Assembly: GCA_015067005.1 (NCBI GenBank)
Contig: SVNH01000003.1
Span: 124,001 to 188,000, forward strand
DNA: 64,000 nt
Direction: 5' to 3'
Source of the DNA: Ruminococcus flavefaciens
GTDB lineage: Bacteria > Bacillota > Clostridia > Oscillospirales > Ruminococcaceae
The notes under the pieces are model-generated. The model made no database searches, was not told the origin of the DNA, and was given only the letters and a program-made list of their open reading frames with translations. This document shows, piece by piece, positions 1 through 64,000 of the stretch (its first letter is position 1; each line of letters opens with the position of its first letter). The position numbers were made by a program, and so were the translations under genes.

Positions 1-581
1 CCTTCGAGGTAATATGAAGCCTCCATATCAGCAACATTGAGTGCAAGAGCCAGCGGATACATTTCCAGCGCCTTTCCAATGACGTTCTTGTCCTCGATTC
101 CTGAGAATCCCATATGATAACGGATAGCGAATGCCTCTTCGCGTGTAAGCCTGTCATCTCCATAGAAAAAACCGGAAAGGATATATACTGATTTCTCGCC
201 GTGCCCATACGGCAGAGTATCATTTATCGTATAATATGGTACCTTTTCCCATACGCCTTCATCGTTCTTCTTATTGCGGTAATCCACAGTGTAGAAATTG
301 ATCTTGCAGACATCATGCAGAAGAGCAACGATAGCAATAGTCTCTTCCGAGTAGTCCATGCCGTAAAGCTCCTTTGTGCGCGGACGCGAAAGGTAGTCTT
401 TAAGACAATGATAGACATTCAGGCTATGCTGAACAAGTCCTCCCTCATACGATCCATGAAAGCGGGTACTGCTCGGGGCGGTAAAGAAGTCGCTTTTTTT
501 CAGGTATTCGAGAAGTTTATCAGCACCGCCGCGCTTGATATTCTCAGTATAAATAGATATAAATTCTTCCTTCGGAGTCAT
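1..581 (-). CDS. HD-domain hydrolase, N-terminal part (runs off window)
   Basis: The reading frame starts at an ATG at 579-581 behind AGGTGT and stays open to the window edge, so about 193 residues of the N-terminus are seen and the C-terminus is missing. The protein has HGSYEGGLVQHSLNVY near residue 45 and LLHDVCKINFY near residue 90, the H...HD pattern of the HD metal-dependent phosphohydrolase superfamily, which often acts on nucleotides or nucleic acids. A further histidine, in IRYHMG, lies near residue 160. No signal peptide or membrane segment is visible. It stands alone on the minus strand, about 75 bp downstream of the membrane glycosyltransferase gene. The substrate cannot be named from the sequence. 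Confidence 0.75.
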   Translation of the reverse strand, partial: MTPKEEFISIYTENIKRGGADKLLEYLKKSDFFTAPSSTRFHGSYEGGLVQHSLNVYHCLKDYLSRPRTKELYGMDYSEETIAIVALLHDVCKINFYTVDYRNKKNDEGVWEKVPYYTINDTLPYGHGEKSVYILSGFFYGDDRLTREEAFAIRYHMGFSGIEDKNVIGKALEMYPLALALNVADMEASYYLE

Positions 582-655
582 ATTACACCTCAAAATTCAC
601 GTTAATTGTGTTCATAATAATTATATCACATACCGTTATTATATTCAATAGGTGA

Positions 656-2140
656 TTAAGATTTTATACTTTTTTCGTTAAATTCAAACAAAAAGTAATA
701 AAAATATTTGTCATAATAAGCAAGTTCCCCGCGGACTGCAAGCTCATATCCCGGAAACGAAAACTCAGTATCCGGCGATTCACTGCGTACTACAACATAA
801 TCAGCCTTGCCGCTGCGGATATAGTATTCCTGAGCTGCTTTCATTTCCGGTACATCCATGTTATTCAGGCAGAAATAGCGAAATTCCGGAACCTGTCCGG
901 CAGCAAGATAGAAGCCGCCGTCAATAAAGCCATAGTTCAGCAGACTTCCGCCACCTCTTGAAGCTATATATTCTGCAAACTGATACTGTGGGAGTTCTGC
1001 TTTGCTTTGTCCGAGCATATAGACATTCCGGCTGGTCTTAAAGCTGATTGCTGTACCTGCCAGCAGACTGAATACACTGCAAAAGACATACGCTCTGCGC
1101 GGCAGTGTCACACCTCGCTTATGGAAGCATTCTTCCGCAGCGCTTATCATTTCATCAGCTGCCTGCGGCAGAAATACAGCCATTGCAAGCGGATAATACT
1201 GGTAACTGCTGTGTCCTCCGAATACCGTCAATGACATTATTATCAGAGAAGCAACAAAATATGCCGCCAAGCGATACTTTTTACGAACGAGCATTATCAG
1301 TATGCCTATGCAGACAGTCCAGAATACCGCCCCCATGAATACTCGCGCAAAATTCAGACCATCCGTGATATGCCGGAACGAAAATCCATCACCGCTTCCA
1401 TATCGGAAAAGATTATCATAAAAGTAAACACTGAAAAGGTCGTCCAATGCACTGTTCAGAGCATAGTATAAAAACACCGGCACACTTACCGCAGCTGCTC
1501 CTATGATCCCAAGAGCATAATTCCTGAGCAGCATACCCTTTTTGCAGGTTACTGTCATTGCAGCGATCGCCGCCGCAAATATACCAAGAAACGTGAATTT
1601 TATCCACAGTACCGCCCCCGCAAGGGCTCCGAGCATAAGCCATTCCCTGCCTGATGCCGACTCTTTGCCGGTCACCGCCCGATGACCTGCCATGTAAGCC
1701 CACATAGTCAGCGGCAGACACAATTCCTCAGCGCTGTCGCCATGACAAAATGCCTGCGAAGCATAGACCATTACTGCAATGACAGGAATTCCCCAGATCC
1801 TGTATCTTCCGCAGCTTTTCCGGAAAAACAGTGCAGCTTCAAACAAAAACGCTGATGCCGCTGTTACCTCTATCAGCCATACGCCTAAAAAAGAATCCTC
1901 GCTTATCCACGCCGCCAAAGTGTGGATGAAATACAGAACAGGACCTTTCTGCTCATAAAGATCGCGGTAAGGCACTTTCCCATGAAGACTTCCCCTGCCA
2001 ATCGTGAGAAAAGTGTTAGCGTCTACCCAGTCATTCAAAGGGTAGAGCGGCGATGATTTCGAGCAGATAAGGAGTACAACTGCCGCCGTTATAACAGCAT
2101 ACAAAAACGTAATTATATCCGCGCTGGTCTTCCTTTTCAT
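656..2140 (-). CDS. Polytopic membrane glycosyltransferase, GT-C/PMT-like
   Basis: A 494-residue integral membrane protein with roughly ten hydrophobic segments. The first (about residues 9-27) is followed by an outside loop with VDANTFLTIGRG and KVPYRDLYEQKGP. An acidic residue in the first loop followed by (Y/F)RDxxxxKGP is typical of GT-C (ArnT/PMT-like) glycosyltransferases that use polyprenyl-phosphate sugars. The start is the ATG at 2138-2140 with GGAG eight bases upstream. It is monocistronic by position, with the HD-domain gene downstream and the Nudix fusion divergent. The likely role is transfer of a sugar to a cell-envelope polymer; donor and acceptor are unknown. The family call is fairly safe, the substrate is not. 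Confidence 0.7.
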   Translation of the reverse strand: MKRKTSADIITFLYAVITAAVVLLICSKSSPLYPLNDWVDANTFLTIGRGSLHGKVPYRDLYEQKGPVLYFIHTLAAWISEDSFLGVWLIEVTAASAFLFEAALFFRKSCGRYRIWGIPVIAVMVYASQAFCHGDSAEELCLPLTMWAYMAGHRAVTGKESASGREWLMLGALAGAVLWIKFTFLGIFAAAIAAMTVTCKKGMLLRNYALGIIGAAAVSVPVFLYYALNSALDDLFSVYFYDNLFRYGSGDGFSFRHITDGLNFARVFMGAVFWTVCIGILIMLVRKKYRLAAYFVASLIIMSLTVFGGHSSYQYYPLAMAVFLPQAADEMISAAEECFHKRGVTLPRRAYVFCSVFSLLAGTAISFKTSRNVYMLGQSKAELPQYQFAEYIASRGGGSLLNYGFIDGGFYLAAGQVPEFRYFCLNNMDVPEMKAAQEYYIRSGKADYVVVRSESPDTEFSFPGYELAVRGELAYYDKYFYYFLFEFNEKSIKS

Positions 2141-2322
2141 AAAAACTCCGTTAAAAAATTATCTATCTCTATCAATCATATCACATTTCATACTCTTTTT
2201 CAAGTCCTGAATCTTCATATTTCCACATTTTTCACTAATTCACGAAAAGATATTGACTTTTCCGCAGGAAAGGTATATAATTTACACTGTTGGATTTTAG
2301 AATCTGTTTTGGGAGTAAAAAT

Positions 2323-3114
2323 ATGAACATTTCTGAAATTTATCTTAACAAACTCTTTTCGCGTGAGGATATTTATAATGAAGTTGCCGAGAAGCTCGGC
2401 TGCCCGTCTGTCTGTGACCGTGATTCTCTTACAGGGGCAATTATGGAAATTTCTTCCCCTCAGGAATTCAGACTTTACGTCTCCGATGAAAAAATCGAAA
2501 ACGAAACTGTCGATGAGATAATCGAAGTTTTCAAGATCTGCGGGAAGAATAATCATTCTGTCAGCACCGAAGTCTATGTTGATGAGTTCCTTAACCTCAT
2601 TGACAGTCACTCAAGACTTACGCGCACCGCAAAGCCCCGCTCTCTCGTACACAGAGACGGAGACCTTCACCCTACTGTACATATCTGGCTCGTCAAGAGA
2701 CGTGATATGGGTATCTACGTGCTTCTCCAGAAACGCTCTCCGGAAAAGGATGTCAATCCGGACAGATATGACGTTTCTGCTGCCGGTCACGTTTCTCAGG
2801 GCGGAGAATTCCGTCATGCAGCCGTAAGAGAACTCAAGGAAGAACTCGGTATAGACATCACAGGCAATCAGCTTGAACTCATCGGGCTTCTCAACAACGT
2901 TACAAAATACGGTGACATCAACGATAACGAAATGAGCGCTATCTATCTCTGCCGTGAAAATATCGACACTGATAAGCTGACTCTTCAGTCCTCGGAAGTT
3001 TCCGAGGTCGTCTGGGCTGAGATCGACGAGCTTCTTTCTGTTATGAAATATAATGATTTCCCGAACTGTATTTCACTTGATGAACTTGCTATGATAAAAA
3101 AAGCGGTACTTTGA
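2323..3114 (+). CDS. Barstar-like domain fused to Nudix hydrolase
   Basis: I chose the ATG at 2323 because GGGAG lies seven bases upstream; an upstream TTG at 2290 has no ribosome site. The product is 263 residues. Residues about 1-78 (SREDIYNEVAEKLGCP, then SLTGAIMEISSP, then DEIIEVFKICGK) follow the order of features in barstar: a ...LGxP...nxxaLxd.lt.i..P... core and a closing helix. Residues about 90-260 form a Nudix domain close to the YfcD/isopentenyl-diphosphate-isomerase-like group, with SAAGHVSQGGEF and RELKEELGI. In the Nudix box the first Glu (Gx5E) is Gly with a Glu right after it. Nudix enzymes hydrolyse nucleoside-diphosphate-linked substrates; the real substrate is unknown. The barstar call is from pattern only and less sure than the Nudix call. 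Confidence 0.75.
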   Translation: MNISEIYLNKLFSREDIYNEVAEKLGCPSVCDRDSLTGAIMEISSPQEFRLYVSDEKIENETVDEIIEVFKICGKNNHSVSTEVYVDEFLNLIDSHSRLTRTAKPRSLVHRDGDLHPTVHIWLVKRRDMGIYVLLQKRSPEKDVNPDRYDVSAAGHVSQGGEFRHAAVRELKEELGIDITGNQLELIGLLNNVTKYGDINDNEMSAIYLCRENIDTDKLTLQSSEVSEVVWAEIDELLSVMKYNDFPNCISLDELAMIKKAVL

Positions 3115-3130
3115 TACCGCTTTTCTTTTT
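3101..3130. terminator. Bidirectional intrinsic terminator
   Basis: An 8-bp stem AAGCGGTA (3101-3108) pairs with TACCGCTT (3115-3122), followed by T-rich sequence on the plus side and preceded by an A-run that serves the minus strand. It overlaps the stop codon of the Nudix fusion and lies just past the end of the convergent Gly/Asn-rich gene. Confidence 0.8.
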
Positions 3131-3143
3131 ATGTATTTACTTA

Positions 3144-3959
3144 TTATTCATCTGAACCAGCAGCTTCTCCGCCGCCTTCAACAGGATTCTGTACCGGCTG
3201 TTCCGGAGTCTGTACCGGCTGTTCCGGAGCTGCGTTTCCGCCGCCGCTGTTGCCGTTGCCTGTCTCTCCGCCGTTATTGTTATTACCGGTTTCACCGCCG
3301 TTTGCAGCACCGCCGTTACCGGAAGCATTTCCGCCGCCGTTATTGCCATTGCCTGATTCACCGCCGTTATTGTTATAACCGGATTCACCGCCGTTTCCGG
3401 AAGCATTTCCGCCGCCGTTATTACCGTTGCCTGTTTCTCCGCCGTTATTGTTATAGCCGGTTTCACCGCCGTTTCCGTTTTCACCGTTTCCGGAAGCATT
3501 TCCGCTGCCGTTATTGTTGTTTACGCTGCTGTTAGGATCGTAGTAGCCTATGCCGCCCTGCTCCTCTTCAGCATTATAATTGCCGTTCTGATTGTAATCA
3601 TAGTCGCCTGTGTAATCTCCGGTGTTGATACGTCCTCCGGTATAGAAACCAGCTCCGGTAGTAATAGTTATAACATAGTCAACATGAGAGGTCGTAACTT
3701 TTGTAGTTGTAGCAGCCTTCGATGTACCCTTTGATACTTCAAGACCTTCACCAGCGATCGTTGTAACATCTGTACTTATAACGCTTCCTGAAACAGTCTC
3801 TCTTCCGTAGGTACTGCCAGCCTTATCATCGGGCGTTATCGGTGAAATAATAAAGAAGCAAAGTATAAGAAATGTCATCAGCACAAAACTTACACATGAT
3901 ATAAGCGTGATCTTAGTGGACTTTCTCAGGTTTACAAAAAACTCCCTGATAGTATTCAT
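3144..3959 (-). CDS. Membrane-anchored Gly/Asn-rich repeat protein
   Basis: About 271 residues. Residues 16-40 form one strongly hydrophobic segment (an uncleaved signal anchor), with a short positively charged inside tail (REFFVNLRKSTK). The outside part begins with a Ser/Thr-rich stretch and then becomes almost pure Gly and Asn, built on a 26-residue (78-bp) unit such as GGESGYNNNGGESGNGNNGG, ending in a Pro/Gln/Glu-rich tail. The start is ATG 3957-3959, though a TTG three bases upstream sits closer to the AGGAG site. Such low-complexity tails are usually wall-spanning or surface spacers; I see no enzyme domain. It is convergent with the Nudix fusion and shares its terminator. Confidence 0.6.
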   Translation of the reverse strand: MNTIREFFVNLRKSTKITLISCVSFVLMTFLILCFFIISPITPDDKAGSTYGRETVSGSVISTDVTTIAGEGLEVSKGTSKAATTTKVTTSHVDYVITITTGAGFYTGGRINTGDYTGDYDYNQNGNYNAEEEQGGIGYYDPNSSVNNNNGSGNASGNGENGNGGETGYNNNGGETGNGNNGGGNASGNGGESGYNNNGGESGNGNNGGGNASGNGGAANGGETGNNNNGGETGNGNSGGGNAAPEQPVQTPEQPVQNPVEGGGEAAGSDE

Positions 3960-4077
3960 CAATATGCACTCTCCTAAAGATAATATACACTTATTTTATT
4001 ACATATCGCTTCAAAAGTCAAGCAAATAGCGAAAAAATTTGCATATTCACCGTTTTTTGTCAATAATAACTAATTTT

Positions 4078-4851
4078 TCACACGCTGTCCTTTATCCGAC
4101 TTATAGCCCCTTTTTCAAGTCTTGAGACCTGCGCCTGTGATATTCCTATCTCCTTTGCGACCTCCATCTGAGTCTTTCCGCGCAGAAACCGGAGATAGAG
4201 TATATTACGCTCCCGCTCGCCGAGTTTGTTTATCGCATCACGGATAGTGAGTTCATCCATCACACTTTCAACGTCGTTGCGGTCGCTTATCTGATCCATT
4301 ATATATACAGTGTCATCCGAATCCGTATAGACCGGATCGTAAAGTGAAACAGGATCACTTATACTTTCAAGTGCAATAACTACGTCTTCACGCTTCTCGC
4401 CTATCTCATTCGCTATCTCCTCGATACGCGGCTCGCGCTGATACTCCACTGTTAGACGTTCCTTTGCCTGTATCGCCTTATATGCAAGATCCCTCATCGA
4501 TCGGCTGACCTTTACATGGCTGTAATCCCGTAGATGCCGCCGGAGCTCTCCGCTTATCATAGGCACACAATAGGTCGAGAAACGCACCTCCTTTGTCAGA
4601 TCAAAATTGTTTATAGCTTTTATAAGTCCTACTACTCCTATCTGAAACAGATCATCAATATCTTCGCCGCGTCCGGTGAACTTCTGTATAACGCTCAGGA
4701 CAAGTCTCAGATTGCCCTGAATAAGCTTGTCCTTTGCTTCCTTGCTGCCTGTCGCCTTTATCTCTTTCAAAAGTGCTATCTTCTCTGCCTCTTTCAAAAC
4801 CGTAAGCTCCGCTGTGTTTATCCCTGATATTACAACCTTATTGTACGCCAT
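4078..4851 (-). CDS. sigG: RNA polymerase sigma factor, forespore type SigG
   Basis: 257 residues, matching the 250-260 of SigG. The N-terminus AYNKVVISGINTAELTVL resembles the SigG-specific leader (NKVEICGVDTSKLPVL). Region 2 has GNLRLVLSVIQKFTGRGE, DDLFQIGVVGLIKAINNFDL and VRFSTYCVPMISGELRR. Region 4 ends in ERERNILYLRFLRGKTQMEVA and the helix-turn-helix SQAQVSRLEKGAI. I chose the ATG at 4849-4851 with a GGGGG site upstream. In spore formers SigG directs late forespore genes. The usual companions sigE and spoIIGA are not adjacent here, and the gene stands alone. Its presence implies a sporulation programme in the lineage; whether it is complete cannot be judged from this window. Confidence 0.88.
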   Translation of the reverse strand: MAYNKVVISGINTAELTVLKEAEKIALLKEIKATGSKEAKDKLIQGNLRLVLSVIQKFTGRGEDIDDLFQIGVVGLIKAINNFDLTKEVRFSTYCVPMISGELRRHLRDYSHVKVSRSMRDLAYKAIQAKERLTVEYQREPRIEEIANEIGEKREDVVIALESISDPVSLYDPVYTDSDDTVYIMDQISDRNDVESVMDELTIRDAINKLGERERNILYLRFLRGKTQMEVAKEIGISQAQVSRLEKGAISRIKDSV

Positions 4852-4950
4852 ATCTGCCCCCACTCCGCTTATGGCTGCGGTCCGCCATTGATTATATTCC
4901 TATTATCCCCTGTTTAAGAATATATAATCAGTGGAGAATTATGGAAAATT

Positions 4951-4984
4951 AAAAGCTGACTGGTATATCCAGTCAGCTTTTATC
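4951..4984. terminator. 13-bp perfect hairpin, terminator-like
   Basis: AAAAGCTGACTGG (4951-4963) pairs perfectly with 4969-4981 around a 5-base loop. The stem ends in A/T pairs, so either strand gives a short U-tract. It lies upstream of sigG and downstream of the original guaA neighbourhood, so it probably ended minus-strand transcripts from guaA before the integration described at 5171-10499. Confidence 0.6.
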
Positions 4985-5022
4985 TTCAATATTTGATAAA
5001 CGTTACACTATTGCGGTCCCAA

Positions 5023-5058
5023 AATCTCCTCGCTACTTCTGCCGCTGGCAGCGCTTCG
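5023..5058. repeat. 36-bp direct repeat, copy 1
   Basis: This stretch begins AATCTCCTCGCTACTTC and ends GGCAGCGCTTCG. It matches 5132-5167 at 35 of 36 positions. Both copies contain the internal inverted pair TGCC/GGCA. It lies in the 550-bp gene-free stretch between sigG and the element boundary. Apart from these repeats, the 4951 hairpin and the att-like site, I see nothing else in that stretch. Confidence 0.7.
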
Positions 5059-5131
5059 ACATTAGCGGAACCCACTTGCGGTGCCCGGAATCTCCGGTGC
5101 TTTCGCTTGGATATTCCGACCGCTGCGCAAT

Positions 5132-5167
5132 AATCTCCTCGCTGCTTCTGCCGCTGGCAGCGCTTCG
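5132..5167. repeat. 36-bp direct repeat, copy 2, inside a hairpin
   Basis: Second copy of the repeat at 5023-5058 (one base differs). It is nested in a larger inverted repeat: AATAATCTCC at 5129-5138 pairs with GGAGATTATT at 5167-5176. The right arm of that hairpin overlaps the left att-like core of the guaA element. Confidence 0.7.
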
Positions 5168-5170
5168 GAG

Positions 5171-5183
5171 ATTATTCCCACTC
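5171..5183. other. Putative att core, left (attL/attR-like)
   Basis: ATTATTCCCACTC, identical over 13 bases to the guaA 3' end at 10487-10499. This would be the far junction of the integrated element, with pre-integration sequence lying to its left. Confidence 0.55.
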
Positions 5184-5201
5184 CCCAGATTTCACCTTTG
5201 A

Positions 5202-5219
5202 CTAAACAAATTTGCTTAG
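5202..5219. promoter_or_regulatory. Palindromic operator-like site near element end
   Basis: CTAAACAAATTTGCTTAG is a near-perfect 18-bp palindrome (one mismatch). A close copy, CCAAACATTTTTGCTTAG, lies at 9547-9564, and half-sites occur at 9575, 9626 and 9650 in the element's divergent promoter region. The same protein (XRE regulator, excisionase or integrase arm domain) probably binds both ends. Confidence 0.5.
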
Positions 5220-5284
5220 GCGATTTGCGTTGTGGTATCTCAGTTATACATTTTGCTCTGTATCATAATGCCCTCTGATGCCCC

Positions 5285-5314
5285 GTTATCATTTTATTAG
5301 CGCCATGATAACAA
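5285..5314. repeat. Inverted TGTTATCA-like arm-site pair near left end
   Basis: GTTATCA (5285-5291) and TGATAACA (5306-5313) form a perfect 7-bp inverted repeat. The same octamer occurs twice as a direct repeat, 11 bp apart, at 10412-10430 beside the other att-like core. The pairing of such motifs at both ends suggests integrase arm-type sites. Confidence 0.4.
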
Positions 5315-5404
5315 AAACCAGCGACTTATAGGAGAATATGTGCCCGGTGGCTTGCTCCTTATTTGGTATTATAGCGCAGATTGGGGGAGTTGTCAAGTGC
5401 TTTT

Positions 5405-7411
5405 TCACACTAACGGTAATTCAAGAATCTCTTTTATTATTTCAAATAGCTCTATAAAAGAATCAAAATTGAAATTATCAAAAGGTGGTTCTTTATTAAG
5501 TATTCTCTGTGCAAACTCCATTTTGGGCAACGCTAAATTGACATCAGCATTATCAAAGTGAGTTATTCTTTCACCGGAAGTACCATCAATAATATTTATT
5601 TTATCTTTTCCACACTTCTCTTTTCGATCGCAGTTCAAGCAATGAATACTATTTATTCCTCTTTTATCAAATTCATTTCCCATAAATAATCTGCGGGATA
5701 TTCCTCCTATAGATACTTCTGTTTTTATTTCATCATCAGTATAGTAATGCTCAATGCTTATTAATGGTGTTTCTGTTCTGTGTTGTGGAATTGGCAATAG
5801 GATAGAATAAACATTATTTCCCCAATTCTTATATCTGTTAGTTGAGCTTTTAAGCTTTTTTGTTGCATTGGGTTCATCGTCGTCAGCAATAAAAATGATT
5901 TTTTGATTCCTTTTGATTTTCGATAAGCTCTCACATATTGTACAAAGTGTAGACCACCCCATTTCCATTTGAAGTGGAGAATCTTTGTATTTATCACCAG
6001 TAGGATCGTATTCATATAACTCAAAATCCATATCTGAAAAAAGTGATTCATTCTCTGACTTAAATGATAAAGCATTATATGCTGCTTTAATATGTCTCCA
6101 ATCAGTTGAACCTTCAGTTATGATTAGAGGCTTAGTATTAGTGGCGTCTTGTATAGTTTTTTGTACCTCTTTTTGATAGTGCTGAGTTTCCGTCATATAA
6201 TCAAAAGCTCGTTGGAATTCTGAAAATGATTCCGCTGTAATTTGAGTACCGGTTGGTAATTGATATATTTCAAAGCCATCATCATCAAATTCATTTTTCA
6301 TTCCTAATAAAAACAGTGGAGAATGAGTTGTAATAACAAATTGTACTTTAGGAAACAGCTTTATAAGTTTTGGCAACACCTCTTTCTGCATAGAACCGTG
6401 AAGATGAAGTTCAATTTCATCTATAATGACAATTCCTGTTATATTTTCAAGATGTATGCTATTATTGATTTCAAGTTTATCTGCATACTTAACTATCGTT
6501 GAAAACATATTAAATAAGGCTATTTCTCCTGTAGATAAAGCATCCAGCTGTGGAGTTATAAGCTCATTATTGCTAACTTTTTTGATATTGAACCTTGATC
6601 CGCTATTGTTTCGTACATTTAAATCGAAGTACACCTCTTGTTTCATAATCTGACTCATTATGCGTTCAATTTGCTTTCTACAATCACCTAAAGCAATATA
6701 ATTGTTTATATTGCCACTTGGAAAATGAGTTAAGTGAAAGCCTTCGCTATCATAATAAATATCTGCTCTTGAATCAACAATAAGATCTAAAAGCCATTGA
6801 AGATTAGTTGCAGTAACATTATTCACACTTATAGGATTGTCAAGAGTTCCATTATAATGAGGAGTTGTATAAGGATGTTCGTAATCTGATAAATCATAAT
6901 ACTTTTCGCCCATCCAGTTTGGCTTTTCATATCGATTCGGACCAAAATATGCAAAGACGCTCTCTGAGAAGGTCTTCTCTGCTTTTTCCTTTGTAATAGA
7001 TGTTAGTTTTACATTATCCTTATTTCCCCAAGAACCAAAAAACGGAGGTTGCTCACATTTTTCTTTAAATTCCTCAAAAGATAGTTTTCCGCACTTAAAA
7101 ATATAGTCTACGGAATCACTATACTGAATATATGAATATAAGTACTGGCTTCCAAATGTAATCTGTGTAGGACTAATAACTTTATAGTATTGATACGCAT
7201 TTCTAGCGTCTGATTTTCGTACATTAGTAAAAGCATTTCCCGCCATTTCATAAAAGGAGTCTACGATATTAGATAATAATGTTGATTTACCGCTTCCATT
7301 TTCACCAACTAGTATTATTGGTTTAGGGGATTCATCATCGTTGAAGGGCATATTGATAGACACTTCTTTAAGCGGACCAACATTTTTATAGACCATCTTT
7401 TTCAGATACAT
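5405..7411 (-). CDS. SMC/RecF-type ATPase fused to TOPRIM nuclease domain (OLD/PARIS-like)
   Basis: 668 residues from the ATG at 7409-7411 (AGGAGG seven bases upstream). Walker A is GENGSGKST near residue 37. An ABC-type signature LSTGEIALFN lies near residue 300 and Walker B VIIDEIELHLH near 335, followed by the H-loop region FVITTHSPLFLLG. The C-terminal third has PLIITEGSTDWRHIKAA and IIFIADDDEPN, the acidic signature of a TOPRIM nuclease, then ISIEHYYTDDE and a Cys cluster CLNCDRKEKC that may bind zinc. This layout is that of OLD-family and fused PARIS-like anti-phage nucleases. The gene is visibly more AT-rich than its neighbours, a sign of transfer. It has its own promoter (7491-7519). 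Defence is inference from family and context. Confidence 0.75.
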   Translation of the reverse strand: MYLKKMVYKNVGPLKEVSINMPFNDDESPKPIILVGENGSGKSTLLSNIVDSFYEMAGNAFTNVRKSDARNAYQYYKVISPTQITFGSQYLYSYIQYSDSVDYIFKCGKLSFEEFKEKCEQPPFFGSWGNKDNVKLTSITKEKAEKTFSESVFAYFGPNRYEKPNWMGEKYYDLSDYEHPYTTPHYNGTLDNPISVNNVTATNLQWLLDLIVDSRADIYYDSEGFHLTHFPSGNINNYIALGDCRKQIERIMSQIMKQEVYFDLNVRNNSGSRFNIKKVSNNELITPQLDALSTGEIALFNMFSTIVKYADKLEINNSIHLENITGIVIIDEIELHLHGSMQKEVLPKLIKLFPKVQFVITTHSPLFLLGMKNEFDDDGFEIYQLPTGTQITAESFSEFQRAFDYMTETQHYQKEVQKTIQDATNTKPLIITEGSTDWRHIKAAYNALSFKSENESLFSDMDFELYEYDPTGDKYKDSPLQMEMGWSTLCTICESLSKIKRNQKIIFIADDDEPNATKKLKSSTNRYKNWGNNVYSILLPIPQHRTETPLISIEHYYTDDEIKTEVSIGGISRRLFMGNEFDKRGINSIHCLNCDRKEKCGKDKINIIDGTSGERITHFDNADVNLALPKMEFAQRILNKEPPFDNFNFDSFIELFEIIKEILELPLV

Positions 7412-7452
7412 TTTAACTCCTCCTTGTGCTTTTGAATAACAAACAGGCAAAA

Positions 7453-7526
7453 AATTCCCCTGAAACAACACAGTTATCCAGTATATCTACATTATACCAC
7501 GATACCCGTATTATTTCAAGGGAATT
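7453..7526. promoter_or_regulatory. Inverted repeat flanking the ATPase-TOPRIM promoter
   Basis: AATTCCCCTGAAA (7453-7465) and TTTCAAGGGAATT (7514-7526) match as inverted repeats at 12 of 13 positions. One arm contains the -35 box and the other lies in the leader, so it could be an operator pair or a leader hairpin controlling the ATPase gene. Confidence 0.4.
7491..7519 (-). promoter_or_regulatory. Promoter of the ATPase-TOPRIM gene
   Basis: On the minus strand: TTGAAA (7519-7514), a 17-base spacer and TATAAT (7496-7491), about 80 bases before the ATG. It lies between the DUF262-HNH stop and the ATPase start, so the ATPase need not depend on the upstream integrase operon. Confidence 0.7.
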
Positions 7527-7541
7527 CGCCTATATATTCTA

Positions 7542-8636
7542 TTATTCCTGCCCCGACTTCTTCAAATTACAATCCCTGCACAGCATCTGCAAGTTCTCCG
7601 GAACGGTCTTGCCACCTGCGTGCCAGGGTGTGATATGATCTGCGTGCATCTTATCGAAATCGAAGTGCTTTTTACATATCGGGCAGATGCCTTGCTGCTG
7701 TTCGTAGGCTGTGCGAGTATCCTCGTCATCGAACTGTCGCAGGCTCAGGAATTTTTCTTTTCCAGTCAGAAGATACTCATATACACCGCTTTTCTTGGTG
7801 ACTTCCTTGTCCGCCATGAGAGCGGTGATTTTTGTCTCCAAAGCCGCAGGATCAAGGGCATCGCTCTTATGCTCATGGTAGAGTCGTCCCCAATCCAGCC
7901 CCTTCATCTCTTTGCGCCACTTCGGGAAAATGGTATTCACCCAGTTAATGACGGTCTGGAAATACATCCATAAAGGAGCGGCGGTGCTGTCGTGTTGATG
8001 CTCGGACATATAGAGGTCAACCGACTTGCCCTCTGGCAGAGCGATCCACTCAATAGCGGTTTCGAGGTATTCCTGGCGTATCATCTTGCCTGACAGGAGC
8101 TTATCTCCGATCTTGACGGCAGCGCAGCCGTTCTTGCTGAAATACCGCTTTGCATCCGACACCCAAGAACCTGAGTATACGGCATTGCGAAGTTCCTGGT
8201 CGGAGAGCTGCACACCTGCAATATTGATCGTTCTGAACCAGTCGAGCTTTTCCTTATCGTTGCCCGTGCAGATGTAGATCATGAGCTTGTAGTCGAGAAT
8301 CTGTTTCTGTTCCGTTGCGGTCAGGCTGTGAAAATAGCGGTTACCGATAGAAAAATCTCCGCTCACATACTGACACAGGCTGATCGTGCGCTGCTGTCCG
8401 TCCAATAGCTCAAATGTACCGTCATCAGTCGCACACCAGTACATGACATTCAGCGGAAAGCCTTTCATGACGGTATCGAGTACGGCATCACGCTCCTTCT
8501 GCCCATAGACAAACTCACGCTGAAACGCAGGACGGATATTCAGCTTACATCCGTAGCCGGTAACGCCTTTTTCCGCACTATCCTGATAGCCCTCTGCAAC
8601 GTCACGAACGGTAATCTCTTTCAGTTCGATTTTCAT
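7542..8636 (-). CDS. DUF262 protein with C-terminal HNH endonuclease
   Basis: 364 residues. The N-terminal DUF262 (ParB/GmrS-like) domain has RPAFQREFVYGQ near residue 34 and the hallmark LLDGQQRTISL near residue 77. The C-terminus carries an HNH nuclease: CPICKKHFDF, MHADHITPWHAGG and LQMLCRDCNLKK, with two CxxC pairs for zinc. DUF262 plus HNH is the build of GmrSD-type (type IV) restriction enzymes and related defence proteins, in which DUF262 uses a nucleotide. Many relatives are fused to DUF1524 instead, so this is a variant. The start ATG lies 15 bp after the stop of the truncated integrase, so the cassette joins the integrase operon. It is richer in G+C than the ATPase gene next to it, pointing to a mosaic origin. 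Confidence 0.8.
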   Translation of the reverse strand: MKIELKEITVRDVAEGYQDSAEKGVTGYGCKLNIRPAFQREFVYGQKERDAVLDTVMKGFPLNVMYWCATDDGTFELLDGQQRTISLCQYVSGDFSIGNRYFHSLTATEQKQILDYKLMIYICTGNDKEKLDWFRTINIAGVQLSDQELRNAVYSGSWVSDAKRYFSKNGCAAVKIGDKLLSGKMIRQEYLETAIEWIALPEGKSVDLYMSEHQHDSTAAPLWMYFQTVINWVNTIFPKWRKEMKGLDWGRLYHEHKSDALDPAALETKITALMADKEVTKKSGVYEYLLTGKEKFLSLRQFDDEDTRTAYEQQQGICPICKKHFDFDKMHADHITPWHAGGKTVPENLQMLCRDCNLKKSGQE

Positions 8637-8650
8637 AATATCACTTCTTT

Positions 8651-9253
8651 CTACGAATCAATATACGTTTGAATCTCAAAGGCATAGAACGAGATAGGCT
8701 TGTCCATCATGACTTCGGAGAACTGCATATACTCGTCCTTCGTCCAGAAGTTCATCTCTTTGGCATTCTTCACGCCAATGCTTCCTGCTTTGGCTGCGGG
8801 ATTGGTACTCAGGTCATAGTATCGGACAGCATGATTGAAGATACAAGAGAGCTGATTGTGCAGATTTTTCAGGTAGGTCTCCGAATAGGGCTTGCCGTTT
8901 TTGTCACGGTGACGCAAAAGCTCATTCTGCCACGTCAGCACGTCTCTTGCCTGGATGTCCTTCATGGACTTCTCACCGAAATAGGGCAGTATCTTCGACT
9001 TGATGACACAAGCCTTATGCTCCCAGGTGTTCTGCTTCAAACGGGCTTTCATATCCTGCTCATACAGCTTGTAGAAGTCCTTGAACAGCATATCGAGGTC
9101 GCCGCCCTGCTGGAGAAGAAATCTGCGCTCCCAATCCTGAGCCTCACGCTTTGTCTTGAAGCCGCGCTTGCACTTCTGCTTGCGCTGTCCCTGCCAGTCA
9201 TCACAGCGTGTCATAACATACCAAGTGCCGTTTTTGTCCTTATATACGGACAT
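8651..9253 (-). pseudogene. int: Tyrosine integrase, truncated before the catalytic domain
   Basis: 200 residues, against about 380-400 for intact relatives. The arm-DNA-binding start (KDKNGTWYVMTRCDDWQGQRK) and the SAM-like core-binding domain (about residues 60-165, with LKNLHNQLSCIFNHAVRYY) are intact. The frame stops just as the catalytic domain should begin: after DKPISFYAFE comes IQTYIDS and a stop. The R...HxxR...Y residues are absent, and I find no remnant of them downstream; the DUF262-HNH gene begins there instead. The start overlaps the excisionase-like stop as TGATG, so the two are translationally coupled. The product may still bind arm sites without recombining. Confidence 0.8.
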
Positions 9254-9468
9254 CAGTCCTCACCCTCTTTCTTTTCAGGTGCTTTCACCGGGCGTTCAGC
9301 CGAGTACACTCTCTCGTTGAAATACTCACGGTTCACTCTGCCTGTGATGGTGATGTAGCCCTTTGCGTCAAGCTCCTCATTGAGCTGCTTGATGATCTTG
9401 TATGCATACGGAACGGAGATCTCCATGATCTCTGCCAGTTCCTCTGCACGGATAAATTTTTCTGACAT
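9253..9468 (-). CDS. Excisionase-like winged-helix DNA-binding protein
   Basis: 71 residues from the ATG at 9466-9468 (AAAGGG upstream). FIRAEELAEIMEISVPYAYKIIKQLNEEL is a helix-turn-helix of the kind in excisionases and small MerR-like proteins, followed by a basic wing (GYITITGRVNREYF) and a charged tail. It is directly upstream of, and overlaps, the integrase, as excisionase genes of Gram-positive integrative elements commonly do. The promoter is at 9569-9597. The role as excision factor is inferred from size, fold pattern and position. Confidence 0.65.
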   Translation of the reverse strand: MSEKFIRAEELAEIMEISVPYAYKIIKQLNEELDAKGYITITGRVNREYFNERVYSAERPVKAPEKKEGED

Positions 9469-9546
9469 AGTAGTCAACCCTTTCTTAAAATATTGTTCTG
9501 TGTGATATCGGGCGCATTTGCGTATCCGATCAGCAAAATTCTCTAT

Positions 9547-9658
9547 CCAAACATTTTTGCTTAGTCTTATTATACTAAACATTTTTGTTTTTGTCAACCC
9601 CTAAATCGAAATTTTTCTAAATTTTTTTGTTTAGTATCTATTGACTATCCTAAACAAA
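9547..9658. promoter_or_regulatory. Operator-like repeats of the divergent control region
   Basis: Sites: CCAAACATTTTTGCTTAG (9547-9564), CTAAACATT (9575-9583), TTTGTTTAG (9626-9634) and CTAAACAAA (9650-9658). The last two form an inverted repeat around the -35 box of the plus-strand promoter, the first two one over the minus-strand -10. This is the arrangement of a lysogeny-type switch between an integrase operon and its regulator. Confidence 0.6.
9569..9597 (-). promoter_or_regulatory. Promoter of the excisionase/integrase operon
   Basis: Minus strand: TTGACA (9597-9592), 17 bases, TATAAT (9574-9569), a perfect consensus. CTAAACA-type half-sites cover the -10 region and spacer (9547-9564, 9575-9583), suggesting repression by a protein that binds these repeats. 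Confidence 0.8.
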
Positions 9659-9669
9659 TATGTTATAAT
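9641..9669 (+). promoter_or_regulatory. Promoter of the small-ORF/XRE-regulator unit
   Basis: TTGACT (9641-9646), 17-base spacer, TATAAT (9664-9669). Operator-like inverted repeats TTTGTTTAG and CTAAACAAA flank the -35 box. Confidence 0.8.
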
Positions 9670-9697
9670 GGATGAAAACACTTATTAGGAGTTAAAT

Positions 9698-9877
9698 ATG
9701 AGTAAATGTGTTTGTCACCATATTCCAAATGATGGGGTTTTTAAATTGGGTAAAGAATATGAATACCAATACGGCATAGACTGCATATGTGTTCATGACG
9801 ATAATGGGAAACGTATCATTTTTGATGAAATTACGTTTCTCTGGTATTTTGCCAAACAGAACATAAATAAGGAGTGA
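9698..9877 (+). CDS. Small hypothetical protein of the element (59 aa)
   Basis: The ATG at 9698 has AGGAG seven bases upstream and follows a consensus promoter by about 28 bases. The frame ends at 9877, inside the ribosome-site region of the next gene. The protein begins MSKCVCHHIPNDGVFKLGKEYEYQ and is otherwise mixed polar, with three Cys and two His near the ends. No family recognised. Position (first gene of the regulator operon, seven bases before the XRE gene) suggests a control or accessory role. Confidence 0.6.
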   Translation: MSKCVCHHIPNDGVFKLGKEYEYQYGIDCICVHDDNGKRIIFDEITFLWYFAKQNINKE

Positions 9878-9883
9878 ACCACC

Positions 9884-10375
9884 ATGAGCATTATCGGAGA
9901 TAAGATACACCGCATTCGTGATTTTAGAGGAATGACGCAGAAACAGCTCGGTATGGCTGTCGGCTTTGACGAGAAATCTGCCGATGTCCGCATCGCACAG
10001 TATGAATCAGGCACCCGCACACCCAAGCAGGCACTTGTGGAACAGCTTGCCGAGGTGCTTGATGTGAACCCTCGCTTTCTCGCCGATGATGAGATCCTCG
10101 GAGCTGAGGGCGTTATGATGATGCTCTTTGAGCTTGACGAGCATTACCCGATCAGCATTGAAGACTGCGAGGACGAGGACGGCAACAGAAGAAAGGGCAT
10201 TGTTTTCGGCTCTATCCTGATGACTGACCTCCTTTCTGAGTGGCAGAGACGAAAAAAAGACCTTGCTGACGGTAAGATCAGCAAGGCCGAATATACAGAA
10301 TGGAAGCTTAACTGGCCGAAAACGACCGATGATTGCGGAAAGCATGAACCTGCGAAAGAGTGGCGCAACCTGTAA
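9884..10375 (+). CDS. XRE-family transcriptional regulator
   Basis: 163 residues; the ATG at 9884 has AAGGAG upstream. Residues 1-65 form a Cro/C1 helix-turn-helix: IHRIRDFRGMTQKQLGMAVGF, then IAQYESGTRTPKQALVEQLAEVL and NPRFLADD. The C-terminal 95 residues are charged (EDCEDEDGNRRKG) with no recognised fold and may mediate multimerisation. It is transcribed away from the excisionase/integrase operon across a shared region full of palindromic half-sites, so it is the likely repressor of both promoters. It lies 110 bp from the guaA end. Confidence 0.8.
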   Translation: MSIIGDKIHRIRDFRGMTQKQLGMAVGFDEKSADVRIAQYESGTRTPKQALVEQLAEVLDVNPRFLADDEILGAEGVMMMLFELDEHYPISIEDCEDEDGNRRKGIVFGSILMTDLLSEWQRRKKDLADGKISKAEYTEWKLNWPKTTDDCGKHEPAKEWRNL

Positions 10376-10411
10376 GCCACTTGGTACGCAGAACATTTCC
10401 GCTTCGCTCCC

Positions 10412-10430
10412 TGTTATCAAATTGTTATCA
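10412..10430. repeat. Tandem TGTTATCA motifs, putative integrase arm sites
   Basis: TGTTATCA at 10412-10419 and again at 10423-10430, 11 bp apart (one helical turn). The motif also occurs at 5306-5313 in inverse orientation near the opposite att-like core. Spacing and placement fit arm-type binding sites. Confidence 0.4.
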
Positions 10431-10449
10431 CTGAGATTTTAAGGCTTCG

Positions 10450-10473
10450 GAAATGGCGTATCTACGCCGTTTC
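10450..10473. terminator. Hairpin between XRE gene and guaA
   Basis: GAAATGGCGTA (10450-10460) pairs with TACGCCGTTTC (10463-10473) with one mismatch and a 2-base gap. It has no strong U-tract on either strand, so it may be a weak terminator of the convergent genes or an element-end structure. Confidence 0.35.
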
Positions 10474-10486
10474 TGAGGTCTTATTT

Positions 10487-10499
10487 ATTATTCCCACTC
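10487..10499. other. Putative att core, right (guaA 3' end)
   Basis: ATTATTCCCACTC; on the minus strand these are guaA codons Glu-Trp-Glu, the stop TAA and one more base. Identical to 5171-5183. Integration here keeps guaA intact. Confidence 0.55.
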
Positions 10500-12038
10500 G
10501 ACAGTTCCCGGAGGCTTTGAAGTAATGTCGTACACTACTCGGTTTACGTGCTCGACCTCATTACAGAGACGATTTGAAACTCTCGCAAGAACATCATAAG
10601 GGATACGTGCCCAGTCGGCAGTCATAAAGTCATCGGTTGTAACTGCGCGGATAGCGATCAGGTGATCGTATGTACGGTGATCGCCCATAACTCCGACAGT
10701 GCGTACATCCGGAAGAACAGCAAAAAACTGTCTGAGTTCACTCTCAATGCCGCTCTTTCTTATTTCATCGCGGAAAACAGCATCTGCTTCCTGAAGCACT
10801 TTTATCTTCTCTTCGGTTATCTCTCCGATGATACGGACACCGAGTCCCGGACCCGGGAATGGCTGTCTCCAAACAAGGTCATGCGGTATGCCAAGCTTTT
10901 CGCCAACTGCTCTTACCTCGTCCTTGAAGAGGTCGCCAAGAGGCTCAATAACTCCGTCGAACTTGATGTCATCAGGCATTTTGACCATGTTATGGTGTGT
11001 TTTGATAACGGCTGTACTGCCCTGACCTGCTTTATTGCCCTTTCCGGACTCAATACGGTCAGGATATATAGTTCCCTGTGCAAAGAAGCCGTCTGCTCCC
11101 TGTTCACGGATCTTATCCCAGAACACGTTATAGAACTCAGTGCCGATGATCTTTCTCTTCTGCTCGGGATCTTTTACGCCTTTAAGGGCTGCAAGAAATT
11201 TTTCCTGACAATTAACACGAACAAAATTCATATCGAACAGCTTTGTGAATGTCTCCTCAACAAAATTGCCCTCATCTTTACGCATAAGTCCCTGATCCAC
11301 AAAGACGCAGGTAAGCTGCTTGCCTACTGCACGGCTGAGAAGTCCGGCTGCAACGGATGAATCAACACCTCCGGAAAGTCCGAGAATGACCTTCTTATCG
11401 CCTATCTGTTCACGCAGCTTTGCAACAGTTGTCTCAATGAAATCGTCCATTTTCCAGTCTCCGTTGAAGCCGCAGACTTCATAGAGGAAGTTATGGAGTA
11501 TCTCCTTGCCGAACTGGCTGTGAGTTACCTCAGGATGGAACTGCACTGCATAAAGCTTTCTCTCAGGACATTCAAATGCAGCTATCGGACAATCCTCGGA
11601 ATGAGCCTTGCCGCTGAAGCCCTCCGGAAGCTTGCTGACAAAATCAGTATGGCTCATCCAGACGATGCTCTTTTCCGGAACATCCTTAAATAGTTTGCCG
11701 CCATTCTGCTCTATCTCTATCTTGCCGTATTCGCTCTTGGTACAGCTCTCAACAGTTCCTCCGAGGGTATAAGCCATAAGCTGACATCCGTAGCAGATAC
11801 CCAGAGTCGGGATACCGAGATCAAAATACTCTTTTGCGATATGCGGTGAAGCTTCGTCGTAAACGCTGTTAGGACCGCCTGTAAAGATAACGCCCATAGG
11901 ATCAAGTGCTTTGATCTCTTCGAGAGGGGTATCAAATCTCTTGATCTCACAGTAAACGCCGCACTCACGGACTCTTCTTGCTATAAGCTGGTTATACTGA
12001 CCGCCGAAATCAAGAACGATACAAAGCTGATTTGCCAT
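10488..12038 (-). CDS. guaA: GMP synthase (glutamine-hydrolysing)
   Basis: 516 residues, the usual length. It converts XMP to GMP using glutamine and ATP. The class I amidotransferase half has the nucleophile motif [15 protein letters not shown] near residue 80 and the His/Glu pair in [11 protein letters not shown] near 170. The ATP-pyrophosphatase half has the PP-loop [11 protein letters not shown] near 230, and the C-terminal dimerisation domain ends in [11 protein letters not shown] chose the ATG at 12036-12038 because AGGAGG lies five bases upstream; the longer frame has no such signal. The 3' end serves as the attachment site of the element at 5171-10499. The promoter is at 12100-12128. 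Confidence 0.95.
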
Positions 12039-12061
12039 AATTACCTCCTGACAATGACTGC

Positions 12062-12075
12062 GCGGCATATGCCGC
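12062..12075. promoter_or_regulatory. 14-bp perfect palindrome in the guaA leader
   Basis: GCGGCATATGCCGC lies between the guaA promoter and its ribosome site. It may be a protein operator or a small leader hairpin; no known purine riboswitch sequence is present. Confidence 0.35.
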
Positions 12076-12099
12076 TTTATTGATTATTGGTATTCTTTA

Positions 12100-12128
12100 A
12101 TTATGCCACTTTTCCTCATAAATGTCAA
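12100..12128 (-). promoter_or_regulatory. guaA promoter
   Basis: Minus strand: TTGACA (12128-12123), 17-base spacer, CATAAT (12105-12100), about 60 bases before the guaA start codon. Confidence 0.65.
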
Positions 12129-12130
12129 GC

Positions 12131-12170
12131 AAAAAAGGACTGCCAGTCTCATTACGCTCCGGCAGCCCTT
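12131..12170 (-). terminator. Terminator after the cytidylate-kinase-like gene
   Basis: On the minus strand AAGGGCTGCC (12170-12161) pairs with GGCAGTCCTT (12146-12137) with one mismatch, followed by TTTTTT. It lies just downstream of the gene ending at 12180. Confidence 0.75.
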
Positions 12171-12179
12171 ATATATATG

Positions 12180-12779
12180 TTATTTCATGTTGTTTACTCT
12201 TGCCTTGATATAGGCTTCAAGTGCATCGGTAGTGCCTTCAATGCCGAGACAGCTGCTGTTGATGCTGAGGTCGTAAAGTCTTGAATCGCCCCAGTGTCCT
12301 GAGCAGTGATAGTTATGATAGCGCTTTCTCTTTTTGTCTTTTTTCTCTATAAGGCGCTTTGCATCGTCCTCTGAAAGCTCATAGACCTTCATAACACGCT
12401 TTACTTTTTCTTCTATATCACCGAGTATGAAGAGTGAAACGAGCGATTCATAGTCCTTGAGAATAGTTTCTGAGCAGCGTCCCACAACTACGAAGGACTC
12501 TCCGCTCTCAGCCTTCTTCTTTATGAAATCAAACTGCATTTCTGCGATATTATCCTCAATTGAATTGCTGTATCCTCTGACAGAACGAGAGAAAATAAGG
12601 TGCTTGGGGTTCTCGTTGTATTTTTCTATTTCTTCTGTTGTGAGACCTGTCTTATTTGCGATCTCAGTTATAAGGTGTCTGTCATAAACAGGAATATTGA
12701 ATCTTTTGGCAAGTTCCTCTGCGATAGCTCTTCCGGCGCTTCCGAACTCACGTCCTACTGATATGATAAGCTGTGACAT
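12180..12779 (-). CDS. Cytidylate-kinase-like family protein
   Basis: 199 residues. The N-terminus IISVGREFGSAGRAIAEELAKRF has the GREFGSxGR signature of the cytidylate-kinase-like family, a P-loop kinase relative, followed by VYDRHLITEIA. FVVVGRCSETIL near residue 97 and a Lys/Arg-rich lid (EKKDKKRKRYHNYH) near 145 complete the pattern. The true substrate of this family is not settled; it differs from housekeeping Cmk. It follows the ion permease by 39 bp on the same strand and probably shares its transcript, ending at the terminator at 12131-12170. Confidence 0.75.
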   Translation of the reverse strand: MSQLIISVGREFGSAGRAIAEELAKRFNIPVYDRHLITEIANKTGLTTEEIEKYNENPKHLIFSRSVRGYSNSIEDNIAEMQFDFIKKKAESGESFVVVGRCSETILKDYESLVSLFILGDIEEKVKRVMKVYELSEDDAKRLIEKKDKKRKRYHNYHCSGHWGDSRLYDLSINSSCLGIEGTTDALEAYIKARVNNMK

Positions 12780-12818
12780 ATTGATCCTCCTGACTATTTA
12801 TTATTCTATCGTTATTTA

Positions 12819-14171
12819 TCAAAGGTATCTCAGGAAAATGTATCCTGTTGAAACTGCAAGCACGATGATCGTTGCAGGAGCGATCTTCTTGCAGTATCTG
12901 CCCCAGCTGATCGGATAGCCGTTCTTGGCTGCCACTGAAGTTCCGACAACGTTTGCCGAAGCACCGATTGGTGTTGCGCTTCCTCCGATGTCAGTACCGA
13001 TCGAAAGTGTCCATGCAAGTGTTCTGAGGCTCACTCCGGTAGTTTCCGAAAGGCTCTGTATTACAGGCACCATTGTTGCAGCAAACGGGATATTGTCCAC
13101 AAATGCGCTCGCAATTGCTGATACCCAGAGGATGATCGCAATCATGAGCATTGAATTTCCGCCGCTGATATTCTTGATGAACTTTGCAATGAGTTCAAGG
13201 ATACCTGTCTCTTCAAGTCCGCCGACCACTATAAAGAGTCCGATGAAGAACACGAGTGTCTTGTAATCGACCTTCTTGATGAGTTCAAGAGCATATTTTC
13301 CTGATGTAATAAGTGTTACAGCAGCGATAAACAAACCTATGCTTGCAACAGTAAGATGAGTTGTTGCGTGAGTGATGAGAAGAACTACTGCACAGCCGAA
13401 AATAATGCTGCTGATTATGAAGTCCTTCTTGTTAGTGATAGCCTCGGAAGGCTTAGGAAGCTTGGAAATATCTATCTTTTCTCCGCTCTTTGTTGCAAGT
13501 TCTCCGCGGAATGCAAAGTAAAGGAATATAACCGATACTACAAGACAAATGCCTGCACACAGACCTGTGTTTGTAAGGAAATCAAAGAAAGAGAAGCCAA
13601 GAGAAGTACCTACGATGATGTTCGGCGGGTCTCCGCACATTGTTGCGCTTCCGCCAAGATTAGCGCAGAATATTTCTGAAAGTATCATAGGTACCGGATT
13701 GAATTTAAGAAGCTGTGCAAGCTCTACTGTTACGGCTGCAAGGAACATGATAACTGTGATACTGTCGATAAACATTGAAAGTACAGCCGACATTATCATG
13801 AACGTGATAAATACCGGTATCGTTCTGCACTTTACTATGAACGCTATCTTCATGCAAAGCCAGCGGAAGAATCCCGCTTTCGCCATGCCCTCTACCATTA
13901 TCATCATTCCGGCAATGAAAATGATAGTCGCCCAGTTGATACCCTTGCTTTCACTTTCTGTTACCTGATACCAGAAGTCCTTGGTCGCAAAGCCTTTGAT
14001 AGCAAGCGTATTCCAGATAGCCTCTCCGTCTCTCATGCAGATGCCGAATACCACGCCGAGAGTGAGGATACCGCTTCCCAGTGTTACGAGATGACGCTCG
14101 ATCTTATCGAGAACTATCATCACGAACATTGCCGCAAATATTACAACGGCAAATATCTGTGCTGCTGACAT
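12819..14171 (-). CDS. ArsB/NhaD-type ion-transporter permease
   Basis: 450 residues with about eleven hydrophobic segments. Two inverted half-repeats each carry a re-entrant signature: NLGGSATMCGDPPNIIVG near residue 165 and DIGGSATPIGASANVVGTSV near 410. These are characteristic of the ion transporter superfamily (ArsB, NhaD, CitM-like), which exports anions such as arsenite or exchanges Na+ for H+. The ATG at 14169-14171 has GGAGG nine bases upstream. It heads a two-gene unit with the cytidylate-kinase-like gene. No arsenic genes are nearby, so a sodium/proton or organic-anion role is equally possible. Confidence 0.75.
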   Translation of the reverse strand: MSAAQIFAVVIFAAMFVMIVLDKIERHLVTLGSGILTLGVVFGICMRDGEAIWNTLAIKGFATKDFWYQVTESESKGINWATIIFIAGMMIMVEGMAKAGFFRWLCMKIAFIVKCRTIPVFITFMIMSAVLSMFIDSITVIMFLAAVTVELAQLLKFNPVPMILSEIFCANLGGSATMCGDPPNIIVGTSLGFSFFDFLTNTGLCAGICLVVSVIFLYFAFRGELATKSGEKIDISKLPKPSEAITNKKDFIISSIIFGCAVVLLITHATTHLTVASIGLFIAAVTLITSGKYALELIKKVDYKTLVFFIGLFIVVGGLEETGILELIAKFIKNISGGNSMLMIAIILWVSAIASAFVDNIPFAATMVPVIQSLSETTGVSLRTLAWTLSIGTDIGGSATPIGASANVVGTSVAAKNGYPISWGRYCKKIAPATIIVLAVSTGYIFLRYL

Positions 14172-14266
14172 ATTTTTAACCTCCATAGACGCTGTGCGTA
14201 TTAAAATAAGCGCCTTGCCTGTATTGCCCACATTCAGTTCAAAGGTCAGGCGCAAAACCGTTTAAA

Positions 14267-14295
14267 ATTATATCACAATCGTTCGTCTATTGCAA
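14267..14295 (-). promoter_or_regulatory. Promoter of the permease unit
   Basis: Minus strand: TTGCAA (14295-14290), 17 bases, TATAAT (14272-14267), about 95 bases ahead of the permease ATG. Confidence 0.6.
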
Positions 14296-14340
14296 GAAAT
14301 TTCTGATAATTTTATAACAACTTGAAATTTTCTGCATATA

Positions 14341-14367
14341 CGGCAGTTTTCTTGTCATACACTGCCG
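14341..14367. promoter_or_regulatory. Inverted repeat between divergent transporter promoters
   Basis: CGGCAGT (14341-14347) and ACTGCCG (14361-14367) form a perfect 7-bp inverted repeat with a 13-base gap. It sits between the divergent promoters of the two transporters and could be a shared operator. Confidence 0.3.
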
Positions 14368-14393
14368 AATTTGGTGCATAATGTCAGTACAGC

Positions 14394-14422
14394 TTGAAAT
14401 GCTGCTATTTATGTGTTATAAT
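14394..14422 (+). promoter_or_regulatory. Promoter of the calcium/sodium antiporter gene
   Basis: TTGAAA (14394-14399), 17-base spacer, TATAAT (14417-14422), about 38 bases before the start codon. Confidence 0.7.
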
Positions 14423-14459
14423 GATTATCAACTTGAATGATTAGGAGTTTTTATCGCGT

Positions 14460-15395
14460 ATGATGTACTTTTTTCTGGTATTCGGCTTTGTCTTTCTTAT
14501 CAAAGGAGCTGACTTCTTCGTTGACGGAAGTTCAGCTGCCGCAAAGCGTCTGAGAGTTCCTTCTATTATAATCGGTCTGACCATTGTTGCTATGGGTACA
14601 AGCCTTCCGGAAACTTCCGTAAGTGTAAGCGCTTCTATTGCCGGAAAGAATGAGCTCTCGATAAGCAATGCTATCGGCTCAAACATATTCAATCTCATGG
14701 TGGTTGCAGGTCTGTGTGCTGTACTGTGTCCGCTCGCCATTGATAAGGATGCCCTCAAACGCGATATACCTATATCTCTCCTTGCTGCCGGAGGTCTCCT
14801 CGGTATGGGTGCCTGCTTCGGTGAACTAAAGCGTTTCTGCGGTATAACTCTTCTTGCAGCATTCGTTGTGTTCCTTTACCTCATGGTACACAGTGCTTTC
14901 GAGGCAAGAAACAGTTCCTCGGCTGTCGAGGAGGACGAGATAAAAGCCCTGCCGGTATGGCGCTGCATAGTCTACATCATCGGCGGAATGATCGCTATTG
15001 CAATCGGCGGAAAAATGGTCGTGAACGGCGCTTCCGACATCGCACGTACTTTCGGAATGTCCGACAATCTCATCGGTATGACTATCGTTGCCCTCGGAAC
15101 AAGTCTCCCGGAACTCGTTACTTCCGTCGTGGCTGCACGAAAAAATGAACTCGATATGGCTCTCGGAAACGTTATCGGCTCAAACATATTCAATATCCTG
15201 TTTGTACTCGGTATCGCTTCTTCTATCGCTCCTATGACATTCACTCATCTCAACGTCATCGACACGACTGTACTCATTGCCTGTACAGTTCTTGTACTCC
15301 TGTTCTGCATCCCGAAACGCAAACTCGTCCGCTGGCAGGGCATCGCAATGCTTATGATCTACTCCGGTTACACCGTATACCTCTTCATGAGATAA
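14460..15395 (+). CDS. CaCA-family calcium/sodium antiporter
   Basis: 311 residues with ten hydrophobic segments in two homologous halves. Each half carries the alpha-repeat motif: IGLTIVAMGTSLPETSVS near residue 38 and IGMTIVALGTSLPELVTS near 205, each followed by NAIGSNIFN or NVIGSNIFN. These acidic motifs bind Ca2+ and Na+ in the YrbG/NCX fold. The second half of the frame begins after a charged loop (SAVEEDEIKALP). The start ATG has AGGAG 12 bases upstream, somewhat far; ATG 14463 is an alternative. It is divergent from the ArsB/NhaD permease. Confidence 0.88.
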   Translation: MMYFFLVFGFVFLIKGADFFVDGSSAAAKRLRVPSIIIGLTIVAMGTSLPETSVSVSASIAGKNELSISNAIGSNIFNLMVVAGLCAVLCPLAIDKDALKRDIPISLLAAGGLLGMGACFGELKRFCGITLLAAFVVFLYLMVHSAFEARNSSSAVEEDEIKALPVWRCIVYIIGGMIAIAIGGKMVVNGASDIARTFGMSDNLIGMTIVALGTSLPELVTSVVAARKNELDMALGNVIGSNIFNILFVLGIASSIAPMTFTHLNVIDTTVLIACTVLVLLFCIPKRKLVRWQGIAMLMIYSGYTVYLFMR

Positions 15396-15470
15396 AGTTA
15401 ACCGCGATTAACACATTTTCCGATACTATTTTACCTTATAACGTATAAAGAAAAATTTTTCCTGTACGTA

Positions 15471-15499
15471 TTGACTTATCTGTACGAAAATAGTATAAT
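15471..15499 (+). promoter_or_regulatory. serC promoter
   Basis: TTGACT (15471-15476), 17 bases, TATAAT (15494-15499). The hexamer TGTACG occurs at both sides of the -35 box. Confidence 0.75.
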
Positions 15500-15554
15500 T
15501 ATTATTGTATGGCAAATACTATTATTTTATATATTCTATTTGGAGGTTTTTATA

Positions 15555-16640
15555 ATGAGCAGAGTTTATAACTTTAGCGCTGGTCCTGCTGTTCTCCCTG
15601 AGGAAGTCCTCAAAGAATGTGCAGACGAAATGATGGATTACAAGGGCTGCGGTATGTCCGTTATGGAGATGTCACACCGTTCAAAAGTATACGATGAGAT
15701 CATTAAGGAGGCTGAAAAGGATCTCCGTGATCTTATGAATATCCCTGATAACTATAAGGTCATCTTCGTTCAGGGCGGTGCTTCTCTCGTTTTCGCAGGC
15801 GTTCCTATGAACCTTATGAAAAAGGGCAAGGCTGCTTATATCATCACTGGTCAGTGGGCTAAAAAAGCTGCTCAGGAAGCAGAAAAATACGGCGAAGTTG
15901 TAAGAGTTGCTTCTTCTGCTGATAAGACTTTCTCTTATATCCCTGACTGCTCAGATCTCGATATTCCGGATGACGTTGATTACGTTTACATCTGTGAGAA
16001 CAATACTATCTATGGTACAAAGTTCTGGGAGCTCCCTAACACTAAGGGTCATGAGCTCGTTGCTGACGTAAGCTCATGCTTCCTCTCTGAGCCTGTTGAC
16101 GTTTCAAAGTACGGCGTTATCTACGGCGGCGTTCAGAAGAACGTTGGTCCTTCAGGCGTTCAGATCATCATCGTTCGTGAAGACCTCATCGCTGACGGTC
16201 CTGCTCTCAAGTGCACTCCTACTATGATGGATTGGAAGATCCAGTCTGATAACGAGTCTCTCTACAATACTCCTCCATGCTACGGCATCTATGTTTGCGG
16301 CAAGGTATTCAAGTGGATCAAGAAGATGGGCGGTCTCGAGGCTATGAAGAAGCACAACGAGAAGAAGGCTAAGATCCTTTACGATTTCCTCGATCAGAGC
16401 AAGATGTTCAAGGGTACTGTTGAGAAGAAGGATCGCTCACTCATGAACGTTCCATTCATCACAGGCAACGATGAACTCGATAAGAAGTTCGTTGCTGAAT
16501 CAAAGGCTGCCGGCTTTGAGAACCTCAAGGGACACAGAACTGTCGGCGGTATGCGCGCTTCTATCTACAACGCTATGCCTATCGAGGGCGTTGAAAAGCT
16601 CGTTGCATTTATGAAGAAGTTCGAGGAAGAAAACTCCTGA
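15555..16640 (+). CDS. serC: Phosphoserine aminotransferase
   Basis: 361 residues, the family length. It transaminates 3-phosphohydroxypyruvate with glutamate to phosphoserine, the second step of serine synthesis. RVYNFSAGPAVLPEEVL opens the protein; FVQGGASLVF near residue 75 and the PLP-lysine motif GGVQKNVGPSGVQ near 195 are clear; RASIYNAMP lies near the C-terminus. The ATG at 15555 follows GGAGG by nine bases; the open frame upstream overlaps the promoter and is not coding. Codon use (many GCT, GTT) suggests high expression. serA follows after 173 bp. Confidence 0.95.
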   Translation: MSRVYNFSAGPAVLPEEVLKECADEMMDYKGCGMSVMEMSHRSKVYDEIIKEAEKDLRDLMNIPDNYKVIFVQGGASLVFAGVPMNLMKKGKAAYIITGQWAKKAAQEAEKYGEVVRVASSADKTFSYIPDCSDLDIPDDVDYVYICENNTIYGTKFWELPNTKGHELVADVSSCFLSEPVDVSKYGVIYGGVQKNVGPSGVQIIIVREDLIADGPALKCTPTMMDWKIQSDNESLYNTPPCYGIYVCGKVFKWIKKMGGLEAMKKHNEKKAKILYDFLDQSKMFKGTVEKKDRSLMNVPFITGNDELDKKFVAESKAAGFENLKGHRTVGGMRASIYNAMPIEGVEKLVAFMKKFEEENS

Positions 16641-16712
16641 CTTTTTAAATTAGGAATTCATAATTAGGAATTCGGAATTGTTGTGTCCTGCTCAGCCGGA
16701 CGAATCTGAACT

Positions 16713-16741
16713 TTGATCTCATTGCTGTAAGGCAATACAAT
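16713..16741 (+). promoter_or_regulatory. Possible serA promoter
   Basis: TTGATC (16713-16718), 17 bases, TACAAT (16736-16741), inside the repeat-rich serC-serA gap. Confidence 0.4.
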
Positions 16742-16750
16742 CAATTCTGA

Positions 16751-16770
16751 ATTCCGCATTCCGAATTACG
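16751..16770. repeat. ATTCCGCATTCC intergenic repeat, copy 1
   Basis: ATTCCGCATTCC occurs here within runs of GAATTC-like words, 44 bp before serA. The same 12-mer is found at 39006 and 39974 before dapA and dapB. Related words (GGAATTC) lie at 16660-16680. Confidence 0.55.
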
Positions 16771-16813
16771 AATTAATCCTAAACTCTATTTCAATGGAAA
16801 GAGGTTTACTGAA

Positions 16814-17977
16814 ATGTACAAGATTCAGACACTTAATAAGATCTCGACTATCGGCACAGATATTTTCGATAAGAGCAAGTACTCTATCTCCGATTCTCCT
16901 GAAAATCCGGACGCTATCATGGTGCGCAGCGCTAAGATGCACGATATGGTATTCGGTGATAAGCTCGTTGCTATCGCTCGTGCCGGTGCAGGCGTAAACA
17001 ATATCCCTGTTGAGCGCTGCGCTCAGGAAGGTATCTGCGTTTTCAATACTCCCGGTGCTAACTCTAACGCTGTTAAGGAGCTCGCTATCTGCGCTCTCCT
17101 TCTCTCTTCAAGAAAGATCGTTGAAGCTGCTTCATGGGCTGCTTCACTCAAGGGTACTCCTGATGCTCCTAAGACTGTTGAAGGCGGAAAGTCCAAATTT
17201 GCAGGTCCTGAGATTGCAGGCAAGACTCTCGGTATAATCGGTCTCGGTGCTATCGGCGGAAAGATCGCTAACGCTGCTGAGTCACTCGGCATGAAGGTTA
17301 TCGGCTATGATCCGTTCCTCTCAGTAGGTGCTGCTCTTCACCTTGAGCCAACCGTTCAGGTCGTAAACGACATCAACGAGCTCTACAAGAACTCCGATTA
17401 CATCACTATCCATATGCCTTACACTCCTCAGACAAAGAATACTATTGATGCTGAGCAGATCGCTATGATGAAGGACGGCGTTCGTCTTATCAACCTCGCA
17501 AGAGGCGAACTCATCAACAGTGAGGCTGTTGTTAAGGCTATCGCTGACGGTAAGGTTGCAAAGTACGTTACTGACTTCGCTGATGATGTTGTTCTCGGCG
17601 TTGATGATGTTATCGTTCTCCCGCACCTCGGCGCTTCAACCCCTGAGAGTGAGGATAACTGCGCTGTTATGGCTGCTGAAGAGCTTATTGATTACATCGA
17701 AAACGGTAATATCAAGAACAGCGTGAACCTTCCTAATGCTACTATGGAAGCTCAGGGTACAAAGATCTGTGTCATCCACAAGAATGTACCTACAACTATC
17801 GCTTCTATCACTACTGTTGTCGGCAACGAAGGTATCAACATCGAAAATATGGTAAACGCAAGCAAGAAGGACTTCGCTTACACAATGCTTGACGTTATCG
17901 GTGACATCCCGGCTTCTGTTGAAGGTAAGATCAATGCTGTTGACGGCGTTATCAGAGTAAGGATCATCAACAAGTAA
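16814..17977 (+). CDS. serA: D-3-phosphoglycerate dehydrogenase
   Basis: 387 residues, the short SerA form with one C-terminal ACT domain. It oxidises 3-phosphoglycerate with NAD+, the committed step of serine synthesis. The NAD-binding motif LGIIGLGAIGGKIANAA lies near residue 140; the catalytic Arg, Glu and His are in NLARGEL and VLPHLGASTPESEDN (about 225-285). Residues 315-387 (ICVIHKNVPTTIASITTVVG) are the ACT domain, often the site of serine feedback. AAAGAGG precedes the ATG at 16814. It is followed by a strong terminator at 18001. Confidence 0.93.
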   Translation: MYKIQTLNKISTIGTDIFDKSKYSISDSPENPDAIMVRSAKMHDMVFGDKLVAIARAGAGVNNIPVERCAQEGICVFNTPGANSNAVKELAICALLLSSRKIVEAASWAASLKGTPDAPKTVEGGKSKFAGPEIAGKTLGIIGLGAIGGKIANAAESLGMKVIGYDPFLSVGAALHLEPTVQVVNDINELYKNSDYITIHMPYTPQTKNTIDAEQIAMMKDGVRLINLARGELINSEAVVKAIADGKVAKYVTDFADDVVLGVDDVIVLPHLGASTPESEDNCAVMAAEELIDYIENGNIKNSVNLPNATMEAQGTKICVIHKNVPTTIASITTVVGNEGINIENMVNASKKDFAYTMLDVIGDIPASVEGKINAVDGVIRVRIINK

Positions 17978-18000
17978 GCATATTCCCATAAAGAATTTTC

Positions 18001-18031
18001 AGCCTGACCTTTCGGTCAGGCTTTTCTTTTC
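18001..18031 (+). terminator. Terminator after serA
   Basis: AGCCTGACC (18001-18009) pairs with GGTCAGGCT (18014-18022) around TTTC, followed by TTTCTTTTCC. Confidence 0.85.
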
Positions 18032-18094
18032 CTTATAAACTATTGCTTATCTGAAATTTTTTTGTTATCCAAGACAAATTATCCCTTTAAATTG

Positions 18095-18123
18095 TTGCAT
18101 TTTAAAAAAATGTGTGATATAAT
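18095..18123 (+). promoter_or_regulatory. ddh promoter
   Basis: TTGCAT (18095-18100), 17 bases, TATAAT (18118-18123). No lysine riboswitch lies in the short leader that follows. Confidence 0.7.
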
Positions 18124-18174
18124 TTATAAGTAATGTGTACTCAATGGCGAGTGCATCAAGGAGGTAATACTATT

Positions 18175-19164
18175 ATGAGTAAATTAAGAATCGGTATCGC
18201 AGGATACGGCAACCTCGGCAGAGGTGTTGAACTTGCTATCAGACAGAACGACGACATGGAATTTGCCGGTATCTTTACCCGCAGAGATCCTTCTGCTGTG
18301 AAGCCCCTCACCGCAGGCGCAAAAGTTTTCAAGATTGATGACGCTGAATCCGTAAAGGATCAGATCGATGTTATGATCATCTGCGGCGGAAGTGCTACTG
18401 ATCTTCCAAAGCAGACTCCGGCTCTTGCTAAGAATTTCAACGTTATTGACAGCTTTGATACTCACGCAAGAATCCCTGAGCATTTCGCAAACGTTGACAA
18501 AGCTGCTAAAGAAAGCGGTCACCTCGCTTTTATTTCACTTGGCTGGGATCCGGGTCTCTTCTCACTCAACAGACTCTATGCTGAGTCTATACTCCCCAAC
18601 GGCAAAAGCTATACTTTCTGGGGAAAGGGCGTAAGTCAGGGCCACTCAGATGCTATCAGACGCGTTGAAGGCGTTAAGAAGGGTATTCAGTATACCGTTC
18701 CGATCGAATCCGCTATGGAAGCTGTTCGTTCAGGCAGCCAGCCGGAACTCACAACCCGCCAGAAGCACCTCAGAGAATGCTGGATAGTTCCGGAAGAGGG
18801 CGCTGATCTCGCTAAGATCGAGAACGACATCAAAACTATGAAGAATTACTTCGATGAGTATGATACAACTGTAAACTTCATCACTGAAGAAGAATTCGAT
18901 GCTAAGCACAACAAAATGCCTCACGGCGGCTTCGTTATGAGAAGCGGTCTCACTGGCGACGGCGAGAAAACTCACCAGATGATAGAATACTCACTCAAGC
19001 TTGAGTCCAACCCTGAGTTCACAGCAAGCGTTCTTATCTGCTATGCAAGAGCACTCGGCAGACTCAGCAAGGAAGGTGCAACCGGATGCAAGACAGCTTT
19101 CGATATTGCTCCTGCATACCTTTCTAAACTCAGCGGTGAAGAGCTCCGCGCTTCTATGCTTTGA
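18175..19164 (+). CDS. ddh: meso-Diaminopimelate dehydrogenase
   Basis: 329 residues; characterised enzymes are about 326. It performs the one-step NADPH-dependent amination of tetrahydrodipicolinate to meso-2,6-diaminopimelate, bypassing the acyl routes. The Rossmann motif IGIAGYGNLGRGVELAI opens the protein; IFTRRDP near residue 38, IICGGSATDLPKQ near 72, SFDTHARIPEH near 95 and the substrate region FISLGWDPGLFSLNR near 120 are typical of Ddh. The ATG at 18175 follows AAGGAGGT. It stands alone between terminators, 19 kb from asd-dapA-dapB, whose product it uses. Confidence 0.93.
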   Translation: MSKLRIGIAGYGNLGRGVELAIRQNDDMEFAGIFTRRDPSAVKPLTAGAKVFKIDDAESVKDQIDVMIICGGSATDLPKQTPALAKNFNVIDSFDTHARIPEHFANVDKAAKESGHLAFISLGWDPGLFSLNRLYAESILPNGKSYTFWGKGVSQGHSDAIRRVEGVKKGIQYTVPIESAMEAVRSGSQPELTTRQKHLRECWIVPEEGADLAKIENDIKTMKNYFDEYDTTVNFITEEEFDAKHNKMPHGGFVMRSGLTGDGEKTHQMIEYSLKLESNPEFTASVLICYARALGRLSKEGATGCKTAFDIAPAYLSKLSGEELRASML

Positions 19165-19189
19165 TCGCTTTATCACAATATAATCAATT

Positions 19190-19223
19190 ATGCCGCACAC
19201 CTTTTATTGTGCGGCATTCTTTT
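19190..19223 (+). terminator. Terminator after ddh
   Basis: ATGCCGCACA (19190-19199) pairs with TGTGCGGCAT (19208-19217), followed by TCTTTT. The next ribosome site starts immediately after. Confidence 0.85.
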
Positions 19224-19237
19224 AAGGAGATGGATCT

Positions 19238-21535
19238 ATGAAGTTCTCGGACGGTTACTGGTTTGATAAAGACGGCTGCACTGTCGATTACGCAACTCAG
19301 ATCTGCGACATAGAAACCGATAAACGCAGCATAACTGTATATGTTATGTGTAAATGGATCGCAAACCGCGCTCTGATGCTCTCAGGTCCTATGCTGACAG
19401 TGAGATTTACTTCAACGCTGAGAGACAGTATCAAGGTCACGATCGGACATTTTTCGGGTAATGTCAGAAAATCGCCGTCATTTCAGTTGTATGAGGACGA
19501 GAACTTCACTCCTGAGATCATATCTCACGCTGACGGCTCAACTGAACTGATCTCCGGCGCTACAAAGGTAAAGATACCGCCCAAAGGCTGTCCGTGGGAT
19601 ATAGCTTTCTATTACAATGACAAGTTTCTTACCCGCGCCGACTGGCATACCACTTCACTGATAATTACTGACGAACGTTTCAGAAGCAAAACCCCTGAAC
19701 GATTTTTCGCAAGACATGATAACGGCGGCAACACGTATATCCGCGAAATGCTGAGTATTTCAGCCGGTGAATACATTTACGGCTTTGGTGAGAAATTCAC
19801 TCCGTTCGTCAAAAACGGACAGACAGTAGATATATGGAACAACGACGGCGGTACTACCACCGAACAGTCGTATAAATCAGTGCCGTTCTTTGTCTCCTCC
19901 CGTAATTATGGAATTTTCGCAGCACATCCGGAATTTGTATCGTTTGAGGTCGGCAGCGAATTTGTGTCAAAGACCTCATTTTCGGTACAGGGCGAACAGC
20001 TTACCTATTACATTTTCGGCGGCAGCAGCATTGCTGAGGTCATCTCACGCTACACCGATCTCACCGGAAAGCCCGCACTTCCGCCTGCATACTCATTCGG
20101 ACTGTGGCTCTCAACATCGTTTACTACGGATTACAACGAGGATACCGCTCTCACCTTCTGTAACGAAATGCAGAAACGAGACATCCCGCTGAGCGTATTT
20201 CATTTCGATTGTTTCTGGATGAAGGAGTTTGAATGGTGCGGGTTCAAGTGGGATACCACGAATTTTCCTGATCCGGAAGGTATGATCGAACGTCTTAAAA
20301 AGCGAGGTCTGAAGGTATGCGTGTGGGTGAATCCCTACATAGGACAGCGCGCATCTGTATTCAGTGAACTCGCCGAAAAAGGCTTATTCATCAGGAACAA
20401 GGACGGTTCAGTATTCCAGACCGATCAATGGCAGCCGGGGCTCGCCATAATCGACTTCACCAATCCGGAAGCCCGAAAATGGTACGCTGACAGGATAAAG
20501 GAACTCGCATTGCTCGGTGTGGACGCTATAAAGACCGATTTCGGCGAACGTATCCCGACAGATGTCATATATTCCGATAATTCTGATCCGTTCAGGATGC
20601 ACAACTACTATTCCTACCTGTACAATAAAACAGTTTTTGATGCTCTGAACGAAATACAAGGACAAAACAACGTCTGTCTGTTTGCCAGATCTGCAACAGC
20701 CGGATGTCAGCAGTTCCCGGTGCACTGGGGCGGCGATTCCTTCTCTAATTACGCTTCCATGCTTGAAACTCTCCACGGATGTCTCTCAATTTCAATGTCA
20801 GGATTTGGTTTCTGCTCCCACGATATTTCAGGCTTCGAGTCAACAGGCACTCCCGATCTCTATAAGAGATGGACCGCTTTCGGACTTTTGTCCACTCACT
20901 CACGCTATCACGGAAGCTGCTCTTACCGCGTTCCGTGGAATTTCGACGAAGAAAGCTGCGATGTCGCAAGGCATTTCACAAAGCTAAAATGCCGCCTGAT
21001 GCCCTATCTCTTCTCAAATGCGGTAATTACGCATAAAAACGGCGTTCCTATGATGCGCGCTATGGCAGTTGATTTCGGCTTTGACCGCTCGGCACTCACC
21101 TGCGATATGCAGTATATGCTCGGTGAAAACCTCCTTGTTGCACCTATTTTTAACGAGGAAGGAACTGCTGAATTCTATCTTCCCGCCGGCGGCATCTGGA
21201 CTGACATCCAATCCGGCGAACAATTGAACGGCGGCAGCTGGTACAGCAGAAATTACGACTATTTCGGTCTCCCACTCTATGCGAAACCGGATTCGATCAT
21301 CGTCTACGGAAATTGTTCCGATAAAGCTGAGTATGATTACACAGACCATATGCATATCGTGATCTATGGTCTCGAAGAAGGTCACACTGCCGCTGCTACA
21401 ATATACGATGCCAAAGGTACGGTCGGTGCTGTCATAACCGCAGCACGTCACGGAAATACAATAAATGTTGTCGTTTCCGGCACTGATAAGCCCTATACGA
21501 TCGAAAGTTCACAAGGCTTAACAATTTGCACTTGA
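19238..21535 (+). CDS. GH31 alpha-xylosidase (YicI-like)
   Basis: 765 residues, cytoplasmic (no signal peptide), the size of YicI. It should release alpha-linked xylose from isoprimeverose or xyloglucan oligosaccharides. The N-terminal beta-sandwich ends around residue 270; the barrel has SVFHFDCFWMKEFEWC near 325. The nucleophile Asp is in AIKTDFGERIP near 430 and the acid/base Asp in PVHWGGDSFSNY near 495, the same motifs as YicI. AAGGAG lies nine bases before the ATG. Together with the AraC regulator and the multidomain xylanase it forms a hemicellulose-use neighbourhood. Alpha-glucosidase activity is the main alternative. Confidence 0.88.
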   Translation: MKFSDGYWFDKDGCTVDYATQICDIETDKRSITVYVMCKWIANRALMLSGPMLTVRFTSTLRDSIKVTIGHFSGNVRKSPSFQLYEDENFTPEIISHADGSTELISGATKVKIPPKGCPWDIAFYYNDKFLTRADWHTTSLIITDERFRSKTPERFFARHDNGGNTYIREMLSISAGEYIYGFGEKFTPFVKNGQTVDIWNNDGGTTTEQSYKSVPFFVSSRNYGIFAAHPEFVSFEVGSEFVSKTSFSVQGEQLTYYIFGGSSIAEVISRYTDLTGKPALPPAYSFGLWLSTSFTTDYNEDTALTFCNEMQKRDIPLSVFHFDCFWMKEFEWCGFKWDTTNFPDPEGMIERLKKRGLKVCVWVNPYIGQRASVFSELAEKGLFIRNKDGSVFQTDQWQPGLAIIDFTNPEARKWYADRIKELALLGVDAIKTDFGERIPTDVIYSDNSDPFRMHNYYSYLYNKTVFDALNEIQGQNNVCLFARSATAGCQQFPVHWGGDSFSNYASMLETLHGCLSISMSGFGFCSHDISGFESTGTPDLYKRWTAFGLLSTHSRYHGSCSYRVPWNFDEESCDVARHFTKLKCRLMPYLFSNAVITHKNGVPMMRAMAVDFGFDRSALTCDMQYMLGENLLVAPIFNEEGTAEFYLPAGGIWTDIQSGEQLNGGSWYSRNYDYFGLPLYAKPDSIIVYGNCSDKAEYDYTDHMHIVIYGLEEGHTAAATIYDAKGTVGAVITAARHGNTINVVVSGTDKPYTIESSQGLTICT

Positions 21536-21560
21536 TTTTTGTGCAGATATGTGTTAAAAT
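21532..21560 (+). promoter_or_regulatory. Promoter of the DUF1292 gene
   Basis: TTGATT (21532-21537), 17 bases, TAAAAT (21555-21560). The -35 overlaps the GH31 stop codon, so the small gene can be transcribed on its own. Confidence 0.55.
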
Positions 21561-21588
21561 TAATCATACTGTTTTAGGAGGTAACGCT

Positions 21589-21891
21589 ATGAGCGATATG
21601 GAAAAAGATATTGAAGAATTCGATGAGGATGACGCTAACTACATCACCCTGACCGATGATGACGGAAATGATATTTCATTTGAAATACTCGATACCATTG
21701 AGTATAAGGACAGACTTTTCGCAGTTATGCTGCCGTTTGACGACGAATCCGATGAAGTTGTGATCCTTGAGATACTCCCCGGCGAAGATCCGGAATTCGA
21801 TGATTTTGTATCAGTCGAGGACGAAGAACTTCTCAACGAGGTTTTCGAGGAATTCAAGAATAAGTACGAAGGCGAATTCGATTTCGCGTGA
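21589..21891 (+). CDS. DUF1292 (YrzB-like) acidic protein
   Basis: 100 residues, very acidic (DMEKDIEEFDEDDANYITLTDDDGNDISFEILDTIEY), with DRLFAVMLPFDD and VVILEILPGEDPEFDDFVSVEDEELL, the standard DUF1292 layout. Its function is unknown; in many Firmicutes it neighbours yrrK/ruvX and the alaS region, which is not the case here. The ATG at 21589 has TAGGAGGT eight bases upstream. It ends at a strong terminator. Confidence 0.85.
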   Translation: MSDMEKDIEEFDEDDANYITLTDDDGNDISFEILDTIEYKDRLFAVMLPFDDESDEVVILEILPGEDPEFDDFVSVEDEELLNEVFEEFKNKYEGEFDFA

Positions 21892-21920
21892 AGCTATCAG
21901 TTCCGTTCAATATACCTATT

Positions 21921-21950
21921 AAGCGCCCAAACAAAAAGGGCGCTTTTTTA
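21921..21950 (+). terminator. Terminator after the DUF1292 gene
   Basis: AAGCGCCC (21921-21928) pairs with GGGCGCTT (21938-21945), followed by TTTT. Confidence 0.85.
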
Positions 21951-21982
21951 TGCGCCCTGATGTCAATATTAATGTTATGCGG

Positions 21983-22849
21983 TCACAGTGTACGTTTTTC
22001 AAGAAGTTTCTTGAAATCAGTAGGAGTGCAGTGCTTAATATCCTTAAAAATACGGTTAAATGTAGTAAGGCTCTTGAAACCGGAACGCATCGCAACTTCA
22101 GTTATCGGTATATCCGGCTCAAAAAGAAGCTGTTCAGCGGCTTTTGTGCGTCTTGCGTTAATATACTGTATGTAAGACATCGAATTATACTGCTTGAAAA
22201 TACGTGAAAAATGGTATTTGCTGTAACCAGCTACATCAGCAAGTTCATCAAGAGTGATGTCATACATATAATTGTTATCAATATACTTCAGAACTGTGCC
22301 GAATTTTTCGCTGTATTCATTCAGCTTATCGTCATCACACTCCATGTTGCTCTGACTTCTGCGTAACTGATCCTCACGGACTGCCGTTAGCAGTGTGAGC
22401 ACACACATATATATCCTTACGTCTGCAAGCTCAGACTTAGATGTATATAATGCAGCTATATCAAGCATTGTTTTTTTCGCAAGCACCTGTAATTCATTAT
22501 CCGAATTCTCATCTATCAGAAGCGGTGATGAAACACCTCTCATAAGTGCCTCAAGTGCCGGAAGCTCTCCAAGAATAGCATTATCGCACTGGAAAATATA
22601 TCTTCTTCCGCGAACTGCCGGCATACAATGAAGTTCACCTGAAGGTATTATCAGAACCTCATTTTCATGCGGCTGATAATCAACTCCTCCGACATTGACG
22701 ATATAATCGTTCTGTGTCGGCATTATTATTTCAAGCGCACTATGCCAATGCACCGGATATGCTTCATAATCAGTATTATCATAAAGCATTACATACTTCC
22801 TTGCATCATACTCAACCGTCTCATAGTCACCAGACAGGTTTTTTATCAT
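21983..22849 (-). CDS. AraC-family transcriptional regulator with cupin sensor
   Basis: 288 residues. The N-terminal cupin-like domain has YPVHWHSALEIIMPTQN near residue 30 and NEVLIIPSGELHCMP near 65. The C-terminal 100 residues carry two helix-turn-helices: ITLDELADVAGYSKYHFSRIFKQY and ITEVAMRSGFKSLTTFNRIFKD. The N-domain probably binds a sugar. The ATG follows GGGGGATG. It lies downstream of the xylanase gene on the same strand, with its own promoter, and convergent to GH31/DUF1292. Control of these hemicellulose genes is a reasonable guess but not shown. Confidence 0.88.
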   Translation of the reverse strand: MIKNLSGDYETVEYDARKYVMLYDNTDYEAYPVHWHSALEIIMPTQNDYIVNVGGVDYQPHENEVLIIPSGELHCMPAVRGRRYIFQCDNAILGELPALEALMRGVSSPLLIDENSDNELQVLAKKTMLDIAALYTSKSELADVRIYMCVLTLLTAVREDQLRRSQSNMECDDDKLNEYSEKFGTVLKYIDNNYMYDITLDELADVAGYSKYHFSRIFKQYNSMSYIQYINARRTKAAEQLLFEPDIPITEVAMRSGFKSLTTFNRIFKDIKHCTPTDFKKLLEKRTL

Positions 22850-22910
22850 AAAACATCCCCCTCATCAATAAAGCGCAAAATTCGCAATAATTCACCATAC
22901 TGATACATTT

Positions 22911-22939
22911 ATTATAGTATATTTCAAATTCTTTGTAAA
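22911..22939 (-). promoter_or_regulatory. Promoter of the AraC-type regulator
   Basis: Minus strand: TTTACA (22939-22934), 17 bases, TATAAT (22916-22911), about 60 bases before the ATG. The rest of the 314-bp gap to 23163 holds AT-rich sequence and the xylanase terminator. Confidence 0.65.
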
Positions 22940-23066
22940 TACTCTGACCAAAAATTTGTAGGATAAGACAAATTATGGCGCTATATTTATGCAAATTGAG
23001 GTGTAAACAAATTTTTTTATTCATAAATTGCGATTATTCCTGACAAAAATTCGTAAATTTGACCGC

Positions 23067-23106
23067 AAAAAATGAAAAGACAGCCGGTTGGTGCGCCGAC
23101 TGCCTT
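23067..23106 (-). terminator. Terminator after the xylanase gene
   Basis: On the minus strand GGCAGTCGG pairs with CCGGCTGTC (two G-U type pairs) around an eight-base loop, followed by TTTTCATTTTTT. Confidence 0.7.
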
Positions 23107-23163
23107 TCAGGGGATATTAAAATTGGAGAAACCTTAATTTATTCCGATACAATACCGGATGAA

Positions 23164-26100
23164 TCACACTCTTGTGATGATCTGACCATATGGGATAGAC
23201 TTGCCCTTAGCCTCAAACATCTCAGAGATAGTTACTATCTGCCAGCCCTGTTCCTTGATGTATGGTGCAAGCTGTTCGATAGCAGCAGCAGTTTTATCCT
23301 TTGTTTCGTGGCAGAGGACTACTGCACCATTACCGGAGCCGTTTGCCATAGCGTTCTTGATAGTCTGAACTATCTGAGCTGTTGATGTCTGGTCTTTGTA
23401 ATCTTCAGTGTCGATTGCATCAGTTACAAGACCGTAATCTGTGAGAGTAGACTTAACAGCGCCGCCCTGATCAAGGTAAGGCAGTCTCAAAAGCTTTGAA
23501 GGCTCAGCGCCTATTACGCTCTTGAGGTAGTTGTGACAACCGTCAGCTTCCTGGCGGATCTCAGAAGAACTCTTCTGGCTGAGATAAGGATGTGATACAG
23601 TGTGGTTTGCGATTTCCATACCCTTGCTGTATGCATACTTGATCTCTGCCTGATTCTCTGCGCCCTGTGACCAGTTGCTTACATAGAAGAATGTTGCATG
23701 GAAGCCCTGCTCTGTGAGGGCGTCAACGATTCTCTTGTTGTTTGCTGGTGAGCAGCCATCATCAAAGCTGATCGCGATCATTGGCTTGGCAGGATCAACC
23801 TGTGAGATAACCTCTGGCTCTTCTGCCACTGTACCTGAACCTGTTGTTACAGCAGACTTTGTTCCCGCTGCGGATACAGCAGCCTCATCTACAAAGAAGT
23901 CGATAGTTGATTCGGCTGTTTCGATATAGATTATGAGGTCTGTTGCTCCAGCAGGGATGGTGTAATTTGTGTTTTCGAGTTTTGTCCAGGTATTCTTATT
24001 AGCTTTAACAGTTGCTATGTTATCATAGCTTTCTGTACCTGTGCTGTCATTATACTGGAGAGTGATGTTGAATGTATCAGACTCTTTTGCCTTCTGGAGA
24101 ACAGCAGCGCTGAAGCTGTATGTCTCTCCTGCCTTGTAAGAGCTATCAAGTGCGATAGCTGCACCGTTCCAGTCTTTGGTACGTCCTGTTACCTTGATAG
24201 AGCCATTGCCTGAATAGTAGTTGTCCTTATTAACAGCTACTGAAGCATCGCCTCTTCCAGACCATCCGTCACTATCGCTGTTGAATGAACTCTTGAAGTA
24301 GTTTGCATCAGCAGCGGTAGTAACTGTGGCAGTAGTTGTGGTAGAGGAAGTAGTTACGTTGTTAGTTTTTTTTTGAGCGTGTGGATTTGTAAGCTCATCT
24401 AAAAGATGAAGTGTATACTTCTGAATGAGAAGAGCATCGTTAGCTGTAACACCTTCTGTGTTATCAACGTCTGCATTTGCAAGACCGATCTCTGTTATAC
24501 CGTCCTGCTTGCCAACGCCGTACTTACCAGGGTTAAGTGCATACTGCATTACCATAACAACGTCTGACATATCAACTGAACCATCGTTGTTAGCGTCGCC
24601 TGCCTTTGTAGGCTGAACGCCTGTTGGTTCTTCTGTTGGCTCTTCTGTCGGGTCTTCAGATGTTGGCTGAGGATCATCATCCGGTCCCCATTCGCTCTGT
24701 GGAACAAGTGCGATAATTGCATTGTAAGCTTCCTTTGGCTGGTAGCTGCCGTTAAAGAGAAGCGGCTGCTGATTACGTCTCCAGCTCATGTTATCGTTTG
24801 TACCCCAAACTGTGAGTGATGTTACATTATCGCAGTTCTTGATAGCATTTACGATGTTCTTATAAGATGTTGCCTGCTGTGAATCACTTGCGCCGTTATC
24901 CTTTGTGATGTCGAGCTCTGTTACGTGGATCTCGCATCCGATCGAAGCATATTTCTTAAGTGCTGTTTCGTACTTGTCAACTGAAGGCTGACTTGTACCG
25001 AGGTGTGACTGCATACCTACACCGTCAAGTGTTCCGTTCTTGTAAAGCTTTGAACAGAGGTTGTAGATAGGATCGAGTTTGTCATAGTACTCGTTGTAGT
25101 CGTTGTAGAAAAGTTTGCATCCCTTAGGAGCATATTCTTTTGCTGCTGCGAAAGCAGTTACGAGGAAGCTGTCGTCATTGTAGATAAGCATCCAAGGTGA
25201 CTGTCCGTTACGCTGATCCCAACCTGCTTCTCTGAATCCCTTGTAGTTGTCTGAGAAGCACTCGTTTGCTACATCGTAAGCATAAAGGTTAAGTGTTGGG
25301 TATTCCTTCTTGAGCATATCAAATACATTCTTGATGTAATTCTTGATACGCTGATCCATAACTTCCTTGGAAACTGTTGCGCCATTATCGCTGAAGTTTT
25401 CCTTGAATAACCAAGCTGGTGTCTGGCTGTGCCAGATAAGAGTGTGTCCTCTTACAGGAATATTGTTGTTAACTGCAAAGTCAAGAATTGTTCTTGCACT
25501 GCTTGGGAGAGAAACCTGTGGGTTTACATTGTTGCCCTTCTGCTGGCTTGCTGTCTGATCGAGGATGTACTGTGGCTTGAGTTCGTTCTCAGGAGTGATG
25601 CTGTTGAAGTGCTTCTTGATGAAGTCACCGTGCTGCTTAACTTCGTTTTCGCTTACAGCAGTACCGAACTTGAAGTACTTAGCAAATACATTCTTGAGAG
25701 TTTCCTCTGTATTGTTTTTCGGATCCGGATCAGGAGTTGATGAAGAATCAACTGTACCGCCGCCTGTCTTTACGGAAGAAGCCTTGCCTTCCTTGGAGAT
25801 CTGAACGTTGTCAATGTTGATATCGATGTTTTCATCAGACGATTCAATGTAAAGTGTCATTTTTGAAGCGCCTGAAGGAATAGTAAACTCTGTATTCTCG
25901 AGCTTTGTCCACTCACCGCTCTTAGCGTCTGCGGAAGCAACTTCCTTCCAATCCTGATCGCCTGCGGTATACTCAAGAGTAAGCTTAAGATCCTTTGTTG
26001 AACCGCTCTTCTGGAGAGCAGCTGCGCTTATACTGTATGTGTTGCCTGGTACGAATGTTGAACTATCAAGTTCGATAGCACCTCCATGCCAGTTTTGTGT

Positions 26101-27051
26101 TCTTCCACTTACGAGAAGGGACGCCTTGCCATCATAGTAGTTCTTGTTATCTACTGAAACAGTTGCATCGCCTCTGCCTTTGAAATCACCCTTGCCTGAT
26201 TCAAAGCCTTCACTGATGTAGTTACCGTCAGAATCAGGATCCGGAGCAGTTGCAGGCTCTGTCGTTACATCAGGAATATCGCCTTTGTATGTGATGATAT
26301 TCTTCTTAACGTTAGCCTGACCGTCGCTCTCCCAACCTTCAACGTTGAAAGCAACTTCATAGAAGTCACCCATCTTCATACCAAGCTTTTCCCAAGCCTC
26401 AAAGTGCTTGTAAATGCTGATAGTACCAGATGTTCTTGTATTTTTACGAACACTTATATACTGTGTGAAAGGTCCGTTCTGGTTGGTGATGTTGTATGAA
26501 TTCATTGGGTTTTTGAGAATATCATAATCGCTTCCGTCGATGTTGACAGTTCCCATATACTCTGTATTGCCGCCAGCTCTCGGAACCCAGTTCTTCCAGT
26601 CCTCGATGATGTAGAACTCAACGAGCGGATCTTCTGTCCAGCCGTAGATACAAATACGAGAGTTACCTGAGCTGCCTGCTGACCAGTCACAGTCAAACTG
26701 GCAAGTAAAGTTACCATAATCCTGCCAGTGCTTTCCGGTATGTCTTCCGTAGAAAAGACCGCGGCGGGCAAGGAAGTTTCCTCTTGAGCCGTTAGGACCG
26801 CACTGCCACTTTGTGCTGAATCCGCCGCCTTCATCTGCAAGAGTCATAGTAGACGAATTTGGTGTGTCAGCCTGCCATATCTCATGATGGTAATCGTTAT
26901 ACCAATCAGTCTCCTGTGTATGGCCAGGACTTGTGGTAAGCGTCTTAGCTGCTTCAGCTTTCATCTCTTTTGCCACGAAAGGGACAGATGAGAAAACCAG
27001 AAAGCCGGCAACAACAGTGCTTAGCGCACGTTTGAATATGCCATTCTTCAT
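23164..27051 (-). CDS. Cellulosomal GH11-CBM22-GH10-dockerin-CBM22-CE4 xylanase/esterase
   Basis: About 1295 residues, secreted (signal peptide residues 1-35). Domains in order: GH11 (about 40-255) with nucleophile region DPLVEFYIIED and acid/base VEGWESDG; CBM22 (about 280-420); GH10 (about 450-780) with acid/base in YAYDVANECF and nucleophile in EIHVTELDI; a Pro/Thr/Glu linker; type I dockerin (about 815-885, GDANNDGSVDMSDVVMV and ADVDNTEGVTANDALLI); a second CBM22 (about 918-1055); CE4 deacetylase (about 1090-1288) with SFDDG and NHTVSHPYL. It cuts the xylan backbone with two folds and removes acetyl groups, docked to a scaffoldin. Of three close ATGs I chose 27051, where GAGG has proper spacing; the frame opens at 27060. 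This architecture is known from R. flavefaciens-type cellulosomes. Confidence 0.93.
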   Translation of the reverse strand: MKNGIFKRALSTVVAGFLVFSSVPFVAKEMKAEAAKTLTTSPGHTQETDWYNDYHHEIWQADTPNSSTMTLADEGGGFSTKWQCGPNGSRGNFLARRGLFYGRHTGKHWQDYGNFTCQFDCDWSAGSSGNSRICIYGWTEDPLVEFYIIEDWKNWVPRAGGNTEYMGTVNIDGSDYDILKNPMNSYNITNQNGPFTQYISVRKNTRTSGTISIYKHFEAWEKLGMKMGDFYEVAFNVEGWESDGQANVKKNIITYKGDIPDVTTEPATAPDPDSDGNYISEGFESGKGDFKGRGDATVSVDNKNYYDGKASLLVSGRTQNWHGGAIELDSSTFVPGNTYSISAAALQKSGSTKDLKLTLEYTAGDQDWKEVASADAKSGEWTKLENTEFTIPSGASKMTLYIESSDENIDINIDNVQISKEGKASSVKTGGGTVDSSSTPDPDPKNNTEETLKNVFAKYFKFGTAVSENEVKQHGDFIKKHFNSITPENELKPQYILDQTASQQKGNNVNPQVSLPSSARTILDFAVNNNIPVRGHTLIWHSQTPAWLFKENFSDNGATVSKEVMDQRIKNYIKNVFDMLKKEYPTLNLYAYDVANECFSDNYKGFREAGWDQRNGQSPWMLIYNDDSFLVTAFAAAKEYAPKGCKLFYNDYNEYYDKLDPIYNLCSKLYKNGTLDGVGMQSHLGTSQPSVDKYETALKKYASIGCEIHVTELDITKDNGASDSQQATSYKNIVNAIKNCDNVTSLTVWGTNDNMSWRRNQQPLLFNGSYQPKEAYNAIIALVPQSEWGPDDDPQPTSEDPTEEPTEEPTGVQPTKAGDANNDGSVDMSDVVMVMQYALNPGKYGVGKQDGITEIGLANADVDNTEGVTANDALLIQKYTLHLLDELTNPHAQKKTNNVTTSSTTTTATVTTAADANYFKSSFNSDSDGWSGRGDASVAVNKDNYYSGNGSIKVTGRTKDWNGAAIALDSSYKAGETYSFSAAVLQKAKESDTFNITLQYNDSTGTESYDNIATVKANKNTWTKLENTNYTIPAGATDLIIYIETAESTIDFFVDEAAVSAAGTKSAVTTGSGTVAEEPEVISQVDPAKPMIAISFDDGCSPANNKRIVDALTEQGFHATFFYVSNWSQGAENQAEIKYAYSKGMEIANHTVSHPYLSQKSSSEIRQEADGCHNYLKSVIGAEPSKLLRLPYLDQGGAVKSTLTDYGLVTDAIDTEDYKDQTSTAQIVQTIKNAMANGSGNGAVVLCHETKDKTAAAIEQLAPYIKEQGWQIVTISEMFEAKGKSIPYGQIITRV

Positions 27052-27084
27052 GAGCATCATTCCTCACTTTCAAAAATAAATAAA

Positions 27085-27158
27085 TATAATGAATATCATG
27101 TGGGCAACAGAAAAGCATAGCGCCTTGAGCGTTACGTCCCGCCTTTTCTGATGCTTCT
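27085..27158 (-). promoter_or_regulatory. Possible structured 5' leader of the xylanase mRNA
   Basis: In the leader, CAGAAAAG and CTTTTCTG form an 8-bp stem around GCGGGACGTAACGCTCAAGG. An alternative pairing of AGAAGCAT with ATGCTTTTCT competes for the same bases. The GGGACGTAACGC core is reminiscent of the c-di-GMP-I riboswitch (GGGACGCAAAGC), but the other conserved parts are not evident. Treat as a candidate only. Confidence 0.3.
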
Positions 27159-27164
27159 ATGGTT

Positions 27165-27193
27165 ATTTTATTACATTTTTGTGAACATTTCAA
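27165..27193 (-). promoter_or_regulatory. Probable xylanase promoter
   Basis: Minus strand: TTGAAA (27193-27188), 17 bases, TAAAAT (27170-27165), about 100 bases before the start codon. Upstream, from 27200 to 27420, I see only AT-rich sequence with no gene. Confidence 0.55.
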
Positions 27194-27420
27194 GTCGTTT
27201 ATTGCTAAGAATAATTATACCAATCAAATTTTGCTATTACTTTACATATAAAGCTGCGGTATTCCAAATGTACTGTTTTGGTGCTATTTTACGCCAATTG
27301 TGGATATTAATTTTGTGCCGTGAGCATAAATCGACCGCAATTTTTGAGTGCTTTTACAAGATAATCGCAATATACAACCATTAATATAGTAAATCAGATA
27401 AACTTTCAGTATAAAGATAT

Positions 27421-27442
27421 AAGGCAGTCCTAAAACTGCCTT
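27421..27442 (-). terminator. Terminator after hflX
   Basis: AAGGCAGT (27421-27428) pairs with ACTGCCTT (27435-27442) just past the hflX stop; the U-tract on the minus strand is interrupted (ATATCTTT). Confidence 0.6.
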
Positions 27443-27450
27443 ACGTGTTA

Positions 27451-28704
27451 CTATTCAGAGCAGACCATAGGCTCTGCTTCTTTGATGAGTTTTACGTCAA
27501 CAAGTGCGTCAATGAGAGTTCCGTCAGGAAGATATTCCTCCGAAAACACCTTGCCTTCCTGACGTATCCTGCCTATGAAAGCGGTCTTGTCATAAGGCAC
27601 AAGCAGCTTCATACGCCTTGCGGTTTCCGGAAGATTCTCCGAAATACATCTGAGCAGTTTGTCGAATCCGCTGTGATGCCTTGCACTTATTATAACTGTA
27701 TTGCTGTCCTCAAATATCATGTCAGGATAGAGTGCAGCATCTGATTTGTTCATTACATTTATCTTTGGTATACTTCCGCAGCCGAGTTCTTCGAGAAGCT
27801 TCTCAGTTACTTCCGCCTGACGCTCACGTTCAGGCGATGAAAGATCCTGAACATTCAGTATCACATCAGCCGCAGCAGCCTCCTCAAGCGTTGACTTGAA
27901 CGCTTCAACGAGATCGTGCGGAAGTCGGCGTATAAGTCCGACCGTGTCTATAAGCATAACGCTTCTGCCGTCCGGAAGCTCGATTGACCGCGAAGTTATA
28001 TCAAGGGTTGCAAACAGCTTGTTCTCCGCAAGAACTCCAGCGTCTGTAAGAGCGTTGAGCAGCGTAGACTTGCCAACGTTAGTATATCCGACTATCGCCG
28101 CACATAATACGCCGTCCTTTTTGCGTCGTGAACGTGAGAATTCTCGGTGCTTCTTCAATTCTTCGAGTTCAGCTTCAAGATAGGATATGCGCTTTCTTAT
28201 GTGGCGCTTATCCGATTCAAGCTTTGTCTCACCGGGACCTCTTGTACCTATTCCGCCTCCGAGACGTGAAAGCGCTGTTCCCATTCCGGTAAGCCTCGGC
28301 AGACGGTATTTCTGCTGTGCAAGCTCCACTTGCAGCTTACCTTCTTTGGTTCGTGCCCGCTGTGCAAAAATGTCCAGTATCAGAGTAGTTCGGTCTATGA
28401 CGCGGACATCGAGTATATCCTCGATATTTCGCACCTGAACACCTGTGAGTTCATGGTCAAATATGACGAGTTCAGCTTCAAGCACATCAAGCTGCTCTTT
28501 CAGTTCCTCAAGTCTGCCGGCACCCATACAGGTAGCAGGATCATAAGTCGGACGCCGCTGTATGACCTTTCCGACTACCTCTGCATTAGCAGTTGAAGCA
28601 AGTTCTGCAAGTTCATCTATTGAGACCTCCGCGTCAAATTCCCCGGTGTCCACACAGGCGAGGACAGCTTTGACCGGAAGCTCTTCAGTTTTGTTTTCGT
28701 ACAT
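27451..28704 (-). CDS. hflX: Ribosome-associated GTPase HflX
   Basis: 417 residues. HflX splits stalled ribosomes. The N-terminal nucleotide-binding part has GKVIQRRPTYDPATCMGAGRLEEL; a Gly-rich linker SRLGGGIGTRGPGETKLE leads to a coiled helix and the G domain with G1 AIVGYTNVGKSTLLNAL near 200, DTVGLIRRLPHDLVEAFKSTLEE (G3 and specificity loop) near 248, and NKSD (G4) near 315. AAAGGA precedes the ATG. It follows secA by 66 bp across a terminator. Confidence 0.93.
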   Translation of the reverse strand: MYENKTEELPVKAVLACVDTGEFDAEVSIDELAELASTANAEVVGKVIQRRPTYDPATCMGAGRLEELKEQLDVLEAELVIFDHELTGVQVRNIEDILDVRVIDRTTLILDIFAQRARTKEGKLQVELAQQKYRLPRLTGMGTALSRLGGGIGTRGPGETKLESDKRHIRKRISYLEAELEELKKHREFSRSRRKKDGVLCAAIVGYTNVGKSTLLNALTDAGVLAENKLFATLDITSRSIELPDGRSVMLIDTVGLIRRLPHDLVEAFKSTLEEAAAADVILNVQDLSSPERERQAEVTEKLLEELGCGSIPKINVMNKSDAALYPDMIFEDSNTVIISARHHSGFDKLLRCISENLPETARRMKLLVPYDKTAFIGRIRQEGKVFSEEYLPDGTLIDALVDVKLIKEAEPMVCSE

Positions 28705-28740
28705 ATTATTCCTTTCGTGGTATCCCAGCCGATTTACAAC

Positions 28741-28767
28741 AAAGGGCAGCCGAAGCTGCCCCTATAA
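28741..28767 (-). terminator. Terminator between secA and hflX
   Basis: On the minus strand AGGGGCAGC, TTCG, GCTGCCCTT: a strong stem with a UUCG tetraloop and a short U-tract. Confidence 0.7.
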
Positions 28768-28769
28768 AA

Positions 28770-31526
28770 TTACTTGTTTTCTTTGTTCTTACAGCACTTC
28801 TTGTACTTCTTGCCGCTTCCGCACGGACAAGGATCGTTATCCCCGACCTTGTGCTTAGCCTTTGCAGGCTCAGAGAAGCTGCCGTCACCTGCTCCGGCGT
28901 TCGGAGCATCCGGCTTAGCGACCTGTTCTCTTTCAGGTGCTTCATTCTTCTGAAGTCTTACTGTAAGGAGCATACGGATAGTATCCTCACGGATAGCCTC
29001 TACCATTGCATCGAACATCTCGAAGCCTTCATAACGATACTCAATAACAGGGTTCTTCTGACCGTATGAACGAAGTCCGATACCCTTCTTGAGCTCTTCC
29101 ATATCATCGATATGTGCCATCCACTTTGTATCAACGACCTTGAGAAGGATAACTCTTTCAAGCTCACGCATAACATCAGAACCGTATTCAGCTTCCTTAG
29201 CCTGATAGAGTTCTCCTGCCTTTGCGTTGAGAGCGTTTATGATGTCTTCCTTAGTAACGCTTGCGAGATCATCATCCTCAAAAGCGAGATCCTCAGGTCC
29301 GATGAGCCAGCCGAGGAAGTGGTCTTTAAGTCCAACGAGGTTCCACTCGTCCTTGACATCCTCATCAACAAGGTAAGAATTTACAGTTGATGTAATGAGG
29401 TCTTCCATCATCTTGAGAATGCTCTCGTGGAGATCCTCACCGTCAAGAACCTGTGCTCTCTGCTTATAGATGATCTCACGCTGTGTATTCATAACGTCAT
29501 CATAGTTGAGGACGTTCTTTCTGATGCTGAAGTTGTTGCCCTCGACCTTCTTCTGTGAAGACTCGATGATACGTGTAAGAAGCTTGCTCTCGATAGGCAT
29601 ATCCTCTGCGACATTAAGTGTACGCATGAGGTTTTCAAGACGATCGCCTGCGAAGATACGCATAAGATCATCCTCAACTGAGAGGAAGAAGCAGCTTTCA
29701 CCCTCATCGCCCTGACGTCCTGAACGTCCGCGGAGCTGGTTGTCGATACGGCGTGATTCATGACGCTCTGTACCGAGGATATAAAGTCCGCCGGCTTCCT
29801 TGACTGCAACAGCCTTTTCCTTTACCTCTGCATTGAATTTATCGTAATACTCACGGTATTTCTTTCTTGCATCGAGGATATTCTGATCGTCTGTATCAGC
29901 AAATCCGATAGCAGCTGTGATAAGATCCTCGTCCATGCCGTCCTTTCTCAGGGCTGCTCTTGCAAGGAATTCAGCGTTACCGCCGAGCATGATATCGGTA
30001 CCACGTCCAGCCATATTGGTAGCGATAGTAACAGCGCCATACTTACCAGCCTGTGCAACGATCTCGGCTTCCTTAGCGTGCTGCTTAGCGTTGAGGACTT
30101 CATGCTTGATTCCCTTTCTCTTGAGCATAGCAGAGAGAAGCTCTGATTTCTCGATAGATACCGTACCTACAAGGATAGGCTGTCCCTTTGCATGGCACTC
30201 AACGATCTTCTCGATGATAGCAGCATATTTGCCCTTTTCTGAGCTGTATACCTGATCGTTGTGGTCGATACGGATAACAGGCTTGTTTGTAGGGATAGAG
30301 ATAACATCGAGCTTGTAGATCTCCTTGAATTCGTCCTCTTCTGTCATAGCAGTACCGGTCATACCGGAAAGCTTTGTGTAGAGACGGAAGAAGTTCTGGA
30401 AAGTGATAGTTGCAAGAGTTTTTGATTCGCTCTTGATCTTAACGCCTTCCTTAGCCTCGATAGCCTGATGCAGACCGTCGTTGAAACGGCGTCCCATCAT
30501 AAGACGTCCGGTGAATTCATCAACGATGATGATCTCGCCGTCCTTGACAACGTAGTCAATATCATTTCTCATAACGCCGTTAGCCTTGATAGCCTGATTT
30601 ATGTGGTGGAGAAGAGTCATATTCTCGGAATCCATGAGGTTCTCGACACGGAATGCCTCTTCTGCCTTTTTAACACCGCGCTGTGTGATAGTTGCGGTCT
30701 TTGCTTTTTCGTCGATAATGTAGTCAGCAGTCTCGTTTGCTTCATCCTGATCTATCTTATCATCCATTTCAACGACAGTTGTTGATGTAAGAGTCTTAGC
30801 GAAACGGTCAACGATAGTGTAGAGGTCTGTTGACTTGTCGCCGCGTCCGGAAATAATAAGCGGAGTACGTGCTTCGTCTATGAGGATAGAGTCGACCTCG
30901 TCCACGATTGCGAAGTTAGGTGCTCTCTGAACACGCTCTTCCTTATGAGTTACCATGTTGTCACGGAGGTAGTCGAAACCGAGCTCATTATTTGTTGCAT
31001 ATGTAACATCGCAGTTATAAGCTGCACGTCTCTCGTCATTGTTAAGACCGTGAAGGATACATCCTACTGTAAGTCCGAGCCAGCGAAGCACCTTGCCCAT
31101 TTCTTCAGCCTGTGTCTTAGCGAGGTAATCATTTACGGTTACAACGTGAACACCGAGTCCTGAAAGAGCGTTAAGGTATGAAGCAACGCAGGCAACGAGA
31201 GTTTTACCTTCACCGGTCTTCATTTCAGCGATACGTCCCTGATGAAGAACGATAGCACCTATTATCTGTACCGGATAAGGCTTCTTTTCAAGAACACGCC
31301 AAGCTGCTTCTCTTACAGTTGCAAGAGCCTCAGGGAGAATGTCGTCAAGAGATTCACCGTCTGCAAGTCTGTCCTTGAATTCAGCGGTCTTTGCCTTGAG
31401 GTCGGCATCTGAAAGTGCCTGATACTCCTCATCAAGTTCCAGAACTTTATTCTTTATCGGTGCTATGCGCTTGAGTTCTCTGTTACTGTAAGCGTTAGCG
31501 CCGAACACATTCTTAAATAACCCCAT
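28770..31526 (-). CDS. secA: Preprotein translocase ATPase SecA
   Basis: 918 residues. SecA drives Sec-dependent export, needed here for the cellulosomal proteins and lipoproteins. Walker A is [10 protein letters not shown] near residue 100; [19 protein letters not shown] near 208 is the DEAD-box strand; [16 protein letters not shown] near 490 and [13 protein letters not shown] near 600 are motifs V and VI. The C-terminus ends in [13 protein letters not shown], the zinc-binding SecB-interaction tail. GAAGGT precedes the ATG. A consensus promoter lies at 31626-31654. Confidence 0.96.
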
Positions 31527-31625
31527 GTGTATACCTTCTTTACGTTTATTTATGCCAATCTATAACCGCAGAGACATCTTCTCTTACTTTTATAAGCACT
31601 GCATAGATATAAATACATACAATAT

Positions 31626-31654
31626 ATTTTACTACAAATTCGTTTTTTTGTCAA
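31626..31654 (-). promoter_or_regulatory. secA promoter
   Basis: Minus strand: TTGACA (31654-31649), 17 bases, TAAAAT (31631-31626), about 100 bases before secA. Confidence 0.7.
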
Positions 31655-31688
31655 TACCCATTTTGTAGCACTTGACCAAAAGCCCTTA

Positions 31689-32336
31689 TTATCCCCTGAG
31701 AATGAATCCGACTATGTCCGCCGGAGCTTCTGCGATATAGTCAGCGCCTTCTCTTTCAAGCTCTTCCCTGCCGCGGAATCCCCACGCGCAGCCGATAGTC
31801 TCAACGCCTGCATTGCGTCCGGTCTGTATGTCAACATTGCTGTCGCCGATCATGAATACCTGATTCTTTTCATCCGGCAGACGCGAAAGAATATCGACCA
31901 ATATCTCTGTATCCGGCTTCGGCGGACGATAATCAACACCTCCAAGAACGCTCAAAAAGTCGACCTCAGGAAGCAGCTTATCAATTATCCTGACCGCAAA
32001 ATCCTGCGGTTTATTGGTCGCAACTGCAAGAACTGCTCCGGCTTTGTCAAGTTGTGCAAGAGCATCAGCCATACCGTCATAAAGTCTGGTTTTGCAGAGA
32101 TAGTTTTCAGCGTAGTTTTGCCTGAAAAGTTCATGAAGTCTGCCTGCCTCGGACTTTCTGTCCTCAGGAAGTGCCCGCTCGCAAAGCTTTCGCGCCCCGT
32201 TTCCTACCATTTTCTTATATGTATCATAATCATGCTGCGGACATCCCATTTCAGCAAGTCCGCGGTTCACAGCATCGCCGAGGTCACAAATAGTGTCGGC
32301 GATAGTACCGTCAAGATCAAAAATTGCAGTTATCAT
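31689..32336 (-). CDS. Phosphoglycolate-phosphatase-like HAD hydrolase
   Basis: 215 residues. The HAD nucleophile motif is AIFDLDGTIADTICDL at the N-terminus; the Ser/Thr motif AVATNKPQDFA near 108; the Lys and acidic motifs in PKPDTEILVDIL and VFMIGDSNVDIQTGRNAG near 140-175. The helical cap (residues 15-85) is the Gph/PgmB subtype. It dephosphorylates small phosphometabolites such as 2-phosphoglycolate. It is the last gene of a run hslO-gph on the minus strand, 12 bp behind hslO. Confidence 0.85.
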   Translation of the reverse strand: MITAIFDLDGTIADTICDLGDAVNRGLAEMGCPQHDYDTYKKMVGNGARKLCERALPEDRKSEAGRLHELFRQNYAENYLCKTRLYDGMADALAQLDKAGAVLAVATNKPQDFAVRIIDKLLPEVDFLSVLGGVDYRPPKPDTEILVDILSRLPDEKNQVFMIGDSNVDIQTGRNAGVETIGCAWGFRGREELEREGADYIAEAPADIVGFILRG

Positions 32337-32348
32337 ATGTTTCCTCGT

Positions 32349-33221
32349 TTATTCGCTGATGAGTCTGCGTATCTCATCAGGTGTGAATATGTATTCCTTT
32401 CCGCAGAAGTGGCAGCATACCTTAGTGTCTTTGCCCTCATCCGCCATTGACTGAAGTTCGTCTTTGCCGATACTGATAAGAACGCGCTCAGTACGCTCAC
32501 GGCTGCAATCGCAGCCGTATGCCGGTTCAGCGGAATCAAGCTCGTTCGGTTCAAGACCTGCAAGAAGCATATTTGCTATCTCCTCGGGAGTTTTTCCCTC
32601 GTCCAGAAGGGCGGATACAGGCTTCATAGCAGCCACGTTCTTTTCGATAGTGTCGATGCACTTCTCATCAGCAAAAGGAAGAAGCTGAACGAGGAAGCCT
32701 CCTGCCGACCGCACAGTCAGGTCAGGATTGACGAGCACTCCAAGACTGCATACCGTAGGTATCTGCTCGCTTGTGGCATAGTACGAAGCTATGTCCTCTG
32801 CGATCTCGCCGGAAACAAGCGGTATAACACCGACATAAGGCTCTTTCAGCCCAAGATCCTTGACTACTGAAAGTGTACCGTCGCTGCCGACTGCTCCGCC
32901 TACATCGAGCTTGCCCTGAGCGTTGAGCGGTATCTCGACAACAGGATTGTTCACGCAGCTTTTAACGTTGCCCCAGCTGTCAGCAACTGCTGTAAGCTGT
33001 CCGGCAGGACCGCCGCCGTCTACACGGAGAGTTACCGTATCGCTTTCGCCCTTGAGCATATATCCCATAAGTGAAGCGGCAATGCTCAGTCTTCCGAGAC
33101 TGGCAGTCACTACCGCTGATGTCTTGTGTATCCTTTCTATTTCCGAAACTATGTCCTTAGCATCGAGGACTTCAGCAAATGCTGAGCCGTCCGCTGAAAT
33201 TGACCTGTATAACTTTCCCAT
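32349..33221 (-). CDS. hslO: Redox-regulated chaperone Hsp33
   Basis: 290 residues from the ATG at 33219-33221 (AAAGGAG upstream). The C-terminal redox switch has CDCSRERTERVL and CCHFCGKEY, the four zinc cysteines of Hsp33. The N-terminal core has LGRLSIAASLMGYMLKG and LRVDGGGPAGQLTAVAD. Oxidative unfolding activates the holdase. It is followed closely by the phosphatase gene and preceded by the methyltransferase (26 bp). Confidence 0.93.
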   Translation of the reverse strand: MGKLYRSISADGSAFAEVLDAKDIVSEIERIHKTSAVVTASLGRLSIAASLMGYMLKGESDTVTLRVDGGGPAGQLTAVADSWGNVKSCVNNPVVEIPLNAQGKLDVGGAVGSDGTLSVVKDLGLKEPYVGVIPLVSGEIAEDIASYYATSEQIPTVCSLGVLVNPDLTVRSAGGFLVQLLPFADEKCIDTIEKNVAAMKPVSALLDEGKTPEEIANMLLAGLEPNELDSAEPAYGCDCSRERTERVLISIGKDELQSMADEGKDTKVCCHFCGKEYIFTPDEIRRLISE

Positions 33222-33247
33222 TTTATACTCCTTTAAATGTAATAGCG

Positions 33248-34015
33248 TCAAAGCTGCTGTCCGCTGCGGATACACCTTGCCGCATAGACTATGCGCTGTG
33301 AATCCGGTGCAGGCGGATCGAATGTATCATCGCCGTACTTAGCCAGCATTTCAAATCCGGTCTCGCTCAGCAGACGTTCAATGTCCTCTTCCGAATATGC
33401 CTTTTCCGAAAAGCCGTCCGAGCTTCTCGACCACATACCGTTCTCTTCGCGCTCGAAGAATTCAAGATTCATTTTCACCTCGTCAGTCTCGGGAACGAGA
33501 GTATTCTCCCATACACAGAAAACATTTTCAGTCTCATAGGTGAATGTATTGTTCGCAAGAACGCTCCTGTGCTTATAGAGAGTATTAACGTCAAATATGA
33601 AAAGTCCGCCGATCTCCGAAAAAAATGCCACATTCTCAAAGGCTTTCCGGACATCATCAAGTGAAGCAAGATGATTCACACTGTCAAGCGCACATATTGC
33701 AATATCTATCGTTCCGAACATATCAAGCCTTCTCATATCCTGACAAAGATACTGTATATTCCTTCCGCTCTCGAATTTCTTATCGAGTGCGATATTCAGC
33801 ATCTCATCGGAATTGTCCACTCCCACAACATCGTATCCGAGATCCGCCATGACCTCGGATATACTTCCGGTGCCGCAGGCAAGATCAAGCAGGATGTTCT
33901 CCTTAGTCGTTTTGAATTTCTGTATTATAGCATGGAAATACTCACCGCGCTTCCTGTAATCAATGTTCGCGGTGAGTTCATCGTAATACCTTGCAAAAGT
34001 GCTGTATCCGCTCAT
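33248..34015 (-). CDS. Class I SAM-dependent methyltransferase
   Basis: 255 residues from the ATG at 34013-34015 (AAGGGGAT upstream; the longer frame runs into tgt and lacks a site). Motif I is ILLDLACGTGSISEVMADLG near residue 42, motif II DVVGVDNSDEML, then IAICALDSVNHL. YSTFARYYDELTANIDY at the start is common in this family of small-molecule or tRNA-related methyltransferases. It lies 10 bp downstream of tgt, in a tgt-methyltransferase-hslO-phosphatase run. The substrate is unknown. Confidence 0.8.
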   Translation of the reverse strand: MSGYSTFARYYDELTANIDYRKRGEYFHAIIQKFKTTKENILLDLACGTGSISEVMADLGYDVVGVDNSDEMLNIALDKKFESGRNIQYLCQDMRRLDMFGTIDIAICALDSVNHLASLDDVRKAFENVAFFSEIGGLFIFDVNTLYKHRSVLANNTFTYETENVFCVWENTLVPETDEVKMNLEFFEREENGMWSRSSDGFSEKAYSEEDIERLLSETGFEMLAKYGDDTFDPPAPDSQRIVYAARCIRSGQQL

Positions 34016-34025
34016 ACCTATCCCC

Positions 34026-35162
34026 TTAATCCTTTGCGTGTGAAGCAAGAAGCTCAGAATACTTATGTCTGAACTGCTCAAAGCGCCCTTCATCGAGTGC
34101 ATCTCTTATCTTCTCGGTGAGCGTGTTGTAGAAGTAGAGGTTATGCTGAACCGCAAGACGTCCTGCAAGCTGCTCATTAGCCTTGAAGAGATGTCTCACA
34201 TAAGCCCTTGAGAAATTGCGGCAGGTCGGACAGTCACACTGCTCATCGACCGGTCTCGGATCGGTCTCATACTTTTTATTGCTGAGGTGCATTATGCCGT
34301 TCCATGTGAATACTGTCGCATGACGCGCATTTCTGCTCGGCATTACGCAATCGAACATATCTATTCCCCTTGCAACTGCTTCGATTATATTTGAAGGGGT
34401 TCCCACTCCCATGAGGTAACGCGGCTTATTCACCGGCATATAAGGCTCTACTACGTCAATTATGCGGTACATTTCTTCGGTAGGTTCTCCGACAGCAAGT
34501 CCGCCGATAGCATAGCCGTCAAGATCAAGCTTTGCGATAGTTTCCATATGCTCAATGCGTATATCGTCATATGTAGAGCCCTGACCGATGCCGAAAAGCA
34601 TCTGCTTTTTATTAATAGTATCCGGGAGGCTGTTCAGTCTTGCCATTTCTTCCCTGCATCTTATGAGCCAGCGTGTAGTACGATCAACAGAAGCCTGAAC
34701 GTATTCTCTCGGGGCAGGATTCTCCACGCACTCGTCAAAAGCCATAGCGATAGTCGAGCCGAGATTTGACTGTATCTGCATACTCTCCTCAGGTCCCATA
34801 AAAATACGTCTGCCGTCGATATGTGAAGCGAAATAAACGCCTTCCTCCTTTATCTTACGCAGCTTTGCAAGTGAAAACACCTGAAATCCGCCGCTGTCGG
34901 TAAGGATAGGCTTATCCCAGTTCATAAACCTGTGCAGTCCGCCCATCTGCTTTATGACATGATCTCCGGGACGCAGATGAAGGTGATAAGTATTGCACAG
35001 CTCGACCTGCGTTTTTAGTCCCTTGAGGTCTACCGATGAGATGCCGCCTTTTATAGCGGCAGCAGTTCCGACGTTCATGAAGCAGGGTGTCTGGAATGTT
35101 CCGTGCACAGTCTCGAACTGACCTCTGCGGGCTTTGTTTTCAGTTTTGAAAAGAGTAAACAT
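34026..35162 (-). CDS. tgt: tRNA-guanine transglycosylase (queuine/preQ1)
   Basis: 378 residues. Exchanges guanine-34 of GUN-anticodon tRNAs for preQ1. Motifs: ILTDSGGFQVFSLAKL near 88 (catalytic Asp), DECVENPAPREY near 142, GYAIGGLAVGEP near 218, FDCVMPSRNARHATVFT near 265 (nucleophile Asp), and the zinc site CDCPTCRNFSRAYVRHL near 310-330. It forms a queuosine unit with queA upstream, with a PAS-domain gene between them. Confidence 0.95.
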   Translation of the reverse strand: MFTLFKTENKARRGQFETVHGTFQTPCFMNVGTAAAIKGGISSVDLKGLKTQVELCNTYHLHLRPGDHVIKQMGGLHRFMNWDKPILTDSGGFQVFSLAKLRKIKEEGVYFASHIDGRRIFMGPEESMQIQSNLGSTIAMAFDECVENPAPREYVQASVDRTTRWLIRCREEMARLNSLPDTINKKQMLFGIGQGSTYDDIRIEHMETIAKLDLDGYAIGGLAVGEPTEEMYRIIDVVEPYMPVNKPRYLMGVGTPSNIIEAVARGIDMFDCVMPSRNARHATVFTWNGIMHLSNKKYETDPRPVDEQCDCPTCRNFSRAYVRHLFKANEQLAGRLAVQHNLYFYNTLTEKIRDALDEGRFEQFRHKYSELLASHAKD

Positions 35163-35199
35163 AAAACCTCCGTTTTATTTGTAAGTATTCAGCCGGAAA

Positions 35200-35574
35200 T
35201 CAGTCAAGATCGTATTCCTTTCCGGTCTCTGCATTTCTGTAATCCATATAGTTATAGAAGCCGATAACATTGCTCTCAGGATCTCTCACAACTTTGAGAT
35301 AAATATCAGCATTATCTATCTTCGAGTGACGTGCAAATACCTTATTGTTTTCCGGGCTCTCCTTGAACCATTCAACAGCTGCGTTGATCCTTGAGAGCTC
35401 CTCATCACTGAGCATAGTACTTACAGATGTTCCCAAAAGCTTATCTTTCAGCTTCGATTCGTATAATTCCTCAGCCTTTTTATTTGTATATATAACACGA
35501 AAATCAGTGTTACATATCACTATCGGCCTTTCAGCATTGTCAATAATCAATCTGAAGTAATCATTCAATTCCAT
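35200..35574 (-). CDS. Single PAS-domain protein
   Basis: 124 residues from the ATG at 35572-35574 (AGGAAG eight bases upstream). One PAS fold: NAERPIVICNTDFRVIYTNKKAEELY, then LLGTSVSTMLSDEEL, and a PAC-like IYLKVVRDPESNVIGFYNYMDYR. No output domain is attached. It sits between queA (34 bp upstream) and tgt, where yajC is more usual. It may sense a small molecule or redox state for a partner elsewhere; its link to tRNA modification is unknown. Confidence 0.8.
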   Translation of the reverse strand: MELNDYFRLIIDNAERPIVICNTDFRVIYTNKKAEELYESKLKDKLLGTSVSTMLSDEELSRINAAVEWFKESPENNKVFARHSKIDNADIYLKVVRDPESNVIGFYNYMDYRNAETGKEYDLD

Positions 35575-35608
35575 TTTATACACTTCCTGTTATGTTAATA
35601 TAATAATG

Positions 35609-36640
35609 TCATAGTATACACATCGAATCCCCGAAACTGAAGAACCGATATTTCTCAGCAACAGCTGTTTTATAGGCATTCATAGTATTATCATAGCCCA
35701 TAAATGCTGATACGAGCATGATAAGTGTACTCTCCGGCAGGTGGAAATTAGTTATAAGTCCGTCTATGCACTTGAACTCATACGAAGGATAGATGAATAT
35801 ATCTGTATATCCCTCATGCTCTGCTATCTCATCATAGAATGTCGCAACACTTTCAAGTGTGCGGCAGGTAGTGGTCCCGACAGCTATAACACGTCCGCCG
35901 TTTTTCTTTGTCTCATTTATGAGATCGGCTGTCTCCTTCGGAAGGTAATAGTGTTCGCTGTGCATTTTGTGATCAAGTACATTATCTTCCTTTACCGGAC
36001 GGAATGTTCCAAGTCCGACATGGAGCGTAACAAAGGCGGTCTTTATGCCTCTTGCACGGAGATCATCGAGCATTTCCGGAGTGAAATGCAGTCCCGCTGT
36101 CGGAGCGGCTGCTGAACCGAGTTCACGCGAATAAACCGTCTGATAGCGTTCCTTGTCCTCAAGCTTTGCAGTTATGTAAGGCGGAAGCGGCATTTGTCCG
36201 ACATCCTCAAGAGCGGTAAAGAAATTGCCGTCGCATTCAAACTGCACGATGCGATTGCCATCGTCCTTGACTTCTTTGACCTCGGCAATAAGCCTTCCGC
36301 CGCCGAAGCTGAACCTTGTTCCGACCTTTGCCTTCTTTCCGGGGCGGCATATTATCTCCCACAGCTTATCGCCCTTCTGTTCAAGCAGAAGGAATTCAAT
36401 AAATGTCTTGTTCTCGATCTTTTCACCGTAAAGACGCGCCGGGATAACACGCGAATCGTTCATTACAAGCAAATCACCTTCTCTGAGGTGCTCGCATAAA
36501 TTATAGAAATGATCGTGCGTTATCGAACCGTCTCTTCGGTCAACGCACATCATCCGCGAGGAATTGCGCGGCTCTGCCGGATGCTGAGCTATAAGCTCCT
36601 CCGGAAGATCATAGTAAAAATCAGATTTAAGTAGTTCCAT
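35609..36640 (-). CDS. queA: SAM:tRNA ribosyltransferase-isomerase
   Basis: 343 residues. Transfers the ribosyl moiety of SAM to preQ1 on tRNA to form epoxyqueuosine. Clear motifs: FYYDLPEELIAQHPAEPRNSSRMM, LVMNDSRVIPARLYG, SAAAPTAGLHFTPEML, THLHVGLGTFRPV-like VTLHVGLGTFRPVKED, and YPSYEFKCIDGLITNFHLPESTL. It is 11 bp downstream of the AlkD-like gene and heads the queA-PAS-tgt run. Confidence 0.95.
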   Translation of the reverse strand: MELLKSDFYYDLPEELIAQHPAEPRNSSRMMCVDRRDGSITHDHFYNLCEHLREGDLLVMNDSRVIPARLYGEKIENKTFIEFLLLEQKGDKLWEIICRPGKKAKVGTRFSFGGGRLIAEVKEVKDDGNRIVQFECDGNFFTALEDVGQMPLPPYITAKLEDKERYQTVYSRELGSAAAPTAGLHFTPEMLDDLRARGIKTAFVTLHVGLGTFRPVKEDNVLDHKMHSEHYYLPKETADLINETKKNGGRVIAVGTTTCRTLESVATFYDEIAEHEGYTDIFIYPSYEFKCIDGLITNFHLPESTLIMLVSAFMGYDNTMNAYKTAVAEKYRFFSFGDSMCIL

Positions 36641-36651
36641 TCAATTGCTCC

Positions 36652-37338
36652 TTATATTTTAAGGCTGCGGAGATACTGCTTCTGCTCGTCTGTCACACGG
36701 AAACTCTCAGCGGCTTTCTGTATCGTTTTGTTATGCGTCCACTTATCAAGACGCTTTTGCTCTATGTAAGGCAGCACTTCGTCATAATTCTTGGCAAGAG
36801 CCGTTGCAAAGTACCATGCCCGCATCATATTTATGTAGTATTCATCCGAAACGGCAGATACGACCCTTTCGGCGTATTCTTTCCGGAAATATTCACCGAG
36901 GAAATGCCTCATCAGGACGCCTATCGCAAATCTCACAGTGTATGTCTGCCCGGAAGCAAGCCATTTGTCCACAAACGGTATTAGTTCATCACGGTGTTTT
37001 GCAAATACCTTCGGTGAAAGCTGGTCGCAGGTCGCCCAGTTGTCAACGTAAGGCAGAAAGGCTTCAAGCAGCACGATACAGCGCTGAAAATCCTTTTCTT
37101 CCGAGATAATGAATGAGTGAAGCTGGTCCTCTTCAAAGTATCTGTGAGGCAGCGCATCAAGGAATTCCCCGGTATCGCTGCGCTTTCTGAGTTCTTTTGC
37201 AAAACGTTTCAGTTCAGGCGTTCTTACCCCGATGAAATGCTCCCTGCCGTGCGTGGGCGTGAGATTCTTCTGGAATTCTGCGAATTTTTCATCCTTTAAG
37301 CTGAATAATCCCGCTTCAATGTCAGTCAAGATACTCAT
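36652..37338 (-). CDS. AlkD-like DNA alkylation repair protein
   Basis: 228 residues, all-helical. RTPELKRFAKEL near 39, LLEAFLPYVDNWATCDQLSPK near 90 and NMMRAWYFATALAKNYDEVLPYI near 165 match the HEAT-like AlkD family, whose members are DNA glycosylases for N3/N7-alkylpurines. The conserved WATCD motif (catalytic Asp region) is present. AAAGGA precedes the ATG. It is the first gene of the minus-strand block and divergent from the lysine riboswitch. Confidence 0.85.
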   Translation of the reverse strand: MSILTDIEAGLFSLKDEKFAEFQKNLTPTHGREHFIGVRTPELKRFAKELRKRSDTGEFLDALPHRYFEEDQLHSFIISEEKDFQRCIVLLEAFLPYVDNWATCDQLSPKVFAKHRDELIPFVDKWLASGQTYTVRFAIGVLMRHFLGEYFRKEYAERVVSAVSDEYYINMMRAWYFATALAKNYDEVLPYIEQKRLDKWTHNKTIQKAAESFRVTDEQKQYLRSLKI

Positions 37339-37384
37339 GAAGAACGTCCTTTCAAATTATTTTTTGTAAAATTTCCGAAAACTG

Positions 37385-37413
37385 TTGACAACGTGCCGCT
37401 AAAGTGCTATTAT
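37385..37413 (+). promoter_or_regulatory. Promoter of the lysine-riboswitch operon
   Basis: TTGACA (37385-37390), 17 bases, TATTAT (37408-37413), seven bases before the aptamer. Confidence 0.75.
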
Positions 37414-37419
37414 GTAAAC

Positions 37420-37592
37420 AAGGTAGAGGTGCGGCTGCGATCAGTACCTGTGCACGGGAATGCCTGTTCCAATGGTGTACAGCGAAAGGCAAGGCTGCCG
37501 AAGAACGGCTTTTTAGGCAGATCCCGTTCTGGCTGTATATCCAACAGGTATGCAGTTGTCATCATTGCGTATGGTGGAGAGCTATCGGCAGA
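37420..37592 (+). promoter_or_regulatory. Lysine riboswitch (L box)
   Basis: The leader has the L-box blocks in order: AGGTAGAGGTGCGG at 37421, ATCAGTACC near 37440, GGGAATGCC near 37456, GGCTGCCGAAGAACGG near 37492, TTCTGGCTGT near 37527, and TGGAGAGCTATCGGC near 37575. This is the five-helix lysine aptamer. With the terminator at 37636 it should stop transcription of asd when lysine is plentiful. Confidence 0.9.
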
Positions 37593-37635
37593 ACTTTTAT
37601 CAGCTTTGCCAACATTTCTATTATAACGCATGATG

Positions 37636-37665
37636 AACCGGTTTGCAACCGGTTTTTGTTATTTT
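37636..37665 (+). terminator. Riboswitch-controlled terminator before asd
   Basis: Self-complementary AACCGGTT at 37636-37643 and 37647-37654 around TGC, followed by TTTGTTATTTTT. It is the expression platform of the lysine riboswitch. Confidence 0.8.
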
Positions 37666-37695
37666 TGTGCAAATTTTTATTTAAGGAGAATTTTT

Positions 37696-38775
37696 ATGAA
37701 ACAGTACAATGTAGGTATTATCGGCGCAACGGGTATGGTAGGTCAGAGATTTGCCACACTCCTTGAGAACCACCCGTGGTTCAATGTAAAGGTCCTCGCA
37801 GCTTCACCCAGAAGCGCTGGTCAGACTTACGAACAGGCTGCCGGAAGCCGCTGGAAAATGGCAGTTCCTATGCCGGCTGCCATGAAGGATATGGTACTCC
37901 TTGACGCTACTTCAGACATCGAAAAGATCGCTTCTATGGTAGATTTCTGCTTCTGTGCAGTTGATATGAAAAAGGATGAGATCAAGGCTCTTGAAGAAGC
38001 TTATGCAAAGGCTGAGTGCCCGATCGTTTCTAATAACTCCGCTCATAGATTCACACCTGATGTTCCTATGGTAGTTCCGGAGATCAACCCGGATCATATC
38101 GAGATCATCAAGTCTCAGAGAAAGCGTCTTGGTACAAAGAGAGGCTTCATCGCTGTTAAGTCGAACTGCTCTATCCAGAGCTATGTTCCTGCACTTCATC
38201 CGCTCAGAAAGTTTGGTCTCAAGAATGTTCTCGCCTGCACATATCAGGCTATTTCCGGTGCTGGAAAGAACTTTGAGACATGGCCTGAAATGATAGATAA
38301 CCTCATCCCGTTCATCGGCGGCGAGGAAGAAAAGTCCGAGCAGGAGCCGCTCAAGGTATGGGGCGAGATCAAGGGCGACGAGATCGTAAAGGCTTCTTCA
38401 CCTTCGATCACAACTCAGTGTCTCCGTGTACCTGTTTCAGACGGTCACACAGCTGCTGTATTCGTAAGCTTCGATAAGAAGCCTTCCAAGGAAGAAATAC
38501 TCCAGCTCTGGAAAGACTTCAAGGGTGTTCCTCAGGAACTCGAGCTTCCAAGCGCTCCGAAGCAGTTCATCCACTACTTCGAGGAGGATAACCGTCCGCA
38601 GGCTAAGCTTGACAGAAACCTCGAAGGCGGTATGGCTGTTTCAACAGGTCGTCTCCGCGAGGATACTCAGTACGATTACAAGTTCGTATGCCTCTCTCAC
38701 AATACTTTAAGAGGTGCCGCAGGCGGCGGCGTTCTCCTTGCCGAACTCCTCGCAGCAAAGGGCTACTTTGATTAA
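37696..38775 (+). CDS. asd: Aspartate-semialdehyde dehydrogenase
   Basis: 359 residues from the ATG at 37696 (AAGGAG upstream). Reduces aspartyl phosphate to the semialdehyde shared by lysine/DAP, threonine and methionine synthesis. VGIIGATGMVGQRFATLL is the NADP site; the active Cys is in VKSNCSIQSYVPALHPL near 155, the form seen in archaeal/fungal-type and many clostridial Asd. A basic active-site motif is in SDGHTAAVFVSF near 250. It is first under the lysine riboswitch; dapA follows after 273 bp. Confidence 0.93.
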   Translation: MKQYNVGIIGATGMVGQRFATLLENHPWFNVKVLAASPRSAGQTYEQAAGSRWKMAVPMPAAMKDMVLLDATSDIEKIASMVDFCFCAVDMKKDEIKALEEAYAKAECPIVSNNSAHRFTPDVPMVVPEINPDHIEIIKSQRKRLGTKRGFIAVKSNCSIQSYVPALHPLRKFGLKNVLACTYQAISGAGKNFETWPEMIDNLIPFIGGEEEKSEQEPLKVWGEIKGDEIVKASSPSITTQCLRVPVSDGHTAAVFVSFDKKPSKEEILQLWKDFKGVPQELELPSAPKQFIHYFEEDNRPQAKLDRNLEGGMAVSTGRLREDTQYDYKFVCLSHNTLRGAAGGGVLLAELLAAKGYFD

Positions 38776-39048
38776 GCGGGGAGCCCCCGCTGGCTTCCAC
38801 GCTGCCACTCGTAAACTCGTTCACTCTTCACAATCGGCAGCATCTGCTATCGCATACGGAACATAATCTCAAATGCTGTTTTGATATTGCTGTAAACATA
38901 TTCTGCAGCATATATCCTGACTGTCAGGAATTATTGAAAATCCTTATGTCAATAACTAAAACTCAAAAATCGTAATGTGTCTGTGCGAAGCGTATTTAAT
39001 TACGTATTCCGCATTCCGAATCCCTAATTATATGAAAGGATTGAGTCT
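38776..39048. other. asd-dapA intergenic stretch with repeats
   Basis: A GC-rich hairpin AGCGGGG/CCCCGCT (38775-38791) follows the asd stop without a U-tract. CCTGACTGTCAGG is a short palindrome near 38918, and an ATTCCGCATTCC repeat lies at 39006. I see no open frame or second riboswitch, so read-through from asd is likely. Confidence 0.4.
39006..39021. repeat. ATTCCGCATTCC intergenic repeat, copy 2
   Basis: ATTCCGCATTCCGAAT, 28 bp before dapA, sharing 15 or more bases with the copy before serA at 16751. Confidence 0.55.
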
Positions 39049-39939
39049 ATGAAGAATACTATTTTCACCGGCGCTGGTATTGCTATAATAACCCCTATGA
39101 ACAGCGACGGTTCTATAAATTACGATGAACTCGGAAAGATCATCGACGATCAGATCGCTAACGGTACCGATGCGATCATTATATGCGGTACTACCGGCGA
39201 ATCCGCTACCATGACTGATGACGAACACCGTGACTGCATCAGATTTGCTGTTAAGCACGTTGCAGGCAGAGTTCCTGTTATCGCAGGTGCCGGCAGCAAC
39301 GATACAAAATATGCAGTTGAGCTTTCAAAGGAAGCTGAAGCTGCCGGTGCAGACGCTCTTCTCCATGTTACTCCATATTACAATAAGGCTACACAGAGAG
39401 GTCTTATCGCACATTTTACAGCTATCGCTGATGCTGTAAACATCCCGGTGATCCTTTACAATGTTCCCAGCAGAACAGGCTGCGGACTTGAAGTTTCAAC
39501 AGTAAAGGAACTCGCAAAGCATAAGAATATCGCAGCTATCAAGGAAGCAAGCGGCAATATCAGCTTCGTTGCAAAGCTTGCTGCTGAATGCGGCGATAAT
39601 ATCGACATATACAGCGGCAATGATGATATGGTAGTGCCTGTTATGTCACTCGGCGGTAAGGGCGTTATCTCCGTTGCATCACACGTTATCCCTAAGCAGA
39701 TGCATGATATGGTGCAGTTCTGCCTTGATAACAATTTTGCAGAGGCTACAAAGCTCCAGCTGGAATACCTCGATATTATCAATGATCTCTTCATTGAGGT
39801 AAATCCTATCCCTGTAAAAGAAGCTATGAACATGATAGGCTGGAACGCAGGTCCATGTCGTCTGCCGCTCTGCGAAATGACAGACGAGCACAGAGAAAAG
39901 CTCAGAGCTGCTCTTGCAAAACACAACCTCATTAAGTAA
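39049..39939 (+). CDS. dapA: 4-Hydroxy-tetrahydrodipicolinate synthase
   Basis: 296 residues. Condenses pyruvate with aspartate semialdehyde, the first committed step to DAP and lysine. The Schiff-base Lys is in IAAIKEASGN near 160; the catalytic Tyr in LYNVPSRTG near 133; the substrate loop GTTGESATMTDDEH near 45. The (beta/alpha)8 length is standard. AAAGGA lies upstream of the ATG at 39049. Part of the asd-dapA-dapB unit. Confidence 0.95.
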   Translation: MKNTIFTGAGIAIITPMNSDGSINYDELGKIIDDQIANGTDAIIICGTTGESATMTDDEHRDCIRFAVKHVAGRVPVIAGAGSNDTKYAVELSKEAEAAGADALLHVTPYYNKATQRGLIAHFTAIADAVNIPVILYNVPSRTGCGLEVSTVKELAKHKNIAAIKEASGNISFVAKLAAECGDNIDIYSGNDDMVVPVMSLGGKGVISVASHVIPKQMHDMVQFCLDNNFAEATKLQLEYLDIINDLFIEVNPIPVKEAMNMIGWNAGPCRLPLCEMTDEHREKLRAALAKHNLIK

Positions 39940-39944
39940 TTAAG

Positions 39945-39989
39945 AATCAGGAATGCGTAATTCCGAATTCCTGATTCCGCATTCCAAAT
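39945..39989. repeat. ATTCCGCATTCC repeat, copy 3, in an inverted-repeat cluster
   Basis: AATCAGGAAT pairs with ATTCCTGATT, and GGAATGCG with CGCATTCC, so most of the dapA-dapB gap can fold. ATTCCGCATTCC is at 39974-39985. Confidence 0.55.
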
Positions 39990-40013
39990 CAAAGTAAAGG
40001 AAGTGTAAGAATC

Positions 40014-40763
40014 ATGACAAATATTGCTATTTGCGGTGCTAACGGAAAAATGGGCAAAAATGTTTTCGCCTGCGCTGACGGACGTGACGACTGCAAGGTC
40101 ATCGCCGGAGTTGACGTTTTTACTAAGCAGTATGCTGATTTCCCGATAGTTGAATCTCCAGACAAGCTGCCGGAAAAGCCTGATGTTATCATCGACTTCT
40201 CAAATCCGGCTCTGCTCCATAATCTTCTCGGCTACTGCCTCTCTACCGGAACTCCTCTCGTTATCGGTTCAACCGGTTACAGCGATGAACAGATCGCTCA
40301 GATAAAAAGTGCTGCTCAGCAGATACCGGTATTCTTTACATTCAATATGTCTCTCGGCATAAATCTGCTTGTTCAGCTTGCAAAGAAGGCTGCTTCCGTT
40401 CTCGGAGATCAGTTCGATATTGAGATCGTTGAGAAGCATCACAATCAGAAGATAGACGCTCCGAGCGGTACTGCTATCATGCTTGCAAACGCTATCAATG
40501 AAACTCTTGATAACTCGAAGCACTATGTCTACGACCGTCACTCACGCCGTCAGAAGCGTGAAAAGTCAGAGATCGGTATGCACGCTATACGCGGCGGTAC
40601 TATCGTTGGTGAGCATGATGTCATATTTGCAGGAAACGATGAAGTTATCACACTTTCTCACTCTGCCGCTTCAAAAATGGTATTCGCAAACGGTGCTGTA
40701 AATGCGGCTGTTGCTATAAAGGATCAGCCTGCCGGTCTTTACGATATGTCACTTATAGTGTGA
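40014..40763 (+). CDS. dapB: 4-Hydroxy-tetrahydrodipicolinate reductase
   Basis: 249 residues. Reduces the DapA product to tetrahydrodipicolinate, the substrate of Ddh (18.2 kb). NIAICGANGKMGKNVF is the dinucleotide site; IVEKHHNQKIDAPSGTAIMLA near 140 is the DapB signature with the catalytic His and Lys. The C-terminus IKDQPAGLYDM is typical. AAGGAAG precedes the ATG at 40014. Confidence 0.95.
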   Translation: MTNIAICGANGKMGKNVFACADGRDDCKVIAGVDVFTKQYADFPIVESPDKLPEKPDVIIDFSNPALLHNLLGYCLSTGTPLVIGSTGYSDEQIAQIKSAAQQIPVFFTFNMSLGINLLVQLAKKAASVLGDQFDIEIVEKHHNQKIDAPSGTAIMLANAINETLDNSKHYVYDRHSRRQKREKSEIGMHAIRGGTIVGEHDVIFAGNDEVITLSHSAASKMVFANGAVNAAVAIKDQPAGLYDMSLIV

Positions 40764-40778
40764 GACAGGAGAATATCT

Positions 40779-41342
40779 ATGCTTACACATACAGGTACTC
40801 TTACAATAGAAACTGATCGTCTCATTTTAAGGAAATTTGAATACTCGGATGACGAAGCTATGCTCAGATACTGGGTCGCAGATGAAAAGGTGCAGTCTCT
40901 TTATTCTGAACCGGTTTACTCGACTAAAGAGGAAGTCAAAGGGCTTCTTGATAAATATATCGGCTCTTATGCAAAAGATGACTACTACCGCTGGGCTATC
41001 ATTGATAAGGAGATCGGTGAATGCATCGGTCAGATAGCGTATTTTCTCGTGGATAACAAGAACCATTTCGCTGAGATCGAATACTGCATAGGTACTGATT
41101 TTCAGTGCAGAGGCTATGCAACAGAAGCTACCAAAGCTGTGATAGACTTCGGATTCAATAAAATTAACCTGCATAAAGTTCAGATATGTACCAAAACTAT
41201 CAACACTCCGTCAAAAAGAGTTATCGAAAAATGCGGTTTCACTTACGAAGGTACTCTCAGGGACTATTTCTTCTGGAATGACCAGTATGTCGGCAGACTG
41301 TATTTCTCAATACTCAGAAGCGAATACGAAAACAAGAGGTAA
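40779..41342 (+). CDS. GNAT acetyltransferase, RimJ/RimL type
   Basis: 187 residues. ETDRLILRKFEYSDDEAMLRYW at the start, FAEIEYCIGTDFQCRGYATEATKAVIDF near 95 (acetyl-CoA motif RGYATEA) and INTPSKRVIEKCGFTYEGTLRDYFF near 145 define the RimL-like GNAT group, which acetylates protein N-termini, amino groups or small amines. It is 15 bp behind dapB and four before the thioesterase, so probably the same transcript; a role with lysine metabolism is only suggested by position. Confidence 0.85.
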   Translation: MLTHTGTLTIETDRLILRKFEYSDDEAMLRYWVADEKVQSLYSEPVYSTKEEVKGLLDKYIGSYAKDDYYRWAIIDKEIGECIGQIAYFLVDNKNHFAEIEYCIGTDFQCRGYATEATKAVIDFGFNKINLHKVQICTKTINTPSKRVIEKCGFTYEGTLRDYFFWNDQYVGRLYFSILRSEYENKR

Positions 41343-41345
41343 ATT

Positions 41346-41753
41346 ATGACTGATAAAGAAACACTTGAAAGAGTACGCGAGTTCTTCGAGGGCGACCGCT
41401 ATGCTATGGATACCGGCGCTTTTATCGAAGAGATCGACGACCACTACGCTAAATGCAGTCTCGTTATAAATGATAGTCACAGAAACGCTATGGGCGGTGT
41501 TATGGGCGGTGTTTACTTCACACTTGCCGATTTCACTTTTGCCGTTGCTTCTAACTGGCAGAAGGCTGGTATTGTCGGACTTAACTGCGATGTCTCATTT
41601 ATCGGAGTTCCGAAGTCCGATAAGCTTATAGCTGAAGCACGTCTTGTGAAAGACTCGAAGCATATCAGCACCTATAACGTTGAGATCAGAGACAGTCTCG
41701 GCAATATCACTACGATAGTCCAGTGCCTCGGCTTCAATGTCAATAACAGATAA
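41346..41753 (+). CDS. PaaI-type hotdog thioesterase
   Basis: 135 residues. DDHYAKCSLVINDSHRNAMGGVMGGVYFTLADFTFAVASNW is the hotdog helix with the HxNxxGxxxGG motif and catalytic Asp of PaaI-like acyl-CoA thioesterases. AGAGG precedes the ATG, three bases after the GNAT stop. It is the last gene of the riboswitch-led run and ends at the terminator at 41755. The acyl substrate is unknown. Confidence 0.85.
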   Translation: MTDKETLERVREFFEGDRYAMDTGAFIEEIDDHYAKCSLVINDSHRNAMGGVMGGVYFTLADFTFAVASNWQKAGIVGLNCDVSFIGVPKSDKLIAEARLVKDSKHISTYNVEIRDSLGNITTIVQCLGFNVNNR

Positions 41754-41754
41754 A

Positions 41755-41782
41755 CTAAAAGCCCTGCATAATGCAGGGCTTT
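41755..41782. terminator. Terminator after the thioesterase (duplicated, copy 1)
   Basis: A 28-base palindromic unit (CTAAAAGCCCTGCAT then ATGCAGGGCTTT) identical to 41932-41959. It works in either direction; here it ends the dap cluster. Confidence 0.75.
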
Positions 41783-41821
41783 CAGTCTGTCAATAAACCA
41801 CATTTCGATTCTGTTATCAGC

Positions 41822-41893
41822 GGGCGACGGAACGTCGCCCCTACAAGAAACAACGGTATTTTGACAAAATGTAGGGGCGGCGTTCCGCCGCCC
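41822..41893. repeat. Paired GC-rich inverted repeats (REP/MITE-like)
   Basis: GGGCGACGGAACGTCGCCCC (41822-41841) followed by TAC, then about 26 bases, then GTAG and GGGGCGGCGTTCCGCCGCCC (41874-41893). Each arm is itself a hairpin and the arms are inverted copies of each other. It lies between the duplicated terminators. Confidence 0.65.
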
Positions 41894-41931
41894 ATGCTGC
41901 TTTTTATGTATAATCCGACTTTTTCGCCAAG

Positions 41932-41962
41932 CTAAAAGCCCTGCATAATGCAGGGCTTTTTT
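41932..41962. terminator. Terminator after the GGDEF gene (duplicated, copy 2)
   Basis: Same 28-base unit as 41755-41782, here with a longer T run (TTTTTT on the plus side, A-rich on the other). It lies just past the stop of the minus-strand GGDEF gene. Confidence 0.7.
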
Positions 41963-41967
41963 GTGTA

Positions 41968-43890
41968 TTAACCTGATATTTTCTCAGATTTACGTGCAGC
42001 TTTTTTGGCTTTCTTTATCTCATACATCTTATCATCAGCTTCCTGAATTATACTATACAGAGTAGTATTAGTATCAGGAGTTACAATTATGCTTCCGATA
42101 CTTGCTGAAAGTGTATACGGCTTTTTGATGATAGAATTCATATTCTCGATACGGCTGTCGAAGCATCTCTGAAGAGCATCCGCAGCTGCATTGGTAACAC
42201 CTATCTCAAAGATAACGAACTCATCTCCGCCGAATCTTGCACAGATGCTTCTTCTGCCGCAGCACTCCTGTATCACGCTTGCAAGGCGCTGTATAGCGAA
42301 ATCCCCTTCGTTATGTCCATAATTATCGTTTATGAACTTCAGACCGTCCATATCAACAAAGCTGAGCATGAGCGCTTTCTTCTTTTCAACGCATTCCTTG
42401 AACATATCATCAGCAACATTAATAAATCCGTTGCGGTTATAAACGTTACAAAGCGGATCTATTACATACAGGCGATTGAGTTCCTCCATAGCCTTATTAA
42501 GGTGGAAAAGCTTTCTGACATTTTCAAGTGAATTGCTGATATTCATGGTAAGAGTATGACAAAGCAGGCTGTTTGTCGGGAAATCTCCGTTAGTGACTAT
42601 ATAGTATCCAAGACACCTCTCGCGGAAATGCAGCGGCAGGAAATAGCTGACGTTGCCGCCTGTCTCGAACGGTTCGGGGTACATCTCATAGCTTGGGAAG
42701 TAACCTACGCCGCGCACCGTTCCCTTATCCCATATAAGAGGAGCTGTCATATAGCCGCAGAAGCCTGATTCCTCAATTACTTCAAGCGAAGGATTTACAT
42801 TGAAAGAATCCTTCCAGTCCTCAGTAAGGCACATACAGAACTTTTCGCAATTAAGCTCTGATATGAATTCGCAAAGAGCCTCAGAATGCTCGCTTTCGCT
42901 TTCAGTTTCAGCAAGTCTTGCGGTAAGGCGGTTCAGCATTGCGATATGTTCATTTGTACTCTCTGTATGCGAATATGTACGCTTTTTGTATTCTCTGAAA
43001 TCATCAATACTGTCAGAAGTACATCCGCAGCTTTCCGAAAATACCGGACTTGCTTCGAGACGTGTTTCTTTCATTTCCTTGCCATCCAGAACAAAATCAA
43101 TGATGGTCATGCAGGCTTTATATCCGGCATCGTAAAGCGGTCTTTTCACTGATGTGAGAGACGGACAGTAATTTCTTGCGCTGTAAGTATAATCGAATCC
43201 GGTAATAAGAACATCTTCCGGGATCCTGTATCCAAGCTTTTCGAGAGCTGTCGCCGCTGTAAGTGCCATTGCGTCATTCGCGCATATAAAAGCATCCGGC
43301 AGCGGAAGCTTTGAAGCCTCAAACTTCTCGATAGCTCTTTTACCGTCAAGACTTCTGAACTCCCCGTAATAGATACGGTTTTCATCGACAGCGAGCCCAT
43401 GCTCTTTCATCACATCGAGATACGCATGATAACGCGCTTTAGCCTCGGGATTAGCAAGGGGACCGGATATATAATTTATCACCTTTGCGTTATGTTCAAC
43501 TATGATGTGTTCGATCATAGCTCTCATAGCAGAGGTATTATCAATACTGATATTGCAGAATTCAGGGTAATCATCGCAGTCAAATACAACACATGGAATA
43601 CCTGATTCGCGGGCACGTTCAATGATCTCGACCTTGACATTAGGATCGCTTATGGTATTCGTCATAAGGATAGCACCATCAAAGCTTGCGAAATCAATAA
43701 GCCTGTAAATGCTGTATTCTCCTATATCGAAGCGTTTGCTTGCAAGCATTCCGCCGAATGCTGCAAAATAAGTAACATTAATGCTGCGTTCACGGGCAGC
43801 CTTATTGATGCCAGTGATAATATTGTGCTGGTATTCCTCATCGAGACCTGCAACGACCACCGCAATGTTAAGAATCACTTCATTATTCAT
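41968..43890 (-). CDS. Diguanylate cyclase with LacI-type sugar-sensor domain
   Basis: 640 residues from the ATG at 43888-43890 (AGGGTGG upstream). Residues about 1-275 are a periplasmic-binding/LacI-like sensor (NIAVVVAGLDEEYQHNIITGINKAA, DAFICANDAMALTAATALEKLGY, VLITGFDYTYSAR) but with no DNA-binding head and no signal peptide, so it is cytoplasmic. A GAF-like middle follows, then GGDEF at about 475-630 with DPLCNVYNRNGF and the active site ARFGGDEFVIFE. It should make c-di-GMP in response to an internal ligand. The RxxD inhibitory site is not obvious. It has no operon partners. Confidence 0.85.
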   Translation of the reverse strand: MNNEVILNIAVVVAGLDEEYQHNIITGINKAARERSINVTYFAAFGGMLASKRFDIGEYSIYRLIDFASFDGAILMTNTISDPNVKVEIIERARESGIPCVVFDCDDYPEFCNISIDNTSAMRAMIEHIIVEHNAKVINYISGPLANPEAKARYHAYLDVMKEHGLAVDENRIYYGEFRSLDGKRAIEKFEASKLPLPDAFICANDAMALTAATALEKLGYRIPEDVLITGFDYTYSARNYCPSLTSVKRPLYDAGYKACMTIIDFVLDGKEMKETRLEASPVFSESCGCTSDSIDDFREYKKRTYSHTESTNEHIAMLNRLTARLAETESESEHSEALCEFISELNCEKFCMCLTEDWKDSFNVNPSLEVIEESGFCGYMTAPLIWDKGTVRGVGYFPSYEMYPEPFETGGNVSYFLPLHFRERCLGYYIVTNGDFPTNSLLCHTLTMNISNSLENVRKLFHLNKAMEELNRLYVIDPLCNVYNRNGFINVADDMFKECVEKKKALMLSFVDMDGLKFINDNYGHNEGDFAIQRLASVIQECCGRRSICARFGGDEFVIFEIGVTNAAADALQRCFDSRIENMNSIIKKPYTLSASIGSIIVTPDTNTTLYSIIQEADDKMYEIKKAKKAARKSEKISG

Positions 43891-44098
43891 TATATCCACC
43901 CTCTATCGCATAATATCGTATAGGTTATATATATATTATACCATTTTTTGTATAAAATTAAAGTACATATTATTAATAAAAATTTTTTTGGATGTATGCA
44001 CATATAATTTCTTCTGCCTTTATGCAATATAACGAATAATTTATACACAAAGAATAATGTAAGCCTGAATTTGCAGTATGGTCAGGATCATTTTCATA

Positions 44099-44128
44099 CA
44101 AAAAGCGTACCGCCGGAGCGATACGCTT
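44099..44128 (-). terminator. Terminator of the thi operon after thiC
   Basis: On the minus strand AAGCGTATCGC and the matching GGTACGCTT form a stem followed by TTTTG, 34 bp after the thiC stop. Confidence 0.65.
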
Positions 44129-44162
44129 AAATTGCACATTATTTAACGCTTACCATGAAGCA

Positions 44163-45476
44163 TCAGAGTTCAGAACAGAATTCGACCTTTTCGCCGTTGA
44201 GTATCATGTTCGTGGTACGTACTGCACACATCTTTCCGCACATTGAGCAGGTATGGCGCTCTGCGATAGGAGTGCTTTCATAGTAGCTGCGAGCCTTTTC
44301 AGGATCAACTGCGATCTCAAACATCTTCTCCCAGTCAAGCTCATGACGTGCCTTTGCCATTGCGTTATCAGCATCCATTGCATGAGGAAGTCCCTTTGCA
44401 ATATCAGCAGCGTGTGCAGCGATACGGCTTGCGATGATGCCTTCCTTAACGTCATTTGCATCTGGAAGTCTGAGGTGCTCTGCCGGAGTTACATAGCAGA
44501 GGAAGTCTGCACCGCTTGCAGCGGCAATTGCACCGCCGATAGCGGAAGTAATGTGGTCATAGCCCGGGAATATATCCGATACAAGAGGTCCGAGGACATA
44601 GAACGGTGCATTGTGGCAGATACGCTTCTGAAGCTTCATATTCGCTGCGATCTGATCCATTGCCATGTGTCCGGGACCTTCTACCATTACCTGTACGTCC
44701 TTTGCCCATGCACGTTCTGTAAGTGCGCCGAGTTCGATGAGTTCAGCTATCTGACCGCCGTCAGTAGCGTCATCAAGACAGCCCGGACGAAGTGCATCAC
44801 CGAGGCTGATAGTGCAGTCGAATTCACGAAGGATGTCGAGCACCTCATCATAATACTCGTAGAATGGGTTCTCGTTGCCTGTCATAGCCATCCATGCGAA
44901 GAGAAGCGAGCCGCCGCGCGAAACGATGTTCATTTTTCTCTTATCGCGTACAAACGCTTCAACTGCACGTTTATTTATACCTGCATGGATAGTCATGAAG
45001 TCAACGCCCTCTTCTGCGTGAGCACGAACGACTTTGAGGAAATCCTGAGCAGTTATTTCAAGAAGATCCTTTTCAAGATAGCCGATAGCATCATACATAG
45101 GAACTGTACCGATCATTGCAGGCGACTTCTCAACAAGTGCTTTACGGAATGTGTTGGTCTTTCCGTAGTTGCTGAGATCCATGATAGCCTCTGCGCCGAA
45201 TCTGATCGCCATATCTACCTTTTCCATTTCCATGTCGTAGTTCTTCACATCGCCGGAAATACCGAGGTTTACGTTGATCTTTGTACGCATACGTGTACCG
45301 ATTCCCTCAGGTGAAATGGACTTGTGATTAACGTTGCATGGGATACAAACCTCTCCCTTTGCTACGAGTTCACGAAGCTGCTCAGGCTCGATATACTCCT
45401 TTTTTGCAACGATCTCCATTTCAGGAGTAATGATGCCCTTTTTAGCTGCTTCCATCTGTGTGCTGTAATTTCTCAT
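44163..45476 (-). CDS. thiC: Phosphomethylpyrimidine synthase ThiC
   Basis: 437 residues, the short clostridial form. A radical SAM enzyme that rearranges aminoimidazole ribotide to HMP phosphate. The C-terminal cluster motif is CSMCGKMC (CxxCxxxxC); zinc and substrate motifs [14 protein letters not shown] near 265 and [20 protein letters not shown] near 295 are typical. AAAGGA precedes the ATG. Last gene of the thiamine operon. Confidence 0.95.
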
Positions 45477-45496
45477 AATTATATTCCTTTCGGTGA

Positions 45497-46297
45497 TTAT
45501 TCTGCGTATTTACTTTTAAGGTCGAAGATATGATCGAGAGGACCGTTACCGTGACCGAGATCGAGCATACTTTCAAGTGCGCCCGAAATATATTCCTTTG
45601 CCCGCTGTATCGCTTCAGGCATAGCCATTCCCTTAGCAAGATTTGCTGCAATGGCACTCGAAAGCGTACAGCCTGTGCCGTGAGTATTATGGTTATCCAC
45701 GCGCTTGCCCATGAACCAGTGATGAGTACCGTTCATGCGGAAAAGCAGATCGTTAGCGTCGTTGATACTGTGTCCGCCCTTGCACAAGACATTACATCCG
45801 AACCTTTCAGCGATAGTCTTTGCCGCAGACATCATTCCGCTCTCATCAGTTATTTTAACTCCAGAGAGCAGCTCGGCTTCGGGAATATTCGGCGTTGCAA
45901 GCGCTGCGATCGGAAGAAGATGCTTCTTGAGCGCTTCGTAAGCCTCAGGAGCGCTGAGCGACGAACCGCTCGTTGCGACCGCTACCGGATCTACGATTAT
46001 ATTCTCTGCATTATAGTGTATAAGCCGTTCCGCAATTACCTCTACGAGAGCCGCTGACGATACCATTCCTATCTTTACAGCATCCGGACGTATATCCTCA
46101 AATACTGCATCTATCTGCTGACGAAGAAACTCCGGCGTTACCTCGCTGACAGCTGTAACTCCCATAGTATTCTGTGCCGTTAGCGCCGTTACAGCACTCA
46201 TAGCATATACGCCGTTCAGCGTCATAGTCTTGATGTCCGCCTGTATCCCAGCTCCGCCGGAGCTGTCACTACCGGCTATCGTCAATGCCGTCTTCAT
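45497..46297 (-). CDS. thiD: HMP/HMP-phosphate kinase
   Basis: 266 residues. Phosphorylates the pyrimidine moiety twice. [20 protein letters not shown] opens the protein, [12 protein letters not shown] near 100 and the ribokinase-type anion-hole motif [20 protein letters not shown] near 210 are clear. AAAGGAG precedes the ATG. It is separated from thiE by a 302-bp gap holding a foldback repeat, and 20 bp from thiC. Confidence 0.93.
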
Positions 46298-46355
46298 ATG
46301 ATTCTCCTTTCAGTTTTTGTGTTGATTTGTGTCTGCCACAGTTATCGTGAATTAT

Positions 46356-46568
46356 TGAGGGAAACCCTTTTGAAAAAGGGTTCTCCCTCAAACTCCCTTC
46401 CTAAAACTTTCGTCTGGTTTTTTCCGCAATGGTATTATTCCAACGTAAAAAATCAGAGCGGATTTTTTGTTTTTTCGGCATAATTCTAATACCATTGCGA
46501 AAAAAACAAAATAAAAGTCTTTGGAAAGGGGTTCGGGGAAGAACCTTTCCTCAGAAAGGTTTGCCCCG
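46356..46568. repeat. Foldback (MITE-like) element inside the thi operon
   Basis: A long imperfect inverted repeat centred near 46462: CGCAATGGTATTA (46425-46437) and TAATACCATTGCG (46487-46499) are perfect, and the homology extends outward through TTTTTT, AAACTTT and CCC-rich blocks to the two ends. Each end also forms its own hairpin (GGGAAACCCTTTTG... and its mirror). No open frame. It fills most of the thiD-thiE gap. Confidence 0.7.
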
Positions 46569-46599
46569 ATATGCCATGAATAATTAATGCGGAAACATT

Positions 46600-47226
46600 T
46601 CAGCGCAATAGCTGAGCGAGTTCATTTGCTGCGGCTCTGACATCATCAGTGCCGAAAACTGCTGAAACTACCGCTATTCCGGCTTGTCCGCAGCCTTTTA
46701 TCCCGCTGACGTTACTATGGCTGATACCTCCGATTGCAACAGCCGGTATACTTACTGAGGCGCATATCTCACGCAGCTGTTCCGGAGTTATCCTTACCGC
46801 ATTTTTCTTGGTCGGAGACGGAAATACCGCTCCTACTCCTATATAGTCAGCACCTGATTTCTCGGCAAGCCTTGCCTGCTCAACTGTTTTCGCAGTTGCA
46901 CCGATAATGAGTTTTTCTCCGGCGATGCGTCTGATTTCTGCGACAGGAGCATCTTCGATACCAACGTGTACTCCGTCCGCGCCGCTTTTGAGTGCAGCCT
47001 GCCAGTTATCGTTGATTATCAGCGGAACACCGTACTCACTGCATACCTTTTTCAAAGCGACCGCTTCAGTGATGAGTTCATCCTCGCCTATCTCCTTTTC
47101 ACGAAGCTGTATGCAGGTAACTCCGCCAAGAATGGCAAGTCTTACCTGCTCTGCAAGGTCACGCCCTCTGAGACATCCGCGGTCAGTTATAGCGTAGAGA
47201 GCAAGCTGCTTTTTATCGAATCTCAT
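46600..47226 (-). CDS. thiE: Thiamine-phosphate synthase
   Basis: 208 residues from the ATG at 47224-47226 (GGAGG upstream). Joins HMP-PP and thiazole phosphate. Motifs: LYAITDRGCLRGRDL, CIQLREKEIGEDEL, PLIINDNWQAALKSGADGVHVG near 75, IGATAKTVEQA and GVGAVFPSPTKKNA near 130 (the diphosphate-binding loop of true ThiE). It overlaps the tenI stop by 14 bases. Confidence 0.93.
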   Translation of the reverse strand: MRFDKKQLALYAITDRGCLRGRDLAEQVRLAILGGVTCIQLREKEIGEDELITEAVALKKVCSEYGVPLIINDNWQAALKSGADGVHVGIEDAPVAEIRRIAGEKLIIGATAKTVEQARLAEKSGADYIGVGAVFPSPTKKNAVRITPEQLREICASVSIPAVAIGGISHSNVSGIKGCGQAGIAVVSAVFGTDDVRAAANELAQLLR

Positions 47227-47824
47227 GATCTGCCTCCTCAAATTTTCTAAGGAAGTCCGCTGCATCAGTACAATTCATCGCACTGCTCATAACGCAGCCG
47301 CCTGAAGCGCCTGCTCTGCGGACTTCCGCGATGTTATCCGGCGATATACCTCCGACAGCATAGACAGGTATATCAACACTCCCGCAAACATTTTTCAGGA
47401 AATCAAGTCCGCGCGGCGGCAGACCTTTTTTGCAGTCTGTTGCGAATACGTGTCCGGCAGTTATATACGAAGCACCGAGACTTGAAGCCTCAATTGCGTC
47501 TTCCGCGGAATGACAGGATGCGCCGATCCTGCGGAAGCGTTTTTTCAGTTCATCCGGCATTTCCCTTAGTATATGCAGCGGAAGATGTATACTCCCAGCA
47601 CCGAGTTCTGCCGCAATATCGGCGAATGTATGCAGAATACACTCAGTCTCCTCTTCCCTGCATATTTTCAGCACCTCTGCTGCAAGTCTGCGGTAATCCT
47701 CAGGAGAGAGGTCTTTTTCCCTGAGAATGATCGCTCTCGGATGTGCTTTCGCAAGACGCTTTATCTGTTCAAGGAAGTCTCCGCGGCAGAGACCTCTGTT
47801 CGTGATGCAGATAATATCAGACAT
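47213..47824 (-). CDS. tenI: Thiazole tautomerase TenI
   Basis: 203 residues, a ThiE paralogue. The loop ITAGHVFATDCKKGLPPRG near 120 matches TenI (with the catalytic His), where ThiE has GxVFPTPTK. TenI converts the ThiG thiazole tautomer to the aromatic carboxylate. It overlaps thiH by eight bases upstream and thiE by 14 downstream, so the three are translated together. Confidence 0.85.
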   Translation of the reverse strand: MSDIICITNRGLCRGDFLEQIKRLAKAHPRAIILREKDLSPEDYRRLAAEVLKICREEETECILHTFADIAAELGAGSIHLPLHILREMPDELKKRFRRIGASCHSAEDAIEASSLGASYITAGHVFATDCKKGLPPRGLDFLKNVCGSVDIPVYAVGGISPDNIAEVRRAGASGGCVMSSAMNCTDAADFLRKFEEADHEIR

Positions 47825-49070
47825 ACAGGTAATCGTTCAGCACCGGCTGAAGCCCCTCATCAGACATATCCTTGTACATAGTGCTGAAGCTTCTGCTGTC
47901 GTTTATCTCAAACTGCTCATCGCCCTCAGCTGAATCACTTTCCTTGCCAGTGTATTTGCTTTCGTGGTCGCCAATACCGGTAGAAACACCGGCTGAGACT
48001 TTTGTTGCGGCTATCTTTACTATACCGTCGCGGAAAGTCTTACTCTCACGCGAGGATACGGTTATTCCGCAGAACGGCAGGAATATTCTGTAAGCACAAA
48101 GCACCTGACAGAGCTGCTTTTCATGAACATCGAGCGGATTTATCTCATCATTGTTGATGATAGGTCTTAGTCTCGGACATGACAGCGATATTTCAGCATG
48201 AGGATACTTTCTCTGGAGTGAATATACGTGAAGTGCGCTTGCAAGAGCATCCTTGCGGAAATCAGAAAGTCCGAGAAGAGCAGAACAGGCGATACCTCTC
48301 ATACCGCCCATAAGAGCGCGTTCCTGCGCCTCAAAGCGGTAAGGGAACACTCTCTTGTGACCGAGCAGATGAAGCTGTTCATAGCGGTCGCTGTTGTAGG
48401 TCTCCTGAAAAACGGTAACGTAGTCAACTCCGCATTCGTGGAGATAACGGTATTCCTCGGTATTTACTGGGTATATCTCGATACCTACCATACGGAAATA
48501 TTTCCTTGCGAGCTTGCAGGCTTCGCCGATATACTCAACACTGCTCTGAGCACGGCTCTCGCCGGTGAGAATGAGTATCTCCTCCATGCCGCTCTCAGCT
48601 ATTACCTTCATCTCATGCTCTATCTGCTCCATATTCAGCTTCATGCGCTTGATGTCGTTATAGCAGTTGAATCCGCAGTATACGCAGTAATTCTCGCAGT
48701 AATTCGCAATATAAAGAGGCGTGAAGAGGTAGACCGTGTTGCCGAAATGCTTCTGAGTTTCAAGTCTTGCACGTTCAGCCATTTTCTCAAGGAAAGGCTC
48801 AGCAGCCGGCGAGAGAAGTGCCTTGAAGTCCTCAACGGTGCAGGTCTCATGGGAAAGCGCTGCACGTACATCAGCGACGGTGTAGGAATCATAGTCGTAG
48901 CTTTCCATTTCGCCGATCACATAGTCACGTATCTCAGAATTTATCTGCTCCATGCCCTCCATGTACTTCATATGATCTGTACGTGAGGAAGGATCATTTT
49001 CAAGCTTGTGTTTTTTTGCAAGTGCGGATTCGGAAAGCTTATCCGAATCCACAAAATAATTGTTATCCAT
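47817..49070 (-). CDS. thiH: Tyrosine lyase / dehydroglycine synthase ThiH
   Basis: 417 residues. Radical SAM cluster: IANYCENYCVYCGFNC near residue 125 (CxxxCxxC). It cleaves tyrosine to dehydroglycine for the anaerobic thiazole route, which fits an obligate anaerobe. LTGESRAQSSVEYIGEA and SLSCPRLRPIINN are typical. It is about 40 residues longer at the N-terminus than E. coli ThiH. Lies between thiG and tenI. Confidence 0.93.
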   Translation of the reverse strand: MDNNYFVDSDKLSESALAKKHKLENDPSSRTDHMKYMEGMEQINSEIRDYVIGEMESYDYDSYTVADVRAALSHETCTVEDFKALLSPAAEPFLEKMAERARLETQKHFGNTVYLFTPLYIANYCENYCVYCGFNCYNDIKRMKLNMEQIEHEMKVIAESGMEEILILTGESRAQSSVEYIGEACKLARKYFRMVGIEIYPVNTEEYRYLHECGVDYVTVFQETYNSDRYEQLHLLGHKRVFPYRFEAQERALMGGMRGIACSALLGLSDFRKDALASALHVYSLQRKYPHAEISLSCPRLRPIINNDEINPLDVHEKQLCQVLCAYRIFLPFCGITVSSRESKTFRDGIVKIAATKVSAGVSTGIGDHESKYTGKESDSAEGDEQFEINDSRSFSTMYKDMSDEGLQPVLNDYLYV

Positions 49071-49119
49071 TTGTATACCTTCTTGTTTTGCAGTACGTTA
49101 TCATAGCGTCCGCGTATTA

Positions 49120-49893
49120 TCAGTCTCTGAGGAAGCCTGTGAGTGTATCGGACGGCGATGCTCCGCGTGTGAGGACACGTCCGAGTCCGGCAAGGTAAGC
49201 CTTTCTTCCGGCTTCTACTGCCTGACGGAATGCCTCTGCCATTACGGGCAGATCACCGGCTGTTGCAAGTGCTGTATTAGACATTACAGCTGCTGCGCCC
49301 ATTTCCATTGCCTCGCAAGCCTGTGAGGGGCGTCCGATACCTGCGTCAACGATGATAGGAAGGTCTATCTCGTCAATAAGTATCTGTATGAAATCCTTCG
49401 TTGCAAGTCCCTTGTTAGAGCCGATAGGCGAAGCAAGCGGCATAACGGAGGCTGCTCCGGCATTGACAAGATCGCGGGCTGTGTTGAGATCCGGATACAT
49501 ATAAGGCATTACAACGAAGCCTTCCTTTGCAAGTATCTCTGTCGCACGGACTGTCTCCTGATTATCCGGGAGGAGATACTTTGAATCACGCATTATCTCT
49601 ACCTTCACAAAATCTCCGCAGCCAAGTTCGCGGGCAAGTCTTGCGATACGCACTGCTTCATCGGCATTTCTTGCGCCGGATGTATTAGGGAGAAGAGTTA
49701 CGTTCTCCGGAATATAGTCAAGTATATTTTCATGCTCCTTTGAGTTCGTTCTGCGGACCGCAAGTGTGATTATCTCGGCACCTGCATACTTTACAGCCGC
49801 TTCGATAAGATTCAGGGAATACTTTCCCGAACCGAGGATAAATCTCGAACTGAACTCACGTCCGCCTAAAATCAGTTTATCATCTTTGTTCAT
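49120..49893 (-). CDS. thiG: Thiazole synthase ThiG
   Basis: 257 residues. Forms the thiazole phosphate from DXP, dehydroglycine and ThiS thiocarboxylate. The Schiff-base Lys is in [19 protein letters not shown] near 100; [19 protein letters not shown] opens it; [26 protein letters not shown] near 190 is the phosphate site. 12 bp downstream of thiF. Confidence 0.95.
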
Positions 49894-49905
49894 TCTGAAC
49901 GCTCC

Positions 49906-50544
49906 TTATGTATCAAATTCTTCCGCAATTATCCTTATGACCGCGTGTGCCTGATGAGCGGCGCAGATCATTACTCTTGCGGCAACAAGTCCCATACCTT
50001 CCGCAGCATCGCTTACTCCGTCGCCGCAGAGGTAAAAGCGCTTGGTTATGCGCTTTGTGGTTATGAGATTAGCTGGTGCTATGCCAGCCATTCCGGAAGC
50101 AGCAACAAGATACTTCTCCGGCATATTTTCAAGAACATAATTCACGAGCATCGCTTTCTGATCAGCTTTATCAAAAGCCTCGCAGATAATGCCTTCGTTT
50201 TTGAGAAACTCAGGCATATTGTCCTCATCAAGTCTTACGCAGTCGGCAGTAACATCGCAGTAGGGCGCTATCATTTTCAGATTAGCTGTAAGTGCTTCTG
50301 TTTTTGGGAGCCCTATCTGATCGGCAAAATACTGCTGGCGGTTGAGGTTTGAAATATCAACTCTGTCGAAGTCGATGAGGTGAAGGTGCCCGATACCAGC
50401 TCTTGCAAGTGATATTGCTATATTCGAGCCAAGTCCGCCCAGACCGCACACAGCTACCGAAGCCTCTGCAAATTTCCGCTGGAGTTCCCTGCCGTGACGC
50501 TCCTCAAGAGCGCGGTACATCTCTTCTCTTGTCGGTATGCTCAT
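49906..50544 (-). CDS. thiF: ThiS adenylyltransferase ThiF (short form)
   Basis: 212 residues, shorter than the 250 of E. coli ThiF. SVAVCGLGGLGSNIAISLARAGIGHLHLIDFDRVDISNLNRQ is the adenylation core with GxGGxGS and the DxxNLNRQ motif. The CxxC zinc pairs of the long form are absent. It activates the ThiS C-terminal glycine. It follows thiS by one base. Confidence 0.93.
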   Translation of the reverse strand: MSIPTREEMYRALEERHGRELQRKFAEASVAVCGLGGLGSNIAISLARAGIGHLHLIDFDRVDISNLNRQQYFADQIGLPKTEALTANLKMIAPYCDVTADCVRLDEDNMPEFLKNEGIICEAFDKADQKAMLVNYVLENMPEKYLVAASGMAGIAPANLITTKRITKRFYLCGDGVSDAAEGMGLVAARVMICAAHQAHAVIRIIAEEFDT

Positions 50545-50545
50545 A

Positions 50546-50740
50546 TCAGCCGCCGCCCACGAATCTTACTACCTCAACGGTATCGCCGTCTTTGAGGACT
50601 GTATCAGAATAGCTTGCTTTTGGAACGATGACCTCGTTTATCTCCACAGCAACACGCAATTCACTTATATTCATTTCCGCGAGCATCTCAGCAACTGTTT
50701 TTCCGGCTTTATCAAGCTGTTCTCCATTGATCTTTACCAT
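50546..50740 (-). CDS. thiS: Sulphur-carrier protein ThiS
   Basis: 64 residues from the ATG at 50738-50740 (AGGAG nine bases upstream). Ubiquitin-like fold (VKINGEQLDKAGKTVAEMLAEM, VAVEINEVIVPKASY, DTVEVVRFVGGG) ending in the required Gly-Gly. The open frame extends upstream into the riboswitch and is not coding there. First gene of the thi operon. Confidence 0.93.
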   Translation of the reverse strand: MVKINGEQLDKAGKTVAEMLAEMNISELRVAVEINEVIVPKASYSDTVLKDGDTVEVVRFVGGG

Positions 50741-50752
50741 AGCATCATCTCC

Positions 50753-50786
50753 TATAAAAACAGGGAACCGCAAACGCAGTTCCCTG
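50753..50786 (-). terminator. TPP-riboswitch terminator
   Basis: On the minus strand CAGGGAACTGC, GTTT, GCGGTTCCCTG, then TTTTTAT: a strong intrinsic terminator between the aptamer and thiS. Confidence 0.85.
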
Positions 50787-50797
50787 AAAAAATCATA

Positions 50798-50872
50798 TTG
50801 CAGGCTACCTACGTTGGCATTATCCAAATCAGGTCGAAGTGTCGAAGGTCCAACCTTCCTCTCAGCCTGTAA
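50798..50872 (-). promoter_or_regulatory. thiamine pyrophosphate aptamer: TPP riboswitch (THI element)
   Basis: Minus strand: P1 strand CAGGCT, then GAGAGG, then the conserved ACCTGATTTGGATAATGCC and AACGTAGG blocks and the closing AGCCTG. This is the TPP aptamer; bound TPP should favour the terminator at 50753-50786 and switch off thiS-thiF-thiG-thiH-tenI-thiE-thiD-thiC. Confidence 0.93.
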
Positions 50873-50893
50873 CACAAGCTCCACTGCTATATC

Positions 50894-50922
50894 ATTATAT
50901 CACACTCTGAAAATAAAATCAA
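50894..50922 (-). promoter_or_regulatory. thi operon promoter
   Basis: Minus strand: TTGATT (50922-50917), 17 bases, TATAAT (50899-50894), just ahead of the TPP aptamer. Confidence 0.75.
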
Positions 50923-50933
50923 GTGGTTTTTGA

Positions 50934-52007
50934 TCAATCGTTAATACTGGTCTGTTTTTTGGGCTTTTTACCAATATAAGCAAGCCAATCAAAGCAACTC
51001 AGCTTATCAGTTGTTTCAGGGGCATTAAGATAACCGCAGTATCTTAACAAAAGAGTTGCATCTACAACAGATAGTCTGCCATCAAAATCAAGATCAGCGT
51101 TAAACGCCTTTTTTTCGGGTAAGATAGTCTTTGAGTTGGCACGCGCTGCACATTCACGCAAAACCGCAGTAGCGTCAATGACTGTTATCCTCTCATCATC
51201 GTTGATTTTACCGAGATCTTCATAATACTGTTCATCTTCAAAGGATACAAAATTATATCCATTCTCTTCAGCATAAGCCTGAGCGGTAGAATTCTTGTAT
51301 CCGCATATTATACCATTATAATAATATGTTATTTCATCAGATTCACCGGATCTGTAATATCCGTTAGATATTGCACGCGCCCCGCCTTCACTGGAGGTTA
51401 TTTCACAATTAGGATTCCGGATTTTTATTGACTTTAAATTTGGACATTCACCAAATGCGCCATACCCAATAGCTTCCACAGATTCCGGAATATCTATCAA
51501 ACTAAGATTTGTACCGATAAACTCACCACCTGAAATACGCTTTAAAGATTCAGAAAGAGTTACTGATTCAAGACCTGTACAGCCAGCAAAGTTTCCATAT
51601 GAAGTATATGTGAGCGAATCAGGAAGTGTTATAGTTTTTAGATTTTGACAATCTAAAAAAACCCTTTCTCCCATACTCACAAGTGTCTCGGGAAGACTTA
51701 CATCCTCAAGACTTTGAAAATTACAAAACGCAAAATTGCATAATGAAGAAACTCCCTCATTTACAACAACTCTTTTAACACCAGTCGAAGGGAAAGGAGA
51801 AGCAATAAATCCCATGGGAAGATGTGGTTCCATCATGCCTGTTCCGCTGATAGTAAGCGTCCCCTCGTCATCAACAGTGTACGTAATATTATCGCCGTAA
51901 TTTCCATTTGTAATCACAGTACCAGCCGCATTAACATTTCTCGGCACATTCGGAACAAAACCACCTATGATACAAAGTGACAATGCTGATGCTATAAGTT
52001 TCTTCAT
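50934..52007 (-). CDS. Secreted leucine-rich-repeat protein with dockerin
   Basis: 357 residues from the ATG at 52005-52007 (AGGAGG six bases upstream). Signal peptide: KKLIASALSLCIIGGFVPN. Five or six LRR_5/BspA repeats follow (LEDVSLPETLVSMGERVF, LKTITLPDSLTY, LESVTLSESLKRIS and others). The C-terminus carries a type I dockerin pair: LGKINDDERITVIDATAVLREC and ADLDFDGRLSVVDATLLLRYC. It would be bound to the cellulosome or surface scaffoldin and probably mediates protein-protein or substrate contacts. It follows the other LRR gene by 16 bp in one transcript. Confidence 0.85.
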   Translation of the reverse strand: MKKLIASALSLCIIGGFVPNVPRNVNAAGTVITNGNYGDNITYTVDDEGTLTISGTGMMEPHLPMGFIASPFPSTGVKRVVVNEGVSSLCNFAFCNFQSLEDVSLPETLVSMGERVFLDCQNLKTITLPDSLTYTSYGNFAGCTGLESVTLSESLKRISGGEFIGTNLSLIDIPESVEAIGYGAFGECPNLKSIKIRNPNCEITSSEGGARAISNGYYRSGESDEITYYYNGIICGYKNSTAQAYAEENGYNFVSFEDEQYYEDLGKINDDERITVIDATAVLRECAARANSKTILPEKKAFNADLDFDGRLSVVDATLLLRYCGYLNAPETTDKLSCFDWLAYIGKKPKKQTSIND

Positions 52008-52023
52008 GAAACGCCTCCTAAAA

Positions 52024-54060
52024 TCACATAAACAGCATACTAACGCCGTGTTCGTGAGCATATCTTTCAGCTTTCTTGCGGTTGATCTGACGGAGTATCC
52101 TTACGGTCTGCTTGTGTCCCTTCTTGACCTCATCAATCTTGATGTCGGGATTATCAAACTCAGCAATATTGATAGTAAACAGACTGTCGCAGCCTGTGAA
52201 AGCATTTTCCTTGACATCCTTTGTCATCCAGCTTATACGCAGAGTATGCAGTTCCTGACATCCATAGAACGCCCAGTTGCCGATAGTCTTGACATTTGCA
52301 GGGATATTTATGACCTCAAGAGCCTTGCACCATGCAAATGCACTCTCACCAATAGATGTAACAGAATCCGAAATAACGACTTTTCTGAGGTTATAGCACT
52401 CCGAGAACGCTGAACTTCCGATACTTTCCACCGAACCTGATATTACTATTCTTCTGAGTCTCTTGCAGGAGAAGAATGTAAGGTCGTTAATTCGCTGGAG
52501 ATATGCCGGAAGAACGATGTTTTCAAGTGAATTGCAGCGTCCGAAAGCACCCTTGCCGATACGCTTCAGGGATTCCGGGAAGTTGATAGTTTTCAGATGC
52601 AGACATTTAAGGAACGCATTCTCACCTATTGATTCGAGATTGTTTGAAAGCACTATCTCTTCGAGTGCAAAGCAATGGCAGAATGCAAATTTATCCACTA
52701 CCCTGACACTATCCGACATAACTATCTTTTTTAGCGTTTCATTTCCGCGGAAAGCATATTTGCCGATAGTAGTAATAGTATCCGGTATCTTTATAGCCTC
52801 AGTTGTGCCTATGTACTTAACGAGAGTGCCGGTCTTGGTATTGATAGCCATATTGTTGGTATCATCTATGACGATACTCTCAACGTCCTCGATCTCACCT
52901 ATTTCTTCCTGAATATCTGAAATAATTTTAGCATCGGATTCTTTAGTTTTCTGGATAGGCTTTACAGGTCTTATAGTTTTAGCCTCAGCAGCTTCTTCTG
53001 CGAGCTTAGAAATATTGACCTTCGGACGCTTGAACTCAGGCTGTTTCTCGACCGCCTGCTCTTCCTTCTTTATCTGAGCAAGCTTCTCTGCTGCCGGATT
53101 TACCGGCTTAGGCGCAACCTCCGGATGCTTCGGCTCAGTTTTAGTCTTGGTATCTTCAAGTGTTATCTCAGCCGGTATCTTCTCAGACTTAGCGTTCACA
53201 GGCTTATGCGATACGGAAGGCGGTATGATAGCGTCCTCGATCATATGCCTGCGTTTTTCCTGTGTTTTTTGTACAGGAGGCTTGTTATATGTTTTCTTAT
53301 CCGGGAATTTCACTTCCTTTGGTTCGGTCTTCTTTTCGATCTTCTCAGGGATCTCAAACTTATCATGCTTATTCTTGCTCTTATGAGATGGCGCAGATAT
53401 TGATTCCCTTATTATCTCAGCGATCTCCTCACTGCTTTTTGTATTTACAGACGCAGCCACATCAATTTCAGGCTGCTTCGGCTCGGACTTCACCTCCGGC
53501 TTCTTAACCTCAGACTGCTTCGGCTCGGATTTGACCTCCGGCTTCTTAATCTCAGGCTGCTTCGGCTCGGACTTGACCTCCGGCTTCTTAACCTCAGACT
53601 GCTTCGGCTCGGACTTCACTTCCGACTTCTTAATCTCAGGCTGCTTCGGCTCGGACTTCACTTCCGACTTCTTAATCTCAGGCTGCTTCGGCTCGGACTT
53701 GACCTCCGGCTTCTTAACCTCAGACTGCTTCGGCTCGGATTTGACCTCCGGCTTCTTAACCTCAGGCTGCTTCGGCTCGGACTTGACCTCAGTCTTCTTT
53801 GTCTCAGGCTGTTTCGGCTCGGACTTGACCTCAGTCTTCTTTGTCTCAGGCTGTTTCGGCTCGGACTTGACCTCCGGCTTCTTTGCAGCGGACTGCTTCT
53901 TAATTTTAACAGCTCTGCTGCTTATTTTAACTATCCTTGTCTTATTGCCGCCCTCATCATCGCTGACAGCACTATTGCGCTTATTCTTAGCACAAAGCGG
54001 ACAATTATCGTATTTATCCGAATCATAAAAATGATTCTCCGGACACTTTATCATCTTCAT
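52024..54060 (-). CDS. LRR_5 protein with zinc-ribbon-like start and Lys/Glu/Pro repeats
   Basis: 678 residues from the ATG at 54058-54060 (GGAGG eight bases upstream). No signal peptide. Residues 6-23, CPENHFYDSDKYDNCPLC, look like a small zinc ribbon. Residues 60-199 are ten copies of a 14-residue unit, KKPEVKSEPKQPE(V/I/T), encoded by 42-bp DNA repeats at 53464-53883. A charged linker runs to about 410, and the last 250 residues are LRR_5 repeats (LEEIVLSNNLESIGENAF, LKTINFPESLKRIGKGAF). Probably a cytoplasmic scaffold; function unknown. It forms a two-gene unit with the dockerin-LRR gene. Confidence 0.8.
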   Translation of the reverse strand: MKMIKCPENHFYDSDKYDNCPLCAKNKRNSAVSDDEGGNKTRIVKISSRAVKIKKQSAAKKPEVKSEPKQPETKKTEVKSEPKQPETKKTEVKSEPKQPEVKKPEVKSEPKQSEVKKPEVKSEPKQPEIKKSEVKSEPKQPEIKKSEVKSEPKQSEVKKPEVKSEPKQPEIKKPEVKSEPKQSEVKKPEVKSEPKQPEIDVAASVNTKSSEEIAEIIRESISAPSHKSKNKHDKFEIPEKIEKKTEPKEVKFPDKKTYNKPPVQKTQEKRRHMIEDAIIPPSVSHKPVNAKSEKIPAEITLEDTKTKTEPKHPEVAPKPVNPAAEKLAQIKKEEQAVEKQPEFKRPKVNISKLAEEAAEAKTIRPVKPIQKTKESDAKIISDIQEEIGEIEDVESIVIDDTNNMAINTKTGTLVKYIGTTEAIKIPDTITTIGKYAFRGNETLKKIVMSDSVRVVDKFAFCHCFALEEIVLSNNLESIGENAFLKCLHLKTINFPESLKRIGKGAFGRCNSLENIVLPAYLQRINDLTFFSCKRLRRIVISGSVESIGSSAFSECYNLRKVVISDSVTSIGESAFAWCKALEVINIPANVKTIGNWAFYGCQELHTLRISWMTKDVKENAFTGCDSLFTINIAEFDNPDIKIDEVKKGHKQTVRILRQINRKKAERYAHEHGVSMLFM
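53464..53883 (-). repeat. Ten tandem 42-bp coding repeats
   Basis: Direct repeats inside the LRR_5 gene, each encoding KKPEVKSEPKQPE plus a variable residue. Units differ by a few bases (P/S/T at position 3, P/S at position 12). Such a run can expand or contract by slippage. Confidence 0.85.
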
Positions 54061-54144
54061 TAAATTTTCCTCCAAACAAATACTTGACGTATATATGTGT
54101 GAATAGTATACAAAATATTAACAATATATGAACTCAATAACTCA

Positions 54145-54173
54145 ATTATAGCATTTATTCGCTTAAAAATCAA
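54145..54173 (-). promoter_or_regulatory. Promoter of the LRR pair
   Basis: Minus strand: TTGATT (54173-54168), 17 bases, TATAAT (54150-54145), with a leader of about 80 bases. Between here and 54340 I see only AT-rich sequence. Confidence 0.65.
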
Positions 54174-54340
54174 TAAATTACTCTTACCGCAGCTAATTTT
54201 TGTAAGTTGTTACAATTATCACAAATTCAAAAAGCCCGAAATCCCCATTTCCCATTGCACCAGCTTCCTCTGATTATACAATATGCACAAACATTGATTT
54301 AAGCTGATTTAAGTTAAATGAAGTTTTTTCTGTATTTCTA

Positions 54341-54369
54341 TTGACATCGCACTGAAAAAGTGCTACAAT
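54341..54369 (+). promoter_or_regulatory. asnS T-box promoter
   Basis: TTGACA (54341-54346), 17 bases, TACAAT (54364-54369), immediately upstream of the T-box leader. Confidence 0.8.
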
Positions 54370-54375
54370 TGATTC

Positions 54376-54640
54376 AGTAAATGCAATGACGAAGAGAAGT
54401 AACACAAAATTTCGTTCCCAGAGAGTGCGGATTAGGTGTGAGCCGCATATCAGAGTTTGTGTGAATAACACTTCCGAGCAGCAACCCCAAAGGATCCCGG
54501 CTTTTTCATGAAGCTGCTTCTTAGTAGGTGAGACGTTTTCCGCACGTTACAGCGGCTCAAAAGTGATCGCTTTTGCGATAATTCAGGTGGCACCACGGGT
54601 ATTATGCTCCCGTCCTGTATAGGACGGGGGCTTTTTGTAT
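54376..54640 (+). promoter_or_regulatory. T-box leader, asparagine-specific
   Basis: Stem I contains AGAGAGTGCGG-like and AGGTGTGAGCC elements and a specifier loop with AAC at 54477-54479 followed by A, the Asn codon. The T-box AGGTGGCACCACGGG at 54585-54599 has UGGC, complementary to the GCCA end of tRNA-Asn. The terminator is CCCGTCCT/AGGACGGG plus CTTTTTG (54609-54635). Uncharged tRNA-Asn should allow read-through into asnS. Confidence 0.92.
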
Positions 54641-54690
54641 ATATGCTCACTCGTCCTGAATAATATTTATTATTGAAAGGAACGATCATC

Positions 54691-56061
54691 ATGAAGCACA
54701 TCGACATCAAAAACATCATCAGTTCACAGGATTTCGTGGACAAGGAAGTTACCGTCTGCGGCTGGGTGCGTACATCCAGAAATTCCAAGAGCGTCGCTTT
54801 TATCGAGCTCAATGACGGCACCTCGCTCAAAAACATACAGGTAGTAGTTGAAAAAGGCGAGAACGATTACAAAGAGCCCCGCGTTGGTATGTCAGTTAAG
54901 GTAACAGGCAAAGCAGTTGCAGGCAGAAACAATACTGTCGAGATCAACACAACTCCGGAAGCTATTACTATTCTCGGTGACGCTCCGACCGACTACCCTC
55001 TTCAGAAAAAAGGTCACACCCTTGAATTTCTCCGTACTATCCCTCACCTCAGAGGCAGAACTAATACTTTCAATGCTGTCTGGAGAGTACGTTCAGTGCT
55101 TGCTGCCGCTATCCACGAATACTTCCAGAGCAACAACTACGTTTACATCAACACTCCGCTCATTACCGGCAGCGACTGCGAAGGTGCAGGCGAAATGTTC
55201 CAGGTAACCACAAACGGCTTCACAACAGAATACAAGACTGAGGAAGAATACTACGCAAACGACTTCTTCGGCAAAAAGGCTGGTCTTTCAGTATCAGGTC
55301 AGCTTGAAGGCGAAATGGCTGCTATGGCTATGGGCAAGATCTATACATTCGGTCCTTCATTCCGTGCCGAAAACTCCAATACTCCTAAGCACCTCGCTGA
55401 ATTCTGGCACATCGAACCAGAGGTAGCTTTCATGGAGCTCGATGATGTCATCGAACTTGCTGAGGATATGCTCAAATACGTTATAGGCAAGCTTCTCAAA
55501 ACCTGTCCTGACGAGATCGCATTCTTCGATGCTCATTTCGAGAAGGGACTCAAGGCTCGACTTGAAGAACTCATCTCGCACGATTTCGGCAGAGTTACCT
55601 ACACTGAGGCTATCGACCTCCTCAAAAAATCCGGTGAAAACTTCGTTTACCCTGTTGAATGGGGCTGCGATCTCCAGACAGAGCACGAGAGATACCTCTC
55701 TGAGAAGGTATTCAAGAAGGCTGTATTCGTAACTGATTATCCGAAGGAGATCAAGTCCTTCTACATGAAGCAGAATCCGGACGGCAAGACCGTTGCTGCT
55801 GTTGACCTTCTCGTACCTGGTGTAGGTGAGATAATCGGCGGAAGCGAGCGTGAATACGACTACGATAAGCTCATCGCTGCTATGAACGAGAGAGAGATGA
55901 ACCTCGACCTCTATTCCGACTACCTTGACCTCAGAAAGTACGGCAGCGTACCTCACGGCGGATTCGGTCTCGGCTTCGAGAGACTTATCATGTACACAAC
56001 AGGTATGGCTAATATCCGCGACGTTATCCTCTTCCCGAGAACAGTCGGCTCAATAAGATAA
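54691..56061 (+). CDS. asnS: Asparaginyl-tRNA synthetase
   Basis: 456 residues from the ATG at 54691 (AAAGGA upstream). Class IIb synthetase: OB-fold anticodon domain (VTVCGWVRTSRNSKSVAFIELNDG), motif 2 FRAENSNTPKHLAEFWHIEPE near 220, and motif 3 GGFGLGFERLIMYTTG near 430. The Asn-type insertion and LRTIPHLRGRTN are present. It is under the Asn T-box and is followed by two lipoprotein genes and asnA. Confidence 0.95.
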   Translation: MKHIDIKNIISSQDFVDKEVTVCGWVRTSRNSKSVAFIELNDGTSLKNIQVVVEKGENDYKEPRVGMSVKVTGKAVAGRNNTVEINTTPEAITILGDAPTDYPLQKKGHTLEFLRTIPHLRGRTNTFNAVWRVRSVLAAAIHEYFQSNNYVYINTPLITGSDCEGAGEMFQVTTNGFTTEYKTEEEYYANDFFGKKAGLSVSGQLEGEMAAMAMGKIYTFGPSFRAENSNTPKHLAEFWHIEPEVAFMELDDVIELAEDMLKYVIGKLLKTCPDEIAFFDAHFEKGLKARLEELISHDFGRVTYTEAIDLLKKSGENFVYPVEWGCDLQTEHERYLSEKVFKKAVFVTDYPKEIKSFYMKQNPDGKTVAAVDLLVPGVGEIIGGSEREYDYDKLIAAMNEREMNLDLYSDYLDLRKYGSVPHGGFGLGFERLIMYTTGMANIRDVILFPRTVGSIR

Positions 56062-56084
56062 ACTTATCAGAAAGGAAAATCATT

Positions 56085-56876
56085 ATGAAAAAAATTGCAG
56101 CAATTTTAGCAGCGGCAGCATTGTCCTGCGCATTCGTTTCTTGCGGAAGTAAGGAAAGCGATTCAGACACTTCATCAAATTCCTCAAAAAAGGTGGTCTC
56201 ATCAACTGATTCTGAAAGTACAGAAACAGCAGTAAGTAATGATTCTACTGATTCTGAAAACACAGAAACGGTATCAAAGAGCGATTCAACTGTTGTTTCA
56301 AATGATTCAGAATCTGACACTGAGAAGAACGATAGCTATTCAGTTGTTGGAGAATGGGGCGTTGATAAAGATACATATGAGGGCTTTGAACTTGAAGGTA
56401 TGGTTGCATTAAGTATTAAAGAAGTATTTAATGAGGATGAAACGTGTGAGCTTTCAATGATATTAGATTCTTCTGATTTTATGTGTTTAGAGGATAATAA
56501 AATTGTTATTGATGGCTTAAGATGTAAAATCAGTAGTTATGACAGACAGAATCTTGTTATCAGAGATGGTGACGATGAGTATACTTTCGTAAGAACAAGT
56601 GAATCAGCAGATAAGTATGGAGAGTATACATTTCCTGAAGAATTAGGATTTCCCGAAGGCTCTACTATTGTCTTTGTATCATCCGGTGTATCAAAGGTAA
56701 AAATAGTATTTAGTGGAACTTATGAGTATAAAGAAGATACAAATGAAATTAGAACGATTCTTGATGAAGAAGACGAAGACAAAGATTCTTATGCCAAAGT
56801 TGAATTTGAGGGAAATGATAAAATGATCATCCATAAAAGTGATGGTAAAACTACAACGTTAACTCGTATCAGTTGA
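56085..56876 (+). CDS. Lipoprotein, tandem copy 1
   Basis: 263 residues. Signal peptide KKIAAILAAAALSCAFVSC with the lipobox Cys at residue 19, then a Ser/Asp/Glu-rich linker (about 20-85) and a folded part with VGEWGVDKDTYEGFELEG, SMILDSSDFMCLEDNKIVIDG and DDEYTFVRTSESADKYGEYTFP. The copy at 56940 has the same order (GKWNIDEDTLE, DKYYTFTRDKKSDEIYGEYDAP), so the pair arose by duplication. No known family; perhaps a surface-bound lipocalin-like beta-barrel. Much of it is AT-richer than copy 2. 23 bp after asnS. Confidence 0.75.
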   Translation: MKKIAAILAAAALSCAFVSCGSKESDSDTSSNSSKKVVSSTDSESTETAVSNDSTDSENTETVSKSDSTVVSNDSESDTEKNDSYSVVGEWGVDKDTYEGFELEGMVALSIKEVFNEDETCELSMILDSSDFMCLEDNKIVIDGLRCKISSYDRQNLVIRDGDDEYTFVRTSESADKYGEYTFPEELGFPEGSTIVFVSSGVSKVKIVFSGTYEYKEDTNEIRTILDEEDEDKDSYAKVEFEGNDKMIIHKSDGKTTTLTRIS

Positions 56877-56939
56877 TTTTTGAGTGTAGGAGTTAATAAT
56901 AACAAGTTTAATTATGACATATCAGAAAGGAAAATCATT

Positions 56940-57845
56940 ATGAAAAAGCTTATTTCTATCCTTGCAGTAAGTATGCTGCTCGCTTGCTCTTTCACTTCTT
57001 GCGGAGACAGTGACGACGGTTCCGAAAGCACCTCCAAGAATTCAAAGACTTCTGCTTCCTCAACAAGCGATGAGAATGAAACAGAAGAAGATGAAACAGA
57101 GAACAACGGAAAAGAAAGCAATACCAAGTCAACAAAGAAGAGCAAAGAAAAATCAACTGAAGAAGAAACCACAACCAAGAATTCAAAGAAAGAAAAAACT
57201 ACCAGGGAGAAATCGACAGGTACTGTATCTCCGGAAGATCTTCCCGGTGAGCCCGATGGTGACATTATCGGCAAGTGGAATATTGATGAAGATACTCTTG
57301 AATCTATAATGGGTGACAGCGACCTCAAAGGCATGGAGATCGGAGACTGCTACATGGAGTTCGGTGATGACGGAATGTGCAGTATCACTTTCACTCTTGA
57401 TATGTCCCCAGTGATGTGCATCAAGGATGAAAAGCCTATCGAACTCTACGGCGAGGATATTTCCACAGCACTTCAGGACAAATCCTTATTCATCGGCGGT
57501 ATAAATGCTCCGATATATGATTTCGACGGAAAGTCATTCAGAGCAGGCTTCAAGGACAAGTATTATACCTTCACCCGTGATAAGAAGTCCGATGAAATAT
57601 ACGGTGAATATGATGCACCGGCTGATTTCTCAAACGATTCGATCTCAGCTATTGATTTCCCTTCAAGTGGAAAGGCTTATATGTATGCTACCGAAACGAA
57701 GGACTACATTTATGACGACGATAAGGGTACTATCACAAGCAATAACAGTGATAAAGAACCAACCTATATCCGCTTTATCGACGATGACACCTTCATTCTC
57801 GCTGATGCTGAAGGTATACTGGGAACTCTGAACCGCGCGGACTGA
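56940..57845 (+). CDS. Lipoprotein, tandem copy 2
   Basis: 301 residues from the ATG at 56940. Signal peptide KKLISILAVSMLLACSFTSC with the lipobox Cys at 20, a Lys/Glu/Thr-rich linker to about 100, and a folded C-terminal part like that of copy 1. The leaders TATCAGAAAGGAAAATCATT before the two ATGs are identical over 20 bases. Its base use is closer to the host than copy 1. A hairpin at 57868 separates it from asnA. Confidence 0.75.
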   Translation: MKKLISILAVSMLLACSFTSCGDSDDGSESTSKNSKTSASSTSDENETEEDETENNGKESNTKSTKKSKEKSTEEETTTKNSKKEKTTREKSTGTVSPEDLPGEPDGDIIGKWNIDEDTLESIMGDSDLKGMEIGDCYMEFGDDGMCSITFTLDMSPVMCIKDEKPIELYGEDISTALQDKSLFIGGINAPIYDFDGKSFRAGFKDKYYTFTRDKKSDEIYGEYDAPADFSNDSISAIDFPSSGKAYMYATETKDYIYDDDKGTITSNNSDKEPTYIRFIDDDTFILADAEGILGTLNRAD

Positions 57846-57867
57846 TCTGCGCCTTACTATCACTATG

Positions 57868-57896
57868 AAAGAACATCAATGGCGCTGTTCTTTTAA
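57868..57896 (+). terminator. Weak terminator before asnA
   Basis: AAAGAACA (57868-57875) pairs with TGTTCTTT (57886-57893) followed by TAAT. Low GC, so partial read-through from asnS to asnA is likely. Confidence 0.5.
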
Positions 57897-57925
57897 TAAA
57901 ATATCAGTAAAGGAAAGTGATTACA

Positions 57926-58936
57926 ATGTCAAGATCGCTGTATATCCCAGAGGGCTATAAATCGGCTCTCACACTGCGTGAAACCCAACACGCTATCAAG
58001 TACATCAAGGATGTATTCCAGCAGGCACTCTCATTCGCACTTACTCTCGACAGAGTATCAGCACCGCTTATCGTAAAAAAAGGCAGCGGTATTAACGATG
58101 ACCTCAACGGCGTTGAGCGCAAGGTAGATTTCGATATAAAGGAGATCGGAAGCGAAGCAGAGGTCGTTCAGTCGCTTGCTAAATGGAAAAGAATGGCTCT
58201 TTACCGCTACGGCTATACTGCCGGCGAGGGCATTTACACTGATATGAACGCCATCCGCCGCGATGACGATACAGATAACACTCATTCTATCTTCGTTGAC
58301 CAGTGGGACTGGGAAAAGGTCATCACCCGCGAACAGAGAACGATCGAATACCTCAAGGACGCTGTAAAATCAGTAGTAAAGGCAGTTGCCTACACAAAGC
58401 GCAAGATCAGTCTGAGATACCCTCAGATAGCAGGAAGCATCAATACCGATGTCTTCTTCATAACAACTCAGGAGCTTGAGGATATGTACCCGGATAAGAC
58501 AGGTCATGAGCGCGAAAGACTCATCACAAAGGAACACGGAACTGTATTCCTCATGGGTATAGGCGGCAAGCTGAAAAGCGGCGAAAAACATGACGGCCGC
58601 GCTCCTGACTACGATGACTGGTCACTCAACGGCGATATTCTCTTCTGGGATGAAGTCCTCGATGATTCGCTCGAGATCTCCTCAATGGGTATCAGAGTTG
58701 ATGAGACTTCTCTTAAATCACAGCTTGCTGAATGCGGTGCTGAGGACAGAATGCAGTACAAGTATCACCAGATGATAGCTGACGGCACTCTTCCGCTCAC
58801 TATCGGCGGCGGTATAGGTCAGTCAAGACTTTGTATGCTTCTTCTCAAAAAGGCTCACATCGGTGAGGTACAGTCTTCTATCTGGACAGACGAAATGATC
58901 GAAAAATGTGCCGAGAACGGCATAACACTCCTTTGA
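57926..58936 (+). CDS. asnA: Aspartate-ammonia ligase AsnA
   Basis: 336 residues from the ATG at 57926. Makes asparagine from aspartate and ammonia with ATP. LTLRETQHAIKYIKDVF, VSAPLIVKKGSGINDDLNGVERKVDF, KWKRMALYRYG and TIGGGIGQSRLCMLLL are AnsA/class-II-synthetase-like signatures of AsnA. Together with asnS it lies behind the Asn T-box, so synthesis and charging of asparagine probably respond to the same tRNA signal. Confidence 0.95.
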   Translation: MSRSLYIPEGYKSALTLRETQHAIKYIKDVFQQALSFALTLDRVSAPLIVKKGSGINDDLNGVERKVDFDIKEIGSEAEVVQSLAKWKRMALYRYGYTAGEGIYTDMNAIRRDDDTDNTHSIFVDQWDWEKVITREQRTIEYLKDAVKSVVKAVAYTKRKISLRYPQIAGSINTDVFFITTQELEDMYPDKTGHERERLITKEHGTVFLMGIGGKLKSGEKHDGRAPDYDDWSLNGDILFWDEVLDDSLEISSMGIRVDETSLKSQLAECGAEDRMQYKYHQMIADGTLPLTIGGGIGQSRLCMLLLKKAHIGEVQSSIWTDEMIEKCAENGITLL

Positions 58937-58945
58937 TATAACAGC

Positions 58946-58980
58946 ACTGCCGCACTGAAAAGTGCGGCAGTTATTTTTAA
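58946..58980 (+). terminator. Terminator after asnA
   Basis: ACTGCCGCACT (58946-58956), GAAA, AGTGCGGCAGT (58961-58971), then TATTTTT. Confidence 0.85.
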
Positions 58981-58992
58981 CCTCTTTTGTTA

Positions 58993-60864
58993 CTATTCTC
59001 CCATAAGTTCATCGAACTTATCTTTAAGCCCATTGAGTTTTTCTAAATGTTCATTGAAGAGTTTCTGCTGCTCCTCATTGCTTCTCATCGCATCCTTATA
59101 CATCATCTGGATTTCCTCCTCAGAAGCATCAGGATTCCATTCTCTGAGATTCTCTGTTAAATTGATAGTTAATCTTTTCAATTCAGCCAAAGCACTCTTA
59201 TCATAACCAATTATTTCATCCAGACGTTTGAGATATTCCTGCTTTAAGATCTCTTTTTCTTTAGCTTCGATAACTCTTTCCGTACCTTTGAAGCCAATAC
59301 GTTCATCAACCTGCGCCCTTGCCTGATCGAGTTTGATCTTAAAGGATTTTAGTGAATAATTAGTTATAACTCCCACAGTATCTCCTTCATAAACGTAAGC
59401 ATATCCCATATCATTTGCATAGTAATCCAGAGTACCCTTTACATATGCTCTCTTTGCCTCCATACGTTTTTCTCTGAGTTCAGAAAGGGTTGCGGCAGGT
59501 GTTATTCTGATAGATACACCCAGATAAGTCTGCGCGTCCTTACTCTTAGTGGATAACACTCTTAGACCACGGGAGTATTCCTGATCTTCATTATTTACGA
59601 CAAGCTTTCCGCGGGCACCGAATATCATCATGGATCTTCTTGCCGACATATCGCCTATCGTGGAAACTATCGCTGAAAGATTATTCTCGGATGTAACAGC
59701 TTTGAAACGCTCGGAAGGCGCATATCTGTCGCTGATAGCTACGCGGAAATACTCCGCATACGGCATAACATACTCCAATTCGCCTTTTTCAGGGATCTCA
59801 TCAAGATCATCGAACAGCTCAGCATGATTTGCTTCGAGGTATTCATTTTCCGGAAAAGCCGAAATGCCGTCACTGTAAAGAGATATATCCCAGCCGCCGT
59901 TATCTGTCTCCGGTTCAAACCCCTTAACAGTTTCAGTTGTTTTATCTACGCTGAATGAATAGGTATCGTATTTGAATTCACTATTCTCTTTTGTCTCGCT
60001 GTTATCGTGGTAGTAAAGCACCGATGTTGCTATCGGAAGGATACCGTCATCATCCTTATAGATCGTGTTGAAGCTGTAAGCCGCAGCTGATACAGGCTTG
60101 CCTTCAAGGTCGGTAAGTCCGCCGTTATCTGCACCTTTGAAATTATGCTCGGCTGCGATACCGCAGAAACGCTCGCCCTCCGGACACATCAGCGCCTTGT
60201 AATATGCCTGTGCAGCACCGTCTTCGTATATGTTGTCGAACTCGCTGAGCTCCTTCTCTGTGAATTTAACGCCCGAACTTGCAGCTGCTATGAAGTTCTC
60301 TTCCTTGTAATCGCCTTTGTATTCAACGGCGTATACTTCATTCGTGTTGAAATACTGGTTCTTCCTTATGAAAAGCTTGACTTTTGCGTCATCAACCGTG
60401 TCAAGTTCAAACGGACACCTGAAAAGCGGATCTATCAGAACATCATTCTGTGCATATTCTTCAAGAGTGAGATCATAAACATTGAAATAGCTGGCGTTAT
60501 TCTCTGCATTCTTGATGTCGGTGAGTATCTCCTGATAAGAGGCTATTGCAGATTCCATTCCGGAATCACGGTCCAGATCCAGCGTTATGAACTTCGGAAC
60601 AGATGCAAACGCCACGAGTGCAGCCGCCGACACAACACCGAACTTCAAAAGTGAAGGAACTCGCTTCTTTCCAGTGATATTCTCAACCTCATCAACAGAA
60701 TCAATAAAGCCTTCTTCGCTTGATCTGACATCGCGCTGAGGATAAAGCTTTGAAATTATATCGCCGTAGCAATCAACATTATCCGCAAGCGCATCCATCT
60801 GATCCTTCAGCATTTTTTCAATGCCGGTATCATTTCTGTTTTCATCGTTTACCACTTTACTCAC
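58993..60864 (-). CDS. Membrane protein paired with a sigma factor (putative anti-sigma)
   Basis: 623 residues. About 70 cytoplasmic residues (charged, DQMDALADNVDCYGDI), one membrane span near 72-92 (LKFGVVSAAALVAFASVPKFI), then about 530 outside residues with no recognised domain, ending in a long charged coiled coil (about 520-620). It overlaps the sigma gene upstream by eight bases. That pairing and topology fit a membrane anti-sigma factor with a large sensor, but no ASD or RsgI domain is evident, so the role is inferred. Confidence 0.65.
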   Translation of the reverse strand: MSKVVNDENRNDTGIEKMLKDQMDALADNVDCYGDIISKLYPQRDVRSSEEGFIDSVDEVENITGKKRVPSLLKFGVVSAAALVAFASVPKFITLDLDRDSGMESAIASYQEILTDIKNAENNASYFNVYDLTLEEYAQNDVLIDPLFRCPFELDTVDDAKVKLFIRKNQYFNTNEVYAVEYKGDYKEENFIAAASSGVKFTEKELSEFDNIYEDGAAQAYYKALMCPEGERFCGIAAEHNFKGADNGGLTDLEGKPVSAAAYSFNTIYKDDDGILPIATSVLYYHDNSETKENSEFKYDTYSFSVDKTTETVKGFEPETDNGGWDISLYSDGISAFPENEYLEANHAELFDDLDEIPEKGELEYVMPYAEYFRVAISDRYAPSERFKAVTSENNLSAIVSTIGDMSARRSMMIFGARGKLVVNNEDQEYSRGLRVLSTKSKDAQTYLGVSIRITPAATLSELREKRMEAKRAYVKGTLDYYANDMGYAYVYEGDTVGVITNYSLKSFKIKLDQARAQVDERIGFKGTERVIEAKEKEILKQEYLKRLDEIIGYDKSALAELKRLTINLTENLREWNPDASEEEIQMMYKDAMRSNEEQQKLFNEHLEKLNGLKDKFDELMGE

Positions 60865-61444
60865 CTGCCTTTTCCTTCAATATCTGCATTGCCTTCTGGT
60901 ATCTTGATTTTACAGTAGATTCCGGGCTTTTCATTATCTTTGCTATCTGCTTGAATGTAAGATCAGCGCAGCATTTCATTACTACTACCTGCCGCTGCTT
61001 ATCGTTGAGATTTTTCAGCAGCTGATTAATGAATATGCTGTTCTCGACAATACTGTCCGCTGAACCGTAGTTCTGAAGATAAACATCGCTGACATCACGT
61101 CTGAATCTGCGGCGTGTTTCCAATGCAACGTTTCTTGCGATAGTGAGTATAAAACCTTTGCCATCGCCTTTTTTCTCCGAGAACCGCTTTACCTGTGCGA
61201 GTCTTACAAAAGTCTCCGCAACGCAGTCCTCAGCAAGATGATAATCCGCCACTATGCCGTATGCGACTGCAAACACACTTCCCTTGAACATCGTATAAAG
61301 CCGGCTCAGACACTCCTTCGATCTTCCACATTCTGCGATAAGCCTGTTTACACTTGCATACTCATCCGGCTCATATTCTTTTCCGCTGAACACTGTCTGA
61401 ACTGCTGCTTCTTTATTGGAATAGAGATCTGCTCCGGCGATCAT
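60857..61444 (-). CDS. ECF-type sigma-70 factor
   Basis: 195 residues. Region 2: ECLSRLYTMFKGSVFAVAYGIVADYHLAEDCVAETFVRLAQV; region 4: LLKNLNDKQRQVVVMKCCADLTFKQIAKIMKSPESTVKSRYQKAM. The usual region 3 is missing, as in ECF factors. A roughly 25-residue N-terminal extension is unusual. GGGGG precedes the ATG. It is co-transcribed with the large membrane partner, and probably controls an envelope or substrate response. Confidence 0.9.
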   Translation of the reverse strand: MIAGADLYSNKEAAVQTVFSGKEYEPDEYASVNRLIAECGRSKECLSRLYTMFKGSVFAVAYGIVADYHLAEDCVAETFVRLAQVKRFSEKKGDGKGFILTIARNVALETRRRFRRDVSDVYLQNYGSADSIVENSIFINQLLKNLNDKQRQVVVMKCCADLTFKQIAKIMKSPESTVKSRYQKAMQILKEKAGE

Positions 61445-61653
61445 ATATTTCCCCCTTTATACTTTATTGCGGAAAGCACCGCTTATGTCTGTTCTGAAAG
61501 CTTTCACTAATAAGTGCATTTAACGAGCAAAAAAGACGACTAATTTTCAAAGTTTTTTTATTTAACGTTAGCAAGCCTTAACTTATTATACACCGCTGTG
61601 AGTGCTTTTTCAATACTTATTATCCTGATATGACCTTTTTTTCTGCAAAGGTA

Positions 61654-61682
61654 TTGACAAATGCTGAAAAACATGATATATT
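61654..61682 (+). promoter_or_regulatory. Promoter of the metal ATPase gene
   Basis: TTGACA (61654-61659), 17 bases, TATATT (61677-61682), overlapping the palindrome at 61685-61706. Confidence 0.75.
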
Positions 61683-61684
61683 AA

Positions 61685-61706
61685 TATATGAACAAATATT
61701 CATATA
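61685..61706. promoter_or_regulatory. ArsR/SmtB-type operator-like palindrome
   Basis: TATATGAA (61685-61692), six bases, TTCATATA (61699-61706): a perfect 8-bp inverted repeat of the form ATGAACA...TATTCAT, very like operators of metal-responsive ArsR/SmtB repressors. It covers the transcription start. Confidence 0.65.
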
Positions 61707-61720
61707 AAGGCGTGATGTAT

Positions 61721-63937
61721 ATGACTAAAAACTTCACTATCAATAATCTCGGCTGCGCTCACTGCGGAGCTAAAATAGAAGAAGCTATCAGCAAGATAGA
61801 GGGTATCGAATCGGCGGTTCTGAATTTTCCTCTGAAAAATCTGAACGTAAACGGTGAGTTCAATGAAGACACTCTCGTTAAAATGAATGAGATCGCTCGT
61901 TCGATCGAGCCGGACGTTGAGATCGTCCCTGCTGAACACTCTCACCACCATAACGGACACAATAATTGCGGACATGAACATCATCATCATGAACACTGCG
62001 ATTGCGGACATGAGCATCACCACCATCATGAACACTGCGATTGCGGTGAAGAACATTCGCATGGACATTCACACTCACACGAAGGTGAAGAAAGTATCGC
62101 GCACGAACTGCTCCCTCTTATATCAGGAACTGCACTTTTCGCAGCTGCTGTGATATCCGCTCATGTACTGAACATTTTCCCGCTTTCTATCGGGCTTTAT
62201 GCCGCTGCATACCTGATTCTCGGCGCTGATATACTCCTCTCAGCCTTCAAGGGCATACGCAAAGGAAACTTTTTCGATGAGAACACACTTATGTCTGTCG
62301 CTACTATCGGTGCTTTTGCGATCGGCGAATACGCCGAAGCTGTCGGAGTTGTACTCTTTTTCAGGATCGGTGAACTCTTTGAGGACATCGCTGTTTCAAG
62401 AAGCCGAAAAGCTATCACTGATGTTGCCGCACTCAAAATAGAAGAAGCTGACATCCTAACTGACGGAGAATTCGTCCGCAGCCATACTGATAATATACGC
62501 ACCAGAGACATCATCCGCGTTAAAACCGGTGAACGCATCGCTGCTGACGGCGTTGTTGAGTCCGGCGAATCACGCATCGACACTTCGGCTGTCAACGGCG
62601 AACCCGTTCCGCTGACAGTCCGCACGGGTGACAGTGTAATGTCCGGATGTATCAATCTCGCCGACACTATCACAGTACGTGCAGCCTGTCCTGCTGACGA
62701 ATCCACTATTGCAAAAATCGCTAAAGCGGTTGAAAATGCTTCGTCTGAGAAACCTAAAATAGACCGCTTTGTTACTCGCTTTGCGAAGATATATACTCCT
62801 GTCGTTATTGCAGCAGCGTTGCTGACAGCCGTTATCCCTTCCCTTATCACCGGAGACTGGAGCAAATGGATACATTCCGCACTTACTTTTCTTGTAATAA
62901 GCTGTCCATGTGCACTGGTGCTCAGTGTTCCGCTCGCATATTTTTCGGCGATCGGTGCGGCTTCAAAGCTCGGCATACTCTTTAAAGGCGGCGAATCCGT
63001 CGAGACGCTCGGAAAGGTTAAAGCGATCGCTTTCGACAAGACCGGAACTCTCACGGACGGAAGCTTTACTGTAACAGATGTCAGAAGCTTCGGAAAGCTT
63101 TCCGCTGAACAGCTTCTTAAAATCTGCGGAAGCTGCGAACAGACATCCTCACATCCTATTGCCCAGAGTATCGCCGAACGCTGCCGCCTTGACGGTATAA
63201 CGCTCTCAACTCCGGAAAGATCAGGCGAGATCGCCGGAAGAGGTCTTTCAGCTGATCTCAGCGGAAATACCGTGCTCTGCGGCAATGAAAGACTAATGTG
63301 CGAAAACAGCATCAGATTGCCTGAGATAGAGAGTATTTCAGGATGTATAGTATACATCGCCGTAAACGGCACTGCCGAAGGCATGATCGTCGTTTCGGAC
63401 ACTGTTAAAAAGACCGCAGCAAGCGCTGTAAAAGGTCTCGGCAGACTTGGAGTAAAAACTGCTATGTTCACCGGTGACAAGCCCGAAAACGCTCAGATAA
63501 CCGGCGAGAAGCTCGGTATAGATCACATCAGGGGAGGTCTGCTTCCGGAAGCCAAGCTCAGTGAGCTTTCAGCGCTGCGCGAAAACTTCGGCACTGTTAT
63601 GTTTGTTGGTGACGGTATCAATGACGCTCCTGTACTCGCCGGCGCTGATGTAGGCGGTGCAATGCAGTCCGGTTCTGATATTGCCATTGAAGCCGCAGAC
63701 GCTGTATTCATGAACTCCGAACCAGAATCAGTCCTGAGAGCAAAACGTATAGCCGATAAAGCCCTGCGTATCTCCTATCAGAATATAATCTTTGCACTCG
63801 CTGTCAAAGCAGCTGTACTGATACTCGGTCTGCTCGGACACCCGAATATGTGGCTGGCTGTATTCGCAGATTCAGGTACAGCAATGCTGCTTATACTCAA
63901 TTCCGTCCGCATACTAAATACAAAAAAATACCTCTGA
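61721..63937 (+). CDS. Heavy-metal P1B-type ATPase with His-rich tail (Zn/Cd/Co exporter)
   Basis: 738 residues from the ATG at 61721 (AAAGG upstream); an earlier ATG at 61688 lies inside the operator. An HMA domain has LGCAHCGAKIEE near 9. A His/Cys-rich stretch (about 75-125) repeats HEHHHHEHCDCG, a metal-binding segment. The transporter has the metal motif SCPCALVLSVPLAYF near 400, the phosphorylation site FDKTGTLTDGSF near 440, and GDGINDAPVLAGADVGGAM near 630. The SCPC motif and acidic/His-rich tail point to Zn, Cd or Pb export. No ArsR gene is in the window; its regulator must lie elsewhere. Confidence 0.9.
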   Translation: MTKNFTINNLGCAHCGAKIEEAISKIEGIESAVLNFPLKNLNVNGEFNEDTLVKMNEIARSIEPDVEIVPAEHSHHHNGHNNCGHEHHHHEHCDCGHEHHHHHEHCDCGEEHSHGHSHSHEGEESIAHELLPLISGTALFAAAVISAHVLNIFPLSIGLYAAAYLILGADILLSAFKGIRKGNFFDENTLMSVATIGAFAIGEYAEAVGVVLFFRIGELFEDIAVSRSRKAITDVAALKIEEADILTDGEFVRSHTDNIRTRDIIRVKTGERIAADGVVESGESRIDTSAVNGEPVPLTVRTGDSVMSGCINLADTITVRAACPADESTIAKIAKAVENASSEKPKIDRFVTRFAKIYTPVVIAAALLTAVIPSLITGDWSKWIHSALTFLVISCPCALVLSVPLAYFSAIGAASKLGILFKGGESVETLGKVKAIAFDKTGTLTDGSFTVTDVRSFGKLSAEQLLKICGSCEQTSSHPIAQSIAERCRLDGITLSTPERSGEIAGRGLSADLSGNTVLCGNERLMCENSIRLPEIESISGCIVYIAVNGTAEGMIVVSDTVKKTAASAVKGLGRLGVKTAMFTGDKPENAQITGEKLGIDHIRGGLLPEAKLSELSALRENFGTVMFVGDGINDAPVLAGADVGGAMQSGSDIAIEAADAVFMNSEPESVLRAKRIADKALRISYQNIIFALAVKAAVLILGLLGHPNMWLAVFADSGTAMLLILNSVRILNTKKYL

Positions 63938-64000
63938 CATCACTTATGCCTATAAAAATTTACAAAGCAATAAAATAATCCTTGCAATTTTGTCGTAATT

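What the first reader, a model, noticed from the sequence alone, without database searches (positions are those of the whole stretch)
5171..10499. Defence-type cargo in a small element integrated at the 3' end of guaA
A 13-bp repeat (ATTATTCCCACTC) flanks 5.3 kb, and one copy is exactly the last codons and stop of guaA, a known tyrosine-integrase target. The interior has excisionase-like and integrase remains, a divergent repressor unit, and two genes built like anti-phage nucleases (ATPase-TOPRIM and DUF262-HNH). Arm-like TGTTATCA motifs lie near both ends. A decayed carrier with intact cargo suggests the cargo is kept for the host.
Basis: partly seen in the sequence, partly recalled or inferred. 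Interest (0 to 1): 0.78.

Follow-up and report, generated by a model that had tools for sequence, protein, structure and literature searches.

The report
Stranded element with orphan restriction nuclease
A 5.3-kb remnant of a mobile element sits at the end of the guaA gene of a bacterium that likely belongs to Ruminococcus; a single deletion likely removed its mobility genes together with the DNA methylase that sits beside its restriction-type nuclease in relatives, leaving the nuclease without a partner, next to a second defence-type gene, and predicted to be driven by the element's own excision switch.

Summary
5184-10486 is an element integrated at the 3' end of guaA: in six other genomes of the genus the sequence left of 5171 follows guaA directly, without gaps, and sisters with intact 365-aa integrases occupy guaA elsewhere. 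Two arm motifs near each end lie within 1 nt of the offsets in an intact sister. Out of frame, 33 bp (8641-8673) read FKRILIRRKK-stop, the C-terminus of the EcoRI-family adenine methylase found directly upstream of this DUF262-HNH nuclease in 9 of 10 relatives read. One deletion therefore likely took the integrase catalytic half, the mobilisation genes and the methylase; no match to that methylase remains in the genome. The nuclease now follows xis and int' behind a 12-of-12 consensus promoter with operator-like repeats. The last gene fuses a PtuA-type ATPase to a retron I-C-type TOPRIM domain; one sister has Thoeris at that place. This is a cis-mobilisable-type remnant with an orphan nuclease. 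Activity, toxicity and regulation are untested.

The parts
5171..5183 (-). distal attachment core (attR), GAGTGGGAATAAT read on the minus strand
   Evidence: empty-site alignment
10487..10499 (-). guaA-proximal attachment core (attL), last codons and stop of guaA
5184..10486 (.). integrated element
   Evidence: absent from six gapless empty sites; sister elements at guaA
5202..5219 (.). palindrome CTAAACAAATTTGCTTAG next to attR, same motif as the operator-like sites at 9547-9667
5285..5312 (.). distal arm-type motifs GTTATCA (5285) and TGATAAC (5306)
   Evidence: within 1 nt of the offsets in intact sister L166
5368..5396 (-). 12 of 12 consensus promoter pointing out of the element, in a distal module shared with L127, L128, L166, G082 and G002
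5405..7411 (-). ATPase-TOPRIM, 668 aa: PtuA-type ATPase with a C-terminal half that matches retron I-C TOPRIM (an upstream GTG start at 7471 would give 688 aa)
   Evidence: motifs
7491..7519 (-). 11 of 12 promoter before the ATPase-TOPRIM, in a segment shared with sister L161
7542..8636 (-). DUF262 (GmrSD_N)-HNH nuclease, 364 aa, full length, HNH and DGQQR motifs present
   Evidence: (PDLC03418 E 5e-144)
8641..8673 (-). remnant of EcoRI-family methylase, FKRILIRRKK-stop, in another frame than int'; the deletion junction is at its 5' edge (about 8673)
8651..9253 (-). truncated integrase Int' (200 aa; arm-binding and SAM-like domains, no catalytic domain; homology ends at about residue 193)
9253..9471 (-). 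excisionase-like gene, overlaps int' by one base
   Evidence: (NF047858 E 3.6e-14)
9569..9597 (-). 12 of 12 consensus promoter before xis-int'-nuclease
9547..9667 (.). four operator-like palindromic sites (9547, 9575, 9617, 9650)
9641..9669 (+). 11 of 12 promoter before orf59 and the repressor-like gene
9698..9877 (+). orf59, small gene of unknown function
9884..10375 (+). HTH_3 repressor-like gene, 163 aa
   Evidence: 90-99% identical in sisters L160-L164, L166 and L167
10413..10430 (.). proximal arm-type motifs, two GTTATCA copies
10488..12038 (-). guaA, target gene

Best explanation
This is an element integrated at the 3' end of guaA that was likely once an integrative mobilisable element and was likely reduced by a single deletion of about 5-6 kb, which removed the catalytic half of its integrase, its mobilisation genes and the methylase partner of its DUF262-HNH nuclease, and left the nuclease as the third gene of the xis-int' unit, where it is predicted to be under the element's own repressor. 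Shown by calls: both attachment cores, arm motifs at both ends, the integrase break, the last ten codons of a methylase of that family at the break, an intact nuclease frame, no match to the methylase in the genome, and a consensus promoter with operator-like repeats upstream. Inferred: that one deletion did all this (rather than several steps), that the repressor binds those repeats, that the nuclease is expressed only when repression is lifted, and that this is why the cell tolerates an unpaired nuclease. The ATPase-TOPRIM gene has its own promoter-like sequence and likely acts as a separate anti-phage effector. The element likely cannot move by itself, but its ends would allow excision by an integrase of a sister element.
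For: Empty sites: 6 gapless of 8 genomes tested. Sisters at guaA with 365-aa Int: L160, L161, L164, L166, L167; L165 has the same Int but guaA is not in its locus. L161 order: HTH, Xis, Int, NikA-like, AAA_25, Mob_Pre relaxase, 134-aa ORF, a second HTH-like ORF (by eye), methylase, DUF262-HNH, ThsB, ThsB, ThsA. Methylase directly upstream of the nuclease in 9 of 10 relatives read (8 full length, 1 cut by a contig end; the tenth, a broken copy in G027:C60, has methylase pieces about 330 nt upstream). The remnant is the only one of 13,123 stop-adjacent 9-mers in the six frames of the window to reach its score of 29.3; the next is 18.4. 8 of 100 genus genomes hold a near-complete nuclease, and of these only G000 lacks the methylase. 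Promoter and operator-like sites are kept in L160, L161, L166 and L170. No terminator-like and no other promoter-like site is listed on the minus strand between 9569 and 8636. No close integrase elsewhere in the genome: the next hit has 25% identity.
Confidence: 0.72

Rival explanations
1. The DUF262-HNH enzyme is a type IV, modification-dependent nuclease that never needed the methylase; loss of the methylase is neutral and the nuclease still restricts modified phage DNA.
For: Its domains are GmrSD_N plus HNH; the fold match that spans most of the model is BrxU, and SspE matches the N-terminal part. [quoted passage not shown]
Against: In 9 of 10 relatives read a methylase lies directly upstream, overlapping or within 27 nt, which fits a protective or signalling pair. 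PADLOC files the two as MTase_II and REase_II. [quoted passage not shown]
Confidence: 0.25
2. The element is simply dead: Int', Xis and the orphan nuclease are unexpressed debris, and only the ATPase-TOPRIM gene, if any, matters.
For: Int has lost its catalytic domain and none of the element's six genes is a relaxase. A survey suggests that solitary nuclease genes may be unexpressed after loss of regulatory parts, while noting that some are transcribed (PMC3488263, section 19 read).
Against: The nuclease frame is open with its motifs, the promoter upstream is a perfect consensus kept from intact sisters, and cores and arms are kept. None of this dates the loss.
Confidence: 0.3
3. The int'-nuclease junction is an assembly chimera of two guaA elements in a mixed sample.
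For: Related guaA elements are diverse; the G055 and G071 contigs end inside int, so this locus does break assemblies.
Against: The junction lies inside a 189,623-base contig of a 28-contig, 99.67% complete genome. The methylase tail ends 4 nt before the nuclease start, as in G087, G084 and G052, so that side is a natural gene boundary.
Confidence: 0.1
4. The genes are an ordinary host operon downstream of guaA and the 13-bp repeat is chance.
For: A 13-bp direct repeat alone is weak.
Against: Gapless empty sites, sister elements with the same ends and arms, and Int/Xis genes.
Confidence: 0.01

Closest known systems
CIME (cis-mobilisable element: an integrated element that has lost integration and transfer genes but keeps attL and attR; definition read in a passage of PMC5704250)
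   Same: Both attachment cores and arms kept, integrase without catalytic domain, no relaxase, defence-type cargo left in place.
   Different: Keeps xis, the repressor-like gene and the DNA-binding half of the integrase, and its nuclease gene now follows xis-int' directly.
guaA-targeting tyrosine-integrase IMEs (streptococcal Tyr_3 family, passages of PMC5357655; ATE-1, IncP island and GIsul2 in a table passage of PMC5704250)
   Same: Tyrosine-type integrase and insertion at the 3' end of guaA.
   Different: The sister read in full (L161) is from a clostridial genome and has a Mob_Pre relaxase; I did not compare its integrase with Tyr_3 sequences.
Type II restriction-modification pair, EcoRI-family methylase with DUF262-HNH nuclease
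   Same: The nuclease and a ten-codon remnant of the methylase are there.
   Different: The methylase is gone from the locus and unmatched in the genome; the nuclease has GmrSD_N and HNH domains.
[quoted passage not shown] abstract and section 19 read)
   Same: Full-length nuclease, methylase broken, full pairs in relatives.
   Different: Here the breaking deletion also joined the nuclease to a mobile element's xis-int unit.
Septu PtuA / retron I-A ATPase, retron I-C (Ec67-type) TOPRIM, OLD nucleases, and stand-alone ATPase-TOPRIM proteins such as IbfA and HEC-04 (passages of PMC12111858)
   Different: No PtuB-type or reverse transcriptase gene among the element's six genes; 1,808 homologues among 7,996 scored candidates; none of the 25 best PADLOC models listed (of 124 hit) covers its whole length. 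I did not compare it with IbfA or HEC-04 sequences.

Membership tests
CIME | attL and attR retained | tested here: met
   two exact cores, empty sites, arm motifs within 1 nt of sister offsets
CIME | integration genes lost | tested here: met
   Int cut before its catalytic domain; next integrase of the genome is 25% identical. Xis remains.
CIME | transfer genes lost | tested here: met
   no relaxase or NikA-like match among the element's six genes; both present in sister L161
CIME | can be excised or moved when a related element supplies the enzymes | not testable with these tools
   needs an excision assay
guaA-targeting IME (sister elements) | full-length tyrosine integrase | tested here: not met
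   window Int' lacks the catalytic domain; met in L160, L161, L164, L166, L167
Type II restriction-modification system | nuclease gene present and intact | tested here: met
   364 aa, PDLC03418 E 5e-144, motifs present
Type II restriction-modification system | cognate methylase present | tested here: not met
   ten-codon remnant only; no match in own genome, the second search finding the family in 15 of 100 genus genomes
GmrSD / type IV nuclease | DUF262 (GmrSD_N) plus HNH-type nuclease | tested here: met
   PF03235 and PF01844 above cut-off
GmrSD / type IV nuclease | cuts modified DNA | not testable with these tools
   needs a cleavage assay
Septu (PtuAB) | PtuA ATPase next to PtuB HNH protein | tested here: not met
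   PtuA-type fold yes, but the neighbouring HNH protein is DUF262-HNH, whose PtuB matches are weak (E 1.4e-5 at best)
Retron I-C | reverse transcriptase fused to TOPRIM | tested here: not met
   the hits to RT-Toprim and Ec67 fusion models cover only their C-terminal TOPRIM part; the rest of the protein is an ATPase
OLD nuclease, class 1 | stand-alone gene, ABC ATPase then TOPRIM with conserved acidic residues | tested here: inconclusive
   EGxTD at 433-437 and DxD at 510-512 invariant in 54 aligned sequences; the ATPase hits listed are PtuA-type; the TOPRIM part was not searched alone as a fold

The most novel reading that the evidence does not exclude
The deletion made a new kind of defence switch: an unpaired restriction nuclease placed under a mobile element's excision repressor, silent in the integrated state and fired when DNA damage or an incoming sister element lifts repression, so that it kills the incoming DNA or the cell; meanwhile the catalytically dead Int' still binds the arm sites and blocks other guaA elements.
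Probability: 0.15. Interest if true: 0.75.

Novelty: new variant of a known kind. Interest (0 to 1): 0.45.

Why it matters
It shows how a mobile defence element can be stranded in a genome, and it catches a restriction-type nuclease that outlived its methylase, with the methylase's last codons still readable at the break. That makes an open question testable: how do cells tolerate solitary restriction nucleases, by loss of activity, by modification-dependence, or by rewired expression? It also points to a clostridial family of guaA elements with changing defence cargo (Thoeris, ATPase-TOPRIM and others) that is a good place to look for new systems.

Tried and rejected
Deletion hotspot in int: G000, G089 (L169) and G083:C58 (L131) all break at Int residues 192-195. 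I rejected a hotspot: of 66 short Int homologues with a foreign tail, break points run from residue 186 to 314; 22 lie at residue 204 (most with one related tail) and 5 in the 190s (P0244, P0250, P0258, P0270, and P0304, which looks like a frameshift).

Selection on Int': no amino-acid difference among G000, G055 and G071 over 193 codons against 29-31 nucleotide differences. I do not use it as proof of function, because intact Int genes show the same and the truncation cannot be dated.

Prevalence of guaA elements: not given as a rate, because the 20 stretches were picked for having an Int hit.

GAATTC avoidance: 37 sites in the window against 24.5 expected, so no sign of avoidance; the nuclease's target is unknown, so this says little.

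TOPRIM fold: the VIA-align and Foldseek lists were filled by the ATPase half; the TOPRIM part was not modelled alone. Foldseek gave no match at E <= 0.001 for the nuclease model.

Viral contigs: 37 relatives of the ATPase-TOPRIM query, most matching only part of the ATPase; neighbourhoods not followed.

Papers: no paper in the library holds both 'EcoRI_methylase' and 'DUF262'; ten hold DUF262, HNH, methyltransferase and restriction, of which passages of two were read. I make no wider claim that the pair is undescribed.
Full report
OBSERVATION. The 13-base repeat is exact at 5171-5183 and 10487-10499 and occurs nowhere else in the 2.79-Mb genome. The copy at 10487 is the end of guaA. By itself this is weak. 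The sequence left of 5171, searched in 100 genomes of the same genus (own included), hits 18, several directly after the guaA stop. A 183-base query joining the two flanks aligns without gaps across the junction in G010, G015, G041, G072, G097 and G098 (84-88% identity), and with 21 and 40 gaps in G063 and G074 (these 8 were chosen from the hits next to guaA). The same flank follows a distal core in G055 and G024 (on a contig other than the one with guaA) and a degenerate core in G082; these three carry an element. So 5184-10486 is an insertion.

SISTER ELEMENTS. Of the 22 read closely (L160-L181), L160, L161, L164, L166 and L167 have an uninterrupted 365-aa Int next to guaA with HTH and Xis; L165 has the same Int but no guaA in its locus; L168 (362 aa), L170 (366 aa) and L172 (364 aa) are further examples at guaA. 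L161 carries HTH, Xis, Int, a NikA-like protein, an AAA_25 protein, a Mob_Pre relaxase, a 134-aa ORF, a second HTH-like ORF (by eye), an EcoRI-family methylase (PF13651, E 4e-126), DUF262-HNH, two ThsB and one ThsA. L161 is therefore built like an integrative mobilisable element with defence cargo; its distal core is not in the stretch held. In the window element, two TGATAAC/GTTATCA motifs lie near each end and none inside; in L166 the four copies sit at the same distances from the ends to within 1 nt. Several other elements differ at one or both arms (G007, G087, G045, G043).

THE JUNCTION. Int' matches intact Int up to TTTGAGAT (residue 193 or so) and then departs. The 33 bases at 8641-8673 read, in another frame, FKRILIRRKK-stop. 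I read the DNA upstream of ten relatives of the nuclease. In nine the gene directly upstream is the methylase: full length (341-414 aa) in L161, L168, L170, G012, G087, G027, G052 and G026, and cut by a contig end in G084. It was identified by Pfam in L161 and by similarity in the others. Each ends in YxRIxI followed by basic residues. The tenth, a broken copy in G027:C60, has methylase pieces about 330 nt upstream. The window stretch is the only one of 13,123 stop-adjacent 9-mers in the six frames of the window that reaches its score; the runner-up scores 18.4 against 29.3. The distance to the nuclease start, 4 nt, is that of G087, G084 and G052. Downstream of the nuclease, DNA of L161 is 86% identical over 262 bases that run past the gene, which supports the same ancestral order, although the L161 nuclease as a whole is only 56% identical. 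The simplest history is one deletion of about 5-6 kb, judged from L170 and L161 coordinates.

NO PARTNER LEFT. The own genome has no match to the L161 methylase at E 1e-3 nor to the L170 methylase at E 1e-10, while the second search finds the family in 15 of 100 genus genomes. Nuclease matches at E <= 1e-20 occur in 11 of 100. Eight are near complete (G000, G012, G026, G027, G052, G076, G084, G087), and 7 of these 8 genomes also have the methylase, G000 being the exception. G092 has both, its nuclease cut by the contig end; G069 and G081 hold nuclease fragments without a methylase match. Conversely, 7 of the 15 methylase genomes (G002, G003, G020, G039, G045, G077, G090) have no nuclease match. 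The 221-base junction query matches across the break only in G000 among 125 genus genomes.

EXPRESSION (predicted). xis and int' overlap by one base, and the nuclease starts 14 bases after int' ends. A perfect TTGACA-17-TATAAT lies at 9597-9569 on the minus strand, kept in L160, L161, L166 and L170 but not in G055, which lacks the -10 box. Palindromic CTAAACA-type sites lie at 9547, 9575, 9617 and 9650, and one at 5202 beside attR: 5 of the 9 such sites (up to 5 mismatches) in the 64-kb window. No other promoter-like and no terminator-like site is listed on the minus strand between this promoter and the nuclease. I infer that the HTH protein represses this unit and that the nuclease now answers to it.

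VERDICT. A cis-mobilisable-type remnant, a new variant of a known kind. The historical part is well supported; the functional part is a prediction.

Noticed in passing
P0248, P0358 and similar proteins: 22 of 66 short Int homologues with a foreign tail break at residue 204, in the GIR-EGE motif, most with a related tail (DDDDKIRLNQRKPSKYKG... or a variant), as if a common insertion, perhaps a mobile intron, targets the codons next to the first catalytic arginine.
   Followed up: no
G055 (L048) against window 9550-9600: G055 lacks 28 bases between two AAAATGTTTAG repeats and so lacks the -10 box of the xis-int promoter; possibly a switch by repeat recombination.
   Followed up: no
5368-5396: A perfect consensus promoter with a downstream AAGGAG points out of the element at the distal end and is conserved in G055 (L127), G024 (L128), L166, G082 and, more loosely, G002; in a circular form it would read through attP towards xis-int.
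   Followed up: partly
9698-9877: orf59 has relatives beside guaA in G033, G078, G039 and G098, some without this element in the stretch read, while sisters L160 and L161 show no match; it may have been picked up from guaA-side DNA.
   Followed up: no
5023-5058 and 5132-5167: A 36-base unit with a CTGCCAGCGGCAG palindrome is repeated downstream of the site, and similar sequence follows guaA in other genomes of the genus; REP-like.
   Followed up: no
L169 2939-4403 (G089) and P0250, P0258: Int fragments joined at residue 195 to what looks by eye like an antisense flavodoxin gene; the same tail is on Int proteins of 82% and 70% identity to the window's, and P0250 is on 7 contigs, so it is unlikely to be a single chimera.
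   Followed up: partly
L152 1771-2900 (G012): The closest nuclease relative in the genus sample (97%) has an altered C-terminus that loses the last HNH cysteine region, beside a full-length methylase frame: the opposite loss to that in the window.
   Followed up: no
L166 14559-18099: Sister element with a mad3-like ATPase and a viperin-like protein as cargo.
   Followed up: no
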